Origin: a virus
DNA: 60,192 nt
Direction: 5' to 3' (one strand)
Virus record (IMG/VR): IMGVR_UViG_3300044684_000112
Location: 1 to 60,192 of that record
The notes under the pieces are model-generated. The model saw only the letters and a program-made list of their open reading frames with translations, ran no database searches and was not told where the DNA came from. Positions 1-60,192 of this stretch are shown here, one piece after another. How positions within the stretch are numbered: position 1 is the stretch's first letter; each line of letters opens with the position of its first letter. A program made the translations under genes and the position numbers.

Positions 1-2
1 AA

Positions 3-740
3 GAGTTTGAATACATCCAACCAAACACAATTGCTTACATGTATCCAACAAAAATTGCTGAGGAAATTCGTAGGCAATGTGATATAGGAATTGCACTTCA
101 CACTTATTACAAGGGCTCACCGGGAGAGTTTGTACAGCAACCGTTCCAATCTCCAAGAGGAGAAGGTTGCTATCATGTTCAATTCTTTGGATTTCATCCT
201 TTGGATTATTCATTCAACTTGATGCCATCGAAGAAGCATGCTTCTTTTGAACGTAGAATTCAGCAAATTGAGAATTCAATTTCACAATATTGCAATACAC
301 TCAATCTATATGCATCTTCTGACATTCCTCCGTTATTCAAACAATGGATGAACTCTGGAAGTCGTAACCGATTTATGCACTTTTTGCGCGATCATTTTGA
401 CGCGGAGAAAGAGGCTCGTAAGACGGCAAATGGAAAAGCAACTCAAGAACGTCTCTACGAAGAAATGATTAACACGTTGGGACCGGAATGGGCGACCATC
501 TATGTTCAAATTGTTGCAGCAATTCAATCATTGAAGAACGATCTTTTGGACAAACTTGATGAACTTGTTCCAAGCAATTGTTGTTACACAACGAAATGCT
601 CCAAAATCTTCAATAGGATCCCACACGAAGGATATGTGATTCGTCGTTGTACGGGCGTAGACGCAGCAAAAATCGTCAATCGTAGCGTGTTTCCAATATT
701 GAATAATCGTCCTGACGTGTACCACGGTTGGGAGCGCTGA
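3..740 (+). CDS. Conserved T4-like phage protein, C-terminal part (DUF6267-like, 5' truncated by window edge)
   Basis: The frame is open from the window edge to the stop at 740. The internal ATG at 39 is probably not the true start, because in-frame residues continue upstream (FEYIQPNTIAYM). The pattern NTIAY, then IGIALHTYYKG about 15 residues on, and the late EGYVIRR and VNRSVFPILNN stretches resemble a protein I remember as conserved in marine T4-like phages (DUF6267), next to a cytidylyltransferase-like gene as here. The catalytic half, if any, would lie outside the window. Function is unknown; a nucleotidyltransferase-like fold is only a guess. Confidence 0.55.
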   Translation, partial: EFEYIQPNTIAYMYPTKIAEEIRRQCDIGIALHTYYKGSPGEFVQQPFQSPRGEGCYHVQFFGFHPLDYSFNLMPSKKHASFERRIQQIENSISQYCNTLNLYASSDIPPLFKQWMNSGSRNRFMHFLRDHFDAEKEARKTANGKATQERLYEEMINTLGPEWATIYVQIVAAIQSLKNDLLDKLDELVPSNCCYTTKCSKIFNRIPHEGYVIRRCTGVDAAKIVNRSVFPILNNRPDVYHGWER

Positions 741-789
741 CGTATACATAGATGTTGCCAGTTAGACTACGGTAATCCTGGGAACATCT

Positions 790-2670
790 ATGAAATTTGA
801 ACTTGTAAAGCGTCTTGTGGAAGCACAAGACAAGAAAAACGCAGAGCTGGACAAAAAGGAAGGCGAACAGAACTCTCATGCCGCTTCTGGCGACAAGAAG
901 ATTGGGAAGAAAGTCTTTGATCCAGCTGACAAACAGAATAAGAAGCAACAGCCAGATAGCACCGGTGGCAAGCCGAAGAATGCGAAGCTTGCTCAGGCTG
1001 ATCTAGAACGCAATGATGACGGTTCTCTCAAAACAGACATGCCGCCAAATGGTAAGACGTTCACGGGTGAACCTGCCAACAAGATCGATCTAGATCCAAA
1101 GACCACAACTCCGCTGGGTGAAGGCAAGGCAGAAACTGCCGTTGTCACGTTTGGTCGTATGAATCCACCAACGATCGGTCATGAACGCCTCGTTGACAAG
1201 ATCTGTGAGATTGCTGATGCAATCAATGGTCATCCTCTTGTTTTCTTGTCTCGATCACAGGACAAGAAAAAGAATCCCATCCCATATTTGAAGAAGCTCC
1301 AATTCGCACGTCGTGCGTTTGGATCCATCGTGCAACCAACTCCTTCTGATGCTTCTTCCATCTTCGGAATCCTCAAACACCTAGAAGGTCGCTACGATTC
1401 AGTCATTCTCGTTGTTGGTTCTGATCGCGTCGCTGAGTTGAAAGCGAAGGTCAAGAAATACAACGGTTCCGAATTTCATTTCACTAACATCGAAGTAAAA
1501 TCTGCCGGCGAACGCGATCCTGACGATGATGGCGTTGCCGGCGCATCAGCATCCAATCTCCGAAAACTTGCCAACCAGGGCGAACTTGATGCATTCAAGC
1601 TTGGTCTTCCTGAGAAATTGAAGGGCATCGCTCAGCAAGTCTACAAGGCTGTTCGCATCGAAGAAGGATTTGAGGAACCCATCACAATGTCTAATGAAAA
1701 TTTGATCGAGTCAGTTGATCTGGCTCTACATCGCATGGAAGCAGATTATGAGCTTTCTGAGGCAGAGTTCCGTTCACTGTACGAGAAGTCTGAGGAATCT
1801 GGATTTCCAATTGATGTTGTAGAAGCTTGTTACAAACGTGGAGTCAATTCTTGGGAGTTGACTGAAACTATTCTTGATCATCAGCAATTCGCGTTCAATC
1901 GCGTTAATGCTATGCTCAACGGTGGTTCTACATTGGATGATGACTTGTTCGAGGGATTTACTGGAGATATTCAAGTTCCATTGCAGGTTGCTCAATCTGA
2001 TAAGACCAACAAGAAAGCACAACATCGTACGGATGTGAAGCCACCAAAGATCAAGAAAGTTCAGACGATTCGAAAGATCATTGAACAAATTTCGGAAGAT
2101 TCAGTTCCTGGCATCAAGGATGGAAAAGGTGTTCGTCGTATTGACATGCCTCAGATCAGTGATTTTGATGCGTTCACAAAAGACCTTGAAGCCAACGGAA
2201 CTCCAATGCGAGAACCAAAAGGTTACAAGGCTTCTTCTTTGACTCCACTTCAGAAGCACTTCAGCCAAGAAAAGGTTGATCGCATGAAGGGAGAAAAGAA
2301 CCGCAAGCCGATCATCATTTCTTCTGACAAGAAGATCATTGATGGCCATCATCGTTGGGTTGCTGCTCATCAAGAAGGTTCTGACGTTCAAGCAAGAGAA
2401 ATTGGCATGAAGCATGATGAACTGTTGTCTTTTTTGAAAGACAAGCCATACGTTGCTCATAGGAAATTGAATGAGGATGTATACTCGCGTGCCGTGCATC
2501 ATAAATCAGTCGCTAGTTTGCATCCGAAGAACTCAAAAGAATATCATACACACATGGGTTCTCATCATGAGTTGATTGGTGAATGGCATCGCGCTAATGG
2601 TCGTATCAATGCAGCAGAGCGTTCGTTCGCAAAAGCATCTCTCCACCAAGAAGCAGCAAGGGCTGTGTAA
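790..2670 (+). CDS. Cytidylyltransferase-like / ParB-like fusion protein
   Basis: 626 aa. Residues 1-105 are lysine-rich and probably disordered. Residues about 115-300 look like a cytidylyl/adenylyltransferase Rossmann domain: TFGRMNPPTIGH at 120-131 is the HxGH-type nucleotide-binding motif (here TIGH) and GASASNLR near 250 resembles the late S/T-x-x-R motif. After a helical linker, residues about 430-560 contain KPIIISSDKKIIDGHHRW, the core of a ParB/sulfiredoxin-like domain. The C-terminus is His-rich. It sits among virion genes and its stop overlaps the next start by one base, so it may be virion-associated. Whether it is an active transferase is unknown. Confidence 0.6.
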   Translation: MKFELVKRLVEAQDKKNAELDKKEGEQNSHAASGDKKIGKKVFDPADKQNKKQQPDSTGGKPKNAKLAQADLERNDDGSLKTDMPPNGKTFTGEPANKIDLDPKTTTPLGEGKAETAVVTFGRMNPPTIGHERLVDKICEIADAINGHPLVFLSRSQDKKKNPIPYLKKLQFARRAFGSIVQPTPSDASSIFGILKHLEGRYDSVILVVGSDRVAELKAKVKKYNGSEFHFTNIEVKSAGERDPDDDGVAGASASNLRKLANQGELDAFKLGLPEKLKGIAQQVYKAVRIEEGFEEPITMSNENLIESVDLALHRMEADYELSEAEFRSLYEKSEESGFPIDVVEACYKRGVNSWELTETILDHQQFAFNRVNAMLNGGSTLDDDLFEGFTGDIQVPLQVAQSDKTNKKAQHRTDVKPPKIKKVQTIRKIIEQISEDSVPGIKDGKGVRRIDMPQISDFDAFTKDLEANGTPMREPKGYKASSLTPLQKHFSQEKVDRMKGEKNRKPIIISSDKKIIDGHHRWVAAHQEGSDVQAREIGMKHDELLSFLKDKPYVAHRKLNEDVYSRAVHHKSVASLHPKNSKEYHTHMGSHHELIGEWHRANGRINAAERSFAKASLHQEAARAV

Positions 2671-4412
2671 TGAAGACAATTTCTAATCAATCACTTATCG
2701 CTGCTGCTTCCGTCTTGGTCGAGGCAGCTCCTGTCACAATCAAGAACCGCGCTTATGGTTTCCACGGGACGCTTCATGGAAACGAACACACCAAGCACGA
2801 GCACCTGCGTAAAATCATTCCACATGCTAAAGCTGCCTTGACGACTGCTCTAGCAAAGCACCAAGCGCAAGATGAAACACATGCTAAAGTGTTTGGCATC
2901 AAAACCAGTGCACAAGAGCGTCGTAAGAAGATGAAGGTGACCAACAAGACAGTTGGGCATTTCCTTGATTCTACACATGGTCGTCATATTGCAGATGCTC
3001 TGAACGCTGGCCACAAACATCATGCCAATCCTGGCTCTCTTGCTTCTCGTGCCCACCACTTCATGCGCGATTATGAGCCGAAGTTGCATGAAGAATTTGA
3101 TGATGGTAAGCAGGAAATCAATGAGAGCATGCTGGTAGAAAAGGAAGCAAGTTCTGTTGCTGCAGCACGTTCTGTCTATCATGCGATTCTTCAGAGCAAA
3201 GGTCATCACACTAGCTCGCCTGAATACATCAAGTTGATGCAAGACTTCCTTGCTGGATACAAGAATGGTGATTCCATCGTTGAATCCTATGAGCTGAGCG
3301 AAGCAAAGGAAATTGATGGATTCTGGGTTGTTGAAGAACCATTGATGATTTCTGAAGCAAAGGTCTCAGGTACGGCAACTTCTGACACGCACAAGATTGC
3401 CGCAAAGCAGGTTCGCAAGCATGCTGCTTCTTTGAAGGGAACTATCCACAACCTTGATCACAATGAGGATGGAACTTCCACACTTCATGTTCGTCATTCT
3501 CCTCCTCAGACAAAGACCATTGCAAAAATGGTATCTGACATCCGCAAGGAACATGGCAACCCGCATGAACAGGAAATTGGTGCTCAAGTGCATAGTAAAA
3601 CAAAAGCAGCAAAAGGCACAGCAGTTCCGATCAATATTCACACTGTGACACATCCTCTGAATGGTGGATGGTATCACACGCAACTTCATTTCAAACCATC
3701 AGTGCAGAAGCTCAAGGAAGAAGTTGAGTTGGTGGAGAAGACAATGACGCCGGAGCAGCGCAAAAAACGCAATGACATTGTCTCGAAGATGAAGAAGAGT
3801 GATTTTGAGAAATATGGTGATCGCGCAAAAGAAGTCATGTACGCAACGGCAACTAAACAAGCGCTAGGTGAAATGATTGATGAGACAGCATTTTACGATG
3901 CCGATGATGGCACGCTAGATCCATTGCCGTTGCCAGATTCTGAAACCGCAACAACTCAAGAACCTGGCGAAGCAATGCAGGAGGCAATTCCTTCGACGAA
4001 GCCTTCTGATGCAAAGAAGCTGACTGTTGAATCACCAATTCTTGATGCTGATACAGACCAAATTCCTGATCCTCAGGATACAGAAGGTGAAGATTTGCCG
4101 GATGGCATCTCTGAAGAGTTTAACTCTCACGAGCAAGCATCCACCCGCAAAGAATACCTAGATAAGAAGCACCCACGAACAGTGCACGAAGTTGTGCAGG
4201 GTCGCCGTTCGGGCAAGTATTTTGTTGTGCGTAGAAACCAGCATGGCGCACACGTTGCTGAGGCAGTGTGTTTCCCTGATCTGGAAAGTGGTGGCGCGAC
4301 CCAAACCATGAAGACCTATGACGATCCAACTAAAGCAATCGGTGAACAACGCGCCGAATGCAAAATTCGTCGAGTCAACAAGATCAAGTCAATTGTACAT
4401 TCTAAGGAGTAA
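2670..4412 (+). CDS. Conserved phage protein with MYATATK motif, probably structural
   Basis: 580 aa, starting at the ATG of TAATG, so coupled to the upstream gene. It contains MTPEQRKKRNDIVSKMKK followed by YGDRAKEVMYATATKQA near residue 390, a motif I recall from large proteins in T4-like and other myovirus structural clusters. The rest is polar and rich in H, K and E, with an acidic linker at about 420-480 and a basic C-terminal domain. There is no enzyme motif. Position directly before small virion proteins suggests a role in head or neck assembly (inference). Confidence 0.45.
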   Translation: MKTISNQSLIAAASVLVEAAPVTIKNRAYGFHGTLHGNEHTKHEHLRKIIPHAKAALTTALAKHQAQDETHAKVFGIKTSAQERRKKMKVTNKTVGHFLDSTHGRHIADALNAGHKHHANPGSLASRAHHFMRDYEPKLHEEFDDGKQEINESMLVEKEASSVAAARSVYHAILQSKGHHTSSPEYIKLMQDFLAGYKNGDSIVESYELSEAKEIDGFWVVEEPLMISEAKVSGTATSDTHKIAAKQVRKHAASLKGTIHNLDHNEDGTSTLHVRHSPPQTKTIAKMVSDIRKEHGNPHEQEIGAQVHSKTKAAKGTAVPINIHTVTHPLNGGWYHTQLHFKPSVQKLKEEVELVEKTMTPEQRKKRNDIVSKMKKSDFEKYGDRAKEVMYATATKQALGEMIDETAFYDADDGTLDPLPLPDSETATTQEPGEAMQEAIPSTKPSDAKKLTVESPILDADTDQIPDPQDTEGEDLPDGISEEFNSHEQASTRKEYLDKKHPRTVHEVVQGRRSGKYFVVRRNQHGAHVAEAVCFPDLESGGATQTMKTYDDPTKAIGEQRAECKIRRVNKIKSIVHSKE

Positions 4413-4417
4413 ATCCA

Positions 4418-4894
4418 ATGTCTCTCTGGGGATCACTTACCTCAAACAATAAGCCGATCTACTACGGCAACACTGCTGACGTTTATGCAGTGAACGTTGC
4501 AACTGAACAAGCAAACACACAGATTCCGCATGCAGGATGGGTTGTAGAGCGTCCGAATTATTCTGGCGTTACACTTGTAGTTGCAAACGCAGGCGCTGGT
4601 TATTTGGTTGGCGACACACTAACCTTTACTGGTGGCACAACACATGCTAACACAAAGGCTGCTGGTACAGTAGCAACCGTGAATGGTTCTGGCGGCATTC
4701 TGACGTTGAACGTCACTAATGCTGGTCAGTATACCACAAATGTTGCTCCGACTGTCGGCGTAACTTCTGCCAACGGTTCTGCAGCAGGTGCTGTCATCAC
4801 TGCGACCGTAAACCCAAATGGTCGTCTTGGTCGCACATTTGTTGAAGTTCTCGTTGCCGGTTCGTTTGACGACACAACCTACGGTGTAGGCTGA
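4418..4894 (+). CDS. Small virion structural protein (MSLWG family)
   Basis: 158 aa with a good ribosome-binding site (AAGGAG) before ATG. The MSLWGS start, the GWVVERPNYSG segment and the GRTFVEVLVA ending match a small structural protein family I recall from T4-like marine phages. The middle is Gly/Thr/Ala/Val-rich and beta-strand-like (VANAGAGYLVGDTLTF), typical of jelly-roll decoration or fibre-associated proteins. The next structural gene follows after 13 bases. Confidence 0.5.
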   Translation: MSLWGSLTSNNKPIYYGNTADVYAVNVATEQANTQIPHAGWVVERPNYSGVTLVVANAGAGYLVGDTLTFTGGTTHANTKAAGTVATVNGSGGILTLNVTNAGQYTTNVAPTVGVTSANGSAAGAVITATVNPNGRLGRTFVEVLVAGSFDDTTYGVG

Positions 4895-4907
4895 TAAGGA
4901 ATAAGAT

Positions 4908-5351
4908 ATGGCAGGCGTTCCAGCACCAAAGAAAATCACAAACTTTCCATATGCTAACGTCTTGACTGCAAACATGACGTTTTTGGTAGCAGATCATGAT
5001 TCTGGTCTGAATTACCAAGTAACGCCTGCCCAAATCTATGGTTTCGTTGCCAGCACATTTGGTATTCTGAATTCATCAGAAGTAGCACTTGCAGTCAAGA
5101 ATGTGAATGCAAACACTACGATTGATGACACATTCGCTGGTTACACAATTGTTTTCAGCGGTAATACAGGTATCACTCTGACAGTGGCCAATACCATGTC
5201 AGATAATGTTGCATTCAGCATCGTCAATGTCTCGCCTGTTGCAAACGTGACTGTTGCATACAGTGGGCTTGCTACTATTTCCGCGCCAACAAATATCGGT
5301 CAGACTAGAATCACCTTTGTAAAAGTTGCAAACACCGTCGTAGGCAAATAA
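4908..5351 (+). CDS. Small structural protein, fibre-module associated
   Basis: 147 aa. Start ATG after AAGGAATAAGAT. The protein is beta-rich, Asn/Thr/Val-rich (for example NANTTIDDTFAGYTIVFSG), resembling short beta-helical or beta-sandwich domains of phage tails. It has no recognised motif. It lies between the MSLWG protein and the collagen-like fibre and is presumed to be a minor virion protein. Confidence 0.4.
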   Translation: MAGVPAPKKITNFPYANVLTANMTFLVADHDSGLNYQVTPAQIYGFVASTFGILNSSEVALAVKNVNANTTIDDTFAGYTIVFSGNTGITLTVANTMSDNVAFSIVNVSPVANVTVAYSGLATISAPTNIGQTRITFVKVANTVVGK

Positions 5352-5363
5352 CCGGAGTTATTG

Positions 5364-6332
5364 ATGTCTGGAGTTATTCTTTCCGGATCTCCTAATGTCA
5401 AAGCAAACGGTCTCGCGGTTGCTCGTGTTGGGGATCCGGTTTCTGGCGCTGGAAGTCCAGGTCCTCCGGGACCACCTGGTCCACCAGGACCTGAGGGACC
5501 AACAGGCGCAACAGGTGCCACCGGTGCTCAGGGACCACAAGGAAATACAGGTCCACAAGGCAACACTGGTCCGGCTGGACCATCAGGCAATGCTGCCACC
5601 ATCACAATCGGCACAGTAACCACTGGCGCCGCCGGATCTCCTGCATCTGTAACAAACAGCGGAAACACTTCTTCTGCTGTTTTCAACTTCACCATTCCTC
5701 AAGGCATTCAAGGCAACACTGGACCAACAGGTGCCACCGGTGCAACAGGCGCGCCTGGTCCTGCAGGTCCAACTGGCGCCACGGGCGCTGCTGCAACAAT
5801 AACTGTCGGCACAACCACGACTCTTGCTGCAGGTTCTCCAGCAACTGTTACAAATTCAGGCAACAGTTCAGCAGCAACATTTAATTTTGGTATTCCTCAA
5901 GGACCAACAGGCGCAACAGGTGCGACAGGACCAACGGGCGCTGCTGCAACAATTTCTGTTGGTACGACAACTACTGTTGCAGCAGGCACTCCGGCATCTG
6001 TGACCAATTCTGGTAACAGTTCTGCTGCAGTGTTCAACTTCACCATTCCGCAAGGAGCAACTGGCGCTACTGGTCCAACAGGTGCAACACCGACAATCGC
6101 AGTTGGCAATACAGTCACATTAGCTGCTGGTGCAAACGCCTATGTAAATAACACTGGCAACAGCACCAATGTGATTTTGAATTTTGGTATTCCACAAGCC
6201 AACGGAACCGTTCAAAGTGTTGGACTTGCGGAAGGAACTCTGTATCTTGTTGCCAATTCACCAGTAACAACAACAGGAACTCTTACACTTCAGCTCGATT
6301 ATGGTCGATTCTGGATGATGTCTGCGCTATGA
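5364..6332 (+). CDS. Collagen-like tail fibre protein
   Basis: About 322 aa. I chose ATG 5364 over the TTG just before it because CCGGAG lies 7 bases upstream. After about 30 residues it has a Gly-X-Y collagen-like tract (GPPGPPGPPGPEGPTGATG), then three or four repeats of a beta unit (TITVGTTTTLAAGSPATVTN) each closed by further GPTGATG triplets. Collagen-like triplets in phage fibres form trimeric stalks. The gene overlaps the next fibre gene by four bases (ATGA). Confidence 0.8.
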   Translation: MSGVILSGSPNVKANGLAVARVGDPVSGAGSPGPPGPPGPPGPEGPTGATGATGAQGPQGNTGPQGNTGPAGPSGNAATITIGTVTTGAAGSPASVTNSGNTSSAVFNFTIPQGIQGNTGPTGATGATGAPGPAGPTGATGAAATITVGTTTTLAAGSPATVTNSGNSSAATFNFGIPQGPTGATGATGPTGAAATISVGTTTTVAAGTPASVTNSGNSSAAVFNFTIPQGATGATGPTGATPTIAVGNTVTLAAGANAYVNNTGNSTNVILNFGIPQANGTVQSVGLAEGTLYLVANSPVTTTGTLTLQLDYGRFWMMSAL

Positions 6333-7816
6333 TTGTTCTATCAGCAAGCCAAAGCCTTACTGCTATTCTTTCAACAACGCCTAGTTCTGCGTTGTCATTT
6401 AGCATTTCTTATGCACCCACTGGTGGTGCTGTTCCAGCAGATTCTTCTGGAACAATTTCTACAAACACAGAAACAACACTTCTTGCTGCTCCTTCTTCTG
6501 GCACATCTTATGTGATCGGAAGCATCAGCGTTTACAATTCTGATACAACAGCAAGAAAAATCACCATTCAGAAGTACAATGGAACCACATATTATCCGTT
6601 GTATTCTGCCACATTGCAATCAGGATGGACACTTTCGTACAGTGGTGCTGGCTGGGTCGTGTCTGATACCAATGGTTCAACTGTTGGAACATTCCCATAC
6701 ACTACGAATCAAGCCAATGGTTTTTTGATTCTCGACAGCAATGGTAATGCTCCATTAGCTAATCTTCCTACAGTTCTTCAATTTGGTTTGAAGAATTACA
6801 TAATAAACGGAAATTTTGATTTCTGGCAACGCGGCACTTCACTATCAATTGCTGCAGGCGGAATTGGTTATCTGGCCGACAGATTTTTGAGTCAAAGCAT
6901 TGCTGGCTCTACTGGAGTCGTTTCCCAACAATCTTTTACATTGGGACAAGGTGTTGTCCCATTTGAACCAACCTATTTCCATCGAACCGTTGTCACATCA
7001 GTTGCTGGTTCTGGAAATGGATTCCGTACACAACACAAAATCGAAAGTGTAAGGTCTCTGGCTGGACAGACGTGTACTGTTTCGTTTTGGGCTAAAGCAG
7101 ATTCATCAAAGAATATTGCTATCCAATTCAATCAAGCGTTTGGTTCAGGTGGTTCTCCATCAGCGACTGTAGTGGGAATTGGATCGCAATTGGTGGCACT
7201 TACCTCATCATGGCAACAATTTAAAATTACAATCGCTATCCCTTCGATTTCTGGAAAAACACTTGGAACAAACAACAACGACGCGCTTGTTTTGAATATT
7301 TGGTATGACGCAGGAAGCAGCTTTACTGAAGCTGCTGGGCTTGGCCAACAATCGGGAACATTTGATATTGCTCAAATTCAAGTTGAAGCAGGATCATATG
7401 CAACTTCGTTTGATATTCGTCCTCCCGAATTAGAACTTGCTCTTTGTCAACGTTATTATGAAAAATCATACAACTTGACTGTTAACCCTGGAACAGCAAA
7501 TGCCACTTCTGGTAGATACATTTATTACGTAACGCCACAAATTGCTGGTTATAATGCGGGAGCTGTTGCTAACTCCAATTTTCAAGTTTCTGCGATGGTA
7601 TATTTCAAGACGACGAAGCGTGGTCTTCCAACTATTACCGGATACAGTTCAGCAACTGGAGCGAGTGGTGTTGTTTCAGATATACCATCTAATACAGATG
7701 TAACTGCTAATTTCGCGGGTGATTATGGTTACAATTCTTTCTGTGCGCTTATTACACCAAAGAATTCCGGTAGCGTGAACGTACAATTTCATTGGACCGC
7801 GGATGCTGATATATGA
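6329..7816 (+). CDS. Tail fibre protein with carbohydrate-binding-like C-terminal domain
   Basis: 495 aa. Residues 1-150 are beta-rich and start MIVLSASQSLTAILST. From about 155 it has the phage-fibre pattern LKNYIINGNFDFWQRGTS, then LADRFLSQ, VSFWAKADSS, a late IAQIQVEAGSYATSFD and ELALCQRYYEKSYN. In many tail fibres this corresponds to a CBM-like jelly roll that contacts surface glycans. It is paralogous to the next gene, overlapping both neighbours by four bases, so fibre genes are probably co-translated. Confidence 0.8.
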   Translation: MIVLSASQSLTAILSTTPSSALSFSISYAPTGGAVPADSSGTISTNTETTLLAAPSSGTSYVIGSISVYNSDTTARKITIQKYNGTTYYPLYSATLQSGWTLSYSGAGWVVSDTNGSTVGTFPYTTNQANGFLILDSNGNAPLANLPTVLQFGLKNYIINGNFDFWQRGTSLSIAAGGIGYLADRFLSQSIAGSTGVVSQQSFTLGQGVVPFEPTYFHRTVVTSVAGSGNGFRTQHKIESVRSLAGQTCTVSFWAKADSSKNIAIQFNQAFGSGGSPSATVVGIGSQLVALTSSWQQFKITIAIPSISGKTLGTNNNDALVLNIWYDAGSSFTEAAGLGQQSGTFDIAQIQVEAGSYATSFDIRPPELELALCQRYYEKSYNLTVNPGTANATSGRYIYYVTPQIAGYNAGAVANSNFQVSAMVYFKTTKRGLPTITGYSSATGASGVVSDIPSNTDVTANFAGDYGYNSFCALITPKNSGSVNVQFHWTADADI

Positions 7817-9210
7817 TTGTTCTTTCTGCTAATCAAACTTTGACAGCAACTTTGTCAACCGCCCCAGTGACATCAAATCTGGTGTCATCAATTTCATACA
7901 GCGATACAGGTGGTGCTCTTCCTGGCGAATCAAGCGTAACTGTTGGAGGAAACACTGCAGTCACGATTGTAACAGCTCCTGCCGCAAGCGTATCAAGAAT
8001 TGTCAATTCGATCAACATTTACAATCCTGATACAGCTTCAGCTTCTGTCACCATTGCTAAGTCTTCGAATGGTTCTTCATACACATTAACAAAAACGCAA
8101 TTGCAACCTGGATACACACTGGCTTACAATTCCGATGGTTGGTATGTAACAGATACTAATGGTTCATTGCAAAATAACTTTTCTGGACAACTTTCACAAC
8201 AATCTTTCAAGAATCGTGTTCTGAATGGAACGCTCCGTTGGTGGCAACGTGGTGTTGGTCCTCTTTCTGGTAACAGCATCAACCAATATTTGGCAGATAA
8301 ATTCAAATGTTTCGCTTCTGGCTCAACAGGAACATTCAGTCAACAACTGTTCACGGTTGGACAAACGGCTGTTCCTGGTAATCCAGTTTCTTGGCTTCGC
8401 ATGGTTTCATCCAGTGTAACTGGAGCATCAAGCGCCGTTTGTGTATCCTATTTTTCCGAAGACATGACAGAATTTGCCGGGAAGACAATGACTCTTTCTT
8501 TCTGGGCAAAAGCTGATACGGCAAGAACCATCGCTGTTGAATTTGGTCAATATCCAGGTTCTGGTGGATCAGCAGCAGTTACTGGTCTTGGTGTAACACA
8601 TCTGGCGCTTACATCTTCTTGGGCTCTATATACCGTGACATATACATTCCCAAGCATTTCTGGATTGACATTTTCTGGTTCTCAGTTGACTTCTTCCACG
8701 ATCACTTGGTGGTTGGATGCTGGCAGTAACTTCAATACTCGTTCTGGTTCTCTTGGACAACAATCAGGAACTGTTGACTTGGCAATGATTCAATGGGAAC
8801 AAGGATCAGTTGCCACTACATTTGATCAAAGACCGGAAGGCGTAGAACTTTCATCTCTTCAACGTTATTATGAGAAAAGCTATGATCCTGATACTGCTCC
8901 AGGAACAGTAACTACATTTGGATATATTCAAGAAAGTATGAACTCTCTTGCCAACACTGTTGCGCATACTTTGAATTCTAAGATAAATTTCAAGGCGGTA
9001 AAGCGTGTTGCTCCGACTGTTTCGATTTATAGCTGGCAAACAGGCACTTCAGCAAAGGTGTATGATGCAATTGCTGGTGCAGATACAACATACACCATGG
9101 GTTCTAACAGCCCAGGAACCATAAATTGTACAATTGGGTTGACAAGTGTAAACACCAACGTTTCCCAAATTAACTTCGTCTATCAATGGGCAGCCGACGC
9201 AGATTTCTAA
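7813..9210 (+). CDS. Second tail fibre protein, paralogue of the upstream gene
   Basis: 465 aa. It has the same architecture as its neighbour: MIVLSANQTLTATLST start, a beta region ending with NTDGS-like SDGWYVTDTNGS, then RVLNGTLRWWQRG, LADKFKCFA, TLSFWAKADT, LAMIQWEQGSVATTFD and LSSLQRYYEKSYD. The two proteins share motif order but differ in surface-exposed loops, as expected after duplication of a receptor-binding protein followed by divergence. Four-base overlap (ATGA) with the upstream gene. Confidence 0.8.
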   Translation: MIVLSANQTLTATLSTAPVTSNLVSSISYSDTGGALPGESSVTVGGNTAVTIVTAPAASVSRIVNSINIYNPDTASASVTIAKSSNGSSYTLTKTQLQPGYTLAYNSDGWYVTDTNGSLQNNFSGQLSQQSFKNRVLNGTLRWWQRGVGPLSGNSINQYLADKFKCFASGSTGTFSQQLFTVGQTAVPGNPVSWLRMVSSSVTGASSAVCVSYFSEDMTEFAGKTMTLSFWAKADTARTIAVEFGQYPGSGGSAAVTGLGVTHLALTSSWALYTVTYTFPSISGLTFSGSQLTSSTITWWLDAGSNFNTRSGSLGQQSGTVDLAMIQWEQGSVATTFDQRPEGVELSSLQRYYEKSYDPDTAPGTVTTFGYIQESMNSLANTVAHTLNSKINFKAVKRVAPTVSIYSWQTGTSAKVYDAIAGADTTYTMGSNSPGTINCTIGLTSVNTNVSQINFVYQWAADADF

Positions 9211-9211
9211 C

Positions 9212-9655
9212 ATGCAATATCAACTTCTAGCAAACAATGATTCTGTTCAATGCGTTGATACTGGCGCATTCATTCCTGCTGCACCTGGGAATCGAGATTG
9301 GGATGCATATCAAGATTGGTTAGCTGCTGGCAATACGCCATTGCCAGTTCCATTGCCCCCAGCACCTTCTCTTTCTGAATTGACACTCATCATTCAGACA
9401 GGTGTTCAAGCTTGGATGGATGCTACTGCGCAGTCGAAAGGCTATGACAATGCACTTTCTTGCGTTTCCTACGTCAATTCACCAAATACAACATTCCAGT
9501 CTGAAGCCAACTCGATGTTGCATTGGCGGGACGCTGTATGGTCGCAATGCTATCTACTACAGGCAGAGTGGACAGCAAACACACCAAATCCTCTGCCAAC
9601 TGTTGACTCTGTCATTGCACAACTCCCACAAGCCAACCAGTTTGGTTGGACATAA
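9212..9655 (+). CDS. Tail fibre assembly-like protein
   Basis: 147 aa directly downstream of the fibre genes, starting 2 bases after the preceding stop. The segment GAFIPAAPGNRDWDAYQDWL followed by AAGNTPLPVPLPP is the typical 'non-redundant NRDW..YQ.WLA.GNTP.P' pattern of short fibre-assembly or fibre-tip proteins; the C-terminal half is helical with several Trp. Its role as chaperone or tip adhesin is inferred from position and this motif. Confidence 0.55.
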   Translation: MQYQLLANNDSVQCVDTGAFIPAAPGNRDWDAYQDWLAAGNTPLPVPLPPAPSLSELTLIIQTGVQAWMDATAQSKGYDNALSCVSYVNSPNTTFQSEANSMLHWRDAVWSQCYLLQAEWTANTPNPLPTVDSVIAQLPQANQFGWT

Positions 9656-9667
9656 TTGAGGTATACC

Positions 9668-9886
9668 ATGCTTCCTGCTCAATCTGAATTAGAATTTCTC
9701 GTTGCATTGATTCAAGAATACACCGAGAAGATGCCACAAGCCACCAAGCTAGCCGTGACAAAACATGCACAAGATTGTGTGAATGTGATTTATGGCGAAC
9801 TGCATTCTCTTGAAATTTTGCGATCGGCAGCGCAAGAACCTTCCCTGCCGCCGCCTCCGACTAAAGATGAGTCAGTATCCGCATAA
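9668..9886 (+). CDS. Small conserved-looking phage protein, unknown function
   Basis: 72 aa. ATG 9668 was preferred over TTG 9656 because GAGG lies 6 bases ahead of the ATG. It is mainly helical with a Pro-rich tail (PSLPPPPTKDES). The stop overlaps the next start (TAATG). I do not recognise it. Confidence 0.45.
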   Translation: MLPAQSELEFLVALIQEYTEKMPQATKLAVTKHAQDCVNVIYGELHSLEILRSAAQEPSLPPPPTKDESVSA

Positions 9887-10266
9887 TGAAGTTGACTGAA
9901 GATACATTCGAGCTTCTAGCCGCGAAGTGCTACGAAAATCCCTCCTGTTGTGATATGGAGGAATTCAAAGATGATTTAGCAAGATTTCGCTATGTGAAGC
10001 GCCTGTTCACGAAGTACCAACAGAGTGGAGAAATTAAAGAACGATTGGTGTTGAATCACTTGATCGTTCTCTATAATCTGTTTGGCGCAGAGTGTACGCG
10101 GATGCTATTCTTCAAATTACAAGGTCAATGGAATTTCTTAAAACCATTTCTTGTATATCTGGATCGACTTCCAGATATTATCTTGGATGTTGGTAAACAC
10201 GAAAGAATAGATACGGTTGGGATCCCAATGGATCCCACTATCGTTAACCTTCTTAGAAAGATATGA
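9886..10266 (+). CDS. Conserved T4-like phage protein of unknown function
   Basis: 126 aa, coupled to the upstream gene by TAATG. The pattern KLTEDTFELLAAKCYENPSC, RFRYVKRLFTKYQQSGEI, LVLNHLIVLYNLFGAECTRM is one I recall as highly conserved in T4-like marine myoviruses, usually beside a YLSYEFLKKL-type gene as here. It is all-helical. Function is unknown; the location suggests a virion or baseplate-associated role. Confidence 0.5.
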   Translation: MKLTEDTFELLAAKCYENPSCCDMEEFKDDLARFRYVKRLFTKYQQSGEIKERLVLNHLIVLYNLFGAECTRMLFFKLQGQWNFLKPFLVYLDRLPDIILDVGKHERIDTVGIPMDPTIVNLLRKI

Positions 10267-10267
10267 G

Positions 10268-10813
10268 ATGTCAAACCTCAAAGATTTGTACCTTTCCTAT
10301 GAGTTTCTCAAGAAACTGACGACTCCGTTCGATCAGTGGGAAGCATACAAGCTTGGAATTATTGACAAAGAAGGAAATCAGTTAAAACTGATTCAAGAAC
10401 TTAAAACTCAGAAAGAAAAAGATGCGTTTGGATATTTCGATCTGTTGATTCTTCATCTGAAGCAATTGCTTGCGAAAATTCCGGGCGGCGAATCAAAAAT
10501 CGGAACTTATGCCGCCGCTCTTCTGCTTCTGAAGCAATATCCAAAAGTTGTACATGAAGATTATCACCTCTTCAAAGAATTGCCATTCATTCTTCAAGAA
10601 TGTGTTGAAGAAGTACAAGCTAAGCTTTCTGAAGATGGAGTGCCTGCTAATGCTGTTGGAACTGGAGCCATTGCAGGAGCTGGTGTCGGACCACAAGGTG
10701 AGCCAGGATTCACACCAAAGGTGATGAAGAAATACAAGGAAGCCAACCAACAAAATGCTCCAACAGTCAACATAAATTCGCTTAGGCGAATCATGAAAGG
10801 AAACTTGAAATGA
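10268..10813 (+). CDS. Conserved T4-like phage protein of unknown function
   Basis: 181 aa. I chose ATG 10268, two bases after the previous stop, over an upstream ATG that would overlap the neighbour by 50 bases. The N-terminus (MSNLKDLYLSYEFLKKL, AYKLGIIDKEG, FGYFDLLILHLKQLLAKIPGG) matches a family conserved in T4-like marine phages. The C-terminus is Gly/Pro-rich (GAGVGPQGEPGF), then basic. The stop overlaps the spanin gene by four bases. Function is unknown. Confidence 0.5.
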   Translation: MSNLKDLYLSYEFLKKLTTPFDQWEAYKLGIIDKEGNQLKLIQELKTQKEKDAFGYFDLLILHLKQLLAKIPGGESKIGTYAAALLLLKQYPKVVHEDYHLFKELPFILQECVEEVQAKLSEDGVPANAVGTGAIAGAGVGPQGEPGFTPKVMKKYKEANQQNAPTVNINSLRRIMKGNLK

Positions 10814-11226
10814 GCCTATTCTCATTTGTAATTCCAACTTGGGTGAAGGTAGTTGGTTTCTCCCTGATCTTGGCAGCAATCATTGGTGGTTCTGCGCATC
10901 TTGGTTACAATTATGGCTATGACAAGCGCGACGTCGCTGCAAAAGCTGATGTGATTGCACAACAACAAGCTGACTTGAAAGCCCAGCAACAGCTAATGGC
11001 AGATAAGAAGGCTCTTCAGGACAAATACGACGGTCTGTCACAAGAACTTCTAGATACTCAACAAAAACTTCAGCAGGCGAAGTCCGATGTTCAAGTCAAA
11101 ATTGTTAAAGAAATTCATTCAAATCCTGTTTATCAGTCTTGCGTTGTTCCTCCTTCTGGGGTGCAGCTCCTCCGTGACCAAGCCAAGCAGCTTAATTCAA
11201 TTAGAGCAGGATCCTCCCAGAGTTGA
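10810..11226 (+). CDS. Rz: Inner-membrane spanin (Rz-like)
   Basis: 138 aa. Residues about 10-35 form one membrane helix (VKVVGFSLILAAIIGGSAHL), followed by a Gln/Lys/Ala-rich periplasmic coiled coil (about 45-95) and the Rz-like tail NPVYQSCVVPPSGVQLL. i-Spanins span the periplasm and, with an o-spanin lipoprotein, fuse the membranes in the last step of lysis of Gram-negative hosts. The partner gene starts inside this one in another frame, the classic Rz/Rz1 nesting. Confidence 0.8.
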   Translation: MSLFSFVIPTWVKVVGFSLILAAIIGGSAHLGYNYGYDKRDVAAKADVIAQQQADLKAQQQLMADKKALQDKYDGLSQELLDTQQKLQQAKSDVQVKIVKEIHSNPVYQSCVVPPSGVQLLRDQAKQLNSIRAGSSQS

Positions 11227-11467
11227 TCCTAGTCTGTTGGTCGCGTGTCCGGCTCTACGTACCGATCAAGGTACATCCGCACCTTTTGACCTTGGAGCTG
11301 CACTTCAAGCCATTACCAAATTGCAACAACAATACATAGAGTGTGCTGTGAAGGACGATTGTCTGATCGCAGCTGAAAAGGACGCTGACAAAAAGACGTC
11401 CGTTACTTGTAAACAAGCAACCGATCAGCTGAGGAAGGCAAATGACGCAAGCACCGCCACCAAATGA
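11087..11467 (+). CDS. Rz1: Outer-membrane spanin lipoprotein (Rz1-like), embedded in Rz
   Basis: 126 aa, beginning in the +1-shifted frame within the Rz gene and extending 241 bases past its stop. The N-terminus is a lipoprotein signal with lipobox LFLLLGCSS (Cys near 26). The mature part has Pro residues near its start (KPSSLIQLEQDPPRVDPSLL) and several Cys. It is longer than lambda Rz1 and partly non-overlapping. Expected to sit in the outer membrane and bind the i-spanin. Confidence 0.75.
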   Translation: MFKSKLLKKFIQILFISLALFLLLGCSSSVTKPSSLIQLEQDPPRVDPSLLVACPALRTDQGTSAPFDLGAALQAITKLQQQYIECAVKDDCLIAAEKDADKKTSVTCKQATDQLRKANDASTATK

Positions 11468-11957
11468 CACGACTACACGAGTTGCGGTAGTCGAACGTCA
11501 AGTAGACGGAATGTATCAGATCTTTTCAAGGATTGAACAATCCATTGAGAAGATGACAGAAACCAACTCATCCATCAAGGAGTTGCTCGCTGTTCATGAA
11601 CAGCGAATCCAGCAACAAGAAAAAGGTGTGATGACTTTTTATGAATTGATTGAGAAACGCAAAGAAGAAACCGAGCGTTCTTTTGAAATTCTTCGTCGTG
11701 AAATCAAAGACGAAATCAATAGGCAGTACATGGACCTGAAAAATACTGTAGAACAGTTAAAGCAGGGACAAGAAAGTTTCACGCATCGTATTGAAAAGAA
11801 AGTGACAGATCTACAGACTGATTCTTCCAAAGAATTTAACTCGCTCGAAGAACGTGTTCGTAAGCTTGAAGCTTGGCGTTGGATTCTTGTGGGCGGTGGT
11901 CTTGTCGTCGGCTTTATTGTTGGGCATTTTGCTGACTTGTCTCATTTCTTCCATTAA
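11442..11957 (+). CDS. Coiled-coil protein with C-terminal membrane anchor
   Basis: 171 aa, overlapping the o-spanin gene by 26 bases. Residues about 12-145 are a long heptad-rich coiled coil (ERQVDGMYQIFSRIEQSIEK and onward). Residues about 145-165 form one membrane helix (WRWILVGGGLVVGFIVGHFA). Similar tail-anchored coiled-coil proteins follow spanin genes in some T4-like phages. It could be a lysis accessory or holin-like protein, but one hydrophobic segment and a large soluble domain do not decide this. Confidence 0.5.
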   Translation: MTQAPPPNDTTTRVAVVERQVDGMYQIFSRIEQSIEKMTETNSSIKELLAVHEQRIQQQEKGVMTFYELIEKRKEETERSFEILRREIKDEINRQYMDLKNTVEQLKQGQESFTHRIEKKVTDLQTDSSKEFNSLEERVRKLEAWRWILVGGGLVVGFIVGHFADLSHFFH

Positions 11958-11976
11958 CAAAGAACTCATTTCCTTT

Positions 11977-12013
11977 GACGCGACAGCTGACTATAATCAG
12001 TCACTGTCGCGTC
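11977..12013 (+). promoter_or_regulatory. Hairpin element with TGACTATAATCAGTCA core upstream of primase
   Basis: Left arm GACGCGACAG (11977-11986) pairs perfectly with CTGTCGCGTC (12004-12013). Between them is TGACTATAATCAGTCA (11988-12003), itself an inverted repeat (TGACT/AGTCA) containing a TATAAT-like hexamer. The same core with unrelated but again complementary arms occurs at 44298-44332. It probably acts as a promoter/operator or an RNA hairpin for the primase operon. Confidence 0.5.
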
Positions 12014-12036
12014 AGAGTTATAGAGAGTAGAAATAA

Positions 12037-13086
12037 ATGCTGTGGATTGATGTGAAGTATGCGAGCATGGTTGCAAATAGGTTGGAAAGTTTCAAACTCA
12101 AAAGGAACCAACCATATCTTGCAAACTGCCGCTGTCCTTATTGTGGTGACTCAAATTACAACAAGAACAAAGCGCGTGGATATTTGTTCGAGAAGTCGGG
12201 AAGGCTCCGTTTTTATTGCCACAATTGTGGATCAAGCTACTTGTTTGGCAAATTCCTCAAAGATCTAGACACGCGCCTGCACGATGAATATCGCCTAGAG
12301 TGTCTAAAGGAAACTGGTACATCACTCCAGACACAACGCGTTACTTCTTCGAAGGAACCGCAATTCAAGTCTGATATGTCTCGTTTTGCGAAGCAACGCG
12401 TGCAGAAAATGTTTGAAGGGACGAATTGTGTGAAAGCGAGTTCGTTGCCTGCTGATCATTTCTGCAAGCAATATGTAGATGGAAGAAGGATTCCGCCAGA
12501 GAAACAATATCTGCTCTATTACACTCCGAAATTTGTAGAGTTGGTAAACGAGTTGATTCCTGGCAAATTGCAAAAACCTGAAAAGGATCATCCCAGGCTT
12601 ATCATTCCGTTCTTGGACAGGGATGGTAGGCTTTTCGGTTTTCAGGGACGTAATTTTACCAATTCTGGTTCGCGCTATCTGACCATCATGTTGGAAGAGA
12701 CCATGCCAAAAGTGTTTGGTCTAGATCGAGTGGATGACAATAAGGATGTGTTTGTGGTCGAAGGACCGATTGACTCATTGTTCTTGCCTAACTCGATCGC
12801 AATGGCTGGTTCGGATGTCCATATCAATGATGTGTTGCGCAATCCTAAGCAGGCGGTGTTTGTATTTGATAACGAACCGCGCAGCAAGGTGATTGTTGAT
12901 AAGATGGAGAAGAAGATTGATGAGGGACATCGAATCGTGATCTTTCCTTCTTCTGTTCAGCAAAAGGACATCAATGACATGATCACTGGTGGCTATGAAT
13001 TGGAGGAGATTTCCGTTATGATTCATCGTAACACGCATGCTGGTTTAGCAGCGCGTTTGAAACTGACTGAATGGAAGAAAGTATGA
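12037..13086 (+). CDS. 61: DNA primase (T4 gp61-type)
   Basis: 349 aa, close to T4 gp61 length. An N-terminal zinc ribbon (CRCPYCGDS near 31-39 and YCHNCG near 61-66) precedes a TOPRIM fold: LIIPFLDRDGRLFGFQGR near 188-205, VVEGPIDSLFL with the catalytic Glu near 241, and VFDNEPRSK near 277. It should make RNA primers for lagging-strand synthesis together with a replicative helicase outside the window. The next gene overlaps it by four bases. Confidence 0.85.
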   Translation: MLWIDVKYASMVANRLESFKLKRNQPYLANCRCPYCGDSNYNKNKARGYLFEKSGRLRFYCHNCGSSYLFGKFLKDLDTRLHDEYRLECLKETGTSLQTQRVTSSKEPQFKSDMSRFAKQRVQKMFEGTNCVKASSLPADHFCKQYVDGRRIPPEKQYLLYYTPKFVELVNELIPGKLQKPEKDHPRLIIPFLDRDGRLFGFQGRNFTNSGSRYLTIMLEETMPKVFGLDRVDDNKDVFVVEGPIDSLFLPNSIAMAGSDVHINDVLRNPKQAVFVFDNEPRSKVIVDKMEKKIDEGHRIVIFPSSVQQKDINDMITGGYELEEISVMIHRNTHAGLAARLKLTEWKKV

Positions 13087-13253
13087 CAAAACAAGAAAAT
13101 GTGTGGGTGACGAAGGTCGAACAAATTGATGGTGCTGTGGCAGTTGATGTGCCACCCGCATTGTTCGAAAAACTTCAGTTGAAAGATGGCGACCGAATCG
13201 TTTGGATTCTGAATGACGACAACACCTTCACAATCTCCAACATCCGAAAGTAA
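13083..13253 (+). CDS. Small AbrB/SpoVT-like domain protein
   Basis: 56 aa, ATG overlapping the primase stop (ATGA). The sequence VDVPPALFEKLQLKDGDRIV followed by a short beta hairpin resembles the swapped-hairpin AbrB/MazE fold (VTIPKxLxxxLGLxxGDxV). Such proteins are DNA-binding regulators or antitoxins. No toxin is visible next to it, so a regulatory role is more likely, but that is inference. Confidence 0.5.
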   Translation: MTKQENVWVTKVEQIDGAVAVDVPPALFEKLQLKDGDRIVWILNDDNTFTISNIRK

Positions 13254-13476
13254 GAATTTGCAATACTTTAAAGGACAGGAAGGACGCTGGTTGTGTTGTG
13301 TGTTGAGAGAAAGGATTCCTGGTCCAATGTGGACCAATGAACCGGATGAATACTCCAGTCGTACAATGACAGTTGATCGAGAAGATCTTGACCGCGAACT
13401 GGCTGGCTATCTATTCCACCATCACTCTATTATTGGTGGGATTCCGGTCTTTGAGAAAATCGAAGGACAACGATGA
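13213..13476 (+). CDS. Small protein upstream of nrdA, unknown function
   Basis: Up to 87 aa; ATG 13213 overlaps the previous gene by 41 bases, and an in-frame TTG at 13258 is an alternative start giving about 72 aa. It contains FKGQEGRWLCCVLRERIPGP and a His-rich segment (YLFHHHS). The stop overlaps nrdA by four bases, so it is probably translated in the same operon. I do not recognise it. Confidence 0.5.
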   Translation: MTTTPSQSPTSESKNLQYFKGQEGRWLCCVLRERIPGPMWTNEPDEYSSRTMTVDREDLDRELAGYLFHHHSIIGGIPVFEKIEGQR

Positions 13477-15776
13477 CAATCCTTGTAACAAAAAGAAATG
13501 GGTCTCAAGAACCCATCGATCTGAACAAATTGCACAAAGTGGTTCTATGGGCATGTGAAGATCTTTCTGGAGTTTCTGCGTCAGATGTTGAAATGTCTGC
13601 GCAATTAAACTTCAAAAACGGCATCAAGACTTCTGATATTCAAGAAGCACTGATCCGTTCTGCGGCTGAGAAGATTTGTGAGGAAACACCCAATTATCAG
13701 TATGTAGCTGGTCGTCTGATCAACTATTCGCTACGCAAGCAAGTCTATGGTCAATTCCAACCTCCACACATCAAAGATCATGTAGAAAGTGTTGTTGCTG
13801 CTGGTTTTTATGATCCAGTTCTTTTGGAATTGTATGATGATGCTGAATGGCAACAGATGCAGGACCATATTGATCATGAACGCGACATGTTGTTCGCGTT
13901 CGCCGGCATGGAACAGATGCGCGGCAAATATCTGGTCAAGAATCGTTACACCAATGAAATTCTAGAAACGCCGCAGATGCTGTACATGCTTGTTGCGGCA
14001 TTTTTGTTCCAGCGTTACGCAAAAGAAGTACGTATGGATTGGGTTCTGGAGTTCTATGACTATGCATCAAAGCACATCATTAATCTTCCAACTCCAATTC
14101 TTGCTGGTGTTCGCACACCACAGCGTCAATTTGCTTCATGTGTTCTGATTGAGTCTGATGATGATCTTCACTCAATTGCTGCAACTGGTTCTGCGATCAT
14201 GTTGTACGTCAGTCAGAAAGCTGGCATTGGGATTGGCGGTGGAAGACTACGTCCACTTGGTTCGCCTGTGCGCAATGGTGATGCAACTACCACTGGTGTG
14301 ATTCCATACTACCGTTTCTGGCAAGATGCAGTGAAGTCTTGTTCTCAGGGTGGTGTACGCGGCGGTTCAGCAACGTTGTATTTCCCTTGGTTCCACCGCG
14401 AAGTTGAAGATCTTGTGGTGCTTCGCAACACGGAAGGAACTGCTGAGAACCGTTTGTTTGGATTGGACTACAATCTTCAGTTCAATGGATTCTTCTACCA
14501 GCGTTATCTGGACAACAAGACAATTTCGTTGTTCAATCATCGTGAAGTTCATGGTTTGTACGAAGCGTTTTTCGCAGACCAAGCATTGTTTGCTGAGCTC
14601 TACGAGCGCGCGGAAAAGAATCCAAAGATCAAGAAAAAGAAAGTCAAGGCGCGTGATCTTTTTCATCTATACATGAAGAACCGTTCTGAGACTGGACGAG
14701 TCTATGGGATGAATGTTGACAACGCTAATGATCAGGGTTCTTTCTTGCCATCCATTGCTCCTGTCACAATGAGCAATTTGTGTTGTGAAGTGACGCTGCC
14801 GACCAAGCCAATCTATAATATTGACGATGAGAAAGGCGAAGTAGCGACGTGTATTCTTGCCGCTTATAATTGGGGTAAGATTAATGATCCTGATGATTTC
14901 AAGCGCCCTGCGGAATTGCTTGTTCGTGCACTTGATGAGTTGATTGATCTCCAAACTTATCCCATCATTGCTGCAAAGCTAGCAACTCAGAAACGTCGAT
15001 TCCTCGGAATCGGTATTGTCAACTTTGCTTATTGGCTTGCGAAGAATGACCTGGCGTATCAGGATATCGATGAAGCTGGACTTACAAAGATAGATGAGAT
15101 GATGGAAGGAATGTCTTATTGGACAATCAAGGCTTCTGTTGATCTGGCGAAAGAGAAAGGTCCATGTGATGCTTACATGGACACCAAATATAGTCAAGGC
15201 GTCTTTCCGCATGAAGTCAGAAAGAAAGGCGTTGATGAGTTGGTGAATCATCAAATTCATAAACCATGGGATCAATTGTTTGCTGAGGTTATGGCTTATG
15301 GGATCCGCAATTCAACGTTGATGGCTTGTATGCCTGGTGAATCTTCCGCTCAGCTGCTGAATGCAACCAACGGTGTTGAACCTGCTAAGAAGCTCGTTAC
15401 CATCAAGCAATCGAAGGATGGTATTCTCGCTCAAGTTGTTCCAGAAATTCGCAAGTTGAAGAACAAGTATGACTTGCAGATGGATCAGAAGTCTCCTCGT
15501 GGATATCTGAAAATCATGGCAGTGATTCAAAAGTGGATCGACCAAGCCATTTCTGTGAACACTTCCTACAACCCAGAACATTTTGAAGGAGAGAAGATTC
15601 CTTTGAAGGTGATGGTGCGTGATGCGCTTGATCATTATCGCTGGGGCGGAAAGACTTTGTATTACAACAACATCTACGACGGTGCTGGTGAGATGAATGT
15701 TGAGTCGAAAGTGAAAGGCACCACAGCTCCTCAACCAAAAGTTGAGGATGAATATTGCGAAACCTGTTCAATTTGA
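13473..15776 (+). CDS. nrdA: Ribonucleoside-diphosphate reductase, large subunit (class Ia)
   Basis: 767 aa. It reduces ribonucleotides to deoxyribonucleotides with NrdB. An N-terminal ATP-cone-like domain (about 1-90) is followed by the ten-stranded barrel. FASCVLIE carries the first redox Cys, MSNLCCEVTLP carries the N-x-C-x-E active site, GESSAQLLNATNGVEP is the substrate loop, and the extreme C-terminus CETCSI has the Cys pair re-reduced by thioredoxin or glutaredoxin. The operon order is nrdA, MazG-like, nrdB. The start overlaps the upstream stop by four bases. Confidence 0.95.
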   Translation: MTILVTKRNGSQEPIDLNKLHKVVLWACEDLSGVSASDVEMSAQLNFKNGIKTSDIQEALIRSAAEKICEETPNYQYVAGRLINYSLRKQVYGQFQPPHIKDHVESVVAAGFYDPVLLELYDDAEWQQMQDHIDHERDMLFAFAGMEQMRGKYLVKNRYTNEILETPQMLYMLVAAFLFQRYAKEVRMDWVLEFYDYASKHIINLPTPILAGVRTPQRQFASCVLIESDDDLHSIAATGSAIMLYVSQKAGIGIGGGRLRPLGSPVRNGDATTTGVIPYYRFWQDAVKSCSQGGVRGGSATLYFPWFHREVEDLVVLRNTEGTAENRLFGLDYNLQFNGFFYQRYLDNKTISLFNHREVHGLYEAFFADQALFAELYERAEKNPKIKKKKVKARDLFHLYMKNRSETGRVYGMNVDNANDQGSFLPSIAPVTMSNLCCEVTLPTKPIYNIDDEKGEVATCILAAYNWGKINDPDDFKRPAELLVRALDELIDLQTYPIIAAKLATQKRRFLGIGIVNFAYWLAKNDLAYQDIDEAGLTKIDEMMEGMSYWTIKASVDLAKEKGPCDAYMDTKYSQGVFPHEVRKKGVDELVNHQIHKPWDQLFAEVMAYGIRNSTLMACMPGESSAQLLNATNGVEPAKKLVTIKQSKDGILAQVVPEIRKLKNKYDLQMDQKSPRGYLKIMAVIQKWIDQAISVNTSYNPEHFEGEKIPLKVMVRDALDHYRWGGKTLYYNNIYDGAGEMNVESKVKGTTAPQPKVEDEYCETCSI

Positions 15777-15790
15777 TTGAGGATTTTGTT

Positions 15791-16174
15791 ATGACTGACA
15801 ACATTTGTGATCTTCCGCCAACCGGCTGGTATTGCACTCGTGAAGCTGGACATGAAGGTCCATGTGCCGGCTGGCCAATTTACAGCATGGCTGTTGAGAA
15901 ATATGGTCCATTCGCTCAGGCAACACAAGCAATGGAAGAATGCGGTGAATTGATTGTTGCTATCAACAAACATTTCTTCCGTGGCAAAACTTTGGAGGAT
16001 TCTGGAATCATCGGCGAGCTTGCTGATGTCCAGATCATGGTAGAACAACTGATCCACATTCTTGGTGTACATAGCCAAGTGCAGCAAACGAAGAAACAAA
16101 AACTAAACCGACTCTATGGAAGATTGACCGAGAATGACATATTCGACACTTGGAACGCAGAAGAACTACCTTGA
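15791..16174 (+). CDS. MazG-like nucleotide pyrophosphohydrolase with Cys/His N-terminal segment
   Basis: 127 aa; ATG 15791 follows GAGGA. Residues about 1-28 hold a possible metal-binding pattern (CDLPPTGWYCTREAGHEGPC). Residues about 40-95 are MazG-like: QAMEECGELIVAI gives the EExxE motif and IIGELADVQIM the ExxD motif. Such enzymes hydrolyse NTPs or dNTPs to monophosphates; phage versions are proposed to tune nucleotide or alarmone pools. It lies between nrdA and nrdB, which fits a role in nucleotide metabolism. Confidence 0.7.
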   Translation: MTDNICDLPPTGWYCTREAGHEGPCAGWPIYSMAVEKYGPFAQATQAMEECGELIVAINKHFFRGKTLEDSGIIGELADVQIMVEQLIHILGVHSQVQQTKKQKLNRLYGRLTENDIFDTWNAEELP

Positions 16175-17300
16175 TCAACCGTTGTTCCTTGGTAACACGG
16201 TAGGCATTGCTCGCTATGATCGTGTGCGCTATCCACAATTACTCAAGTTGACGGAACGCGCACACTCATACAACTGGATTCCAGACGAAGTTGACTTGAA
16301 GCGCGACGCTACCGATTTCCGCAAACTTCCAGAAGCTGAACAGCACATTTTCGTCAGCAATCTGCGTCGTCAGATTCTTTCAGACACATTTGCTGCACGC
16401 GGACCATCCATCACACTGCTACCATTGGTGAGCCAACCAGAACTGGAAACTTGGATTCAGACTTGGGCATTCTTTGAGACCATTCATTCGCGTGCCTATA
16501 CACACATCATCAGAACGGTGTTCCAAAACGATCCAGGCAAAGTGCTTGATGGCATTCTGGACGTTCCTGAGATTGTAGCTTCAGTTCAGGATACGACTGA
16601 CGTTTTCGATGACTTGTACAAATATGGTGCTCTGTACAATCTTTATGGCGAAGGTGAAATTGAGATAGAACGTCCAGGATCTGCAATTAATGGATATACG
16701 GATCACTTCAAGGAAATCATCTACATCACGAAGCGAGAGCTTAAGAAGAAGATTTATCTCGCGTTTGTTCAGATGAATATCCTTGAAGGAGTTCGCTTCT
16801 ACGTAAGCTTTGCGTGTTCTTGGGCATTTGCTGAACAAAAGAAGATGATGGAAGGCAATGCCAAGGAAATCAAGTTCATTTGTCGTGATGAAAATTTGCA
16901 CCTGGCTGGCACACAGCATGTGATTAAGATCCTTTCTGAAGATCCTGACTTTGTCGATATCATTGAGGAAACTCATGATCAAGTCATTGATATGTTTCGT
17001 GCTAGCAATGAACAAGAAAAGGACTGGGCGCGCTACCTAATGCAGCATGGTTCAATGCTTGGTCTCAACTATGAGATGCTTGCCCTTGAGGTCGATCATC
17101 GTACCCATAAGTGTATGACCTTGCTTGGTTATGAGAGCGAATACAAACACGCGGCTTCTGATCCAATGCCGTGGATGAAAAAATGGATCTCCGGTGCTGA
17201 AGTTCAGGTAGCACCACAAGAAACCCAGATCACTTCTTATCGAGTGGGCGTTCTGGACACTACTATATCTGACAATGATTTTGAGGATTACAAACTATGA
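16134..17300 (+). CDS. nrdB: Ribonucleoside-diphosphate reductase, small subunit (class Ia)
   Basis: 388 aa. It houses the diiron-tyrosyl radical cofactor. The start MTYSTLGTQKN resembles the N-terminus of enterobacterial NrdB, so I kept ATG 16134 despite a 41-base overlap. Ligands are visible: Asp in RRQILSDTF, Glu and His in WAFFETIHSRAYTHI (this segment also holds the radical Tyr), Glu in ILEGVRFYVSF and Glu/His in RDENLHLAG. The end overlaps the next gene by four bases. Confidence 0.95.
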   Translation: MTYSTLGTQKNYLDQPLFLGNTVGIARYDRVRYPQLLKLTERAHSYNWIPDEVDLKRDATDFRKLPEAEQHIFVSNLRRQILSDTFAARGPSITLLPLVSQPELETWIQTWAFFETIHSRAYTHIIRTVFQNDPGKVLDGILDVPEIVASVQDTTDVFDDLYKYGALYNLYGEGEIEIERPGSAINGYTDHFKEIIYITKRELKKKIYLAFVQMNILEGVRFYVSFACSWAFAEQKKMMEGNAKEIKFICRDENLHLAGTQHVIKILSEDPDFVDIIEETHDQVIDMFRASNEQEKDWARYLMQHGSMLGLNYEMLALEVDHRTHKCMTLLGYESEYKHAASDPMPWMKKWISGAEVQVAPQETQITSYRVGVLDTTISDNDFEDYKL

Positions 17301-17656
17301 CAAACACAACCGCTGGAATTTCTTCGCAGGCAATCGAAGAAGCTTTGTATGGAAAGCAGACTGGAATTGAAGCAGCACGCACAAGTCCGCGTGTTGTTGA
17401 TCCTTCTGCTAAATTAAGTGATGGAAATGCTGTAGAAGATTCTGTTGTTGAAGTAGTCGGAGAAGTGAAGGCTTCTGCTGATAGCTGGGTAAAGCATGAA
17501 GGAAAATTGCTTCATCTCGAAATTCTGAAGCTCGCTCATGCCATCAGACAAGGATCCCTTGCATTCGGTCATGCGGGCGATTGTACCGTTGAAGATGTGG
17601 TTGAAGCTGCCAAGAAGTTGGTAGAACACATCGAGGAACAAGTCAAGAAAATCTGA
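17297..17656 (+). CDS. Hypothetical protein following nrdB
   Basis: 119 aa, ATGA overlap with nrdB. The N-terminal half is low-complexity, the C-terminal half is amphipathic helix (HLEILKLAHAIRQGSLAF and VVEAAKKLVEHIEEQVKK). No known motif. Tight coupling to nrdB suggests co-expression. Confidence 0.5.
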   Translation: MTNTTAGISSQAIEEALYGKQTGIEAARTSPRVVDPSAKLSDGNAVEDSVVEVVGEVKASADSWVKHEGKLLHLEILKLAHAIRQGSLAFGHAGDCTVEDVVEAAKKLVEHIEEQVKKI

Positions 17657-17663
17657 CCTATCT

Positions 17664-17692
17664 ACAGTCAACCTCTTATGGAAGTTGACTGT
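17664..17692 (+). promoter_or_regulatory. Hairpin over the start site of the RuvC-like gene
   Basis: ACAGTCAAC (17664-17672) pairs perfectly with GTTGACTGT (17684-17692). The loop contains the putative ribosome-binding site GGAAG and the right arm includes the GTG start at 17691. The structure could limit translation initiation or act as an operator. Confidence 0.4.
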
Positions 17693-18248
17693 GATTATTG
17701 TTGGTATTGACTATTCAATGACATCGCCAAGCATTTGCGTTCATAGCGGAGATGCTTGGTCTTTTGACAATTGCGAGTTTCACTTTCGGAATGACAACAA
17801 GAAGCTGCAAAGCTCTGGTCGATTCCATCACTATGGAATCGAGTTCTACAGTTCTCAAGAAGAACGCTTCTACCAATCCGCTGAATGGGCGCGCAAGGTG
17901 CTCAAGCCTTACAAAATCGACCTGTTGGTCTTAGAAGGCTACGCGATGGGTGCAAAAGGTCTCATCTTCAACATTGCTGAAAACACTGGTGCTCTGAAAC
18001 GCATGTTTTGGGAAGAAGGCATCAAGTTCATAACACCCGCTCCTACCACCGTGAAGAAGTTCTTTCACGGAAAGGGTAATGCAAACAAAGAAGCCATGGA
18101 GGCTGCGTTTTTGGCTGAAACATCAGTCGATGTAAAGCCAATTATCAACCAAACGAAAGGTTCAAACCCTTCTTCGGACATCATTGACAGCTATGCAATG
18201 GCAAAGTTTGGATTCTTTCAACCAAAGATGCTTGTCGAACGTGTGTAA
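17691..18248 (+). CDS. RuvC-like Holliday-junction resolvase
   Basis: 185 aa. Start GTG 17691 chosen because GGAAG lies 6 bases upstream; TTG 17685 is the alternative. RNase H-fold acidic residues: GIDYSM near the N-terminus (first Asp), LVLEGYAMGAKG (Glu), and SSDIIDSYAMAKF near the C-terminus (two Asp). This order is typical of RuvC-like resolvases, which cut branched DNA during recombination-dependent replication and before packaging. T4's own resolvase (gp49) is a different fold, so this would be an alternative solution. Confidence 0.75.
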   Translation: MIIVGIDYSMTSPSICVHSGDAWSFDNCEFHFRNDNKKLQSSGRFHHYGIEFYSSQEERFYQSAEWARKVLKPYKIDLLVLEGYAMGAKGLIFNIAENTGALKRMFWEEGIKFITPAPTTVKKFFHGKGNANKEAMEAAFLAETSVDVKPIINQTKGSNPSSDIIDSYAMAKFGFFQPKMLVERV

Positions 18249-18291
18249 CTAGGGCAGACTAACCTCATGCGGTGTTAATGAGGGCAAATCC

Positions 18292-19431
18292 GTGGCTAAA
18301 AGGGAAGTGCTCAAGGCTCCAAAGCCGAAGAAGCAAAGATTTACTGGGCGTGCGGTTTCTGTCGCCCAGATCAAGTTGGGAGGAGAACCTTCTTTGGGTA
18401 TCTTTCCAACCAAGATGGATCTGGTTAAGGCATTCAACTGGTATGCGCAATGCGTCGAGCCTGACCAACGTAGCCAATTCATTGTTGCCTACATGCAACA
18501 AGAAAACCGTTGGACTGAAAACCAGGTATCATTCCTCGAGAAGAAGGGCAAGAAGTTTCCGGAGACCTGGGCATATATCTCACGTATGCTCACGAACGGT
18601 GCGATTCTGGAAGATTCGACCAAGGAACAACTTGATGACAACATCAATGGTTTCCTTGCAAAGAAATTCGTCGAAGTCGATGACGAAGGAGTTCCTGTCG
18701 AAGCACCGAAGCCGAAACGTGAAGCCGTCTCAGCAGTTCTGGTGAACTGCATAAATTTCATCGAAATGGAAATCGAAAACATCCAAGCCGGAAAGGGCAA
18801 CGATGACATCAATTTCTACGAAGAACTGACGCGTCTCAATTGCTCTTCGAAAGAAGCCAAGCAACTGCAAGGCGTTTTCGACCGACAACTCACTGAGTTT
18901 CTGGCGCTCTATTCTGGCAAGATCGAAGACTTGAACGAGGCATATGCGTTTTTGAAGAAGAACGCCATCCAGCGCCTTGCTGTGATGTCAATCTCTCTGC
19001 GCAAAGATCTTGAATCGCTAGTGAACACCAAGAAGGAACGCGTGGTTCGCAAACGCCGACGCAAGGAAGTTCCAGTCACGAAGCAAATTGCGCGCTTGCG
19101 TTTCCTGAAAGAAAGCACTGAGTTCAAGATTGCTTCTGTTGATCCAACGAAGGTGGTAGGCGCCAAGATGCTAGTCACTTTCAACACGAAGAGTCGCATG
19201 CTCAGCATCTTTGAAGCTTCTGATGACAAGGGCATCCAAGTCAAAGGCATCAATCTCATCAACGTGACTTCGCGTGTGAAGAAACTTCGTCGACCGCAAG
19301 AAGTCTTGGTGTCGCTACTTTCAGGTTCAAAGATCTTTGCCAAGACCCAGTTCGAGCGTATCACCACGACCGAATATCAATCCAATAACAAACCAACAAC
19401 TGATACAATTTTGCTGAGGGTTTTCCAATGA
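18292..19431 (+). CDS. Hypothetical phage protein, helical, basic linker
   Basis: 379 aa; start GTG 18292 with TGAGGG upstream. The N-terminus is basic (KREVLKAPKPKKQRF), most of the middle is helical (FNWYAQCVEPDQRSQFI; FYEELTRLNCSSKEAKQLQG), followed by a very basic stretch (KKERVVRKRRRKE) and a beta-rich C-terminal domain. Composition suggests nucleic-acid binding. It sits between resolvase and RNase H genes, so a replication or recombination role is plausible. Not recognised. Confidence 0.5.
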   Translation: MAKREVLKAPKPKKQRFTGRAVSVAQIKLGGEPSLGIFPTKMDLVKAFNWYAQCVEPDQRSQFIVAYMQQENRWTENQVSFLEKKGKKFPETWAYISRMLTNGAILEDSTKEQLDDNINGFLAKKFVEVDDEGVPVEAPKPKREAVSAVLVNCINFIEMEIENIQAGKGNDDINFYEELTRLNCSSKEAKQLQGVFDRQLTEFLALYSGKIEDLNEAYAFLKKNAIQRLAVMSISLRKDLESLVNTKKERVVRKRRRKEVPVTKQIARLRFLKESTEFKIASVDPTKVVGAKMLVTFNTKSRMLSIFEASDDKGIQVKGINLINVTSRVKKLRRPQEVLVSLLSGSKIFAKTQFERITTTEYQSNNKPTTDTILLRVFQ

Positions 19432-19667
19432 TGAATGATGCTGGTCGTTACTTTGCATTTCATGTGTACAACCCGGACGACGGCTCATACATCAACGAAG
19501 AAACTGACTCCAATCGTATGGCGTTGCTGAAGCTTCGCGACGAGTACAAGGCGCTGGGATTCAAAATTGTTGGCGATCCACAACGCGGAAATGATCTGTT
19601 TGAATTGAGCAATGGTCCTCTTTTCAACACGCCGATGGACTACAACGAGCTCACGGTCTTGAAATGA
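19428..19667 (+). CDS. Small hypothetical protein
   Basis: 79 aa, overlapping the upstream gene by four bases. Alpha/beta composition (RYFAFHVYNPDDGSY; MALLKLRDEYKALGFKIVG). No recognised motif. Part of the replication operon. Confidence 0.5.
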   Translation: MMNDAGRYFAFHVYNPDDGSYINEETDSNRMALLKLRDEYKALGFKIVGDPQRGNDLFELSNGPLFNTPMDYNELTVLK

Positions 19668-19703
19668 TACCTAGGATTGGATCATCCCACTCCTGGAGTA
19701 TTC

Positions 19704-19994
19704 ATGGGCAACGTTGTATCGTTTCATCCACGCAAACCAAAAGAAATCAAACCTTCGCATTATGATGATTTTGAAAAGTTCTACGTCGACCATCACGAGG
19801 TTGTAAATTCACTGACAGACAATATCGTTCTGCAGCTCTCATATCTGGTTGATATTGGTGAAGTTCACGGATATGATAAATTTATGCTCCGTGAAACCAT
19901 CATGAGTTTGATCATGCGCCAAAAAGGCATCTATCATCCTATGCAAGAGTTCACGGAAGAATATGTTGAGACCTTTTGTGACTTGAAGGAATAG
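19704..19994 (+). CDS. Small hypothetical protein upstream of RNase H
   Basis: 96 aa from ATG 19704 (CTGGAG upstream); an in-frame TTG at 19677 is less likely. It starts MGNVVSFHPRKPKEIKP and is helical after that. Ends two bases before the RNase H start. Not recognised. Confidence 0.5.
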   Translation: MGNVVSFHPRKPKEIKPSHYDDFEKFYVDHHEVVNSLTDNIVLQLSYLVDIGEVHGYDKFMLRETIMSLIMRQKGIYHPMQEFTEEYVETFCDLKE

Positions 19995-19996
19995 AA

Positions 19997-20884
19997 GTGA
20001 TAATTTGTGATCTGCAGCAGACGATGATTGCCAATTTGAGCGTACAACTTGGTAATCACCAGAACGCGCAGCTTGATGAAAATATGTTGAGGCACATGAT
20101 CCTCAACCAGCTACGGTCCTTTCGCATCAAGTTCAAAGAATTTGGTGAAATGGTTATCGCTACTGATACCAGAGTATCTTGGCGCAAGAAAGTCTTCCCA
20201 TACTACAAAGCGCTTCGTCACAAGAATCGTGAAGAATCTGAATTGGATTGGAAGACCATCTTTGAAAGTTTCAATGTTGTGAAGGAAGAACTGAAAGAGT
20301 TCTTCCCGTGGCGCGTGATTGATGTTGACGGTGCCGAAGCCGATGACATCATCGGAACGCTTTGTCATGAGTTCGGTGATGACAATGATTCTCCGATCGT
20401 TGCCACTTTTGACAAGAAGGAAGAAATTCTGATATTGTCCGGCGACCATGATTTCAAACAGCTGCAGAAATTTAACAACATCCAGCAGTTTGATCCACGC
20501 CAAAAGAAAAAGGTTGTGTGTGATAAGCCGCACCTCTATCTGAAAGAGCACATCATTCGTGGTGACACAGGAGATGGCATTCCGAACATCTTGAGTGCAG
20601 ATGATTCTCTTGTGAACAAAATTCGACAGAAGCCGATCTATGATGATAAGCTCCAAAATTGGCTCAAGACGCCTGTCGAAAAATTGGTTGCGGAGGATCA
20701 CTTCACGCTAAGGAATTGGAAGCGTAATGAACAACTCATCGACCTCTCTTTCACCCCGGAAGATATCCGTTCTCAAGTTCTATTACAATACCAAAGCCAG
20801 AGTGGCAAAGGTCGTACGCAGCTTACGAACTACTTTATCAAAAAGAAGCTCAAGCACATGCACGAGCTCATCAACGATTTTTAA
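19997..20884 (+). CDS. rnh: RNase H / 5'-3' flap exonuclease (T4 Rnh-type)
   Basis: 295 aa; GTG start with AAGGA upstream. PIN/FEN-type acidic cluster: Asp in MIICDLQQT, ATDTRVSWRK, DGAEADDIIG, LSGDHDFKQL, and the helix-hairpin-helix entry RGDTGDGIPNIL. This matches T4 RNase H, which removes RNA primers and flaps on the lagging strand. It complements the gp61-type primase. The gene order RNase H followed by a FLLPQGETPY-type protein matches other T4-like genomes I know. Confidence 0.85.
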   Translation: MIICDLQQTMIANLSVQLGNHQNAQLDENMLRHMILNQLRSFRIKFKEFGEMVIATDTRVSWRKKVFPYYKALRHKNREESELDWKTIFESFNVVKEELKEFFPWRVIDVDGAEADDIIGTLCHEFGDDNDSPIVATFDKKEEILILSGDHDFKQLQKFNNIQQFDPRQKKKVVCDKPHLYLKEHIIRGDTGDGIPNILSADDSLVNKIRQKPIYDDKLQNWLKTPVEKLVAEDHFTLRNWKRNEQLIDLSFTPEDIRSQVLLQYQSQSGKGRTQLTNYFIKKKLKHMHELINDF

Positions 20885-20909
20885 GAACACCGATCACAGG
20901 ATTCAAGTT

Positions 20910-21314
20910 GTGAAGAAACCAATTTCACACCTACTCACTGAAGCAGGCGCTCATACCAAAAAGGCTGATCGCATTGCTGCTCTCAAAGCAATTGACCATC
21001 CCGCTGTTCGCACTCTGTTGCGTTATGCGTTGGATCCAAACATCAAGTTCTTGCTTCCACAAGGTGAAACGCCTTACAAGCCGTCAGAGTTTGACGAGCC
21101 TGGTATTTTGTACGCAGAGATCCGTCGGCTATACATCTTCATTGATGGCGGACACAAGACTTTGAAGCGTCTTCGTCGCGAACAGCTCTGGATCGAGATG
21201 CTTGGTGCTATGCATAAGGATGATGCAAAACTCATGGACCTTATCAAGGACAAACAACTTCCCCCTGGTTTGAAAGCGGACGTGGTTCTGGCTGCGTTCC
21301 CCGATCTGTTCTGA
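20910..21314 (+). CDS. Conserved T4-like protein (DUF6433-like)
   Basis: 134 aa; GTG 20910 (AGGA about 10 bases upstream) was chosen because a longer frame would run deep into RNase H. The stretch RTLLRYALDPNIKFLLPQGE followed by TPYKP, IRRLYIFIDGG and LRREQLWIEMLGAMHKDDAK is strongly conserved in T4-like phages directly downstream of RNase H. Function unknown; the location suggests replication or late transcription. Confidence 0.6.
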   Translation: MKKPISHLLTEAGAHTKKADRIAALKAIDHPAVRTLLRYALDPNIKFLLPQGETPYKPSEFDEPGILYAEIRRLYIFIDGGHKTLKRLRREQLWIEMLGAMHKDDAKLMDLIKDKQLPPGLKADVVLAAFPDLF

Positions 21315-21315
21315 A

Positions 21316-21492
21316 ATGACTGTTGATCAAAAGCGCGATGGTGACCGATTTCTTGAGAAGAGACATCGGAAACCAGAAAACAAACGAACTGAGAAACACC
21401 TGCGCAATGCAATGCGTTCTGGTAATTTTCTTGACCACTTAGATGATGATGAGCTCGATGATCTCGGGTTCGAAGACGAAGATGTCTACTAA
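21316..21492 (+). CDS. Small acidic-tailed protein
   Basis: 58 aa, ATG one base after the preceding stop. Basic N-terminal half (KRHRKPENKRTEKHLRNAM) and an acidic C-terminal tail (LDDDELDDLGFEDEDVY). Such tails often contact the sliding clamp or polymerases, but no clamp-binding motif is certain. It overlaps the next gene by 11 bases. Confidence 0.5.
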   Translation: MTVDQKRDGDRFLEKRHRKPENKRTEKHLRNAMRSGNFLDHLDDDELDDLGFEDEDVY

Positions 21493-22138
21493 ATCTCCGG
21501 AAAAACAAATCCTGCTCGATGCGGATGGCGTTCTACTCAACTGGAACGCTGGTTTTAATGCTTGGGCAAAAGAGCGTGGTTATGTTGAGGTCGATACGAC
21601 TGACTATGACATGGCCAAGCGCTACAGAATGCCAGTTGAAACGATCGTTGCGTTGATCGAAGAATACAATCGTTCTGCCGCAGTGTCGTTCCTTTTCCCG
21701 ATGCCCGGATCAGTTTTGATTGTTGGCAAGCTACGTGAGCTTGGATATGAGCCAGTCTGCATCAGTTCGTTCGGCGGTGACACGTATTCTCAGATACAGA
21801 GACAACGCTTGTTGTATGACTATTTCCGCATCGATCCGAGAAATTGTCATCTTCTGCCAACGAATGGTGACAAGCGTGAAGTTCTTAGTCGTTGGAAAGA
21901 CAGCCATCTGCCTTGGGTTGAAGACAAACTTTCTAATGCTCTGCTTGGAAAGGAACTCGGATTAGACTCAATACTCTTGAGGTCAGACCACACGCGTGAC
22001 TATGTAAGCAATGAGATCTTTGTTGCTGACAGCTGGTACAAGATCCACGACTACCTCACCGGAGAAACAACATGTCGTACATGCCCAACGAATGGTTCCT
22101 TGTCTACCTTGCCATTGCAACCATCTACGGTATCGTAA
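21482..22138 (+). CDS. HAD-family hydrolase
   Basis: 218 aa from ATG 21482. HAD motif I is ILLDADGVLLNW (nucleophile Asp plus acid Asp), with a cap region (YDMAKRYRMPVETIVALIEE), motif II-like SSFGGD, and the late acidic motif region IFVADSWYKI. The substrate cannot be told from sequence; phage HAD enzymes of this size are often 5'-nucleotidases or polynucleotide phosphatases. It overlaps the next gene by 67 bases. Confidence 0.7.
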   Translation: MSTKSPEKQILLDADGVLLNWNAGFNAWAKERGYVEVDTTDYDMAKRYRMPVETIVALIEEYNRSAAVSFLFPMPGSVLIVGKLRELGYEPVCISSFGGDTYSQIQRQRLLYDYFRIDPRNCHLLPTNGDKREVLSRWKDSHLPWVEDKLSNALLGKELGLDSILLRSDHTRDYVSNEIFVADSWYKIHDYLTGETTCRTCPTNGSLSTLPLQPSTVS

Positions 22139-22275
22139 TGTACAGGATGGGTCGTAATGCTGGCATTCAAATGCTCATCACTGAGATTGTGAATGTTGGG
22201 ATCGTGAAGTCGTTTGAAGCTATGCAAGATAAGATCGACGAACATTACGCGAAGAAACAAGAAGTGGAAATGTAA
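22072..22275 (+). CDS. Small membrane protein
   Basis: 67 aa; ATG 22072 with GGAG 10 bases upstream. One hydrophobic helix (WFLVYLAIATIYGIVMY) then a charged amphipathic tail. It overlaps the HAD gene by 67 bases in another frame, and its stop is coupled to the next start (TAATG). Unknown function. Confidence 0.5.
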   Translation: MSYMPNEWFLVYLAIATIYGIVMYRMGRNAGIQMLITEIVNVGIVKSFEAMQDKIDEHYAKKQEVEM

Positions 22276-22526
22276 TGCCATTCTACGATTTCAAAAACAC
22301 ACAGACAGGGGAGGTTCGCGAGAATCAGATGATGTCAGTGTCCGCCATGGAGAAATTCTTGGAGGACAATCCAGACTGGGTAATCCAGTTAACTGGGTCG
22401 ATTCCGATTGGCGATCCTGTGAGAATGGGTATGAAGAAGCCAGATGATGGCTTCCGTGATCTTTTGAAGCATATGAAAAACCATCGTTTGAACAATCGAA
22501 AAGGATCGACCCTGAACACCTTCTAG
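22275..22526 (+). CDS. FmdB-like small protein without zinc ribbon
   Basis: 83 aa. MPFYDFKNTQTGEVREN followed by MSVSAMEKFLEDNPDW and KPDDGFRDLLKHMK is a pattern typical of a small T4-like phage protein related to FmdB-type zinc ribbons, but the Cys residues are absent here. It precedes phoH by 17 bases. Function unknown. Confidence 0.55.
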   Translation: MPFYDFKNTQTGEVRENQMMSVSAMEKFLEDNPDWVIQLTGSIPIGDPVRMGMKKPDDGFRDLLKHMKNHRLNNRKGSTLNTF

Positions 22527-22543
22527 AACAGGATCGGTGCTCG

Positions 22544-23242
22544 ATGGCACAAAAGAGAAAAGGTAACACCAAGGGTCGTCAACAAAACAAGTCCTTTGGA
22601 ATGGATCTCCGTTTGATCAAACCGAAGACCTACGCCCAGGAACAAGTCTTCGAAGCATTCTTTGAAAACAATCTCTTGCTTCATGGTTATCCTGGAACTG
22701 GTAAAACATTCCTCGCGCTTTACCTTGCGCTGAGGGAAGTGCTTGAAAATGAAGAATATCGCAAGGTTGTCATTTTTCGTTCATGCGTGCAGACACGTGA
22801 CCAAGGTTTCTTGCCTGGAACTGAAGATGAAAAGATGGCAGTGTTTGAGCGTACATACCGTGACATCGTAAATGACCTGTTTGGTCGTGGAGACGCGTAT
22901 GATATTCTCAAGCAACGCGGTGTTTTGGAATTTGAGAGCACATCATTCACTCGTGGTATCACGCTTGACAATGTCATTGTGATTGCTGATGAGATTGGTA
23001 ACATGTCCTTTGCTGAATTGGACATGATTATCACTCGAATTGGTGAGAACGCGAAGGTCATCTTCTCAGGTGACTATCGTCAGACGGATCTGAAGAAAGC
23101 AGAGAAAGAAGGTCTGCGTGACTTCATTCGTGTGCTTGATAACATGGGCGGAATTGAACACATTGAGTTTCAAGCCAGTGACATCGTTCGTTCTGATTTC
23201 GTTAGGAAATACATCATCTCAAAGGTTGAACTCAACCTCTGA
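22544..23242 (+). CDS. phoH: PhoH-like ATPase
   Basis: 232 aa. Walker A GYPGTGKTFLAL near 49-60, the PhoH signature RSCVQTRDQGFLPG near 85-98, Walker B-like NVIVIADEIGNM near 145, and IFSGDYRQTDL near 170. PhoH-like proteins are P-loop ATPases frequent in myoviruses and proposed to act on RNA. A tetraloop hairpin follows directly, ending this transcription unit. Confidence 0.9.
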   Translation: MAQKRKGNTKGRQQNKSFGMDLRLIKPKTYAQEQVFEAFFENNLLLHGYPGTGKTFLALYLALREVLENEEYRKVVIFRSCVQTRDQGFLPGTEDEKMAVFERTYRDIVNDLFGRGDAYDILKQRGVLEFESTSFTRGITLDNVIVIADEIGNMSFAELDMIITRIGENAKVIFSGDYRQTDLKKAEKEGLRDFIRVLDNMGGIEHIEFQASDIVRSDFVRKYIISKVELNL

Positions 23243-23251
23243 CCAAATCGC

Positions 23252-23271
23252 AAGGGAGCTTCGGCTCCCTT
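23252..23271 (+). terminator. Hairpin terminator after phoH
   Basis: AAGGGAGC-TTCG-GCTCCCTT is a perfect 8-bp stem with a UUCG-type tetraloop. It is followed by GATCATTT rather than a long T run, so it may be a weak terminator or an mRNA 3' stabiliser. Confidence 0.6.
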
Positions 23272-23292
23272 GATCATTTGAAGGAATACATC

Positions 23293-23820
23293 ATGGCAAT
23301 TGACGTTATTACTGCACCAACTCCTCGTTATGGCTCTAATGTTCGTGTCTTTCTTGGCGGTTCTATTGACATGGGAGCCGCCCGTGATTGGCAGTCCGAA
23401 GTCATCCAGCGCGCTTATGATTTTGAAAATCGCGATATCACGTTTTATAATCCTCGCCGCAATGGCGTGTTTTCTGGCGAACAATCCATTCACAATGATG
23501 CATTCGCTACTCAAGTAAATTGGGAAATGGATCGGATTCAGAAGTGTGATATTTTCTTGATGTTCATCACTGCAGAATCTAAGGCACCGATTAGCCTTGG
23601 TGAGTTTTATTTTGCGCTTGGCAATTTCCTCGATACTGATATTCCGGTCGCAGATAAAACCCGCATCGTCGTCGGTGTTGAACCGGGTTTCTGGCGTCGT
23701 GGAAATATCGAAGTGATGTGCGATCGTTTTTCTGTGCCGTTGCTTGATAACCTGGATGATGTTGTGTATGCACTAGAGTCTCACATCAAGGATGTTAATA
23801 ACAATTTGTTTTTGAAGTGA
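23293..23820 (+). CDS. Nucleoside 2-deoxyribosyltransferase-like protein
   Basis: 175 aa; ATG 23293 with AAGGA upstream and the recurrent TACATCATG start context. VRVFLGGSIDMGAARDW, then FYNPRRNGVF, VNWEMDRIQKCDIFLMFI and SLGEFYFALGNF follow the order of the nucleoside 2-deoxyribosyltransferase/YtoQ-like family (GS loop, Asp, catalytic Glu in the GE segment). It may salvage or edit deoxynucleosides; the neighbours include dCMP deaminase. Confidence 0.65.
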   Translation: MAIDVITAPTPRYGSNVRVFLGGSIDMGAARDWQSEVIQRAYDFENRDITFYNPRRNGVFSGEQSIHNDAFATQVNWEMDRIQKCDIFLMFITAESKAPISLGEFYFALGNFLDTDIPVADKTRIVVGVEPGFWRRGNIEVMCDRFSVPLLDNLDDVVYALESHIKDVNNNLFLK

Positions 23821-24551
23821 TGAAACTTGAAAGACCTACGTTCGATGACTCCTACATAATTCATCGAGCTGTTGATAAGCGCGACCATTATCGTTCTTTT
23901 CCTGAGATTGAGCAGGTCAATGGTGATGGTCTTCGCTACTATCTGACACAGGACGGCATGAAGTTGCCGTCCATGTCTACCGTCCTCTCTGTGTTGAAGG
24001 GAGATGAGCTGGAAGCTTGGCGTAGGCGTGTCGGTGATGAAGAAGCAGATCGAATTGGAAACCATGCAACCCGGCGAGGAAGCCGCGTTCACCTTTTGGC
24101 AGAGCAATATATCTGTCGAAACCCAACGGCATTTCAGGATGCCTACAGAAAAACAATGCCAGATGCTAGGGCAAATTGGACCGGCATCAAGAGCTTGTTA
24201 GACACCAGACTTCAAGAGCTACGTGCCTCTGAGTGTCGCCTTTTCTCCCGTCGACTAAGGATAGCAGGGACCACCGACTTGATCGGTGTGTTCGACGGTA
24301 AGTTGTCGGTCATTGACTTCAAAACATCCAGAAAACCAAAGAAACGAGAATGGATTGATTCGTATTTTATCCAAGGAGATGGATATGGCACGATGTGGAA
24401 TGAACTGACTCAAGAAAAAGTTGAACAGGTCGTGATCATCATTGCCGTTGATGGTATGCAAGAATCTCAAGTGTTCGTCGAATCATACGGTTCAATGATG
24501 GACAGTTTGATTGAAACAAGGAAGAAATTCTATACTTTGAATGGATACTGA
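23820..24551 (+). CDS. PD-(D/E)XK exonuclease (Cas4/MGME1-like)
   Basis: 243 aa; ATG of TGATG, coupled upstream. PSMSTVLSVL, then NHATRRGSRVHLLAEQYI, and the nuclease core GTTDLIGVFDGKLSVIDFKT (Asp, then D-x-K) with a downstream Tyr/Gln helix (YFIQGDGYGTMW) match T4-like phage PD-(D/E)XK exonucleases. Probably acts on DNA ends during replication or recombination. Confidence 0.75.
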   Translation: MKLERPTFDDSYIIHRAVDKRDHYRSFPEIEQVNGDGLRYYLTQDGMKLPSMSTVLSVLKGDELEAWRRRVGDEEADRIGNHATRRGSRVHLLAEQYICRNPTAFQDAYRKTMPDARANWTGIKSLLDTRLQELRASECRLFSRRLRIAGTTDLIGVFDGKLSVIDFKTSRKPKKREWIDSYFIQGDGYGTMWNELTQEKVEQVVIIIAVDGMQESQVFVESYGSMMDSLIETRKKFYTLNGY

Positions 24552-24615
24552 GGTAAAATTGAACTACTTTTGATGACAAGTCACTATGAAATGTGACAAC
24601 CAAGTGAGGTAAACA

Positions 24616-24861
24616 ATGGCAACACAGAAGCAGCGTATCTTGGATTTCCTGAAGAGTGGCAAGTCACTCAGCAAGTATCATGCGGAACATCGCATGCATA
24701 TTGCAAACCCGCGCGAGTACATTCGCCAGCTACGTCAGGAAGGTCATGTGATCTACACCAATCGTGGTCCAGATCTCGCAGCAAACTATCGTCTTGGCTC
24801 TCCAAAGCGTTCGATCATTTCCGGCGCTTACAACCGTCACGGAGCTGTAATTTTCAACTAA
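24616..24861 (+). CDS. Small winged-helix-turn-helix protein
   Basis: 81 aa; AGTGAGG upstream of ATG. RILDFLKSGKSLSKYHAEHR, REYIRQLRQEGHVIYTNRG and ANYRLG follow the pattern of a helix-turn-helix domain common in phages (small wHTH, 'HTH_55'-like). Likely a DNA-binding regulator. Single-gene unit followed by a terminator. Confidence 0.65.
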   Translation: MATQKQRILDFLKSGKSLSKYHAEHRMHIANPREYIRQLRQEGHVIYTNRGPDLAANYRLGSPKRSIISGAYNRHGAVIFN

Positions 24862-24885
24862 ACCCTGACTTCGCGGAAGGGTTTT
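24860..24885 (+). terminator. Rho-independent terminator
   Basis: AAACCCT and AGGGTTT pair around an inner TTCG-containing loop, followed by T residues. It overlaps the stop codon of the HTH gene. Confidence 0.65.
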
Positions 24886-24939
24886 GGAGTGGGTGGATGT
24901 AGAAAGAATCCTGACCCACTCCTTTCAAAGGAGGTTACT

Positions 24940-25590
24940 ATGCGGATGTCTATCCTCGTAGCAATCGCTACATTGTTTCTCGGGCTGGGAACAATGTACA
25001 CCACAGCGAAAGCCAGCTCTGAACCAATCACTGGTCTAACCCCAAATCTATCAATCACATTGTTGGCTCCACAAAAGCCTGAAAATTGGTTGCTTGATTC
25101 GGCAGTTCCTACTTCTGCGCGAAACGATGAGTTCAATTCTCTAGTCAAGCAGCACGAAGCAGAAATCCGTCAACGTGAGGTCAGTTGCTTAGCCGACAAC
25201 ATTTACTTTGAGGCTCGTGGTGAGTCCAAAGCAGGGAAAATTGGTGTCGGACAAGTGACGATCAATCGTGTGAAGGCAGGAACGTTCAGTGATTCCATTT
25301 GCGGTGTCGTTCACCAACACGAACACGAGTGGCATCGACAACCAGTTGGTTGTCAGTTCTCATGGTACTGCACAATTCACAAAATTCGTGAACATGAGAT
25401 CTATCTTGCTGCCGTGAAATTGGCTGAGGAACTGTACGACAACTATTACATCGCGGCTAATTGGCCAGATATCACTAATGGTGCGTTGTACTTCCACACA
25501 CGTGCTGCCGATCAAGGAGCACTTCGTGGGAAACGTGTTACCGCTCGCATCGATGACCACGTCTTTTGTAACATGGTAGCGAAACTTTGA
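24940..25590 (+). CDS. SleB-like cell-wall hydrolase with signal peptide (putative endolysin)
   Basis: 216 aa; ATG 24940 with a strong AAAGGAGG site. The N-terminus is a signal or signal-anchor sequence (MRMSILVAIATLFLGLG, cleavage possible after TAKAS). Residues about 85-215 match the SleB/CwlJ (Hydrolase_2) domain: CLADNIYFEARGESKAGKIG holds the catalytic Glu, then VGQVTINRVK, CQFSWYCT and ALYFHT. This fits a secreted muralytic enzyme. The lysis role is inferred; spanins are 13 kb away. Confidence 0.75.
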   Translation: MRMSILVAIATLFLGLGTMYTTAKASSEPITGLTPNLSITLLAPQKPENWLLDSAVPTSARNDEFNSLVKQHEAEIRQREVSCLADNIYFEARGESKAGKIGVGQVTINRVKAGTFSDSICGVVHQHEHEWHRQPVGCQFSWYCTIHKIREHEIYLAAVKLAEELYDNYYIAANWPDITNGALYFHTRAADQGALRGKRVTARIDDHVFCNMVAKL

Positions 25591-26078
25591 CACAAACCTC
25601 GTCATTAAATTGGGACCTACGCTTTGCCCAAATGGCCAAGCTGGTATCACTTTGGTCGAAGGATCCTTCGACCAAAGTTGGTTCCGTCATCGTCCGACCC
25701 GACAAGACCATTTCTTCTGTCGGGTTTAATGGATTTCCACGCGGTGTTGCAGATAGTCCAGAAGACTATGCTGACCGTGCCAAGAAGTTGTTGATCACGA
25801 AACACGCAGAAGAGAACGCAATTCTCTTCTCGCGCGAACTTCTTGATGGATACACAATCTACATTTATCCACTGCCTCCATGCACGCATTGTGCTGGTGA
25901 TATCATCCAACGCGGTATCAAGCGTGTCGTTGCAGTTGTTCCATCAAAGCAGCGTCATCGTCTTACCGATCCCATTTATTGTTTTGATCTTGCATTGAGA
26001 ATGTTCGAGCAAGCAGGCGTTCAAGTGGACATCATCCATGAGGAAGTTGATCTGTGCTCGTTGGAGTTGAAAGAGTGA
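25587..26078 (+). CDS. dCMP deaminase
   Basis: 163 aa; TTG start overlapping the previous stop, supported because NWDLRFAQMAKLVSLWSKDP must be included. Zinc site: KHAEENAIL (His, catalytic Glu) and PLPPCTHCAGDII (two Cys), preceded by VGFNGFPRGV. Makes dUMP for dTTP synthesis. It overlaps the gp33-like gene by four bases. Confidence 0.85.
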   Translation: MTQTSSLNWDLRFAQMAKLVSLWSKDPSTKVGSVIVRPDKTISSVGFNGFPRGVADSPEDYADRAKKLLITKHAEENAILFSRELLDGYTIYIYPLPPCTHCAGDIIQRGIKRVVAVVPSKQRHRLTDPIYCFDLALRMFEQAGVQVDIIHEEVDLCSLELKE

Positions 26079-26356
26079 CGTTGGAAAAACTTGAGAAGAA
26101 ATTTGACTCCAACACTTTTGCTAAACGCATCGAGGAGTATGTAAAGTTCAGGCACCTTGGATACCTTGATGCGATCATTTTGTTTTGTGAGGAAAACAAA
26201 ATGGAGGTGGAGTCAGTAGCGTCACTGGTGCGCCGCGCCCACGCTATTAAAGAGAAGCTGGAGGCTGAGTGCCGGGCAAACCGCCTGGTAGGACGTGGCC
26301 AAACAGCTGATCTAAGCCGGTTCCTTAGCGTCGCTGAGGACCAATTAGAAGCCTGA
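26075..26356 (+). CDS. 33: Late-transcription coactivator, gp33-like
   Basis: 93 aa; GTG 26075 overlapping the upstream stop (GTGA), GGAG 9 bases upstream. HLGYLDAIILFCEENKMEVE, SVASLVRRAHAIKEKLEAEC is the conserved core of T4 gp33-like factors, which bridge RNA polymerase and the sliding clamp at late promoters. The C-terminal clamp-binding tail is not obvious (DLSRFLSVAED). A terminator follows directly. Confidence 0.65.
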   Translation: MTLEKLEKKFDSNTFAKRIEEYVKFRHLGYLDAIILFCEENKMEVESVASLVRRAHAIKEKLEAECRANRLVGRGQTADLSRFLSVAEDQLEA

Positions 26357-26397
26357 TTTGGACGCACCTTAAAACTACTGTAAAATCAGTAACTTAC

Positions 26398-26462
26398 AAC
26401 CCCTTATGAATCAATGACTTACAGCAATTTCAGCTAAGTTATTGATCTGTAAGGGGTTTTCA
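26398..26462 (+). terminator. Long-stem terminator upstream of a promoter
   Basis: AACCCCTTA (26398-26406) pairs with TAAGGGGTT (26450-26458); inside, ATCAATGACTTA pairs with TAAGTTATTGAT (one wobble). The T run GTTTT follows. Both arms carry the repeat GTAAGTNATTGAT found in other intergenic modules. Confidence 0.8.
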
Positions 26463-26466
26463 GTGC

Positions 26467-26494
26467 TTGACTTTTTGGGGTTTTGGGGTACAAT
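26467..26494 (+). promoter_or_regulatory. Sigma70-type promoter
   Basis: TTGACT (26467-26472), 16-base spacer, TACAAT (26489-26494). The expected start leads into TAGGGCGG, a 5' leader shared with the promoters at 30107 and 42710. Confidence 0.8.
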
Positions 26495-26541
26495 GTTCTC
26501 ATAGGGCGGCGCTGCTAACCGTCCAGTTAGGAGACGGTTAA

Positions 26542-26820
26542 ATGGCTACGCACTCTCGTGTTCTGGGTCCTTACGCCGCCGACAGCAATGAACTCGCTGA
26601 TTTTCTCGCCCACAACGACGGTGAATTCAACGGTGCTAATACGATCGACGGTGGCTCGCCTACTGAGAATGATGCTAGTTGGTACGTCTGGATTGATCAG
26701 CGTGTGAAGGTTGGTCCCTTCTCTTCTAAGGAAGAACGCGATCAATGGGTACGTGCTATGTTCTTTCGTCCTGATGAAGACAAGCAGTTTGCTGACTGGA
26801 TTTACAACGACGAAGCTTGA
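26542..26820 (+). CDS. Hypothetical protein, first gene of an accessory operon
   Basis: 92 aa; GGAGACGGTTAA before ATG. Acidic, with WYVWIDQRVKVGPFSSKEER in the centre. No known motif. Transcribed from the strong promoter at 26467; such first genes in early units are often host-takeover proteins (inference). Confidence 0.55.
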   Translation: MATHSRVLGPYAADSNELADFLAHNDGEFNGANTIDGGSPTENDASWYVWIDQRVKVGPFSSKEERDQWVRAMFFRPDEDKQFADWIYNDEA

Positions 26821-26831
26821 AGGAGAAGGTG

Positions 26832-27146
26832 ATGTGTAAAAAGCGCACGTTCCGCGATTTCAACCAGATGGATTGGAATGGCTTCGCGGGTGCCGAGCCA
26901 TGGTTGGACGAAAATGACAACCAGCTGGAACCTCTGATCAATGAAGACGGGCAGATGCCCGATGGTCGTGCTGCAATAATTGTCGTGGATGCCAATGGTA
27001 TTTCCGTGAATGTCATTGATGACGAAATTGGTATCACGGAATGCTGGAACTATGACATGAAGTTCGACAAGAATGTGATGCTCTGTGTGGCGGAAGAAAT
27101 CGATCTTGCTAAGCTGGAGTATTACGGTTTCGAGCGCATCTTTTAA
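26832..27146 (+). CDS. Hypothetical acidic protein
   Basis: 104 aa; ATG 26832 with AAGGAGAAGG upstream. Contains FRDFNQMDWNGFAGAEPWLD and a beta-rich segment (AAIIVVDANGISVNVIDDE). Strongly acidic. Not recognised. Starts 11 bases after its neighbour. Confidence 0.5.
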   Translation: MCKKRTFRDFNQMDWNGFAGAEPWLDENDNQLEPLINEDGQMPDGRAAIIVVDANGISVNVIDDEIGITECWNYDMKFDKNVMLCVAEEIDLAKLEYYGFERIF

Positions 27147-27206
27147 AGCGCTTTGTTGGACCCTTTGGGCGTACACCTGAGCCGCCCATAGATTGGCTCA
27201 AATCCT

Positions 27207-27235
27207 TTGACTTGAGCATCAATCAGCCGTACAAT
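27207..27235 (+). promoter_or_regulatory. Strong sigma70-type promoter for the histone-like gene
   Basis: TTGACT (27207-27212), 17-base spacer, TACAAT (27230-27235). Reads into the H1-like gene 54 bases downstream. Confidence 0.8.
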
Positions 27236-27288
27236 GGAGTCTCGGGTGAACCTACTACATCCATCAACCTTGAAGAGGTAACTATATC

Positions 27289-27921
27289 ATGGCAACGAAC
27301 AAAAAGCAGCACAGCGCCGCAGCAAACGAAAAGAACGCCCCGGCGCGCAAGGAAAAGAAGATGTCCGTGGCAATCGACATCTACACCGAGATGCAGAAGA
27401 AGCACGCCAAGGCACTCAATTCTGGCAAGATGACGAAGCGCGAGTTCCGCGCCGAAGTCGTCGCCGAAATGTCCAAGCGCCTGGGCGTCACCAACAACGG
27501 CACACTCGGCATGTACTACAGCGTCGCCGACTTCCGGGTGACCGGACGTGAAGCCAAGAAGTACAACCGCGTCGCAACGCGTGGACCGAACCTGACGCCG
27601 GAAGAGCGTGCTCAGCGTGACGCCCAGCGCGCCCAGATCCGCGAAGCGGCGAAGAAGGTGAAGGAAGGCAAGCCCCTCTCCGGCGACCTGGCAGCTGCCG
27701 CTGTCGATGCCGCGCAGGCATACGACCAGATTACGAAGCTGGTTCACGCTCAGGAAGCCGCTCGGGTGAATACTCCGGCAACGGCGACCAAGAAGGCGGC
27801 TCGCAAGTCCAGCACCAAGAAGTCCACCGCCAAGAAGGCGACAGCGAAGAAGTCCACCGCCAAGAAGGCAACCGCTCGCAAGACCCCGGCGAAGAAGTCC
27901 ACCGCCAAGAAAGCGGCGTGA
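27289..27921 (+). CDS. Histone H1-like DNA-binding protein
   Basis: 210 aa. Residues 1-135 are mixed helical (YTEMQKKHAKALNSGKMTKR; MYYSVADFRVTGREAKKYNR). Residues about 160-210 are a repetitive Lys/Ala tail of KKSTAKKA and KKATAKK units, as in bacterial H1-like (AlgP/HctB-type) proteins. It should coat or condense DNA, phage or host. The gene is visibly richer in G+C and C-ending codons than the replication genes, and has its own promoter and terminator, suggesting high expression. Confidence 0.7.
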   Translation: MATNKKQHSAAANEKNAPARKEKKMSVAIDIYTEMQKKHAKALNSGKMTKREFRAEVVAEMSKRLGVTNNGTLGMYYSVADFRVTGREAKKYNRVATRGPNLTPEERAQRDAQRAQIREAAKKVKEGKPLSGDLAAAAVDAAQAYDQITKLVHAQEAARVNTPATATKKAARKSSTKKSTAKKATAKKSTAKKATARKTPAKKSTAKKAA

Positions 27922-27939
27922 TAGCCAGCGGCTTGTGAT

Positions 27940-27976
27940 AGGGCAGGAGGAATCACTTTCTCCTGCCCTTCCTTTC
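27940..27976 (+). terminator. Rho-independent terminator
   Basis: AGGGCAGGAG pairs perfectly with CTCCTGCCCT (10 bp, 10-base loop), followed by TCCTTTC. Confidence 0.8.
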
Positions 27977-28002
27977 ATCTATTCGTTTCAAGAGGCTACA
28001 TC

Positions 28003-28446
28003 ATGAATACTGCAATCAAGGGTTACACCCAGACCAACTCTATCTACACCGGAACCAGCGTCGGCGGTCTGTACATCGTCAACGTTCTCCGCAAAACCGG
28101 CTCCAAATCCTCCGCGGATTACGTCGCCGTCGTTCGCAAGCACGGCGTGCTGGTCTCCGAAGAGCGTGTCCTGAAGTACAACGAAATCATGTACGCCAAG
28201 CAAGCCGGCACCAGCTTGACGTCCAAGTACAACAATGCGCCGAATATTGATGTATTCTCCGGCAAGTTCGGCGCGCAACAGGTTGCTGGACCGGTTTCTG
28301 CTCCAATCAAAGACCAAAAGACGGCTTCCAACAACGAACCGGTTGACGTAGCGACCACTTTGGCGATCATGAATCGCCTGGTCCAGGCGGCGAAGAAGGA
28401 CGACAGCATTCGCCAGATCATCAAGCTCGTGGCCAACTCCCTTTAA
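28003..28446 (+). CDS. Hypothetical protein
   Basis: 147 aa; TACATCATG start context. Small beta-rich N-terminal part (YTGTSVGGLYIVNVLRKTG), basic, and a helical C-terminus (TLAIMNRLVQAAKKDDSI). G+C-rich codon choice like the H1-like gene. Flanked by terminators, so a single-gene unit. Not recognised. Confidence 0.5.
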   Translation: MNTAIKGYTQTNSIYTGTSVGGLYIVNVLRKTGSKSSADYVAVVRKHGVLVSEERVLKYNEIMYAKQAGTSLTSKYNNAPNIDVFSGKFGAQQVAGPVSAPIKDQKTASNNEPVDVATTLAIMNRLVQAAKKDDSIRQIIKLVANSL

Positions 28447-28455
28447 GGGAGTTGG
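28433..28455 (+). terminator. Hairpin terminator overlapping the stop codon
   Basis: CCAACTCCC pairs perfectly with GGGAGTTGG around TTTAA; followed by TTCACT. Weak T run. Confidence 0.6.
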
Positions 28456-28479
28456 TTCACTCTAACGAAGGAAACGCTC

Positions 28480-28644
28480 ATGCGTTCTTATCTCGTCATC
28501 ATTGGCATTCTGTTCCTTGTCCTGAAACTGATCGGTGTAATCCATTGGTCATGGTTCTGGGTGCTTTCGCCGTTCTGGATCCTGGCATTGATCTGGATCA
28601 TCTTCCTCGGGGGTCTTACCTGGTTCATCGCGAGGTTTGGTTGA
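28480..28644 (+). CDS. Small membrane protein, two hydrophobic segments
   Basis: 54 aa; AAGGAAACGCTC before ATG 28480. LVIIGILFLVLKLIGVIHW and FWILALIWIIFLGGLTWF are two membrane helices with a Trp-rich turn (WSWFWVLSPFW). Resembles short phage 'transmembrane Fragile-X-F'-like proteins. Stop overlaps the next start (TGATG). Confidence 0.6.
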   Translation: MRSYLVIIGILFLVLKLIGVIHWSWFWVLSPFWILALIWIIFLGGLTWFIARFG

Positions 28645-29105
28645 TGCGCCTCTACGCCTACACCAACATGTACACCGAGGGTATCCACGCTGGTATTCAA
28701 ACTGCGCATGTCATTGGTGAACTTAACGCCAAGTATCAAGAAGACAATCATTCAGAGGAATGGATGGTTCTTCTTGATTGGCAAATGAACCATAAGACCA
28801 TCTACGTTTACAATGGTGGTCTTGCTGACATGCTCTGGAGTCGCTACAAGGCTCTTCGTGAATTTGCCAACAAGTTCGGCTTGCCCATTGCTCGATTTTA
28901 TGAATCGAAGGAAGCACTCAATGGTGCATTGACGTGCGTTGGTATTGTAGTGCCAGAGAAGTATTATCGACGTCACCTGATTCCAACCGCACCACCAATC
29001 GCTTTACTCAACGGAACCGATGGTCTTGGTAATGTTCTGAGACCACCAAAATCGGCAGAGGAAGAGTTTTACGATTTGTTGCACAACTGCGAAAGAGCAC
29101 GTTGA
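28644..29105 (+). CDS. Conserved phage protein, possibly peptidyl-tRNA hydrolase 2 fold
   Basis: 153 aa; start ATG 28644 from TGATG coupling (a longer frame upstream would cover the membrane protein). MRLYAYTNMYTEGIHAGIQT followed by AHVIGEL, then IYVYNGGLADML, and LNGALTCVGIVVPE is a recurrent phage family. The GIHAGIQTAH start and the terminal strand GIVVPE recall the Pth2 layout (GKIAAQCAHA ... AIGP). Pth2 releases peptidyl-tRNA, which would fit the tmRNA/tRNA equipment, but this is a fold guess. Confidence 0.45.
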   Translation: MRLYAYTNMYTEGIHAGIQTAHVIGELNAKYQEDNHSEEWMVLLDWQMNHKTIYVYNGGLADMLWSRYKALREFANKFGLPIARFYESKEALNGALTCVGIVVPEKYYRRHLIPTAPPIALLNGTDGLGNVLRPPKSAEEEFYDLLHNCERAR

Positions 29106-29108
29106 TTC

Positions 29109-29137
29109 GAACCGGGTGAAAACCCGGTTCTTTCATT
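29109..29137 (+). terminator. Rho-independent terminator
   Basis: GAACCGGGT-GAAA-ACCCGGTTC, perfect 9-bp stem with a GNRA tetraloop, followed by TTTCATTT. Confidence 0.85.
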
Positions 29138-29150
29138 TACAGGATTTGAT

Positions 29151-29651
29151 ATGACATACGAACAAGAATTGATTGATAAGGTGTATGAACAAATTGTTGG
29201 TGCTCATTCATGGTGGAGCAATCCTAGGAATGCAAGACTTCGAGTAACACCTGAATACTCTTTTGTTCGTGCAGGAAATTTCAATTTGGTTCAACTCTAT
29301 CCTCGCAATCCTTTCAATGTAAGAGATTGTGGTTGGCGCATGGAAATTCGTCGATACAAACTTCATAGCATCTTCGAATGCTTTGCAGCTTCACCAACTT
29401 ACCGTGGTGCTTTGCCTGTAAAGCAATTTTGCATTGATCGAACATTTCCGCTGCCAGTTGTTGGTGGTTCTTGCTTCGGTCGTTTGCATGGAGATGATTA
29501 CTATCGGGATCATTGCGACATTGAACTTTCTGTTGAGCAGAATTTGCATCTTCGTCAGCTATTTGCTTCTGCTCATGATGAGCATGTTAAATTCATGAGC
29601 AACCTTGGCAATGAACAAAAGGTTGCGTTTCTCAAGGATTTTGTAGTCTGA
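29151..29651 (+). CDS. Hypothetical protein
   Basis: 166 aa with AGGA upstream. Aromatic-rich (AHSWWSNPRNARLRV, YRDHCDIELSVEQNLHLRQL). No motif recognised. Stop overlaps the next start by one base. Confidence 0.5.
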   Translation: MTYEQELIDKVYEQIVGAHSWWSNPRNARLRVTPEYSFVRAGNFNLVQLYPRNPFNVRDCGWRMEIRRYKLHSIFECFAASPTYRGALPVKQFCIDRTFPLPVVGGSCFGRLHGDDYYRDHCDIELSVEQNLHLRQLFASAHDEHVKFMSNLGNEQKVAFLKDFVV

Positions 29652-30004
29652 TGATTATCTACACCACTACAAAGTTCAAGCGCAAACTTGGACAACCAAA
29701 GTCAGTTACGAAGCAACGAAAGAAGAAACAAGAGTTCGTTGAATTGAAGCCACGTGAATACATGGAACGCTCATACAATACTGCAGCGTTTCCTTCACGC
29801 ATGATTGCACACATGGAAGCGAATGAACCAGTGCTCGAAAAGCCGATTCGTTACGAAGGCGAAATGGCAGAACGTGAAGCTGCTGCTCAGAAAGAGATCG
29901 CGCGGAAGCGAACAATGGTAGCGCCTATCTGCAACAAGGGACCGTTACAATACGTCGGTGATGCGCCACCGGAGGTAATCCGTACTTTGTGTCGGAAGGT
30001 TTGA
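29651..30004 (+). CDS. Hypothetical basic protein, conserved-looking in T4-like phages
   Basis: 117 aa. Basic N-terminus (KFKRKLGQPKSVTKQRKKK), then YNTAAFPSRM and a C-terminal VAPICNKGPLQYVGDAPPEV. The AFPSR and KGPLQYVGD segments resemble a short protein family found in many T4-like phages. Function unknown. Followed by a terminator-promoter module. Confidence 0.5.
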   Translation: MIIYTTTKFKRKLGQPKSVTKQRKKKQEFVELKPREYMERSYNTAAFPSRMIAHMEANEPVLEKPIRYEGEMAEREAAAQKEIARKRTMVAPICNKGPLQYVGDAPPEVIRTLCRKV

Positions 30005-30012
30005 CCTATTTC

Positions 30013-30092
30013 GTAAGTCATTGATTTTACAGGGGTTCTAAACCATTGATTTCCAATGGTTTTCCGGGAATCACGTAAGTTATTGATTTTAC
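30013..30092 (+). repeat. Two copies of intergenic repeat GTAAGTYATTGATTTTAC with terminator hairpin between
   Basis: Copies at 30013-30030 and 30075-30092 share GTAAGTYATTGATTTTAC. Between them AAACCATTG (30040-30048) pairs perfectly with CAATGGTTT (30054-30062), followed by TCC, a likely terminator. Further copies lie at 50097 and 57816 and, in both arms, at 26398-26462. Confidence 0.7.
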
Positions 30093-30106
30093 AAGAGTTT
30101 TATTCC

Positions 30107-30134
30107 TTGCCTTTTGAGGATTCCGAGGTACAAT
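30107..30134 (+). promoter_or_regulatory. Sigma70-type promoter for the tRNA-like RNA and AAA+ gene
   Basis: TTGCCT (30107-30112), 16-base spacer, TACAAT (30129-30134). The predicted start is within three bases of the 5' end of the tRNA-like RNA at 30144. Confidence 0.75.
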
Positions 30135-30143
30135 GTTCGTGTA

Positions 30144-30229
30144 GGGCGGAATGGTGGTCAAGTGGTGCAGGGCAAGCAGAGATAGCCTTGACCGAATGAC
30201 CGGAGGTTCGAATCCTCCACCGCCCACCA
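30144..30229 (+). tRNA. tRNA-like RNA with non-canonical centre (anticodon uncertain)
   Basis: 86 bases. GGGCGG pairs with CCGCCC, a perfect T-arm follows (GGAGG-TTCGAAT-CCTCC) and ACCA is encoded. The centre is odd: either an arm AGGGC/GCCTT with an 11-base loop, or an alternative 7-bp helix GGTCAAG/CTTGACC. No 7-base anticodon loop can be drawn. It may be a degenerate tRNA, a tRNA decoy or a tRNA-like leader of the AAA+ mRNA, since it lies directly at the transcription start. Confidence 0.5.
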
Positions 30230-30252
30230 ATTCAATCATAAGGGATCTGACG

Positions 30253-31221
30253 ATGTCGAACTTAATTTCCCCTGCCGTCATCAGCGAGCTTCGCGAAAAG
30301 TTCGGCGATCAAGTAACCAGCGGTGAGCTGTTCTACTACAATCCGAAGGTTCTGACGGCGGCTCGCAAAGGTGCTCTGGTTCAAAAGGCTCGCGGCGTCT
30401 TCTCTCTTGTTGGCGAAGTTGAGAACAAGATCAAGAAGAAGTCCGCGCAAGAAATTGAAGCCGAGCGCTTCAAAACCGCTGAAGAAATCGAAAGCCGGTT
30501 CGAAGCGCTCGAACTTCTCTCGGACGGCATCATCGGCGGAAAGATCCGCTCGTTGATCGTTTCCGGCGCAGCGGGCGTGGGTAAGTCTTACACGCTGGAG
30601 CAAAAGCTAAACGCGGCGCTGGCGAACGATACGATCAAGCAGGTCACCCACATCAAGGGCACGATCAGCCCGATTGGCTTGTACATGACGCTCTGGGAGA
30701 ACAACAAGAAGGGCGACATCATCGTTCTGGACGACATCGACTCGATCTTCAATGACGAGGAAGCGATGAACCTCCTGAAGGGCGCGCTGGACTCTAATGG
30801 TCGCCGCGTCATCTCCTGGATCAAGGACAGCCGCTTCCTCGAAGAGCGGGACATTCCCAACAGCTTCGAGTACAAGGGACAGGTTGTCTTCCTGACGAAT
30901 GTCGACCTTCAGTCGGTGTTTGACAAGGGCGGTCGTATGGCGGTCCACATGGGCGCTCTGATGAGCCGCGCCTGCTACCTCGACCTGGGCATCCATACGG
31001 CAGAGCAGATCATGATCCGCATCCGCCAAGTGCTGAAGGTTTCGGACATGGGTCTGGGTCTGACGGCGGCTCAAGTCCAGCAGATCCTGGACTGGATGGA
31101 TGGTAACATCACGAACCTTCGGGCTATCTCGCTCCGCACGGTGATCCAATGTGCCGGGTTCATGAAGATCTCTAAGGACTGGCAGCTATTGGCTCGTAAC
31201 ACGCTGCTCCGCACCCGCTAA
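30253..31221 (+). CDS. AAA+ ATPase
   Basis: 322 aa; ATG 30253 (AAGGGATCTGACG upstream). Walker A GAAGVGKSYTLEQ near 106-118, Walker B IIVLDDIDSIF near 158-168, sensor-1-like VVFLTNVDL near 219 and a helical lid. The N-terminal 90 residues are charged helix. Similar stand-alone AAA+ proteins occur in large phages without assigned function; the resemblance is to clamp-loader or RFC-like small ATPases. G+C-rich codons indicate strong expression. Confidence 0.7.
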   Translation: MSNLISPAVISELREKFGDQVTSGELFYYNPKVLTAARKGALVQKARGVFSLVGEVENKIKKKSAQEIEAERFKTAEEIESRFEALELLSDGIIGGKIRSLIVSGAAGVGKSYTLEQKLNAALANDTIKQVTHIKGTISPIGLYMTLWENNKKGDIIVLDDIDSIFNDEEAMNLLKGALDSNGRRVISWIKDSRFLEERDIPNSFEYKGQVVFLTNVDLQSVFDKGGRMAVHMGALMSRACYLDLGIHTAEQIMIRIRQVLKVSDMGLGLTAAQVQQILDWMDGNITNLRAISLRTVIQCAGFMKISKDWQLLARNTLLRTR

Positions 31222-31245
31222 GGGTCGGGCAGGGCGGAGGGTAGT

Positions 31246-31443
31246 ATGGACAGGCAACCTCGCGAAAACGTCGAATGGCACGTCCTCGTCAACGATGGCT
31301 ACCGTTATTGCTATGACCGAACGATATGGGCTCCTACAGCTAAAGCCGCTCGTAAGCTTTATCTGGAGCTTCTGAAGGGAGACTGGAGGACGCAAGACTT
31401 TAGGGTTAAGAGAGGTCGCAGAGATGTGGACAGAACGCTATAA
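31246..31443 (+). CDS. Small hypothetical protein
   Basis: 65 aa; GGAGGGTAGT before ATG. Basic; WHVLVNDGYRYCYDRTIWAP then helix AKAARKLYLELLKGDW. Resembles the next small protein in size and its Trp/Tyr/Arg-rich start, so the two may be related. Unknown function. Confidence 0.5.
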   Translation: MDRQPRENVEWHVLVNDGYRYCYDRTIWAPTAKAARKLYLELLKGDWRTQDFRVKRGRRDVDRTL

Positions 31444-31588
31444 GGACGGCTTCCTCCAGTGCTATATCGACCGAGAGGAGGTCTGGGTGCTCTTCCCTAA
31501 GAGGCAGGGCGGTTGGGTTATCGAACGCTGTAGGAGCCGTCGAGCAGGCAAGGCTCTGATCACTAGGCTAACGAAGGGGAAACGGTAA
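31424..31588 (+). CDS. Small hypothetical protein
   Basis: 54 aa, overlapping the previous gene by 20 bases. MWTERYKDGFLQCYIDREEV, then WVIERCRSRRAGKALIT: same layout as its upstream neighbour (aromatic beta hairpin, then basic helix), suggesting duplication. Stop coupled to the next ATG (TAATG). Confidence 0.5.
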   Translation: MWTERYKDGFLQCYIDREEVWVLFPKRQGGWVIERCRSRRAGKALITRLTKGKR

Positions 31589-32025
31589 TGGCTAACGTAA
31601 CTCTCATGGATGTTCTGAAGCAGCTGGACGAAAAAGAAGCGCTTCTGTCAGCGGAAATCCTGGACGCTCTGAACAAGTACGCGACGGCGATCAATGGAAG
31701 GTCCACTCCGATGGTAATCTACACCTACCGGATAGAACTCCTTGACGCAATTCTTGGCTTCAGCCAAGAAAGGGTCCGCGTTGGTGATTCGGCATTCGAA
31801 GGTTGGTTCGCCAGCGAGTTCGACCCCACCGATAAGGGTCAGAAGCAGCAGATGCGCGAAGCGTATGAGGCTGGCCTGAATGATCCCGTGCGTATCTCTT
31901 CTGCAGGGATGATCTCCATCCAGGCGGCTTGGGAAGCGGCTGGTGGCAATCCAGGAATCAAGACTTCGCGAGAAGAATTGTTGGATGCGCTTCGGGCACT
32001 CGACGAAGCGTTTGACAAGCGCTGA
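31588..32025 (+). CDS. Hypothetical helical protein
   Basis: 145 aa, coupled by TAATG. Helical throughout (LKQLDEKEALLSAEILDALN; REELLDALRALDEAFDKR), with FEGWFASEFDPTDKGQKQQM in the centre. No known domain. Confidence 0.5.
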   Translation: MANVTLMDVLKQLDEKEALLSAEILDALNKYATAINGRSTPMVIYTYRIELLDAILGFSQERVRVGDSAFEGWFASEFDPTDKGQKQQMREAYEAGLNDPVRISSAGMISIQAAWEAAGGNPGIKTSREELLDALRALDEAFDKR

Positions 32026-32049
32026 CAAGAAATAGTAATTGGCAATTCA

Positions 32050-32113
32050 AGACACTCCTTGAGTTCTGGGAGATCTATCCTATTGGAAAGCCCATTTATC
32101 TCAAGGAGTGTCT
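32050..32113 (+). promoter_or_regulatory. 14-bp RBS-sequestering hairpin upstream of the alarmone hydrolase-like gene
   Basis: AGACACTCCTTGAG (32050-32063) is perfectly complementary to CTCAAGGAGTGTCT (32100-32113), with a 36-base loop. The Shine-Dalgarno AAGGAG (32103-32108) is entirely inside the right arm, four bases before the ATG region at 32118. When folded, the ribosome-binding site is hidden, so this looks like a translational switch (protein-, ligand- or temperature-responsive) or an RNase-processed site. Confidence 0.7.
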
Positions 32114-32117
32114 GTTC

Positions 32118-32756
32118 ATGTCTACGCAAGGTGCTATTCAGCAGCCGCAACCTACCCCGCCGATGCCCGAATGGGCAGACACTCCTTTCCTCCAAAAGGC
32201 TGTCGCGTTCGCGACTCGCGCTCACGAAGGACAAACCCGCAAATATACGGGTGAGCCCTATATTGTCCATCCCATTGAGGTGGCAACTCTCTTCGTGGAA
32301 ACCCTTCAGCGCTTCGCTGCTAACGAACTGATCTTCAAGCGCGCGAAGATGGTTTACGAACACGTGATTGCAGCAGCGGTTCTACATGACACGGTCGAAG
32401 ACTGCAACGTCACTTTCACAGAGATTGATCGTGAGTTTGGCGAGGCTACCACTGACGTCTTGATGTGGTTGACCGACACCATCACTAAGCAACAAGGCAA
32501 CCGCGCTACTCGCAAGCGCTTGGAAGCGCAGAAGCTTGCCTATGCTCCGCTGGAAGCAAAGTTGGTCAAGCTTTGTGACAATCATTCGAACACCAAGAGC
32601 ATCGTCGAGAACGATCCAGACTTCGCAGTCGCATATTTGCGCGAGAAGGAATACTCGTTGCGTCAAATGCGTCATCCAGAACCTGGCGAATCTTCGTTGC
32701 TTTGTGCGTGCTTCTATCATTTGTATTCTCAGGCGCTTGGGAATACAATCCTGTGA
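32118..32756 (+). CDS. HD-domain protein, RSH/Mesh1-like (p)ppGpp hydrolase candidate
   Basis: 212 aa. After a Pro-rich start, residues about 24-180 follow the hydrolase domain of RelA/SpoT and Mesh1: KAVAFATRAHEGQTRKYTGE (His near 36, then the typical YIVHPIEVA), AAAVLHDTVEDCNVTF with the HD pair near 90 and the catalytic E-D, and AKLVKLCDNHSNTKSI. There is no synthetase domain. A Mesh1-type enzyme would lower (p)ppGpp (or NADPH) during infection. Its ribosome-binding site is buried in a hairpin. Confidence 0.75.
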   Translation: MSTQGAIQQPQPTPPMPEWADTPFLQKAVAFATRAHEGQTRKYTGEPYIVHPIEVATLFVETLQRFAANELIFKRAKMVYEHVIAAAVLHDTVEDCNVTFTEIDREFGEATTDVLMWLTDTITKQQGNRATRKRLEAQKLAYAPLEAKLVKLCDNHSNTKSIVENDPDFAVAYLREKEYSLRQMRHPEPGESSLLCACFYHLYSQALGNTIL

Positions 32757-32947
32757 AGAAGATCGCCTCTTTGGTTCTCATGTGCCTCATGCTTGTCGGG
32801 TGCTGCGGTCCCGATCTGGCGTGTCAGCGCATGAGTTCTTCGGTTAGTGTGCACTACACGCCAGTGTTTGTTGTGACTGCATTCATCTTGGTTGTCATCT
32901 TGTTAGCAATCATCGATGACAATCGTGATCCGCCTGCTTCGGCATAA
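32753..32947 (+). CDS. Small lipoprotein / membrane protein
   Basis: 64 aa; GTG overlapping the upstream stop (GTGA). MKKIASLVLMCLMLVGCCGP is a lipoprotein signal with lipobox LVGC, followed by a short linker and a second hydrophobic segment (FVVTAFILVVILLAII). The second helix is unusual for a lipoprotein, so inner-membrane retention is possible. Confidence 0.55.
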   Translation: MKKIASLVLMCLMLVGCCGPDLACQRMSSSVSVHYTPVFVVTAFILVVILLAIIDDNRDPPASA

Positions 32948-32965
32948 TCAAACACGGATTTCGTC

Positions 32966-33172
32966 ATGACTTTTCTTGAAATAGTTGCAACCGTTTTTGG
33001 CATCCTGTTGGCGTTCTTTGTGAACCGTCTCTTGCTGCCGTTTCTGCTGTCCCAACCAAATTCAATGGTGTGGGTTGGCATCGCCTTGATTGCTTTGGAG
33101 TTCTGCGGAGCAGTTTGGGTTGTGTACCGTGCAGTACATGCTTTCATCAAACCGCAATCTACTGAGGAGTAA
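32966..33172 (+). CDS. Small two-helix membrane protein
   Basis: 68 aa. Two membrane helices (LEIVATVFGILLAFFVNRLL and MVWVGIALIALEFCGAVWVV). Directly precedes the prohibitin-like gene, with which it probably forms a membrane-associated set. Function unknown. Confidence 0.55.
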   Translation: MTFLEIVATVFGILLAFFVNRLLLPFLLSQPNSMVWVGIALIALEFCGAVWVVYRAVHAFIKPQSTEE

Positions 33173-33179
33173 CTACATC

Positions 33180-34040
33180 ATGTTCGGTAAAATCATCGGC
33201 GCGTTCGTGTTCGTGCTCGCCATCACTTTCGGAATCTACGCGATGTCCTGTTGGGAAAAAGTGCCCGCTGGCAATGTTGGTATCAAGGTCTACCTGCTCG
33301 GCTCTGACAAGGGTGTCGACAACGAAGTTCTCGGCGTTGGTCGCCAGTGGATCGGTTGGCAGCAGGAACTCTATTTGTACCCGACGTTCACCAAGAATGA
33401 CCAGTACAAGGTGACATTCAACGATGTGGATGGTGCACAGATCGGCGCTGATGTCGGCATTGCATACCATGTCGATCCTTCCAAGGCTGCTGTGCTCTTC
33501 CAGAAGTATCGTGAAGACATCGATTCGATCAGTACTGCCGTGATTGCGCGCTACGTCCAGGACGCTTTTGCTCGCCACGCCGGAACCATGAAAGTCGAAG
33601 ACATCAATGGTCCGTCGAAAGGCGCACTGATCGCGGCAGTCCAGAAGGATGTTGCTTCGCAGCTCGACCCGGTTGGTTTGGTGATCGAAAAGCTCAATTG
33701 GATGGGTCAGCTGGAATTGCCCACTCAGGTGCAGGCTGCTTTGAACAACAAGATCACTGCGACCCAAAATGCCATGGCTCGTGAGAACGAAGTTGCCACC
33801 GCCAAGGCACAGGCTGACATCGTCCGTGCACAAGCACAAGGTGAGGCAGATGCTGAAGTAGCGAAGGCAACGGCAGAAGCCAAAGCAATCCAGATCAAGG
33901 GTGATGCTCTGAAGCAAAACCAGGAATTGGTGTCGTTGACTCTGGCGCAGCGTTGGGACGGTCACTATCCGGACACGCTGATGGTCGGCTCTGATCAAGG
34001 CAAGATGTTGCTGCAGCTCCCACAAGCTCCCAAGCAGTAA
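33180..34040 (+). CDS. Prohibitin/SPFH (Band 7) family membrane protein
   Basis: 286 aa; ATG 33180 in the TACATCATG context with GAGGAG upstream. N-terminal signal anchor (IIGAFVFVLAITFGIYAM), Band 7 beginning (VPAGNVGIKVYLLG), then ADVGIAYHVDPSKA, a coiled-coil with Ala/Glu/Lys repeats (AQADIVRAQAQGEADAEVAK), and LAQRWDGHYPD near the end as in prohibitins. SPFH proteins build ring or cage scaffolds on membranes and control proteases such as FtsH. A phage copy could protect the infected membrane or inhibit FtsH (inference). Confidence 0.85.
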   Translation: MFGKIIGAFVFVLAITFGIYAMSCWEKVPAGNVGIKVYLLGSDKGVDNEVLGVGRQWIGWQQELYLYPTFTKNDQYKVTFNDVDGAQIGADVGIAYHVDPSKAAVLFQKYREDIDSISTAVIARYVQDAFARHAGTMKVEDINGPSKGALIAAVQKDVASQLDPVGLVIEKLNWMGQLELPTQVQAALNNKITATQNAMARENEVATAKAQADIVRAQAQGEADAEVAKATAEAKAIQIKGDALKQNQELVSLTLAQRWDGHYPDTLMVGSDQGKMLLQLPQAPKQ

Positions 34041-34047
34041 TTCACCA

Positions 34048-34070
34048 GAAGGGAGCCGACGGCTCCCTTC
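34048..34070 (+). terminator. Hairpin terminator after the SPFH gene
   Basis: GAAGGGAGCC-GAC-GGCTCCCTTC, 10-bp perfect stem, three-base loop, followed by TCTCGC (no T run). It may act as an mRNA stabiliser or weak terminator. Confidence 0.6.
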
Positions 34071-34088
34071 TCTCGCATGAGAACAACC

Positions 34089-34376
34089 ATGAAAACCAAA
34101 GGTTTTACTTTAATTGAATTGATGATTGTTTTCGCAATCGTTGCGATCTTGGTAGCAATAACCATACCAATTATTCATCCTGTGCATAATCATGGTCGTG
34201 GTATGATCATTGAGTGTCATTCGGCAGTGGACAATTCTGTGATTCGCAGTCCAGTCGCTTCTTATTGGCATCAAGAACAGCAACAACAAGGCTACTATTC
34301 ATCAGACAATATCCATGAGGATTTCTATCCTCGTCCGGGTGATGTCTGTAAACCAATTGACGGAGGCATCCAATGA
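34089..34376 (+). CDS. Type IV pilin-like (prepilin N-terminus) protein
   Basis: 95 aa; ATG 34089 gives a 4-residue leader before GFTLIELMIVFAIVAILVAI, the class III signal recognised by prepilin peptidase (Gly at -1, Phe+1, Glu+5). ATG 34077 would give a longer leader. The rest is a small domain with ECHSAVDNSVIRSPVASYW and FYPRPGDVC that is also present in the lipoprotein at 46326. Host PilD would probably process it and insert it into the inner membrane or a pilus. It might interfere with pili used by competing phages. Confidence 0.75.
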   Translation: MKTKGFTLIELMIVFAIVAILVAITIPIIHPVHNHGRGMIIECHSAVDNSVIRSPVASYWHQEQQQQGYYSSDNIHEDFYPRPGDVCKPIDGGIQ

Positions 34377-35008
34377 AATATCGAAATCTGATCATTGTGT
34401 GTTTGTTCTTGATCGCCAGTCTTTTCGTTGGTTCGGCACAAGCCCAAAACAATGCATCGGCTTACAATCCGTGCGATCATTTGGCCGAGAAGTATCACCA
34501 ACTTGATGCCGGACAGTACCAAGGATTGGTTGATTCTTGCAACTCAAAGGCACCACAATCAAATGTTGACAAAGTTCAGCAAGCTGCATCGACCGCTCAG
34601 TCCGTCGCTGTGGTTGCCAAAGGAGTTGGTGAAGGCGTCGGTGAAGCAGCCAAAGGAGTTGGTGGTGCAATCAGTGACTTGGCCAAGAACCTTGGTGTCA
34701 CGATGAATGACTTCTTGCATTCTCCTGCTGGTGTCTTGCTCGCCTTCGTCTTTGTGATGAAGGTGATTGGATCTAAACTTTTGGTAATTCCATTCATCTT
34801 GACCGTCATTTCAATTTGGTCATTCATGTTGATGCGCTTGTCGCGCGATGATGTTCAATATGAGTTCGTTCCTGTTCTTTGGGGTGCATTCAAGTATCGA
34901 CGTGTTGTTTCGTTCAGGCGCGATCTTTCTGAATGGCTTGCTGGTTATGGGATTTTGAGCGGGATTGGCGTTGGTCTTCTTTGTTTGATTGTTGCTCTGA
35001 ACGTTTGA
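34373..35008 (+). CDS. Secreted/membrane protein with signal peptide and C-terminal membrane helices
   Basis: 211 aa, ATGA overlap. Signal peptide (LIIVCLFLIASLFVGSAQAQ, cleavage after AQA), a periplasmic part with two Cys (YNPCDHL ... VDSCNS), a Gly/Ala/Val stretch (KGVGEGVGEAAKGVGG), then three hydrophobic segments (about 115-135, 138-155, 190-210). Likely an envelope protein working with the pilin-like neighbour. Unknown function. Confidence 0.5.
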   Translation: MKYRNLIIVCLFLIASLFVGSAQAQNNASAYNPCDHLAEKYHQLDAGQYQGLVDSCNSKAPQSNVDKVQQAASTAQSVAVVAKGVGEGVGEAAKGVGGAISDLAKNLGVTMNDFLHSPAGVLLAFVFVMKVIGSKLLVIPFILTVISIWSFMLMRLSRDDVQYEFVPVLWGAFKYRRVVSFRRDLSEWLAGYGILSGIGVGLLCLIVALNV

Positions 35009-35020
35009 GCAATTGACTAC

Positions 35021-35060
35021 ATAGATGAGCACTGGAAAACTGGTGCTCATCTCGCTATGT
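35021..35060 (+). other. Strong hairpin just upstream of the tRNA pair
   Basis: GATGAGCAC (35025-35033) pairs with GTGCTCATC (35044-35052); outer CATAG pairs with CTATG. It ends three bases before tRNA-Arg. Possibly a terminator without T run or a processing site for the tRNA precursor. Confidence 0.45.
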
Positions 35061-35063
35061 TAT

Positions 35064-35136
35064 CTCCTCGTTGAATTGGATCAAAAGCTCAATCCTAGTG
35101 AGCCATTTGCAGGTTCGAGTCCTGTCGGGGAGTCCA
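35064..35136 (+). tRNA. tRNA-Arg (anticodon CCT)
   Basis: 73 bases. Acceptor CTCCTCG/CGGGGAG (one wobble), anticodon arm GCTCA-ATCCTAG-TGAGC with anticodon CCT (reads AGG), T-arm GCAGG-TTCGAGT-CCTGT, encoded TCCA. The D-arm is short. AGG is a rare codon in many hosts. Confidence 0.85.
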
Positions 35137-35137
35137 C

Positions 35138-35227
35138 GGAGAGTAAACCAGCTGGGTGCTGGCGACGCCTGGAAAGCGTTCGGGACGACGAAAGTCGTCT
35201 GGGGATCGAGACCTCTGCTCTCCGCCA
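35138..35227 (+). tRNA. tRNA-Ser (anticodon GGA)
   Basis: 90 bases, class II. Acceptor GGAGAGT/GCTCTCC, anticodon arm GACGC-CTGGAAA-GCGTT (anticodon GGA, reads UCC/UCU), a long variable arm GACGAC-GAAA-GTCGTC, encoded GCCA. One base separates it from tRNA-Arg, so both are processed from one precursor. Confidence 0.9.
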
Positions 35228-35286
35228 ATCACATACGTTGAACACATCGCACACTTTTCATACACTGAACACAAGGAATACAAGCA

Positions 35287-36276
35287 ATGTCAAAGACACT
35301 CATCAACAACGTCATTTTCGTCATCGACCGTTCTGGATCCATGCAGTATCATGCTCGTGCAGTCGAACAAGTCATTCGTGGTCTCAAGGAGCCGTTGGCG
35401 CAGGCTGATCAAGTCACTCGCGTCTCGCTCTATACGTTCGACGATCGCATCGAACGCAATCTCCATCTACGTCATCCCGACGCTCTCTCCGAGTTCAAGT
35501 TCCAAGCACATGGTCAAACCGCTCTTCTCGATGCGGTTGAACAAGCCATCCGTGAACACCAGAATCTATTGACTGGTGCTGATGAAGACCACAGCTTCCT
35601 GCTCTATGCTATCACCGATGGCCAGGAAAACGCATCTCGCCGCGTTCGTGCTGGTGATCTGAAGAATCTTATCGCCAAGCTTCCGGAAAATTGGACGGTT
35701 GCTGCATTGGTGCCCGATGTTTCCGGCATTCACTATGCAAAGAACTGTGGTTTCCCGGTCGGCAACATCGAAGTGTGGAACACCAATTCTCAACGCGGCT
35801 TCGAGGAAGTCGGTCAGCGTTTGGTCGACACCTACAAGAACTACAGCGTCATGCGTTCTGCCGGTACCAATTCGTCCAATCGTCTGTTCATCGACACCAA
35901 GAACTTGTCGGTGGCTGATGTGAAGCAATCGCTGGTGGAAGACAACAGCTTCCGCAAGTATGCGGTTACTGCCACCACAGCACAGCCAATCCGTGAGTAC
36001 ACGGAATCCGTTACTGGTCGTGGATACATCCTTGGCTCGGTGTTCTATCAGCTGACCAAGCCGGAAACCATCCAAAGTCAAAAGCAAATTGCCATCCGTA
36101 ACAAGCAGGACGGCAAGGTTTACAGCGGCGCTAACGCTCGTCAAGTCCTTGGATTGCCATCGTATGGATTTGCGAACGTGCGTCCAGGTGACTTTGGTGA
36201 CTGGGAGATCTATATTCAGTCCACCAGTGTCAACCGTAAGTTGATTCCTGGCCAAAACTTCCTGATGAAGTTCTGA
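35287..36276 (+). CDS. VWA-domain protein
   Basis: 329 aa. MIDAS motif VIDRSGSM near 11-18, metal-site Thr in QTALLDAVEQ near 79, Asp in AITDGQEN near 108. A C-terminal beta-rich domain (about 220-329; GRGYILGSVFYQLTKPET and IAIRNKQDGKVYSG) is unassigned. VWA modules bind partners through a metal ion. A second VWA protein (37071) lies in the same unit, so the two may form a complex. Confidence 0.75.
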   Translation: MSKTLINNVIFVIDRSGSMQYHARAVEQVIRGLKEPLAQADQVTRVSLYTFDDRIERNLHLRHPDALSEFKFQAHGQTALLDAVEQAIREHQNLLTGADEDHSFLLYAITDGQENASRRVRAGDLKNLIAKLPENWTVAALVPDVSGIHYAKNCGFPVGNIEVWNTNSQRGFEEVGQRLVDTYKNYSVMRSAGTNSSNRLFIDTKNLSVADVKQSLVEDNSFRKYAVTATTAQPIREYTESVTGRGYILGSVFYQLTKPETIQSQKQIAIRNKQDGKVYSGANARQVLGLPSYGFANVRPGDFGDWEIYIQSTSVNRKLIPGQNFLMKF

Positions 36277-36278
36277 TC

Positions 36279-36503
36279 ATGCTCGCCGTCCTGTACACAG
36301 AAAACATTGCAGTGCCAGGATGGGATCCAGGAACGACAGATAGAAAAGAAATCCAAGTGTTCAAGGAGTTCAAAACGGAAGCTGAACTCCTTGACTGGAT
36401 TTCAATCCAAGATCGAAATGACTATGGAAAGAAAAACTATCGCGTTCTGCAATTCCAAGAACTGACCGTTGAGCGGACGCTCAAACTTTCTTCTACACAG
36501 TGA
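36279..36503 (+). CDS. Small hypothetical protein
   Basis: 74 aa, two bases after the VWA gene. Alpha/beta pattern (LAVLYTENIAVPGWDPGTTD; LLDWISIQDRND). Not recognised. Confidence 0.5.
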   Translation: MLAVLYTENIAVPGWDPGTTDRKEIQVFKEFKTEAELLDWISIQDRNDYGKKNYRVLQFQELTVERTLKLSSTQ

Positions 36504-36512
36504 GATTACATC

Positions 36513-37013
36513 ATGTTGATTCGTGAAAACTCTTGGCACTTTCAGTTGTATCAATGGTTCTTCGATACCACGTACAGCGATTTTGTCTTCATGCAGCAGC
36601 ATGGATACAAAACCAACTTGACTTTTTGTAAGTACGCACGTAAGATATTCCTCGGTCTGCTTATTTCTGCCATCATTGGCACCGCTGCTCTGATGGTAGC
36701 TTTTTCGACCATCGAATTTTGGATCTACCTTGCCATCCATGGCACTGGTTGGATTAGTCACAAATCTCTTGGCGGCTTCTTTGAATCCTGTGCTAATTTC
36801 GGTCTTGTTGCCAACTGTGTTTTCGGCATTTGTTTTGCAATCGTCGGAACAAAGAAGTTGGTTGAAATGTTGTACAACCGTGTTCAAGAAGCAGTGTATG
36901 CCCGAAGCGCTGCAAATGAACAGAAAGAACCTGGTTTCTTCTCTTCATGGTATCATTCGGTGAAGGACAAGTTCTGTCCGACCTTGGAGTTCAAGGATGC
37001 TTCGGTATCCTAA
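36513..37013 (+). CDS. Membrane protein, two to three helices
   Basis: 166 aa; TACATCATG start context. Hydrophobic segments at about 46-70 (IFLGLLISAIIGTAALMVAF), 72-84 and 100-120 (FGLVANCVFGICFAIVG). Cytoplasmic amphipathic tail. Lies between the two VWA genes; possibly their membrane partner. Unknown. Confidence 0.55.
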   Translation: MLIRENSWHFQLYQWFFDTTYSDFVFMQQHGYKTNLTFCKYARKIFLGLLISAIIGTAALMVAFSTIEFWIYLAIHGTGWISHKSLGGFFESCANFGLVANCVFGICFAIVGTKKLVEMLYNRVQEAVYARSAANEQKEPGFFSSWYHSVKDKFCPTLEFKDASVS

Positions 37014-37070
37014 CTCTTTGGATTGATAACTGCAAGTATATCTCAACCTCAATCCGTAAGGAATAACATC

Positions 37071-38471
37071 ATGGCAAAGACTCTCGTAAACGCATTGAAG
37101 GCGTCACCTTCGCAGAACACCGCACGCACTGCCAACGGTGCTCTGACCAACAAGTCATCGCTGTCTCATTTGATCGACCTGTTCTTCATCGCCGCAGCAT
37201 CGCGTGGCAAGGATCTGTCAGCTCAGTTCGCTTTGGCATACGCTGAAGATGAATACCTGGCACTGCGTTTGATCCAGTGGCTGCGCGACGCTCGCGAAGG
37301 TGCTGGTGAACGTCAGCAGTTCCGCAATCTTTTTGGTTGGCTCATTCGCAACCACAAAGACGCAGCTCTGGCAGTTCTGACCAAGGTGCCGGAACTCGGT
37401 CGTTGGGACGACGTGTTGATTGGTCTTCGCACGCCAATCGAAGCTGAAGTGATCGATCTGATCCGCGAGGGTCTCGACAAGCAGAACGGTTTGTTGGCAA
37501 AATGGTTGCCGCGCAAGGGTGAAAATGCAGTGCTCCTGCGTCAGCGCCTTGGTTTGACGCCGAAGCAGTACCGCAAGACCATCGTCAACCTGTCCAACAC
37601 TGTTGAACAGGCAATGTGCGCTGGTAAGTGGGATGAAATCAAGTACAACCAGGTTCCGTCTGTGGCGTTTGCGCGCTACAAGCGTGCATTCACCAAGCGT
37701 TCGCCAGAGAAGTTCCAGAACTTCGTCAAGAAGGTTCAGGCAGGCGAAGCAAAGATCAATGCTGCTTCGGTGTTTCCGTATGACATCGTCCGTTCTTTGC
37801 GCAATTCTTCTTCGAAGATCGAGCGTGATGCTGCCAACGAACAGTGGAAGGCTCTTCCGGACTTCTTGAACGGCACTGACGAGCGTTTGCTTGTTGTTGC
37901 GGACGTTTCGGGTTCGATGTCGAGCCGTGTTTCTGGCACAGTGACAGCAATGGACGTTTGCATCTCGTTGGCGCTATATGTTTCGCAACGCCTGGAAGGT
38001 CCGTTCAAGGATGCATTCATCACCTTCTCTGCACAGCCAACTTTGCAGGTTGTTTCCGGAACACTGCAAAATCGCATTGCACAGATGGAACGCGCGCATT
38101 GGGACATGAACACCGACATCCAGAAGGTGTTTGAGTTGGTTCTCAGCACGGCAAAGCGCAACAAGTTGCCGGATTCGGCAATGCCGACCAAGATCGTGAT
38201 CGTCTCTGACATGGAGTTCGACGCTTGCGCTCGTGGTAACATCTCGAACCTGCGTAACATGTTCACAGAAGCAGGATACACACTCCCGCAGCTGGTGTTC
38301 TGGAATGTGAATGGTCGTGTTGGAAACATCCCGACCACGATGCACCAGTCCGGCACGGCACTGATTTCTGGATTCTCGCCGGCAATCGTGAAGTCTGTTT
38401 TGGGTGCTCAACTCATGACTCCTGAGTCTGTGATGTTGAAGACCTTGATGAACCCACGATACGAACTCTGA
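37071..38471 (+). CDS. DUF2828-like / Ro60-TROVE-like protein with VWA domain
   Basis: 466 aa; ATG 37071 in the ACATCATG context with AAGGA. Residues about 20-260 are helical repeats (HLIDLFFIAAASRGKDL; LALRLIQWLRDAREGAGERQ; FRNLFGWLIRNHKDAALAVL; VPELGRWDDVLIGL) like the DUF2828 and TROVE N-terminus. A VWA fold follows: MIDAS VVADVSGSMSSR near 276, Thr in DMNTDIQK near 345 and VIVSDMEFDACA near 377, the DUF2828-type 'SDMEFD'. Ro60/Rsr relatives bind Y RNAs and misfolded RNA. The RNA-binding role here is inference. Confidence 0.75.
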   Translation: MAKTLVNALKASPSQNTARTANGALTNKSSLSHLIDLFFIAAASRGKDLSAQFALAYAEDEYLALRLIQWLRDAREGAGERQQFRNLFGWLIRNHKDAALAVLTKVPELGRWDDVLIGLRTPIEAEVIDLIREGLDKQNGLLAKWLPRKGENAVLLRQRLGLTPKQYRKTIVNLSNTVEQAMCAGKWDEIKYNQVPSVAFARYKRAFTKRSPEKFQNFVKKVQAGEAKINAASVFPYDIVRSLRNSSSKIERDAANEQWKALPDFLNGTDERLLVVADVSGSMSSRVSGTVTAMDVCISLALYVSQRLEGPFKDAFITFSAQPTLQVVSGTLQNRIAQMERAHWDMNTDIQKVFELVLSTAKRNKLPDSAMPTKIVIVSDMEFDACARGNISNLRNMFTEAGYTLPQLVFWNVNGRVGNIPTTMHQSGTALISGFSPAIVKSVLGAQLMTPESVMLKTLMNPRYEL

Positions 38472-38481
38472 TCGTGACATT

Positions 38482-38514
38482 GAACCCCTGGTGATGAACC
38501 AGGGGTTCTTTGTT
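38482..38514 (+). terminator. Rho-independent terminator after the VWA unit
   Basis: GAACCCCTGGT (38482-38492) pairs with ACCAGGGGTTC (38498-38508), followed by TTTGTTTT. Confidence 0.85.
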
Positions 38515-38563
38515 TTGGCAGAAGAGTAAAATAGTCGTTATTCTATTCCCTGTGGTTTTCGTT

Positions 38564-38848
38564 ATGAGTGCAATTATTGACACGCTGGAAGAAACTTTCA
38601 CAACACAAACTGCTCCTTCTGGTCCGATTGAACATGATTTTGTTCGTAGACCAGCAGAAAATTTTCCAGAAGTGTTTGTGGTATACAAGACGGTTGTTAA
38701 TCACGAACTTGGATTTTCGTCGACGCGTTTCATTGGTGCGTATTTCAATCGCGACACGGCACGCACTGTTGCATCAACCTTTGGTGCTTTTGTTGTGCGC
38801 CTGGAAATTGGTCTTTTCCCAACCATTACCAAAGAGGATTTGCACTGA
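38564..38848 (+). CDS. Hypothetical protein
   Basis: 94 aa from ATG 38564; an in-frame longer version would start inside the terminator region. FPEVFVVYKTVVNHELGF and FIGAYFNRDTARTVAST suggest a small alpha/beta domain. Stop coupled to the next start (TGATG). Confidence 0.45.
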   Translation: MSAIIDTLEETFTTQTAPSGPIEHDFVRRPAENFPEVFVVYKTVVNHELGFSSTRFIGAYFNRDTARTVASTFGAFVVRLEIGLFPTITKEDLH

Positions 38849-39429
38849 TGAAACTATTTCGCATTCATGATGTGAGAATTAATTGGGAGGAAGAATATGC
38901 CAATGATCCTCATATCACAGTTGATTTTGACATCATTTTTGAAGATGGTCGTGTGGAATTGTTTGACTATCGGAACGAAGAACATCGTTCATATTGGCAA
39001 GAAGAAGTCTTCTATTCTTCACCACGCCGCGATGATATTGATGGTGACTTCTTGCTAAGTGTCGCTGGTGAGCGCGCACGCTATTACGTGACTTGTCCGT
39101 TGGAACGTGGCGGTTTTGGTGGTAATCGATTTACTTTCAATCTCGCCGATGGTTCAGTGTTGAAAGATGTTGGTGCATGGTCTTCTCGTTGTGCCATCAT
39201 GAATACACTATTTGCTTCACAAATTGTTACCTGCGCGTCAAACACCGGAGGATGTGCAGTGACAATAGATGGTCTTGTTCGCTGGTTGAATGAACAAGAA
39301 ACCAAACCGTTTTCTATTTGGAGAGCAAAGTTCTTACATCTTGATGATGAAATCATCTATGTCATTGGTTATCCTGATGGCACATTGAAGAACCCTGACG
39401 TCCACACTTACCTTGAGCAAATTGCGTGA
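38848..39429 (+). CDS. Hypothetical protein
   Basis: 193 aa, coupled by TGATG. Beta-rich and acidic (HITVDFDIIFEDGRVELFDY), with CPLERGGFGGNRF in the middle and two Cys near ASNTGGCAV. Not recognised. The TOPRIM gene overlaps it by four bases. Confidence 0.5.
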   Translation: MKLFRIHDVRINWEEEYANDPHITVDFDIIFEDGRVELFDYRNEEHRSYWQEEVFYSSPRRDDIDGDFLLSVAGERARYYVTCPLERGGFGGNRFTFNLADGSVLKDVGAWSSRCAIMNTLFASQIVTCASNTGGCAVTIDGLVRWLNEQETKPFSIWRAKFLHLDDEIIYVIGYPDGTLKNPDVHTYLEQIA

Positions 39430-40043
39430 CAACACTTGCTAAACATTTAGAAAGCCGTGGTCTTCTTCCAATGCATAAAAACATTGTGATTGACGAAGAA
39501 TCAGGGGTTGCAACTTTCTTCTTGTTTTCGCAAACGGGCAAATTCTTGGGCTATCATTCCTACAGACCATCTGGTCCAAAGGCACGTGAAGGCAAAGGTT
39601 TCAATCCAAAAGATCTGAAATATTACACACATGCTGTGCCAGGTGAATTGCCGTTCTTTGGAACAGAATCTTTGTTGTTCCATGACAAATTGTTGTTCTT
39701 AGTTGAAGGCGTCTTTGATGCGGTTAAGTTCCATGCTTTGGAGCTTCCTTGTCTGGCTGTTTTGGGAAACGATCCCCTTCGTCTTAGAAGTTATTTGCGG
39801 GCAACTGGTCGAATGGTTGTTGGTTTTTGTGACAATGATCTTGCAGGAATGAATCTTGCTAGGAGCTGCAATGTGTACTTCAAGGCTCCTGGCAAAGATG
39901 CTGGTGAGATGACGAAGCAAGAACTAAAAGAACAATTGCTAAACGCAACTCTTTTTGAACTAATTGATGGAGAAGAACGTGTCGTTCCGCATTCTCGCGA
40001 CTTCCGATACTCATTTCAATTTCGATGCGCAGGGCTTGAATGA
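39426..40043 (+). CDS. TOPRIM-domain protein (primase-like)
   Basis: 205 aa; GTG start overlapping the upstream stop. LFLVEGVFDAVKFHAL (TOPRIM Glu), AVLGNDPL and VVGFCDNDLAGMNLAR (D-x-D) form a DnaG/gp4-type TOPRIM. No zinc-binding Cys and no helicase domain are present, so it is not a complete primase. The full gp61-type primase is at 12037; this may be a specialised nuclease or inactive paralogue. It overlaps the phosphoesterase gene by 65 bases. Confidence 0.7.
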   Translation: MTTLAKHLESRGLLPMHKNIVIDEESGVATFFLFSQTGKFLGYHSYRPSGPKAREGKGFNPKDLKYYTHAVPGELPFFGTESLLFHDKLLFLVEGVFDAVKFHALELPCLAVLGNDPLRLRSYLRATGRMVVGFCDNDLAGMNLARSCNVYFKAPGKDAGEMTKQELKEQLLNATLFELIDGEERVVPHSRDFRYSFQFRCAGLE

Positions 40044-40677
40044 TAAGATGCCCATTAAAGCAGGCGAATATCAGGATTGGTTTCCTGATAACGTCGATGT
40101 TTTCATTCATGCTGGCGACTTGATGTACCATGGTACAGAATCTGAGTGGTACGGACGCGTCGAATCGTTGAAGAGCGTGAAAGCTGATCTAAAGCTGTAC
40201 GTGCCTGGCAATCATGATCTATTTGTTCAGCATTACACGGGTCCTGCCAATCAGGATCTTCGACGTATGGCTGATGTTAGGATGTTGGGAACACATCCGA
40301 AGTATTTGTCATATGAATTGCGCAACAAGATGCGTGTGCTTGGACTTCCTCATGTGACAGAATTGCCTGGATGGGCTTTCAATGATACAGAAGAACGACT
40401 CTATCGAATGGCGGAAGCTATTGTTGAGGATTACCAAAACAAGAAAATTGACATTGTTGTCACCCACAGTCCTCCATTTGGAATCTTGGATGGTTCACAC
40501 TGGGGAGTGAAAGCTTGGAATTATCTTCTGGTTGCGTTGAAGCCTGAGATTTGGATCTGTGGTCATATCCACGAAAACTATGGTGTTTATTGTAAAGACG
40601 GCACCACTTTTTATAATGTCGCGATGCTTGATCGTGATTACAAGTTCAAGAATCGTCCTGTTTTGATTGAGGTTTGA
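39979..40677 (+). CDS. Calcineurin-like metallophosphoesterase
   Basis: 232 aa; GTG 39979 is favoured since GGAGAAG lies 4-10 bases upstream (ATG 39967 has no site). All metal motifs are visible: ILATSDTHFN, HAGDLMYHG, YVPGNHDLF, VVTHSPPFG and WICGHIHENYG. Such enzymes hydrolyse phosphodiesters or phosphomonoesters. The closest type is the small cytosolic UPF0046-like family. Substrate unknown. Confidence 0.8.
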   Translation: MSFRILATSDTHFNFDAQGLNDKMPIKAGEYQDWFPDNVDVFIHAGDLMYHGTESEWYGRVESLKSVKADLKLYVPGNHDLFVQHYTGPANQDLRRMADVRMLGTHPKYLSYELRNKMRVLGLPHVTELPGWAFNDTEERLYRMAEAIVEDYQNKKIDIVVTHSPPFGILDGSHWGVKAWNYLLVALKPEIWICGHIHENYGVYCKDGTTFYNVAMLDRDYKFKNRPVLIEV

Positions 40678-40678
40678 T

Positions 40679-41341
40679 ATGCGCATGCCGAAGTTCATCG
40701 AAGTCAATCTTCCCGTTCTCCTTGCTTTGTACAATGGCAAGGATCGTTACTACCACGACATCAATCACATCAACTTCTGCCTGGCAAGGATGGAAGAAGC
40801 GTTGATGACGCACAAGCTTTCAAAGGTAGAACAAGAAACTCTTGAGATTGCAATTTGGTTCCATGATGCAATCTACAATGCAGAAGCTCAGATGGTCGTT
40901 CCTGGTTGGAGTGAACATGAGAGTCAAGAGTTCATGTATGGTTTGGCACAAACCTACTTGAAACAACACATCAAGTATGATCAGGATGCAATAGAATTTG
41001 GACACGTTATCACTACTGCTGCACGTTGTATCGAAGCAACGGCACGTCATGGTGAAAAACATGGAACGTTCCTCGAACAGATGATGTGTGACATTGACTT
41101 GTCAAGCTTGGCTTTGCCCTGGGCTCAGTTCGAAGAAAACACAGACAATGTTGTGCTGGAGTATGCTTTGATGCGTGACTATGATACGATACGTGAAGGA
41201 AACGCCAAGTTCCTCATGAAGCTGATCAACAAAGGCACTCCCATCTTTCAAACTGAATGGGGCAAGCAATTTGAAGAGAAAGCTCAGTGGAACATCAAGC
41301 ATCGTATTGCACAGGTGCTTCCAGCAAACGAACAATTCTAA
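40679..41341 (+). CDS. HD-domain metal-dependent phosphohydrolase
   Basis: 220 aa; ATG 40679 with GAGG 6 bases upstream. RYYHDINHINFCL, IAIWFHDAIYNAEAQ (HD pair) and CDIDLSSLALPW are typical of the predicted HD-superfamily hydrolases that act on nucleotides. It lies directly before the NadM-Nudix gene and after a phosphoesterase, forming a nucleotide-handling block. Confidence 0.7.
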   Translation: MRMPKFIEVNLPVLLALYNGKDRYYHDINHINFCLARMEEALMTHKLSKVEQETLEIAIWFHDAIYNAEAQMVVPGWSEHESQEFMYGLAQTYLKQHIKYDQDAIEFGHVITTAARCIEATARHGEKHGTFLEQMMCDIDLSSLALPWAQFEENTDNVVLEYALMRDYDTIREGNAKFLMKLINKGTPIFQTEWGKQFEEKAQWNIKHRIAQVLPANEQF

Positions 41342-41368
41342 CCACAACCGACAAATGGAGGAGTTCCA

Positions 41369-42400
41369 ATGTCAAAGAAATATGCAATAGCTGTAGTCAT
41401 CGGTCGTATGCAGCCCATCCATAATGGGCATGTACATTTACTTCAGCGAGCTTCTGAACTTGCTGATTTTGTTTTGGTATTGTTTGGTGACACTGGTGGT
41501 CCGCGTACAATCAAGAATCCATTCACCACGGTACAACGTGGGAACATGCTTGATGGTGTGATGAAATACATCGGATGTAATGCATACAGCTTTGCGGAAA
41601 TATTGGATGATCCAAATGATCAAGTTTGGATCCAGAATGTCAACCTTGCCATTTCTGGTGGTATCGGCAAGATTTGCATCGTCGGTCACACCAAGGAAGA
41701 CACCTCTTACCTCGAATGGTTCCCACAGTACGATTTCATCAACGTTCCATACAAGAACGTTGATGGTTTCGAGTACAACATCAACGCAACTTACATCCGA
41801 GATTTGTATTTTCAGAATCAATTGGAGTATGTGAGCGGAGCAATGCCGGAATCTACTGTCAAAGAACTTCGGAAGATTGCTGCTACACCTCAATTCCAAA
41901 CTTTGAAGGATGAATATGCATACATACGAGCCTATCGTAAGGCGTGGGAAGTCGCACCGTATCCAGTCGTCTTCTCGACGGCAGACGCGGTCGTTATACA
42001 ATCTGGACATGTCCTCCTTGTACGTCGCGGAAAAGAGCCAGGCAAAGGTCTACTTGCGTTACCCGGTGGGTTTCTGGACCCTAACGAAACGTTGTTCCAC
42101 GCATCCTTACGTGAGCTCCGGGAAGAGACTGGCATCAAAATTCAGGACGAAGTCCTCACGCGCTGCTTCAAAGCGAAAGAAATCTTCGACGCTCCGTCCA
42201 GGAGTTTGCGAGGTCGTACTATCACGACCGCATTCCTATTCAAGCTCAACGATTCGTGTGAACTCCCGGCATTGCGTCCGGGGAAAGATCCGGATGGTGG
42301 TACTATTGACGCGCGATGGGTGCCGCTTGGTGAAGTCAAAAGGAGTGTGATGTTCGAGGATCACTACTTCATCATTCAGAAGATGGTATCAATGTTATGA
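41369..42400 (+). CDS. nadM: Bifunctional NMN adenylyltransferase / Nudix hydrolase
   Basis: 343 aa; GGAGGAG before ATG. Residues 1-180 are a NadM-type nucleotidyltransferase: VVIGRMQPIHNGHVHLL with HNGH near 19, KNPFTTVQRGNML, and INATYIRDLYF (the ISATxIR-like motif). Residues about 200-343 carry the Nudix box GGFLDPNETLFHASLRELRE followed by ETG. It makes NAD+ from NMN and may hydrolyse ADP-ribose. With NAMPT (47105) it completes a two-step NAD+ salvage route (NARP2-type). Confidence 0.93.
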   Translation: MSKKYAIAVVIGRMQPIHNGHVHLLQRASELADFVLVLFGDTGGPRTIKNPFTTVQRGNMLDGVMKYIGCNAYSFAEILDDPNDQVWIQNVNLAISGGIGKICIVGHTKEDTSYLEWFPQYDFINVPYKNVDGFEYNINATYIRDLYFQNQLEYVSGAMPESTVKELRKIAATPQFQTLKDEYAYIRAYRKAWEVAPYPVVFSTADAVVIQSGHVLLVRRGKEPGKGLLALPGGFLDPNETLFHASLRELREETGIKIQDEVLTRCFKAKEIFDAPSRSLRGRTITTAFLFKLNDSCELPALRPGKDPDGGTIDARWVPLGEVKRSVMFEDHYFIIQKMVSML

Positions 42401-42576
42401 AACTGAAATTCATTTTGTCATTTGAACTTGACATCGATCCAAAAGATTATGACGATAAGTCAGAAGAAGAAATCGCCAAGATTGAGTTGGAGAATTGTTT
42501 CTTCAATCCAGCTGAATACGTGCAGAATGCGCAGAAAGACTGCAATTTGCATGTCGAGGTAGGCGTCTTGGGCTAA
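42397..42576 (+). CDS. Small hypothetical acidic protein
   Basis: 59 aa, ATGA overlap with nadM. MKLKFILSFELDIDPKDYDD then AEYVQNAQKDCNLHVEVGVL; a ferredoxin-like beta-alpha-beta pattern is possible. Unknown. Confidence 0.55.
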   Translation: MKLKFILSFELDIDPKDYDDKSEEEIAKIELENCFFNPAEYVQNAQKDCNLHVEVGVLG

Positions 42577-42641
42577 GCCCAAACGTTAAAATTTCGTTAA
42601 ACCCAAAGAACCACTGATTTCCTTGTAAATCAAGGGCTTAC

Positions 42642-42704
42642 AAAGCCTGCTCTTTCAATCGCTTACAGCTACTTTGGCTAAGTGTTTGATCGGGCAGGCT
42701 TTTT
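42642..42704 (+). terminator. Long-stem terminator upstream of a promoter
   Basis: AAGCCTGC pairs with GCAGGCTT, with an inner imperfect stem (TCAATCGCTTACAGC / GCTAAGTGTTTGAT), followed by TTTTT. Same design as the module at 26398. Confidence 0.8.
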
Positions 42705-42709
42705 AGTCG

Positions 42710-42737
42710 TTGCCTTCCTAGTAGATCTGGGTAAGAT
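42710..42737 (+). promoter_or_regulatory. Sigma70-type promoter
   Basis: TTGCCT (42710-42715), 16-base spacer, TAAGAT (42732-42737), leading into AAGGGCGG, the leader shared with the promoters at 26467 and 30107. Confidence 0.7.
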
Positions 42738-42786
42738 ATTCTCTAAGGGCGGAAGCCTGATAACCCAAAATTCAACGAGGTATCCA

Positions 42787-42978
42787 ATGAAAACAGCCGC
42801 TACAACCCGTCAGACGTCTACGGTTCAAGGTCTTCCTCGCAAACGTCAAAGATGGTTCCGTGCTTGGTTACATGATGGATCGGAAACTCGGGTTAAAGGG
42901 CTGAATCCGTTGGACGCGTTGGATCGATTGCCGGTTGAAGACCGGATGCAAGTTCGCGAAGTGGTGGAACTGGTATGA
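42787..42978 (+). CDS. Small basic hypothetical protein
   Basis: 63 aa; CGAGG upstream of ATG 42787. Basic N-terminus (GLPRKRQRWFRAWLHDG) then NPLDALDRLPVEDRMQVREV. Probably nucleic-acid or protein binding; not recognised. First gene after the promoter. Confidence 0.5.
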   Translation: MKTAATTRQTSTVQGLPRKRQRWFRAWLHDGSETRVKGLNPLDALDRLPVEDRMQVREVVELV

Positions 42979-43079
42979 AATTCCTGCAAAACGTTTTCTT
43001 CGGTATGGGTACCAAAGCTGGAGCGGTTGCTTACTTTGTTACCTTCCTGGCGATCGACGCCTATCTCTACTTTCATTGA
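42975..43079 (+). CDS. Tiny single-helix membrane peptide
   Basis: 34 aa, ATGA overlap with the previous gene. KAGAVAYFVTFLAIDAYLYF is one membrane helix. Coupled translation and the neighbouring lipoprotein support it being real. Confidence 0.5.
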   Translation: MKFLQNVFFGMGTKAGAVAYFVTFLAIDAYLYFH

Positions 43080-43088
43080 GGTGCAATC

Positions 43089-43664
43089 ATGAACGTGCGC
43101 AACAAAGTTGTACTGGGTTTTCTCGGTCTGATGTTGGCTTTCGTGTTCGGTTGCGCGAAGGCTGCTGATGGTCCCAAGGTGGTTCTGGTCGACGAACTGA
43201 TCCAAACCCAAACTGAAACACAGAAGGAATTCCTGGTCCGCGTCGGAACAGAATTGCAGGACTGGGCAGCGAAGAACAAGACGGAAGCCTGTGGGCAAAT
43301 TGCTGCCAATGAATCCGGCAATTGGTCCGTGGTGATCGTCACCGAAAACGCCCACGCAGCTTGCGGCGAACCGCGTGGTGCTCTTCTACCTGGTTACCAC
43401 TTCATCGGCAAAACCATCCACGTCCATCCACAGAAGCGCACCTACATCGTGAATGGCTACGATGAAGCGATGGGTGACACTGGGTTGGCACTCGGGCAGA
43501 AAGTTCCTCTCGATCCGGAACGCTACAGTGACGCCGACTTTGCTTCGGGTCCGGGCTACCTGGTAACCAACGGCAAGCTGTACTATCAGCATGGCAAGGG
43601 CACCGAGGAAGTGGTTGCTGAACTACCTCCGCCGAACGTGAACAACGTGGCAGTGGCGCAATGA
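43089..43664 (+). CDS. Lipoprotein/periplasmic protein with JAB-like HxHP motif
   Basis: 191 aa; GAGG upstream. Signal GFLGLMLAFVFGCAKAADG can be read as a lipobox (VFGC) or signal peptidase I site (AKA). Later residues ACGQIAANESGNWSVVIVT, IHVHPQK and YSDADFASGPGYLVTNG resemble the JAMM arrangement (HxH then S-x-x-D) of Prok-JAB/DUF4329-like proteins. If real, it could be a periplasmic peptidase; the acidic residue is not certain. Confidence 0.5.
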   Translation: MNVRNKVVLGFLGLMLAFVFGCAKAADGPKVVLVDELIQTQTETQKEFLVRVGTELQDWAAKNKTEACGQIAANESGNWSVVIVTENAHAACGEPRGALLPGYHFIGKTIHVHPQKRTYIVNGYDEAMGDTGLALGQKVPLDPERYSDADFASGPGYLVTNGKLYYQHGKGTEEVVAELPPPNVNNVAVAQ

Positions 43665-43951
43665 GCGCCACTCGCTTCGCGCCAGGCCAACTCGTCAGCG
43701 TTCTGGTTGACTATTGCAAGTGGAAACCTGGTTTTGTGATTGAAGAGAAGGAGGGCAACCTCTCCTTCTCTTCAATCAATTTGAACAAAGAAACCGGTTT
43801 TGAACCAAGACTCGGAGAGGCAGCGCATGCCTCTGAAATCGATACTCCTCATCTCAAGGGCATGATTACGAAGCTTCGCAAGAAGAAAGCTTCGATTGAC
43901 AAAGTGCTCGCGACGCTTGAGGAAGAACTGGACAAAAGGATCCATCTATGA
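43661..43951 (+). CDS. Hypothetical protein
   Basis: 96 aa, ATGA overlap. Begins with a small beta-barrel-like part (RFAPGQLVSVLVDYCKWKPG) and ends with a helix (MITKLRKKKASIDKVLATLE). Overlaps the next gene by four bases. Not recognised. Confidence 0.5.
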   Translation: MSATRFAPGQLVSVLVDYCKWKPGFVIEEKEGNLSFSSINLNKETGFEPRLGEAAHASEIDTPHLKGMITKLRKKKASIDKVLATLEEELDKRIHL

Positions 43952-44277
43952 ATCTCGAAGGCAAATTTGTTCGCTTTGCGGACTCTCCGAATGACATCTA
44001 TCAAGTCGAAGTCGACATGATGCTCGTCCTCGTTGTCAGGCGTGTGACACCGCGTTTTGATCCGAAGGATGGACGCAAACTCTTGCCCATACAACAGGAA
44101 GTTCGTGATGCCCAGTTGGCAATCATTGACCAGAACAACCTCAAACTGCACGCAGAGCTCATGCTCAATTCCATCAGCACGTTGCAGTTACAGGCAACAG
44201 CACTTCAATCCGCCTACATGCACATCTACGACCAGTTAACTGGTCGTGATACCCAACAATCTCACGCTATCAATTGA
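43948..44277 (+). CDS. Hypothetical protein
   Basis: 109 aa, ATGA overlap. KFVRFADSPNDIYQVEVDMM then helical (AQLAIIDQNNLKLHAELMLN). Similar layout to its neighbour (beta part, then helix). Unknown. End of this unit. Confidence 0.5.
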   Translation: MNLEGKFVRFADSPNDIYQVEVDMMLVLVVRRVTPRFDPKDGRKLLPIQQEVRDAQLAIIDQNNLKLHAELMLNSISTLQLQATALQSAYMHIYDQLTGRDTQQSHAIN

Positions 44278-44297
44278 TCTTCTTTCATTTCTTTGTT

Positions 44298-44332
44298 CAT
44301 CGCTATGACTATAATCAGTCATTGTAGCGATG
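44298..44332 (+). promoter_or_regulatory. Second hairpin element with TGACTATAATCAGTCA core
   Basis: CATCGCTA (44298-44305) and TAGCGATG (44325-44332) flank the 16-base core found also at 11988-12003. The arms differ from those of the first copy yet stay complementary, a compensatory pattern. It precedes the four-paralogue cluster. Confidence 0.55.
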
Positions 44333-44364
44333 AGTGATATACACGACTGCGAGCGAACTTCATT

Positions 44365-44805
44365 ATGACCACCTCTTTTCCTTTTATTGTCTCATACGAA
44401 CTTGGTGATTGGGAGTTGGAACCTGTTCTTGACCAACCTCATTGCATCAATATGAGTGAGCAACACAAGCAAGCTTGGCTTGCTAATCTCCGATCCGGTA
44501 ACTTTGATCAGACAGATTGTGTGTTGTATGATGCCCGAAGAAATGCTTATTGCTGCCTGGGTGTTCTCGAGCAAACTGTCTGCGGTGAAGTTGAAAGTGG
44601 CAGCTTTCCTTCAGTAGATTGGCTACAAAAACACAACATCTGTTTTATTCAAGAAACTTTGCCCGAGGTTGGTGGTCATGATCCACAATTCTTTGTACTC
44701 AAAGACGGTGAACGTTGGCACACCTCCGCTTCTGATCTCAACGACCGTGGCGTTCCGTTTTCTGTGATTGCCGACATCCTCGAACCTCTCATCAAAACGG
44801 ATTGA
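44365..44805 (+). CDS. Paralogue 1 of tandem 'YCCLGVLE' family
   Basis: 146 aa. Shared family pattern: WLANLRSGNFDQ, then YCCLGVLEQTVCG, PSVDWLQKHNICF, a beta part and SDLNDRGVPFSVIADILEPL. The family occurs widely in phages without known function. The conserved CC pair and Trp residues suggest a folded alpha/beta domain. Three more copies follow. Confidence 0.6.
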   Translation: MTTSFPFIVSYELGDWELEPVLDQPHCINMSEQHKQAWLANLRSGNFDQTDCVLYDARRNAYCCLGVLEQTVCGEVESGSFPSVDWLQKHNICFIQETLPEVGGHDPQFFVLKDGERWHTSASDLNDRGVPFSVIADILEPLIKTD

Positions 44806-44808
44806 CCC

Positions 44809-45261
44809 ATGACCACTCAATTTCCTTACTTCGCTTCAAATTTTGGTACTGAAGGTGAACACATTTCTCCTTTACCCAATCAACCAGCGCGCCTTCGCAT
44901 GAAAGCTGGTGATGCATCAAAATGGCTTTCGGCGCTCCGTTCTGGTAAATACACTCAGGCGCGTGGTGAATTGTTCTGCCAAGAAAATGGTGGATTCTGT
45001 TGCTTGGGTGTCTTGGAGCATTCTGTTTGCGGTGATGTCGAGAACCGTGGTTTTCCTTCTACGGATTGGATGAAGAAGAACCACGTGCATTTCTTCAAAA
45101 ATTATGATTTTGACAGCAACGACATCACATTCCAGATCCAAGTTCATCGAGAAGACGGACGTTTGGTGCTTGAATGGACTTCGGCGTCTGGTCTCAATGA
45201 TGCACAAGTACCGTTTGCTGTCATTGCCGATCTAATCGAACCACTTATCGAGACCTATTGA
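44809..45261 (+). CDS. Paralogue 2 of tandem 'YCCLGVLE' family
   Basis: 150 aa, starting three bases after paralogue 1. WLSALRSGKYTQARGELF, FCCLGVLEHSVCGDVENRG, PSTDWMKKNHVHFF and SGLNDAQVPFAVIADLIEPL align with paralogue 1 over the full length, including MSEQ/MKAG-type linkers. Recent duplication is likely because spacing and ends are nearly the same. Confidence 0.6.
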   Translation: MTTQFPYFASNFGTEGEHISPLPNQPARLRMKAGDASKWLSALRSGKYTQARGELFCQENGGFCCLGVLEHSVCGDVENRGFPSTDWMKKNHVHFFKNYDFDSNDITFQIQVHREDGRLVLEWTSASGLNDAQVPFAVIADLIEPLIETY

Positions 45262-45262
45262 C

Positions 45263-45826
45263 ATGATGCACGACACTTACAAAGGTAATGATGTTGTGAA
45301 AGCAAGCCTTCCTGATTTCACCGAGTACATGTTGATGCTGAATGGTGAATCCTGGAGGTATGGGAAACCAATCCACGAGATGCAACTTACGGTTCGTCCG
45401 AAATTGATTGGTTCTGTCCCACAATCTCCTGCCATCAAAATGGAAGAAGCAACGTACAACATGTGGTTCAATGCGTTGCAGAGTGGTGAGTATGATCAGG
45501 CAGGTGGTTACTTGCAAGGCAAAAGCCGTACTGGTCGAAACAGTGTTGGCTATTGTTGTTTGGGGTTGCTTCAGAAGGTTGTTTCTGGAGCAGTCGAATG
45601 TAATAGCGATGGTGATCCAAGCTCGATGCCATCTACAGAATGGTTGTGGTCCCATGGAATTGAATTCTTTGGAAAATACCGTGGTGATATTGTAAACAAT
45701 CCAACGTTTGTCATACGTGCCGATGGCATCGACTATTTGACTGACGCAGCGGCTCTCAACGATTTGGGGTTTTCTTTCGTTGAAATTGCTGCACTATTGA
45801 AGCCTGTGACGGAGATTGTGCCATGA
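45263..45826 (+). CDS. Paralogue 3 of tandem 'YCCLGVLE' family, N-terminally extended
   Basis: 187 aa, one base after paralogue 2. It has an extra N-terminal stretch of about 50 residues. MWFNALQSGEYDQAGGYL, YCCLGLLQKVVSG, PSTEWLWSHGIEFFG and AALNDLGFSFVEIAALLKPV follow the family order, with a variant LLQ in place of VLE. Overlaps paralogue 4 by four bases. Confidence 0.6.
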   Translation: MMHDTYKGNDVVKASLPDFTEYMLMLNGESWRYGKPIHEMQLTVRPKLIGSVPQSPAIKMEEATYNMWFNALQSGEYDQAGGYLQGKSRTGRNSVGYCCLGLLQKVVSGAVECNSDGDPSSMPSTEWLWSHGIEFFGKYRGDIVNNPTFVIRADGIDYLTDAAALNDLGFSFVEIAALLKPVTEIVP

Positions 45827-46326
45827 CGCGTCTTTTTGGTTCTACGAATGGCAAATATGGTTTGTTCGAGATCAGCGATGACCAGAAAGGCAAGATCCAA
45901 ATGCCAGCTGCTTTGGCTGATTCTTGGATCGAGGCACTCCGATCTGGTCAATACATTCAAGGCAAAGAAGCTTTAGCAGAATTGACTAAGGATGGCAACA
46001 TCAATGGCTATTGCTGCCTTGGTGTGCTTGAGATGGTCGTGGATGGCCAGGTGGAGTTTCAACGCACTTATGTTGGTAGGAATGAGCCGCGCGTCACTCC
46101 TTCTTCTGAATGGTTGCGGAAAAATGATGTTAGGTTTTGGCAAAATTGTCTTGGCCAGCAAGGATTTACTGATCGTGCTGGCAATCCCAATGACAATCCT
46201 CAATTCTACATCCGAGCTCCTGACACCTTCAGTCCTATCCTTGTCAGCATTGCAGAATTGAACGACAGAGGCTATACGTTCGATGAGATCGCTGACATCA
46301 TTGAATTTCTGATCAAGAGGCTATAA
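45823..46326 (+). CDS. Paralogue 4 of tandem 'YCCLGVLE' family
   Basis: 167 aa, ATGA overlap. WIEALRSGQYIQGKEALA, YCCLGVLEMVVDG, PSSEWLRKNDVRFWQ and AELNDRGYTFDEIADIIEFL. It differs most in the insert after 'VEFQRTYVGRNEPR'. Stop coupled to the lipoprotein start (TAATG). Confidence 0.6.
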   Translation: MTRLFGSTNGKYGLFEISDDQKGKIQMPAALADSWIEALRSGQYIQGKEALAELTKDGNINGYCCLGVLEMVVDGQVEFQRTYVGRNEPRVTPSSEWLRKNDVRFWQNCLGQQGFTDRAGNPNDNPQFYIRAPDTFSPILVSIAELNDRGYTFDEIADIIEFLIKRL

Positions 46327-46562
46327 TGCGCTACGCAATTCTGGTTCTATTGTCCATCGCGATCGTTGGGTGTGCTGAAAGTGATCGCAAGGAATATGTC
46401 GAATGTGTCAGCAATGTTGACCATTCAGTAATTCGTAGTCAACCTGCTGACTATTGGTGGTTTCCTGATAGCAATGACATCTTTACCAGTCCGAATGGAA
46501 CAACGTTCAGTCCGCGACCTGGTGATTCTTGTACTGTTTACTACAAACAGCAGGCACAGTGA
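46326..46562 (+). CDS. Lipoprotein sharing its mature domain with the pilin-like protein
   Basis: 78 aa. MRYAILVLLSIAIVGCAESD is a lipoprotein signal (lipobox IVGC). The mature part YVECVSNVDHSVIRSQPADY followed by W, and FSPRPGDSC, matches the C-terminal domain of the pilin-like protein at 34089 (ECHSAVDNSVIRSPVASYW; FYPRPGDVC). Thus one small domain occurs with two different membrane anchors. Stop coupled to next ATG. Confidence 0.7.
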   Translation: MRYAILVLLSIAIVGCAESDRKEYVECVSNVDHSVIRSQPADYWWFPDSNDIFTSPNGTTFSPRPGDSCTVYYKQQAQ

Positions 46563-47047
46563 TGTTTGGATTCAAACGACGCAAAGAGCTTCGTCAACGC
46601 CGGGCAATGTTGTTCTCCTTGTTCAATAAGGCTGATAAAAATTTGAGTGGTTGGGAAGTTCCTGGAAAGAACAAGATGGCTCGCGTCAAAATTCCAATTC
46701 CAGCTACATTCAAAGATTCACCGCTGTACATGAAGTTGTTCAGTGATCACCTTGGTTATTATGACCTATCGGTGTATTGTGATCACGCTAAAGAAGGTGA
46801 AATTAAACTCACCCGTCTAGTGCTCGATTGTTCATTCTTGGAGGACAATCTTCGTGAACCAGAAAACAACAATGAACAATGGTTGATTGAAAAAGCACTG
46901 AAGATTTTGCAAGAACAAGTTGATGCTGCCACGCTCGCCAAATTGATTGCAGAATGTCAGGAAGAGCATGTTAGATTGCAAATTGTTAAGAAGGCTGCAA
47001 CTGAACCTTTGACTGAAAATTCAGTCCTTGATCTTGCCTACCTGTAG
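46562..47047 (+). CDS. Hypothetical protein
   Basis: 161 aa; ATG 46562 from TGATG coupling. Basic N-terminus (MFGFKRRKELRQRRAMLF), then a beta part (ARVKIPIPATFKDSPLYM; YYDLSVYCDHAKEGEIKLTR) and a helical tail. Not recognised. Confidence 0.5.
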   Translation: MFGFKRRKELRQRRAMLFSLFNKADKNLSGWEVPGKNKMARVKIPIPATFKDSPLYMKLFSDHLGYYDLSVYCDHAKEGEIKLTRLVLDCSFLEDNLREPENNNEQWLIEKALKILQEQVDAATLAKLIAECQEEHVRLQIVKKAATEPLTENSVLDLAYL

Positions 47048-47104
47048 AATTGCGCTACCTAATCCTGAGAGCATTTCTCTCATCCCATCAAGAAGGAGTT
47101 TCTG

Positions 47105-48529
47105 ATGTCGATTCTCACCAACCGTCTTTTGCAGACGGATAGCTACAAGCTTTCCCATTTTGCGCAATACCCAACCAAAACCAGTTACATCTCTTCGTAC
47201 ATCGAAGCACGCGGAAGCAGCATCGAAGGTGTCAACGAGACGGTGTTTTTCGGTCTTCAGCCTTTCATTAAGGACTTCCTGCTGACTCCAATCACACTGG
47301 AAGAAATCCTGGAAGCCGAAGCGTTCGCCCAAATTCACGGCGAACCATTCAACTATGCTGGTTGGCGCTACATCCTCGACACCCATGGCGGCAACCTGCC
47401 TCTGCGCATCGAAGCCGTTGCAGAAGGTTCTGTTGTTCCTGTCGGCACACCGTTGGTGCAAATTCAAAACACTGACGACAAGTGCGCTTGGCTTACTTCC
47501 TACTTCGAGCCAACCATTCTCTCCCCAGTCTGGTACGGAACGAGCGTTGCGACGATTTCGTATGCCTGTAAGAAGGCAATTCGTTACGCAATGTTGAAGT
47601 CAAGTGATTCACTCGATGGATTGGAGTTCAAGCTTCATGACTTCGGCTTCCGTGGTGTGATTCCTGGTGGCGGTCGAGTCGGCGGTGCAGCACATCTGAT
47701 CAATTTCCGAGGCACTGACACCATCCAAGGCATTGGTGCTGCGATGCACTACTACAATGCTGACGTCAAGAGCTCTGGTTTCTCAATTCCTGCTGCCGAA
47801 CATAGCACGATGACGATCCGTGGCAAAGAAGGCGAGAAGCTCTGTTTCCAACAGATGGTCGATGCCTACGCCAAACCTGGTGCAATTTTCGCTGTGGTAT
47901 CAGATGGATACGACATCTATAATGCTGTGCTGAACGAATGGATTCATGGCGGTCTGTTGCAGCAGGTGAAGGCTGCTGGAGCTAAGGTCGTGATCCGTCC
48001 AGATTCTGGCAATCCATTGGTTGTTCCGGTCGACATCGTCGAGCTCATTTGGGACAACACTCCTGAGAAACTGGTCAACGGCAAGGGATACAAGGTCCTT
48101 CCACCATACGTTGGTGTGATCCAGGGCGACGGTATCACGGTGAACACAATTCCGTTGATCCTGAACAATCTCCTGGGTCGCGGCTTCTCTGCTGATTGTC
48201 TGAACTTCGGTATGGGCGGCGGCTTGCTTCAGCACGTGAATCGAGACACATTCAAGTTCGCCATGAAGGCAAGTTGGGGCATCGTTGATGGCAAGGAAGT
48301 TGACATCTACAAGGACCCTGTGACTGATAAGGGCAAAAGGAGCAAGCGTGGGAGGTTTGCTGTTGTCAAGGAAGGCGATGATTGGAAGACAATGCGCAAA
48401 CATGAATATTTTGCCATGGGGTTCAGCGCTCCAATCAATCAGTTGCAAGTCGTCTACGATTACAGCAAGTGCAATCGTGAACTGCGCTTGACGACGTTCG
48501 ATGATGTGCGCAAGAGGGCTGCGTTGTGA
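47105..48529 (+). CDS. nadV: Nicotinamide phosphoribosyltransferase (NAMPT/NadV)
   Basis: 474 aa, the usual NAMPT length; AAGGAG before ATG. LLQTDSYKLSHFAQYP, YISSYIEARG, VFFGLQPFIKDFL, FKLHDFGFRGV, VIRPDSGNP, GVIQGDGI and FGMGGGLLQ are family signatures covering the PRPP and nicotinamide sites; the FDRxxYA-type C-terminal region is replaced by VYDYSKCNREL. It converts nicotinamide and PRPP to NMN, which NadM (41369) turns into NAD+. Overlaps the next gene by four bases (GTGA). Confidence 0.95.
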   Translation: MSILTNRLLQTDSYKLSHFAQYPTKTSYISSYIEARGSSIEGVNETVFFGLQPFIKDFLLTPITLEEILEAEAFAQIHGEPFNYAGWRYILDTHGGNLPLRIEAVAEGSVVPVGTPLVQIQNTDDKCAWLTSYFEPTILSPVWYGTSVATISYACKKAIRYAMLKSSDSLDGLEFKLHDFGFRGVIPGGGRVGGAAHLINFRGTDTIQGIGAAMHYYNADVKSSGFSIPAAEHSTMTIRGKEGEKLCFQQMVDAYAKPGAIFAVVSDGYDIYNAVLNEWIHGGLLQQVKAAGAKVVIRPDSGNPLVVPVDIVELIWDNTPEKLVNGKGYKVLPPYVGVIQGDGITVNTIPLILNNLLGRGFSADCLNFGMGGGLLQHVNRDTFKFAMKASWGIVDGKEVDIYKDPVTDKGKRSKRGRFAVVKEGDDWKTMRKHEYFAMGFSAPINQLQVVYDYSKCNRELRLTTFDDVRKRAAL

Positions 48530-49221
48530 AAGGCGACAAGTCTTTCAACAGCGAGGTGTTTCCTCTGCGTCCGTTTGCGCGCGAAGTATCCAATGATGAG
48601 ATCAAGAATGAACCAATGTTCTTCAACTCTTCGTTGCCATATGCTTATATTCATGGAGGACCGATAACACGGTCCTTCATTGACAACCTTCCAATGAAGT
48701 ATCTTCTCGCTGACGTTACTGAGTTTGTTTTCGACAGTCGTGTGCACATGCTGATGCCTGGTTGGTATCCAGCAATTCCTGGTTTCCATCACGATGATGT
48801 TCCACGCCCACCGATTCCTGTTGGCCAACACTTCATCACTGCTGGACAACCGGATTACGATACACCGCGCTATCACAGCAAACACATCATGGGATTGGTG
48901 AATGCAGAAACCGCTCCTACAGAGTTTGCGCTCGGCCAATGCACCATGCCAGAAGTTCCTGATGGCGAACTCATTTATCGTTGCTGGCACCAAGAAGTGA
49001 AGAAGTTGATCGAGAAAGGCGAATTGCAAAGTGTGATGGCGCCGGATCGTCGATTGCTAATGTTTGATTGGCAAACATTCCATCAAGGAACGAAGTGTGT
49101 CAAGAACGGCTGGCGTTGGTTTGGGCGTGTCTCTTGGAACACAGAACGCACAAAGAATGTTACCAACGAAATTCGTCGCAACGCTCAGGTCTATCTTGAG
49201 TTTCCAATGGAAGGATGGTGA
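48526..49221 (+). CDS. Possible 2-oxoglutarate/Fe(II)-type oxygenase-like protein
   Basis: 231 aa; GTG start overlapping nadV. PGWYPAIPGFHHDDVPRPPI carries an H-x-D-like pair, and DWQTFHQGTKCVKNGWRWFG followed by RVSW carries a second His and an Arg at the spacing seen in double-stranded beta-helix dioxygenases. Co-translation with NAMPT is notable. The fold is a guess from motif spacing; an alternative is a structural jelly-roll without catalysis. Confidence 0.45.
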   Translation: MKGDKSFNSEVFPLRPFAREVSNDEIKNEPMFFNSSLPYAYIHGGPITRSFIDNLPMKYLLADVTEFVFDSRVHMLMPGWYPAIPGFHHDDVPRPPIPVGQHFITAGQPDYDTPRYHSKHIMGLVNAETAPTEFALGQCTMPEVPDGELIYRCWHQEVKKLIEKGELQSVMAPDRRLLMFDWQTFHQGTKCVKNGWRWFGRVSWNTERTKNVTNEIRRNAQVYLEFPMEGW

Positions 49222-49223
49222 AC

Positions 49224-49616
49224 ATGAATCTCTACGACAAAGCAAATCGCGTCACAAGAATAAAGTATTTACTTGACGAGTTCGTTGAGAATGAAGTTGA
49301 ACCCCTCGTTATCGCCATTTTGCGCGCAATGGACAAGATCGATAAAAATCGATATGCTGGAGAATTGTACAACATTAAAAGTTATGGATACGATGTTGAA
49401 GTAACTCTGCGTCATTATAGCGGTGAAATTTGGGACCATGACTACACAATCCCTGCAGAAATAACGCGTGCAGAAAATCCGATTGAAGCTGCACTTGCTT
49501 GGAAAGCAAGTAAAGATGCATTGGATGCTCAAGAAGCTCGCATTAAAGAACAACAGAAGATTCTTCAACTCGAATCTGAACTCAAACAATTGAAGGCAAA
49601 GAATGGAATACTATAA
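49224..49616 (+). CDS. Hypothetical protein with C-terminal coiled coil
   Basis: 130 aa; ATG 49224 or 49215. Beta-rich part ending in DHDYTIPAEITRAENPIEAA, followed by a coiled coil (EARIKEQQKILQLESELKQL). The next gene has the same layout (IPGEVWTAADPVRAAQEY, then coiled coil), so they look like diverged paralogues. Overlap of 14 bases. Confidence 0.5.
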   Translation: MNLYDKANRVTRIKYLLDEFVENEVEPLVIAILRAMDKIDKNRYAGELYNIKSYGYDVEVTLRHYSGEIWDHDYTIPAEITRAENPIEAALAWKASKDALDAQEARIKEQQKILQLESELKQLKAKNGIL

Positions 49617-50082
49617 TAAAGTTTCGGCAGAAAAGAAGCCGCGCACGTTGAATGAACATTTCAACGAATATCAACGTCTGGTCAATGAAGCGTACGATTA
49701 CAAAAGCGCTCACATCAACCACACAATTCGCGAAGTTCTATCCAACCTCGGAGTTGACGGTGCAATTCATTTTCGCATAGGGAAATTGTATCTTGCACAA
49801 GACGATTTCAGTTCTATGGTCGTCGAAGTGTCATTGAATCCAGCAAGTTCATCGGAAGTTGCTACCCATGTCATTCCTGGGGAAGTTTGGACTGCTGCAG
49901 ACCCAGTTCGTGCTGCTCAAGAATATCGTCAGCAGAAGACAATCGAAAAGCAAGCAGAACAGATTGCTTCTCTTGAAGCTCAAGTAAAGGAGCTACTGGA
50001 AGCACAAAAGGTGCTTTCGCCGCTTTCTATCTTCGCTAGCGTCTTCGAAGGGATGGACGTTATGGGTAACGCAGGCGGCTGA
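49603..50082 (+). CDS. Hypothetical protein with C-terminal coiled coil, diverged paralogue of upstream gene
   Basis: 159 aa. INHTIREVLSNLGVDGAIHF, VIPGEVWTAADPVRAAQEYR and a coiled coil (KTIEKQAEQIASLEAQVKEL). Parallel architecture with its neighbour suggests a heteromeric pair. Followed by a terminator-promoter module. Confidence 0.5.
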   Translation: MEYYNKVSAEKKPRTLNEHFNEYQRLVNEAYDYKSAHINHTIREVLSNLGVDGAIHFRIGKLYLAQDDFSSMVVEVSLNPASSSEVATHVIPGEVWTAADPVRAAQEYRQQKTIEKQAEQIASLEAQVKELLEAQKVLSPLSIFASVFEGMDVMGNAGG

Positions 50083-50096
50083 AATAGCCTCCTCAC

Positions 50097-50146
50097 GTAA
50101 GTTATTGATTTTACAGGGGTTCTAAACCATTGATTTCCAAGGGTTT
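50097..50146 (+). terminator. Intergenic repeat copy plus terminator hairpin
   Basis: GTAAGTTATTGATTTTAC (50097-50114) then AACCATTG/CAAGGGTT hairpin (50125-50144) followed by TTCC. Nearly the same sequence as 30013-30065. Confidence 0.7.
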
Positions 50147-50168
50147 TCCTGGCATCCGAAGAAATCGC

Positions 50169-50196
50169 TTGCTTTTTCCCAAAATTGGGCTAATAT
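50169..50196 (+). promoter_or_regulatory. Sigma70-type promoter
   Basis: TTGCTT (50169-50174), 16-base spacer, TAATAT (50191-50196). Confidence 0.7.
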
Positions 50197-50234
50197 TGTC
50201 TCTGTCGGGAGGATGAGCCTCCGGGAGAACTAAA

Positions 50235-50468
50235 GTGCCTGATTTCAATCCGCTCGAAATTGTGAAGCGCTGGTTCGACGAAGTTGCTTCGCGTTACATC
50301 TTCGGAAACACTCTCTATCTTCGCATCGACATGGATGGCACAACTTCCATCCGCGATGTTCAGACACCGGATGATGTTGTGACTTCTCCGTTCGATTGGA
50401 ACCGTGAGCTGGTTGCGGAAAATCTCATCGAACTGGCTTGCTTGCTCACCAAAGACCTGGACGATTGA
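50235..50468 (+). CDS. Small hypothetical protein
   Basis: 77 aa; GTG start with GGGAG 7 bases upstream. IVKRWFDEVASRYIFGNTLY, then LRIDMDGTTSIRDV, and an acidic C-terminus (LACLLTKDLDD). Not recognised. Confidence 0.5.
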   Translation: MPDFNPLEIVKRWFDEVASRYIFGNTLYLRIDMDGTTSIRDVQTPDDVVTSPFDWNRELVAENLIELACLLTKDLDD

Positions 50469-50478
50469 GGAAACTGCT

Positions 50479-50799
50479 ATGAAGACGATTTTCGATTTGC
50501 AAGAAGAAGTCAATGCGTTGGTGGAAGAATACATCAACAGTGGCAACATTGGTGTCCGAGCACGAACGTTGGGGTTGGACAGCCGCGCCGGCAACAACTT
50601 TTTTGTGTCTGACGAATTGGATGTGATTGGCGTCAACAATTCTGATCGCGGTCCTTTGGAATACTACGGCGATTTCCAATATGTGAAGGAAGAGCATCGA
50701 CTCACGCTTGGTGACTGGACATTCTATGTTGGCGGCAAAGATGGATCTCGTCGAGTACAACAATGTCTCGACCGTTATGCCGGCACTTCTAGCGAATAA
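50479..50799 (+). CDS. Hypothetical protein
   Basis: 106 aa; ATG 50479 with GAGG upstream. FDLQEEVNALVEEYINSGNI then a beta part (RLTLGDWTFYVGGKDGSRRV). Not recognised. Terminator follows. Confidence 0.5.
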   Translation: MKTIFDLQEEVNALVEEYINSGNIGVRARTLGLDSRAGNNFFVSDELDVIGVNNSDRGPLEYYGDFQYVKEEHRLTLGDWTFYVGGKDGSRRVQQCLDRYAGTSSE

Positions 50800-50817
50800 C
50801 AACCCTTCTCATTGACC

Positions 50818-50847
50818 TTGAAGCCGCCTCTTTGTAGGCGGCTTCAA
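50818..50847 (+). terminator. Hairpin terminator
   Basis: TTGAAGCCGCC pairs perfectly with GGCGGCTTCAA (11 bp) around TCTTTGTA; followed by GCATTAT. Confidence 0.75.
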
Positions 50848-50883
50848 GCATTATAGATGTACTTTCATCCACGGATCATTTCT

Positions 50884-51189
50884 ATGGCAACCGCTAAAAA
50901 CACAACAGTCACTGTGACCAAATTGGTTGAGGTGCCCAGCGTTCAACTCAATCTTACAAAACATGAAGCAGAGTTCCTCTTTTTCATCATGGGACGAATC
51001 GGAGGTTCTCCTACAAAAACTCCGCGTTCATTTGCAAAGAAAATAACGGAAGCGCTTGATAGTGCATTTGTGAGATTGCCTTCCGAATATGACAGAGACA
51101 GCCTGGACAGCAAAATGAACGTTCTTTGGTTCAGAGAACCAAGCGAAGGAATCCAGTATCCCGCATCCCTCTTTGAAACGGAAGATTGA
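50884..51189 (+). CDS. Tandem family B, copy 1
   Basis: 101 aa from ATG 50884. Family pattern: MATAKNTTVTVTK start, VQLNLTKHEAEFLFFIMGRI, GGSPTKTPRSFAKKITEAL, AFVRLPSEY. Two more copies follow with the same order. Function unknown; the short N-terminal Thr/Val/Lys tail varies. Confidence 0.55.
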   Translation: MATAKNTTVTVTKLVEVPSVQLNLTKHEAEFLFFIMGRIGGSPTKTPRSFAKKITEALDSAFVRLPSEYDRDSLDSKMNVLWFREPSEGIQYPASLFETED

Positions 51190-51191
51190 TC

Positions 51192-51503
51192 ATGGCAACT
51201 GCATCCAAAACAACTGTAAAGAAAGAAGTCGTAACCCATGTCGAGGAAACTCAAGTGTTGTTAGCATTGACGGAAGGCGAAGCTAAATTCCTTCGCTTCC
51301 TCCTTCAATTCGTTGGCGGTGTTCCAAACACAACACCAAGAAATCACGCGGATGTCATTGAAGCTGCCTTGCATGATGCGGGCGTTGGATTCCCTTCTTA
51401 CTATTCGCGTGGCAATGGCGGATCAACTGCTTTTGCATCGGTTGACCCCAATTTCTATTTCGGCAACGACTGCAACTACACTGTCGAAGATATTGGAAAG
51501 TAA
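51192..51503 (+). CDS. Tandem family B, copy 2
   Basis: 103 aa. MATASKTTVKKEVVTHVEET, LLALTEGEAKFLRFLLQFVG, GVPNTTPRNHADVIEAALHD, VGFPSYYSRG: clear paralogue of copies 1 and 3. Starts two bases after copy 1. Confidence 0.55.
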   Translation: MATASKTTVKKEVVTHVEETQVLLALTEGEAKFLRFLLQFVGGVPNTTPRNHADVIEAALHDAGVGFPSYYSRGNGGSTAFASVDPNFYFGNDCNYTVEDIGK

Positions 51504-51517
51504 TCGACTGGAGGACG

Positions 51518-51595
51518 ATGTATTTCAAAGATTCTCGAGTCTATTCCTATCCGGATGAATCAAAATTCTTTCAAGAGGAGTCTATCAATGGCTAA
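51518..51595 (+). CDS. Micro-ORF coupled to family B copy 3
   Basis: 25 aa. It has a better Shine-Dalgarno (TGGAGGACG) than its neighbour, starts MYFKDSRVYSYPDESKFF and its stop lies 7 bases inside copy 3. It could be a leader peptide that brings ribosomes to copy 3 or a chance ORF. Confidence 0.4.
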   Translation: MYFKDSRVYSYPDESKFFQEESING

Positions 51596-51896
51596 TGCAA
51601 CAGTCAACGTTACAAAGAAGTTGGTTCCTGTCACCACTATGGTTGAACAAGAAGAACGTCGTATCAATCTTGAGCTTTCTGAGAACGAAGCAAAATTTCT
51701 CAGATTCTTAGGCATGCATGTCGGTGGCCATCCTAAAACATCTCCGCGTGGTCATATGGAACGCATAGTTCGCGCACTGGACTTGGCAGGCATTGGCCTG
51801 CCTGCCTATTACAATCAACGCGATTGTTTGGTTGATCGTGATCCTGGTTTCAGGTTCAAATCGGATTTTCCGTACAACAAAGAAGAATTGACTTAA
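51588..51896 (+). CDS. Tandem family B, copy 3
   Basis: 102 aa; ATG 51588 with AGAGGAG upstream. MANATVNVTKKLVPVTTMVE, RINLELSENEAKFLRFLGMH, VGGHPKTSPRGHMERIVRAL, GIGLPAYYNQ. Third member of the tandem family. Confidence 0.55.
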   Translation: MANATVNVTKKLVPVTTMVEQEERRINLELSENEAKFLRFLGMHVGGHPKTSPRGHMERIVRALDLAGIGLPAYYNQRDCLVDRDPGFRFKSDFPYNKEELT

Positions 51897-51913
51897 TCCA
51901 ATAAGGGCGACTC

Positions 51914-52426
51914 ATGTCTTTCGAAGTAGAACAAAACTGGATCGTCCTTGTTGATTTAGAAGAAACACTTATCAAGTCTTGGGATGAACCAGACCTGATT
52001 GAAACTGCTCACAACGTCAAGAAGTTTCTCGATGGTTCTTGGCTTGGAGAACCTGCGCCGTTCCGTGCCAAACTTGGCTTGATGTCATGGGCAGTCTGCA
52101 ATGACGAGGAAAAAGCGAAATTCAACGCAAAGCTACGTCCGTTTCTAGAAGAGTTTCTTCAATTCAGGTTCTCTGATGAGCTGATCTTGTCGATGCATGA
52201 ATATGCTGACTTGGTTTTCCAGGCTACTAATTGTCATGTCTCGCGATATGATCTATACGACATCTGTAAGAAAGAGGACGTGTTGTTCAAGTTGCGCAAG
52301 CATCCGATGTTCCATTATGCTTGTGTTTGGTTGCTGGACGATGTCGTTGCAAATGATGAGTTGATTCAATGTCGTGATAATAAGTCAACTATCATCATCC
52401 GAAATGTGAAATCAATGTTTGATTGA
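51914..52426 (+). CDS. HAD-like protein with altered motif I
   Basis: 170 aa. WIVLVDLEETLIKSWDEPD looks like HAD motif I (hhhhDxDxT), but the second Asp is Glu (DLEET). SWAV is a motif II-like Ser, and CVWLLDDVVANDE a motif IV-like acidic pair. The substitution may reduce phosphatase activity or change its mode. AGGGCGACTC precedes ATG. Confidence 0.5.
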   Translation: MSFEVEQNWIVLVDLEETLIKSWDEPDLIETAHNVKKFLDGSWLGEPAPFRAKLGLMSWAVCNDEEKAKFNAKLRPFLEEFLQFRFSDELILSMHEYADLVFQATNCHVSRYDLYDICKKEDVLFKLRKHPMFHYACVWLLDDVVANDELIQCRDNKSTIIIRNVKSMFD

Positions 52427-52437
52427 GGGTGTACAAA

Positions 52438-52653
52438 ATGTGCAGTGATCTGGATATCGTGGTGGTTCACCTTCCAAAGGAATTTGTTGAGCGTCTGAAG
52501 AAGACGGCGGCAAATGAATGGTCCGAAGATGAACGTGATGAGTTGTACATGGACGTAGTCAGCTGCGGCAATGCAGATGATTCGTTCTTGAGTGGCGAAT
52601 CTCAAGGTGCCGCGTCAATGGCTTCTGAAATTTTGAGCTATATTGGGCAGTAA
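52438..52653 (+). CDS. Small hypothetical protein
   Basis: 71 aa from ATG 52438 (GAGGGT upstream). LDIVVVHLPKEFVERLKKTA, then acidic. Not recognised. Last protein gene before the RNA island. Confidence 0.5.
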   Translation: MCSDLDIVVVHLPKEFVERLKKTAANEWSEDERDELYMDVVSCGNADDSFLSGESQGAASMASEILSYIGQ

Positions 52654-52670
52654 TTGGCTTTAGGAGGCTA

Positions 52671-52676
52671 TATACT
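52671..52676 (+). promoter_or_regulatory. Putative -10 box of the ncRNA
   Basis: TATACT at 52671-52676; the base 7 positions downstream of it is 52683, exactly the 5' end of the ncRNA closing stem. No good -35 hexamer is visible. Confidence 0.4.
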
Positions 52677-52682
52677 GTTCCT

Positions 52683-52800
52683 ATCGGTAAGGCTAAGCAC
52701 CTCGATACGATGCCGCCTTAATAAAACGGGATGGTGCTTAGGACCGTAGCAATGGTGGCCACGGCGGGGCAGAAGTTAGTCTTAGCCTACCGATCTTTTA
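52683..52800 (+). ncRNA. Unknown structured ncRNA with bulged closing stem
   Basis: About 112-118 bases. ATCGGTAAGGCTAAG (52683-52697) pairs with CTTAGCCTACCGAT (52781-52794), 14 bp with a single bulged A; CTTTTA follows like a terminator tail. Inside, CACC/GGTG and CCGT/ACGG stems can form. A long terminal stem with one bulge and a U-rich tail recalls Y RNAs, and the phage carries a Ro-like protein (37071), but no conserved Ro-binding sequence can be confirmed by eye. Confidence 0.5.
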
Positions 52801-52801
52801 T

Positions 52802-53000
52802 AAGCTTGCTTCGCCAGTTTCACTTGCTGTGGGTTTGCCTCCTACCGAAATTGGAGTTACACCATAAGCCATCCCTGTTACGCGAACAGGATAAAGATGT
52901 CGGCGAAGAAGGATTTGGAATAGCAGAAAAGGTTTGCGCAAACCAATTCTGTGACGACTTATCCGAGAAAGCTCGCGAGTGAAACTGGCGAAGCAAGCTT
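52802..53000 (+). repeat. Element bounded by 23-bp perfect inverted repeats
   Basis: AAGCTTGCTTCGCCAGTTTC + ACT (52802-52824) is the exact reverse complement of 52978-53000. The 153 bases between contain further hairpins (CCTGTT-ACGCG-AACAGG; the palindrome GGTTTGCGCAAACC). It may be a MITE-like insertion or a long structured RNA belonging to the adjacent homing remnant. No target-site duplication is obvious. Confidence 0.6.
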
Positions 53001-53012
53001 GCAAAGTTATGG

Positions 53013-53438
53013 ATGCCAATGAAATTTGATACCTCTGCAATCTCTCGGTCTCTAAACATGACGTCTTTAGGCGTGATTGATATTGAGTTCGATGGAACGC
53101 ATGACCATCGCCATGGTGGTTGGGAATTAGTCAACAACAATCCTAAAGTGAAAGCTGCTGCAACAAAACGTGGTGGAAAGAAACGAAGGAATGGCTTGAT
53201 TGCTCTTAATCGTTCTGAAAGAAAACGGATGGAGCGATCGATTAGAAATGTTGATCATAATCGCAACAACAAATTCGCTCTTGGATATAAGCATTCTGCT
53301 GAAGGCAAGAAGCGAATTTCCAATAACAATGGTGCACGTGGGTGCAAGTGGATGAACGATGGTTCAGTCACGGAACGTGTATCTGCAATGCAAATTTATG
53401 ACCGTCTAAACAATGGTTGGCAATTTGGTAGGTTATAA
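53013..53438 (+). CDS. Homing-endonuclease remnant (NUMOD3-type DNA-binding C-terminus)
   Basis: 141 aa. The C-terminal half has KHSAEGKKRISNNNGARG (NUMOD3-like) and CKWMNDGSVTERV ... LNNGWQFGRL, the 'W-x-N-x-G ... GW-x-x-GR' ending typical of phage GIY-YIG and HNH homing proteins. No GIY-YIG or HNH catalytic motif is present in the N-terminal part, so it is probably a degenerate or DNA-binding-only remnant. The stop overlaps the first bases of the tmRNA acceptor piece. Confidence 0.6.
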   Translation: MPMKFDTSAISRSLNMTSLGVIDIEFDGTHDHRHGGWELVNNNPKVKAAATKRGGKKRRNGLIALNRSERKRMERSIRNVDHNRNNKFALGYKHSAEGKKRISNNNGARGCKWMNDGSVTERVSAMQIYDRLNNGWQFGRL

Positions 53439-53498
53439 CTGTATGAAGCGACCCGAAAGGGTTTGCGGACGGGAGTTCGATTCTCCCCTGGTCCACCA
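53437..53498 (+). ncRNA. ssrA: tmRNA acceptor piece
   Basis: Contains the P2 3' strand (AACTGT, GAAGC), TTTGCGGAC as in standard tmRNAs before the T-arm, the T-arm GGGAG-TTCGATT-CTCCC (53471-53487), the acceptor strand CTGGTCC and encoded ACCA ending at 53498. The true 5' end may lie a few bases upstream, inside the homing ORF. Confidence 0.88.
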
Positions 53499-53654
53499 AA
53501 ACTCAACTCGGCAAAGAGCCACATACACGAAGAAATACTCCTTTGTCAGATTTGGCGTGCACGCCGGAGAACCCTAAGTTCCAAAGCCCAAAAGAGTAGG
53601 CTGGCCAGCCGAAATGAGTAAGGTTGACGAATGGTGGAAGAGTTGAGTTTTGAT
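53499..53654 (+). other. tmRNA intervening transcribed segment
   Basis: About 156 bases between the CCA end and the mature 5' end. Its ends form a 12-bp perfect helix stacked on the acceptor stem. It should be removed from the precursor by RNase P at 53655 and by 3' trimming at 53498. Confidence 0.8.
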
Positions 53655-53880
53655 GGGCCAGACCAGGTTTCGACGTGGACTTGAATAGGCTTCGCAGACA
53701 GTTCGAGAGATGACCGACGTAATCGGCATAAAACAAAGTAAACGCAAACGATGACACGTTTGAGGTCCGTCTAGCTGCCTAATCCGCAGCGTTGACAACA
53801 ACGACCTACCAGACTTGCCGCCCTTCTGGTTTCCTCATTGGGCGGTTCCAATTCCCTTTGGGTTGCTGCATTGATATGCT
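53655..53880 (+). ncRNA. ssrA: tmRNA coding piece with tag frame ANDDTFEVRLAA
   Basis: 5' GGGCCAG, then GGTTTCGACGTGG as in betaproteobacterial tmRNAs, P2 5' strand, a PK1 region (CCGA/TCGG), the resume codon GCA at 53744, stop TAA at 53780-53782 inside hairpin GCTGC-CTAATCC-GCAGC, and a pseudoknot: ACCAGA/TCTGGT (53808/53825) interleaved with CCGCCC/GGGCGG (53818/53840). Confidence 0.9.
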
Positions 53881-53928
53881 AGTGGCTCAATCCTTGATAC
53901 ATCCTTCTACCAACAAAGGATCTTTGCA

Positions 53929-54420
53929 ATGTCTGCATATTCGATCAGCTCTACCCTGAGTGAAATTCAAGCTCTCTTCTTCCGCGCTGCTGTGATTGGT
54001 GCGCTCTTGGAAGCCAAGGCTCCTTCGGAAGCCGCACGTTACATCGGCGAAAATCTCGATGTTCAAATGGAAGCTGACCCGAATTCGTTCGATCCGTTGC
54101 ATCTGCTGCTCGCAGCAGATTTTGTTGCTGCTGATGCGGTGCAGTTCTCCGGCGAACTCATGCTGGCATGCATGCTTGGTGTTGAACATGACGGCGTTGA
54201 CTTCAAGCGGTTTGCCAACGAAGAAGGTCGTCCGAACGATTTGGCTCTCGCGACGTACGTAACGGAAACGTACAACGCCAACGGCGGATTCAAAATCAAC
54301 GATGATCTGATCAGCAGCGTGAACACACTGATCAATTCCGATCAGCAGGAATCCAAAGAATACGTCCAGAAGATTCGCGACAAGAACGCTGGCGTGTTCC
54401 AAGCTTGGTCGATCGACTGA
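53929..54420 (+). CDS. Hypothetical acidic helical protein
   Basis: 163 aa. SSTLSEIQALFFRAAVIGAL, LHLLLAADFVAADAVQFSG, LMLACMLGVEHDGVDFKRF: helical and acidic, no known motif. Protein gene between tmRNA and tRNA cluster. Confidence 0.55.
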   Translation: MSAYSISSTLSEIQALFFRAAVIGALLEAKAPSEAARYIGENLDVQMEADPNSFDPLHLLLAADFVAADAVQFSGELMLACMLGVEHDGVDFKRFANEEGRPNDLALATYVTETYNANGGFKINDDLISSVNTLINSDQQESKEYVQKIRDKNAGVFQAWSID

Positions 54421-54433
54421 TAAAAGTTGTCTG

Positions 54434-54450
54434 ACCACTATATAAGTGGT
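54434..54450 (+). terminator. Short hairpin after the 53929 gene
   Basis: ACCACT-ATATA-AGTGGT, followed within ten bases by TTTT. Possible weak terminator. Confidence 0.45.
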
Positions 54451-54461
54451 TCAAAAGTTTT

Positions 54462-54526
54462 AGCGTGTGTTCCGCAATCAACTAGCGAACAAAATTGGGA
54501 TTTGTCATCGCGACAAACCACACGCT
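54462..54526 (+). ncRNA. Unknown tRNA-like structured RNA
   Basis: AGCGTGTG (54462-54469) pairs perfectly with CACACGCT (54519-54526). Inside is a stem TTTGTC-ATCGC-GACAAA resembling a T-arm in position but without TTCGA. About 65 bases, no CCA. It may be a decayed tRNA or another small RNA of the island. Confidence 0.4.
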
Positions 54527-54536
54527 GTTTGTTTAT

Positions 54537-54613
54537 GCCTCTGTAACAGAATTGGTATATGTGCCGGCTTCAAACTCCGGATTTTGTGGGTTCGAGTCCC
54601 ACCAGAGGTACCA
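54537..54613 (+). tRNA. tRNA-Leu (anticodon CAA), short variable region
   Basis: Acceptor GCCTCTG/CAGAGGT, anticodon loop TTCAAAC with CAA (one mismatch at the loop-closing pair), T-arm GTGGG-TTCGAGT-CCCAC, encoded ACCA. The variable region has only 5-6 bases although leucine tRNAs are normally class II. Confidence 0.8.
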
Positions 54614-54621
54614 AGTTTAAT

Positions 54622-54718
54622 GGGGAAGAAAGCTGGTATGGCTTTCCAGCTCAATCCTGCTAATAAATGGGATTGGTACAGCAAAACAAATTTGTTGGTT
54701 CGACTCCAATCTTCCCCA
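54622..54718 (+). tRNA. tRNA-like RNA with enlarged anticodon loop
   Basis: GGGGAAG/CTTCCCC acceptor, D-arm-like AGCTGG/CCAGCT with GG in the loop, T-arm GTTGG-TTCGACT-CCAAT. The anticodon arm CAATCC/GGATTG encloses 12 bases (TGCTAATAAATG) rather than 7, and the variable region is long. CCA is not directly encoded. A central GCT could be a Ser anticodon, but the loop size argues against a normal tRNA. Confidence 0.5.
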
Positions 54719-54727
54719 CTCCAATTT

Positions 54728-54819
54728 GGAAGGTGACCTGGTCAGGTGACCAGCGATGTTTGCTAAACATTTGGATCGGTGATGAGCCGGTTTGGGTTCG
54801 AGACCTACTCCTTCCGCCA
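54728..54819 (+). tRNA. tRNA-Ser (anticodon GCT)
   Basis: Class II, 92 bases. Acceptor GGAAGGT/TCCTTCC, anticodon arm GATGT-TTGCTAA-ACATT (GCT, reads AGC/AGU), variable arm TCGG/CCGG, encoded GCCA. Confidence 0.85.
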
Positions 54820-54823
54820 ATTC

Positions 54824-54895
54824 GGTGCTATAGTCTGGGACAAAGGTCGCCTCATAAGCGATTCAGGATAGGTTCGATTCCTTCTAGCACCACCA
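54824..54895 (+). tRNA. tRNA-Met (anticodon CAT)
   Basis: 72 bases. Acceptor GGTGCTA/TAGCACC, anticodon arm GTCGC-CTCATAA-GCGAT, T-loop TTCGATT, encoded ACCA. The T-stem has mismatches. CAT could also be a modified Ile tRNA; lack of an initiator C1-A72 mismatch rules out tRNA-fMet. Confidence 0.8.
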
Positions 54896-54934
54896 GAGCA
54901 TCAATACGATGTGATTTACCACGTGGAGTTTGTT

Positions 54935-55162
54935 ATGTCTCTCGTTGTCGTTGCTGGTGCAGTTGCTGTAGTGGTTGCGGGTGTTGCTTATCTGATTAAG
55001 AAGCGCAAGGCTGTTGCTTCTTTGCCGCAGGTGAACACTCCGGCTCCGCTTTCTACTGCCGAAAAGGTCGCGGAAACTGTTGTCGCGGCTGCAGCAACCG
55101 AAGTTAAAGATGTCGCGACGCAAGTCGTGGACGTTGCAAACACGGTTGCTTCGAAGGTTTGA
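54935..55162 (+). CDS. Small membrane protein with Ala/Val-rich tail
   Basis: 75 aa; ATG 54935 with GTGGAG upstream. Membrane helix LVVVAGAVAVVVAGVAYLI, basic stop (KKRK), then an amphipathic Ala/Val repeat (VAETVVAAAATEVKDVATQV). Unknown function. Confidence 0.6.
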   Translation: MSLVVVAGAVAVVVAGVAYLIKKRKAVASLPQVNTPAPLSTAEKVAETVVAAAATEVKDVATQVVDVANTVASKV

Positions 55163-55218
55163 CTCTTTCTGGGTGTGAGTGACACCCAGAACAAATTTTC
55201 TTTCAACATGGATTTATC

Positions 55219-55473
55219 ATGACTGAGCTTGAAAGCGTCGAGAAATTGAAAGCTAAGATCGAGAGCATGGGCATCAAAAAGCTTCATGTTTTCCCTGGTG
55301 GAAAGTGGAAAGACCTTTCGATCAGCGAACGTGCTGATGAAGTGTTGAAAATGCTCGAGAGAGTTGAGCGCGGTGAACTTGTCACTTGCGATTTTGCTGC
55401 TCTTGATGCAATGAATGAACAAGTTGAGCAACCGGGAGAATTTCCGGATCCGCCGCCGAAGCGTGCTGCTTGA
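55219..55473 (+). CDS. Hypothetical protein
   Basis: 84 aa; TTTATCATG start context. Helical, with IKKLHVFPGGKWKDLSISER and a Pro-rich end (FPDPPPKRAA). Not recognised. Confidence 0.5.
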   Translation: MTELESVEKLKAKIESMGIKKLHVFPGGKWKDLSISERADEVLKMLERVERGELVTCDFAALDAMNEQVEQPGEFPDPPPKRAA

Positions 55474-55483
55474 CAAAAGCTTT

Positions 55484-55574
55484 GGATGCCTGCAGCAAAC
55501 AATTATCGCGATTGGTTCGCAATTTGCCTTCTAAGCAAACCTAGCAGGTTCGAATCCTGTATATCGTGCATCCA
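55484..55574 (+). tRNA. tRNA-Arg (TCT)-like, aberrant acceptor region
   Basis: Core arms are good: D-arm GCGA-TTGGT-TCGC, anticodon arm TTTGC-CTTCTAA-GCAAA (TCT, reads AGA), T-arm GCAGG-TTCGAAT-CCTGT. The expected 7-bp acceptor (ACAATTA/ATATCGT) has only four pairs, whereas GGATGC/GCATCC pairs further out. It could be a decayed tRNA or one with an insertion. Confidence 0.5.
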
Positions 55575-55585
55575 GTGATTTCTAT

Positions 55586-55662
55586 GCCCTTGTAGCGGAA
55601 TTGGCAAACGCACCGGATTTAGGTTCCGGGGTTTGTGGGTTCGAGTCCCACCAGGGGTACCA
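55586..55662 (+). tRNA. tRNA-Leu (anticodon TAG), short variable region
   Basis: Acceptor GCCCTTG/CAGGGGT, anticodon arm CCGGA-TTTAGGT-TCCGG (TAG, reads CUA), T-arm GTGGG-TTCGAGT-CCCAC, encoded ACCA. The T-arm is identical to that of tRNA-Leu(CAA), suggesting duplication. Confidence 0.85.
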
Positions 55663-55679
55663 AATTGAGGTTCTACATC

Positions 55680-55838
55680 ATGTATGGCATTGAGTGTTGT
55701 ATCTGTGAGAAACAAGGTTCGTATGCTGACATTTGTCGCAGCGGCTGGCAACTTGCACGCAATACTCCATTCTATTATGTTTGTGGTTCCGAATGTGCCA
55801 AACGCCTGAAGGAAATTCAGGAATCAAAGAAGAAATAA
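55680..55838 (+). CDS. Small Cys-rich (zinc-finger-like) protein
   Basis: 52 aa; ATG 55680 with TGAGG upstream in the TACATCATG context. IECCICEKQG, DICRSGW and YYVCGSECAKRL provide Cys pairs as in short treble-clef zinc proteins. Lies between tRNA genes. Function unknown. Confidence 0.55.
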   Translation: MYGIECCICEKQGSYADICRSGWQLARNTPFYYVCGSECAKRLKEIQESKKK

Positions 55839-55839
55839 T

Positions 55840-55934
55840 GCTTCCATAGTTTAATTGGTAAAACACCTGACTTATATTCAGCATTGGCGCCCGATTAGCG
55901 CATGTTCTAGGTTCGAGTCCTAGTGGAAGCACCA
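55840..55934 (+). tRNA. tRNA with anticodon TAT (Ile) and unusual long variable arm
   Basis: 95 bases. Acceptor GCTTCCA/TGGAAGC, anticodon loop CTTATAT in CTGA/TCAG (TAT, reads AUA), T-arm CTAGG-TTCGAGT-CCTAG, encoded ACCA. The 24-base variable region forms GCGC-CCGATTA-GCGC. Isoleucine tRNAs are normally class I, so identity is uncertain. Confidence 0.7.
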
Positions 55935-55938
55935 ATAT

Positions 55939-56014
55939 GGGGCAGTAGAGAACGGTAGATCATAACGTCTTAAAAACGTGAAACTTGTCGGTTCGAGTCC
56001 GACCTGCCCTACCA
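55939..56014 (+). tRNA. tRNA-Leu (anticodon TAA), short variable region
   Basis: 76 bases. Acceptor GGGGCAG/CTGCCCT, anticodon loop CTTAAAA (TAA, reads UUA), T-arm GTCGG-TTCGAGT-CCGAC, encoded ACCA. Four bases after the previous tRNA. Confidence 0.8.
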
Positions 56015-56054
56015 AACAAAATTCGGCTACATAGCTGGTCAATTGGAGTGTATC

Positions 56055-56564
56055 ATGACCACTGTAACCGAAGAACATCTCGAGAATCGAGTATTGCATG
56101 ACTTTGTGATCGATCCAGATCATGATCAGCGTACTGAAAGTCCCGAGTTTAGAAAATCGAAAGAAAGACTCAAGGAAGATGGACACTTCCAATGTTGGAT
56201 CTGCGGCGCTAAGGATGAATTGCAAGTACATCACCGCGCCGGTGAATACATGTTCAACAATATCATTGACTTTGATTTACTCAAAGAGTTCTGCGAAGAA
56301 TGGGACATCTATGGGTATGGCAAATTGCTCAAGGCAAAGCCGATTGAATCAGTTGATGATATCAGGAACATGATGGTTCTTTGTCAACCACACCATACTG
56401 GTGTCAACCATACAGATGGCGGTGGTGGAACTGGGATCCATGCATTGACGTTCTCTTCTTGGGTCATGCAAAAGCTTGCGTTGAAGGGTGCGGATCCAGT
56501 TCCTCAACAAGGTGAAACGTTTGAGCAAGCAAAGGCTCGCATCAAACAGTTTGAACGCAAATGA
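56055..56564 (+). CDS. HNH-like endonuclease
   Basis: 169 aa; ATG 56055 with GGAG upstream. FQCWICGAKDELQVHHRAGE gives a CxxC and the HH of an HNH motif, and MMVLCQPHHTGVNH supplies the second Cys-x-x-HH. Probably a free-standing homing-type or DNA-cutting enzyme within the tRNA island. Confidence 0.7.
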   Translation: MTTVTEEHLENRVLHDFVIDPDHDQRTESPEFRKSKERLKEDGHFQCWICGAKDELQVHHRAGEYMFNNIIDFDLLKEFCEEWDIYGYGKLLKAKPIESVDDIRNMMVLCQPHHTGVNHTDGGGGTGIHALTFSSWVMQKLALKGADPVPQQGETFEQAKARIKQFERK

Positions 56565-56576
56565 GTGTTGGTCGTT

Positions 56577-56654
56577 CCTGGACGTAAACCAGGTGGTGGA
56601 GGGTGATTGTTAAGTCAGTCACCCCTCGTCGTGCCGGAGGACGGGAAACTCCGG
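56577..56654 (+). ncRNA. Unknown three-hairpin RNA between HNH gene and tRNA-Ser
   Basis: CCTGG/CCAGG (7-base loop ACGTAAA), GAGGGTGA/TCACCCCTC, and CCGGAG/CTCCGG follow one another in 78 bases. The first arm resembles an anticodon arm but lacks T33. No CCA or T-loop. Could be a decayed tRNA or a structured spacer. Confidence 0.4.
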
Positions 56655-56664
56655 ATCTAATTTT

Positions 56665-56755
56665 GGAGAGTGATGCTGCCTGGGATGCAGCGCCTGCCTT
56701 GAAAGCAGGACGAGCCAGAAATGGCCAGGAGTTCGATTCTGCCCTCTCTCCGCCA
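56665..56755 (+). tRNA. tRNA-Ser (anticodon TGA)
   Basis: Class II, 91 bases. Acceptor GGAGAGT/TCTCTCC, anticodon arm CCTGC-CTTGAAA-GCAGG (TGA), variable arm GCCA-GAAA-TGGC, T-loop TTCGATT with a weak T-stem, encoded GCCA. Confidence 0.85.
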
Positions 56756-56784
56756 ATTTCTATAGAATGACATTGTGAGGCTTG

Positions 56785-56988
56785 ATGTTACTCATCAATT
56801 TCAAAGAAGACAAGCAACGTGAAATCCTCGCCAAGCTTGGTGAGCTTCTGATCGAAATGGCAGAAGATGGCGAAGCAAGTGATGTAGAAGAAACTCTCCA
56901 TCACATCCAACATGGATATTTGGAAGAGCTTGGTCCACAAGATTTCTTCGGAACCGAAGGCTGGGAACACTGGCTCGGTATCGATTAA
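56785..56988 (+). CDS. Small acidic hypothetical protein
   Basis: 67 aa; ATG 56785 with GAGG upstream. REILAKLGELLIEMAEDGEA, then LGPQDFFGTEGWEHWLG. Not recognised. Confidence 0.5.
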   Translation: MLLINFKEDKQREILAKLGELLIEMAEDGEASDVEETLHHIQHGYLEELGPQDFFGTEGWEHWLGID

Positions 56989-56995
56989 TAGTTTT

Positions 56996-57070
56996 GCCCA
57001 CAAAGCATTGATGGCGATGCAGCGGTTTCGTACACCGCAGAAGTGAGTTCGATTCTCTCTGTGGGCTCCA
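56996..57070 (+). tRNA. tRNA-Thr (anticodon CGT)
   Basis: 75 bases. Acceptor GCCCACA/TGTGGGC, D-arm GCAT/ATGC, anticodon arm GCGG-T-TTCGTAC-A-CCGC (CGT, reads ACG), T-loop TTCGATT, encoded TCCA. Confidence 0.88.
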
Positions 57071-57074
57071 GAGT

Positions 57075-57340
57075 TTCACATGTTGACTGATCGCTGGGCG
57101 AAAGCTTAGAGGAAGTTCGCGACATGCGTGGAGAGCGAGTGGGAGCCGAAAACCAAGTAGGCGCTAAGACCACCGTGATATAGCATGCAAGGCAAACAGG
57201 GTCTGGTAACTCTCCTGCTAGAGATCCGGGTTGCTGCAACGTCTATTGGGACGTCTTCAGGCACGAGTCCTGATGAGAAAAATGATCAGATAGAACAGAA
57301 TCGCGGCTACTAACATGTGATCCGATAAATAGGATGTGTC
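57075..57340 (+). other. Non-coding stretch with nested hairpins, unassigned
   Basis: No convincing gene in about 295 bases between tRNA-Thr and the next CDS. CATGC (57123-57127) with GTGG pairs with CCAC (57170-57173) and GCATG (57183-57187), enclosing AGCG/CGCT; further short hairpins occur near 57240-57280 (ACGTC/GACGT and CAGG/CCTG). May be a structured RNA or tRNA remnants. Confidence 0.35.
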
Positions 57341-57370
57341 AGGCGTCTTTGCCACATCCTGGAGTTTCAG

Positions 57371-57598
57371 ATGGCCATGTTGAGTCTTCTTCACTCGCCC
57401 CACTTCTTGTTGGGCTTCACGGTGTTTTGCTTCATCGCTGCACTGACAACGGTTGAGCTGATGCATGTTGCGAGAAGGAAGGCTTGTTTTTGGTCATTCG
57501 TTTCAATGGCTTCTTTGTCCATCATTTTCGGTTTGATTGGATGGATTGGATTCTTTGTAGAACTTTTGGAGTATGTACATACGGGATTCAATCCCTGA
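57371..57598 (+). CDS. Small two-helix membrane protein
   Basis: 75 aa; GGAG about 8 bases before ATG. Two membrane helices (FLLGFTVFCFIAALTTVELM and FVSMASLSIIFGLIGWIGFF) with a basic turn (ARRK). Unknown function; a holin-like role is possible but unsupported. Confidence 0.55.
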   Translation: MAMLSLLHSPHFLLGFTVFCFIAALTTVELMHVARRKACFWSFVSMASLSIIFGLIGWIGFFVELLEYVHTGFNP

Positions 57599-57604
57599 CA
57601 AATT

Positions 57605-57697
57605 GGAAGGTGAAGCTACCAGGGTGTAGCCGCTGTTTCGAAAGCAGTTTGGAACCACACGAGTGAGTTTGGGTTTCGAGTACTCCGCCTTCCGCCA
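57605..57697 (+). tRNA. tRNA-Ser (anticodon CGA)
   Basis: Class II, 93 bases. Acceptor GGAAGGT/GCCTTCC, anticodon arm GCTGT-TTCGAAA-GCAGT (CGA, reads UCG), long variable arm, T-loop TTCGAGT, encoded GCCA. Fourth serine isoacceptor in the window. Confidence 0.88.
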
Positions 57698-57781
57698 AAC
57701 TTTGGGTGCAATGCCCGATCGGAAATCTTTGTACGATTTCCCTTTACTTTGGGGAGACCTCGCCTCCGCTCCCTCTAAATC

Positions 57782-57796
57782 GCCCTGTTTTAGGGC
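57782..57796 (+). terminator. Short hairpin terminator candidate
   Basis: GCCCT-GTTTT-AGGGC after the tRNA cluster; followed by TGACTTTGG. Weak. Confidence 0.4.
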
Positions 57797-57815
57797 TGAC
57801 TTTGGCTGAAATCAC

Positions 57816-57875
57816 GTAAGTTATTGATTCTACAGGAAATTTTTCTGTAGCGACCGCGTATAGACGGCGTATAAT
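57816..57875 (+). promoter_or_regulatory. Repeat copy plus promoter
   Basis: GTAAGTTATTGATTCTAC (57816-57833) then TAGCGA (57848-57853), 16-base spacer and a perfect TATAAT (57870-57875). The -35 is weak. Same module design as the other promoters. Confidence 0.6.
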
Positions 57876-58005
57876 GATCGTATAGGGAACGTATACAGCA
57901 AGCCGCCCGCAATGCTGTGTCCAATGTGACCTATCCTTCCCCGCTGCACCTGCTGTTCTGGCAACACTTCCCGCTGTCTTTCAACTTACCCTTCGTTATG
58001 AGGTC

Positions 58006-58530
58006 ATGTCGATCATGAGCACGCACTACAGCCTTGCCCAAAAATCCCGCGAACTTTTGGCGCAATCCGAACTTTGGGCAAAGACTGTAGTGGAGTATTT
58101 CATGGGGGCGCGAACTCAAAAGAACATCCCAATCTTTTGCTACTCCGGCATGTCTGGCGTGTCGGCGGCGACAGCACTAGTACTGGCAATCACTCGTCTG
58201 TATCCGGATTTCAAGTTCCGTATGATGTACGTGCGCAAGGAAACCGAAAGGAGCCACGGAATCAAAGTTGAACATGACTTGGATTTTGGAATGACAAGTA
58301 CTGTTTGCAAAAACGCAGTTCTCGTGTTTGTCGATGACTTCATTGCTTCTGGTGCAACCATGCGCTTCACGATGAGGCTTGCATTTGATCGTTTCCGTTC
58401 ATTGGTTGTTTCCTATGGCGTTCATCCGAAATGGATGAACGGTGTCTTTGAATTCGATCAACTCAGCGCAAGTAAATACAAGACATTGAATTTCAATTAT
58501 CACCCAAGTCGCGACGGCGACTGGGAATAA
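58006..58530 (+). CDS. Phosphoribosyltransferase-fold protein
   Basis: 174 aa (ATG 58006 or 58015). IFCYSGMSGVSAATALVLA forms the N-terminal loop, YVRKETERSHG resembles the flexible-loop KE of PRTases, and NAVLVFVDDFIASGATMRF is the PRPP-binding signature (VDDxxxSGAT). It may be a purine/pyrimidine salvage enzyme or a regulator. First gene after the promoter at 57848. Confidence 0.75.
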   Translation: MSIMSTHYSLAQKSRELLAQSELWAKTVVEYFMGARTQKNIPIFCYSGMSGVSAATALVLAITRLYPDFKFRMMYVRKETERSHGIKVEHDLDFGMTSTVCKNAVLVFVDDFIASGATMRFTMRLAFDRFRSLVVSYGVHPKWMNGVFEFDQLSASKYKTLNFNYHPSRDGDWE

Positions 58531-58543
58531 CGAAGGCGATTGT

Positions 58544-58846
58544 ATGAACCAAAGAGATCTTCTCGAACAGTTTCGCGCGTTGGTCACATTTGCGCGACAG
58601 TTTCGAGACACTTCCGATCCTGAAGCGACAGGAATCGCCCTTCCCTTCGAGCGCCGTGACACTACACTGTTCAAGCTGGATGTGTATGCTGACGCTGCAT
58701 ACATCATCACGCCAAGGATATATCTGAAATTAAGTAATGTCACAAGGGCGATTGAATTCATCGAGGGTGATGAATACGACCTATGCGATTTGTTGCACAA
58801 AGTTGGAGATGCAATCGAAATGATTCTTGCTATGAAGCGTCAGTGA
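58544..58846 (+). CDS. Hypothetical protein
   Basis: 100 aa, 13 bases after the PRTase. Helical, LLEQFRALVTFARQFRDTSD and DLCDLLHKVGDAIEMILAMK. Not recognised. Confidence 0.5.
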   Translation: MNQRDLLEQFRALVTFARQFRDTSDPEATGIALPFERRDTTLFKLDVYADAAYIITPRIYLKLSNVTRAIEFIEGDEYDLCDLLHKVGDAIEMILAMKRQ

Positions 58847-58924
58847 ATGCTTGTGTTTGGAAATATCGTTGAGTATCGTTGTTCCTAACGCTAATTAGAT
58901 GTACATGACTGTAAGGAATTTGCA

Positions 58925-59443
58925 ATGGCCAAGAAAATCGATATCGAAGAGATACGCGAGTTCATGACTCGTTGCGGTCCTGGTACCAAAGTGTACATCG
59001 GAACCGACAGCGAGAGATTCAAGAACCAAGGTGTTTGGTACGCTGACTACATTACCGCCGTCGTCATTCATGTTGATCAAAACGGCGTGAAGCGCGGTGC
59101 CAAAGTTTTCGGCGAAGTTAGTCGCGAGCGTGACTACGATCAACGCAAAGATCGTCCGTTCAATCGAATGATGACGGAAGCCAAGAAATCGGCTGAAATG
59201 TATCTGAAGCTCAAAGAAGTGTTTTACGACTTTGAAGTGGAGGTGCATTTGGACATTTCTTCGGTGGAAACCAATGGTTCGAATGTTGCTGCTCAAGCTG
59301 CCGTTGGCTACATCAAGGCAATGTGCAATGTGACTCCGATTCTGAAATCCAAAGAAGGTTACGGTGGCGGAACTTCGTTCGCTGCTTCGTTCGCTGCTGA
59401 CCGTCTCAAAGAACTGCAACCACAAATTGCTCTGGGGAAATGA
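58925..59443 (+). CDS. RNase H-fold protein (DUF458/YkuK-like)
   Basis: 172 aa; AAGGAATTTGCA before ATG. KVYIGTDSERFKN supplies a first Asp in strand 1, then ITAVVIHVDQNGV, and VEVHLDISSVETNGSNVAAQ a second acidic site, matching the YkuK/DUF458 RNase H-like family. Biochemical function of the family is not established to my knowledge. Confidence 0.65.
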   Translation: MAKKIDIEEIREFMTRCGPGTKVYIGTDSERFKNQGVWYADYITAVVIHVDQNGVKRGAKVFGEVSRERDYDQRKDRPFNRMMTEAKKSAEMYLKLKEVFYDFEVEVHLDISSVETNGSNVAAQAAVGYIKAMCNVTPILKSKEGYGGGTSFAASFAADRLKELQPQIALGK

Positions 59444-59444
59444 C

Positions 59445-59579
59445 ATGTCCAAGGTTATCTGTGTTGGTAGACCTGGCATCCTTGGTGGTGAGAAATTCAC
59501 CAATGTCTGGAAAGCAATGCGTTTCATCGTCTATCTGATCAAAGAAGGTCAGAAAGAAATCCGTGTAATCATTGAATAA
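59445..59579 (+). CDS. Very small hypothetical protein
   Basis: 44 aa, ATG one base after the preceding stop. SKVICVGRPGILGGEKFTNV then KAMRFIVYLIKEGQKE. Coupling supports it. Not recognised. Confidence 0.45.
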   Translation: MSKVICVGRPGILGGEKFTNVWKAMRFIVYLIKEGQKEIRVIIE

Positions 59580-59593
59580 CAAGGAACTACATC

Positions 59594-59833
59594 ATGAGTT
59601 TGACCATGACACAATTGCCTGATGGCACTTACCCGATGCGGACAACTTCTCGTCGTTTGGGTAAGCCATCCATCAAGCCGAAGTCCCAAACGCCCGGGAA
59701 GACAAAGGGCGAAAACTGCCAGCGCACTCCGCTGAAGACTTGGGGAATTCGTGTCAATCCGTACAAGATGGCTGGTGCTGACCTGGACAAATATGCAAAA
59801 TACTGCCAGGTCACCAGTGGTCTGAACAAATAG
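59594..59833 (+). CDS. Small basic hypothetical protein
   Basis: 79 aa; AAGGAACTACATCATG start context. Basic and Pro/Thr-rich (RLGKPSIKPKSQTPGKTKG), with KTWGIRVNPYKMAGADLDKY at the end. Not recognised. Confidence 0.5.
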   Translation: MSLTMTQLPDGTYPMRTTSRRLGKPSIKPKSQTPGKTKGENCQRTPLKTWGIRVNPYKMAGADLDKYAKYCQVTSGLNK

Positions 59834-59887
59834 CGCCTGCACGCGCTTTTGCTGCTTGGACAAGGATGTCCACCTTTAGAGGATTGA

Positions 59888-60169
59888 ATGATGAAGCGCA
59901 TGAGCAAACGTGTTCGCAGCATCCTTGAGTCTTCTGTACGCAAGAACCGTCGAGAAACCATCTACAAGATGCTTCTTCGCAAGCACAAGGGGATGGTTCC
60001 TTGTTTCTGCTGTGGCAAGCATGTGAAGAAAAACTCAGCCACGCTGGAACACATCATCCCAATTTCGAAGGGTGGGACTGATGACATGTCCAATCTTTCG
60101 ATTTCACACAATGTATGCAATCAGCGCCGTGGTGCGGAGATTAGTGATGGCTACACCAATGCCCTATGA
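59888..60169 (+). CDS. HNH endonuclease
   Basis: 93 aa (ATG 59888 or 59891). CFCCGKHV is the CxxC pair, ATLEHIIPISKGGTDDMSNL the central H-N core and SISHNVCNQRRG the final H/N-x-x-C. A compact, complete HNH domain with a basic N-terminus. Free-standing HNH genes are common mobile elements in phages. Confidence 0.85.
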   Translation: MMKRMSKRVRSILESSVRKNRRETIYKMLLRKHKGMVPCFCCGKHVKKNSATLEHIIPISKGGTDDMSNLSISHNVCNQRRGAEISDGYTNAL

Positions 60170-60192
60170 AGAATGGAAGAAGCAATATCCAG
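60147..60192 (+). CDS. Start of a further gene, truncated by window end
   Basis: ATG 60147 overlaps the HNH gene in another frame and stays open to the window end (MATPMPYEEWKKQYP). Too short to identify. Confidence 0.35.
   Translation, partial: MATPMPYEEWKKQYP

Follow-up and report, generated by a model that had tools for sequence, protein, structure and literature searches.

The window, i.e. the whole 60-kb virus record analysed here (60,192 nucleotides, IMG/VR record IMGVR_UViG_3300044684_000112), carries on its plus strand (53437-53845) a complete tmRNA gene in circularly permuted, two-piece form; its parts are listed in Table 1 together with neighbouring features. The Rfam model RF04321 (tmRNA_permuted) is matched over its full length (1-213 of 213) at 53437-53782 (+) with 116.9 bits (cut-off 47, E=3.6e-22). 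This score and the relatives described below exclude a chance origin of the structure, and they bear out the permuted phage tmRNA proposed in a preliminary description of the sequence, with a covariance-model match far above the cut-off.

The acceptor strand GGGCCAG (from 53655) pairs with CTGGTCC at all seven positions, G3-U70 included, and P2 is formed by AACUGU (53437-53442) and ACAGUU (53699-53704), which lie in opposite pieces. These helices, the CCA end and the start of the 5' half with 156 nt between them, the perfect closing helix of exactly 12 bp, the EVR ahead of LAA in the tag and the H-type pseudoknot 3' of it agree with the preliminary description. The tag comprises 12 residues of the AND...LAA type and ends in EVRLAA, a degradation-type C-terminus. 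The hairpin said to enclose it is reduced to a 6-bp stem (CAAACG/CGTTTG) in the MFE fold, with nothing larger over the tag, and the proposed gene end at 53880 exceeds the supported one: the structure is supported to about 53845. ARAGORN (bundled run) likewise calls a permuted tmRNA, at 53406-54050, with a wrong tag (AQSLIHPSTNKG...) that is rejected here, as it is not conserved; the covariance model and the relatives back ANDDTFEVRLAA.

Table 1. Features of the tmRNA locus in the window, and an RNase P RNA match in phage DLP6.
Feature	Position	Strand	Basis
141-aa ORF, basic; stop codon overlaps P2 start	53013-53438	+	PHROG and Pfam compared
Acceptor piece (3' tRNA-like half): P2 5' strand, T-arm, acceptor 3' strand, encoded CCA	53437-53498	+	RF04321 alignment; pairing compared with 11 other phages
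T-arm	53471-53487	+	T-stem GGGAG/CTCCC at 53471-53475/53483-53487
Acceptor 3' strand CTGGTCC	53488-53494	+	Sequence read directly
Discriminator A	53495	+	Sequence read directly
Encoded CCA	53496-53498	+	Upstream of the 5' half (permuted order, as in RF04321)
12-bp closing helix, 5' arm AAAACTCAACTC	53498-53509	+	Shuffle test
Intervening sequence, presumably excised during maturation	53499-53654	+	156 nt between CCA and 5' half; insert in Rfam alignment
12-bp closing helix, 3' arm GAGTTGAGTTTT	53640-53651	+	Pairs with 53498-53509
5' tRNA-like half: acceptor 5' strand, D-loop GGTTTCGAC, P2 3' strand	53655-53704	+	RF04321
Tag frame ANDDTFEVRLAA and TAA, resume codon GCA	53744-53782	+	Same tag in G001
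H-type pseudoknot 3' of tag	53809-53845	+	Stems 53809-53813/53825-53829 (CCAGA/TCTGG) and 53818-53823/53840-53845 (CCGCCC/GGGCGG)
Eight tRNA genes, cluster downstream of tmRNA	54537-57070	+	ARAGORN, Rfam
RF00010 match in DLP6	L002:5849-6097 = KU682439.2 105774-106022		Rfam

The betaproteobacterial two-piece tmRNAs (RF01850) and RF04321 share with the window gene the order of acceptor piece, spacer and tag piece, the D-loop GGTTTCGAC, G3-U70, a P2 split over the two pieces, an AND...LAA tag and a pseudoknot after it. The window gene differs from RF01850 (beta_tmRNA) in its 12-residue tag with EVR before LAA and in a longer spacer, and reaches 81.0 bits, just below the cut-off of 84, which its relatives G001, G002, DLP6 and Marzo exceed. 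The alphaproteobacterial model RF01849 (alpha_tmRNA), which shares the permuted architecture, gives 54.8 bits, above its cut-off of 50 yet lower than the beta model. The gene is labelled beta-like, i.e. closest to the betaproteobacterial type and not a formal member of RF01850.

Judged by its primase, ribonucleotide reductase, NAMPT (nicotinamide phosphoribosyltransferase) and tail-fibre genes, the window phage belongs to the T4 superfamily as a distant relative of T4, with Stenotrophomonas phage DLP6 (KU682439) as the nearest named phage (56% identity in the primase, 59% in the ribonucleotide reductase). DLP6 has the same order of NAMPT, tmRNA and tRNA cluster, its tmRNA being unannotated. 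The 141-aa ORF upstream of the window tmRNA is without family match in PHROG or Pfam. The tmRNAs of DLP6 and of the Menderavirus phages (Marzo, IME-SM1) are, as in the window, permuted, beta-like and situated beside tRNAs in T4-related genomes, but their tags are ANDDSFAPMAIAA and (VA)ANDDSYTVRIAA, respectively, and their spacers are shorter (31 and 57 nt). Methylophage Melnitz and pelagiphage Mosig are myophages that likewise carry two-piece tmRNAs, of the alphaproteobacterial type unlike that of the window, and in Melnitz linked to a glutamine riboswitch (PMC9004378).

The nearest relative, G001 (L022), has an identical tag with one synonymous change (CTA/CTC). Identity of the window to G001 amounts to 38/39 nucleotides in the tag and 38/39 in the stretch just before it, against 51/70 in the acceptor piece and 32/50 in the 5' half: the tag is held constant and the helices drift with compensation. 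The differences compensate in the acceptor (GGGCCAG/CTGGTCC vs GGGGTGG/CCACTCC), the T-stem (GGGAG/CTCCC vs GCGGG/CCCGC) and P2 (AACTGT/ACAGTT vs GGCTGT/ACAGCC), and both pseudoknot stems differ as well (CCAGA/TCTGG vs CTAGA/TCTAG; CCGCCC/GGGCGG vs CTGCCC/GGGCAG). The pseudoknot topology is common to the window, G001, G002, DLP6 and X1, with stems that have changed and stayed complementary. G3-U70 (GGG/UCC) is present in 12 of 12 phages compared (the window and 11 others). As the locus search script demanded an acceptor with at most one mismatch and a complete P2, the pairing percentages of these helices are circular; independent of that filter are the Rfam scores, the pseudoknot and the range of pair types that occur. 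The gene is genuine and conserved, and is probably functional.

A decaying or passenger copy of a host gene, or the leftover of an integration at host ssrA, would be hard to reconcile with the compensating changes relative to G001, DLP6 and X1 or with the DLP6 gene in the same neighbourhood, and is very improbable, even if tmRNA genes are common integration sites and most NAMPT-related phages are without a tmRNA gene. Integration leaves one end, whereas the window contains both tRNA halves complete, and an integration scar is rejected on that ground. Among 18 phage records fetched via NAMPT or tmRNA similarity, many of them fragments, four carry a tmRNA of the window type, which points to a dispensable gene.

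Very probably, the window gene encodes a working two-piece tmRNA, broadly of the betaproteobacterial type, that rescues ribosomes via host factors. We infer its transcription, processing, charging, function and benefit as follows. A sigma-70-like promoter was not found near the tmRNA, so that transcription would start from an upstream or a phage promoter, and would yield a single precursor, probably within a longer transcript shared with the neighbouring tRNAs. In this precursor the two tRNA halves would be brought together by the acceptor stem plus the helix that lies beyond it. Cleavage by host RNase P at 53654/53655, together with 3' maturation that exposes the CCA terminus at 53498, would leave two molecules, the acceptor RNA and the RNA with the tag frame, which stay joined through the acceptor and P2 helices. 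Charging, through G3-U70, would fall to the alanyl-tRNA synthetase of the host, and host SmpB and EF-Tu would deliver the charged RNA to ribosomes that have stalled on broken mRNA in infection. Translation would restart at GCA 53744, and after adding (A)ANDDTFEVRLAA the ribosome would terminate and thereby be freed, while the tagged protein would be marked for host proteases that recognise LAA at the C-terminus.

The gene smpB is absent from the window and eight other phage records, while the same search found it in 10 of 14 control genomes, and host SmpB would therefore be used. That none of these nine phage records brings SmpB would also suit an RNA that ties up SmpB or alanyl-tRNA synthetase and in this way blocks trans-translation of the host. 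Such a blocker has been proposed for the RNA of mycobacteriophage DS6A, which consists of the tRNA-like part only; in E. coli, expression of a form like that of DS6A inhibits the endogenous tmRNA (PMC11915505, PMC4131195). A mere competitor would need neither tag frame, stop codon nor pseudoknot, all of which are intact in the window, the tag being exactly kept in G001, and this role is accordingly given only a slight chance.

A terminal helix of at least 12 bp occurs in 0 of 200,000 shuffles of the 156-nt spacer. Terminal helices of at least 7 bp are found in 69 of the 84 distinct viral spacers that are long enough, vs approximately 3% of shuffles. The closing helix is thus general in viral permuted tmRNAs, and its candidacy as a peculiarity of the window phage is rejected. 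According to a passage in PMC9433436, bacterial RNase P is slowed when pairing extends the acceptor stem through RCCA. ACC/GAT is unpaired between acceptor stem and closing helix in the window, and this opening may help processing of the precursor.

A working tmRNA would be compatible with a different benefit, namely that the main gain is the altered tag, whose basic residue before the last three would change which host protease or adaptor deals with the tagged proteins. Tags ending in EVRLAA (window, G001), DVRLAA (Pseudomonas phage SM1), VRIAA (Marzo) and LRLAA (Xanthomonas phage Rb1), besides ERLAA, DRLAA and MRLAA among the IMG/VR contigs listed, are in line with such a gain, and in this comparison of viral tags alone the basic residue (VRLAA, VRIAA, LRLAA) recurs. 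However, among 93 distinct permuted viral tags called by ARAGORN the residue before the final [LIM]AA is R or K in 14 and A in 50, i.e. the ordinary ALAA type is frequent, and we regard tag reprogramming as unlikely to be the main benefit. An unusually long tag, AANDAVFDQSSNVLQFRKAA, which ends in RKAA, is present in the permuted tmRNA of G005 (L023), and the IMG/VR permuted calls L036, L043, L252, L042 and L168 have odd tags (e.g. ANKIVAFSRQTALV, ANTSDSAANNIVAFSRSTVAA), several of them without the AA end.

RF04321 is matched by all nine isolate-phage loci examined. They belong to Stenotrophomonas phages Marzo, QDWS359 and BUCTxx99, Xanthomonas phages X1, Rb1 and XacN1, Pseudomonas aeruginosa phage SM1, Acinetobacter phage BUCT628 and Achromobacter phage JWDelta, with JWDelta and BUCTxx99 included by Rfam match alone, since the locus structure script gave no match for either. 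A tmRNA is annotated in one of the nine regions (Marzo), and also in the related records Yut2, Yut3 and Bhz51. Permuted tmRNAs, mostly unannotated, in isolated phages of these five genera are the new element here. The own tmRNA of Pseudomonas, Xanthomonas, Stenotrophomonas and Acinetobacter is presumably one-piece. In IMG/VR, at least 176 permuted ARAGORN calls are found among the 266 loci listed from two pattern scans, the same gene sometimes lying in overlapping loci and some contigs possibly being host DNA.

In view of two reports of 2022, the suggestion in the preliminary description that permuted tmRNAs were undescribed in phages is not supported, and IMG/VR contains many further cases. 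Two-piece forms make up 53 of 133 unique phage tmRNA structures, 50 of them from marine or aquatic samples (PMC9004378), and a 'Betaproteobacter-class' permuted tmRNA is given for Stenotrophomonas phage Marzo (PMC8928761). A passage of PMC11915505 puts the phage entries of the tmRNA database at 79 unique sequences, one- and two-piece forms pooled. Because of the two 2022 reports a claim of novelty fails: permuted tmRNAs in phages are published and common, and the window gene is a further, well-conserved example of a little-noticed class of phages with their own split ribosome-rescue RNA. The Marzo announcement refers to a beta-class tmRNA of S. maltophilia (PMC8928761), which may itself be phage DNA.

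More interesting as a lead than the window gene alone is that permuted tmRNAs occur in phages whose hosts presumably have one-piece tmRNA. The beta-like permuted tmRNA could be a phage-adapted module, horizontally shared among unrelated phages of one-piece gammaproteobacteria, with basic-residue tags that steer proteins to a fate unlike that of the host tag; we consider this unlikely. Genes of this kind are also present in the culturable phages DLP6, Marzo and SM1, which makes both the benefit to the phage and the split RNA in a one-piece host directly testable. A search for a bacterial source by DNA pattern gave a sole genome match, in a cyanobacterial MAG (L026), which is rejected as a chance match: ARAGORN finds no tmRNA at that locus, and the sole RF04321 match of that genome lies elsewhere and below cut-off. 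There were also three matches on Cupriavidus plasmids.

The tRNA cluster of DLP6 contains an unannotated match to RF00010 (bacterial RNase P RNA; 54.7 bits with E 3e-17, against a cut-off of 100), which was not found in the window or in 17 related contigs. The window possesses NAMPT and two cytidyltransferase-type genes, one of them with a NUDIX-like part (47105-48529, 41369-42400 and 790-2670), which probably form a phage NAD salvage set. In Achromobacter phage JWDelta the tmRNA is directly preceded by an HNH endonuclease gene (L274:19-441), and one such gene lies upstream of the tmRNA in Marzo (L268:93-491), with two tRNAs between; homing endonucleases might spread the tmRNA gene.
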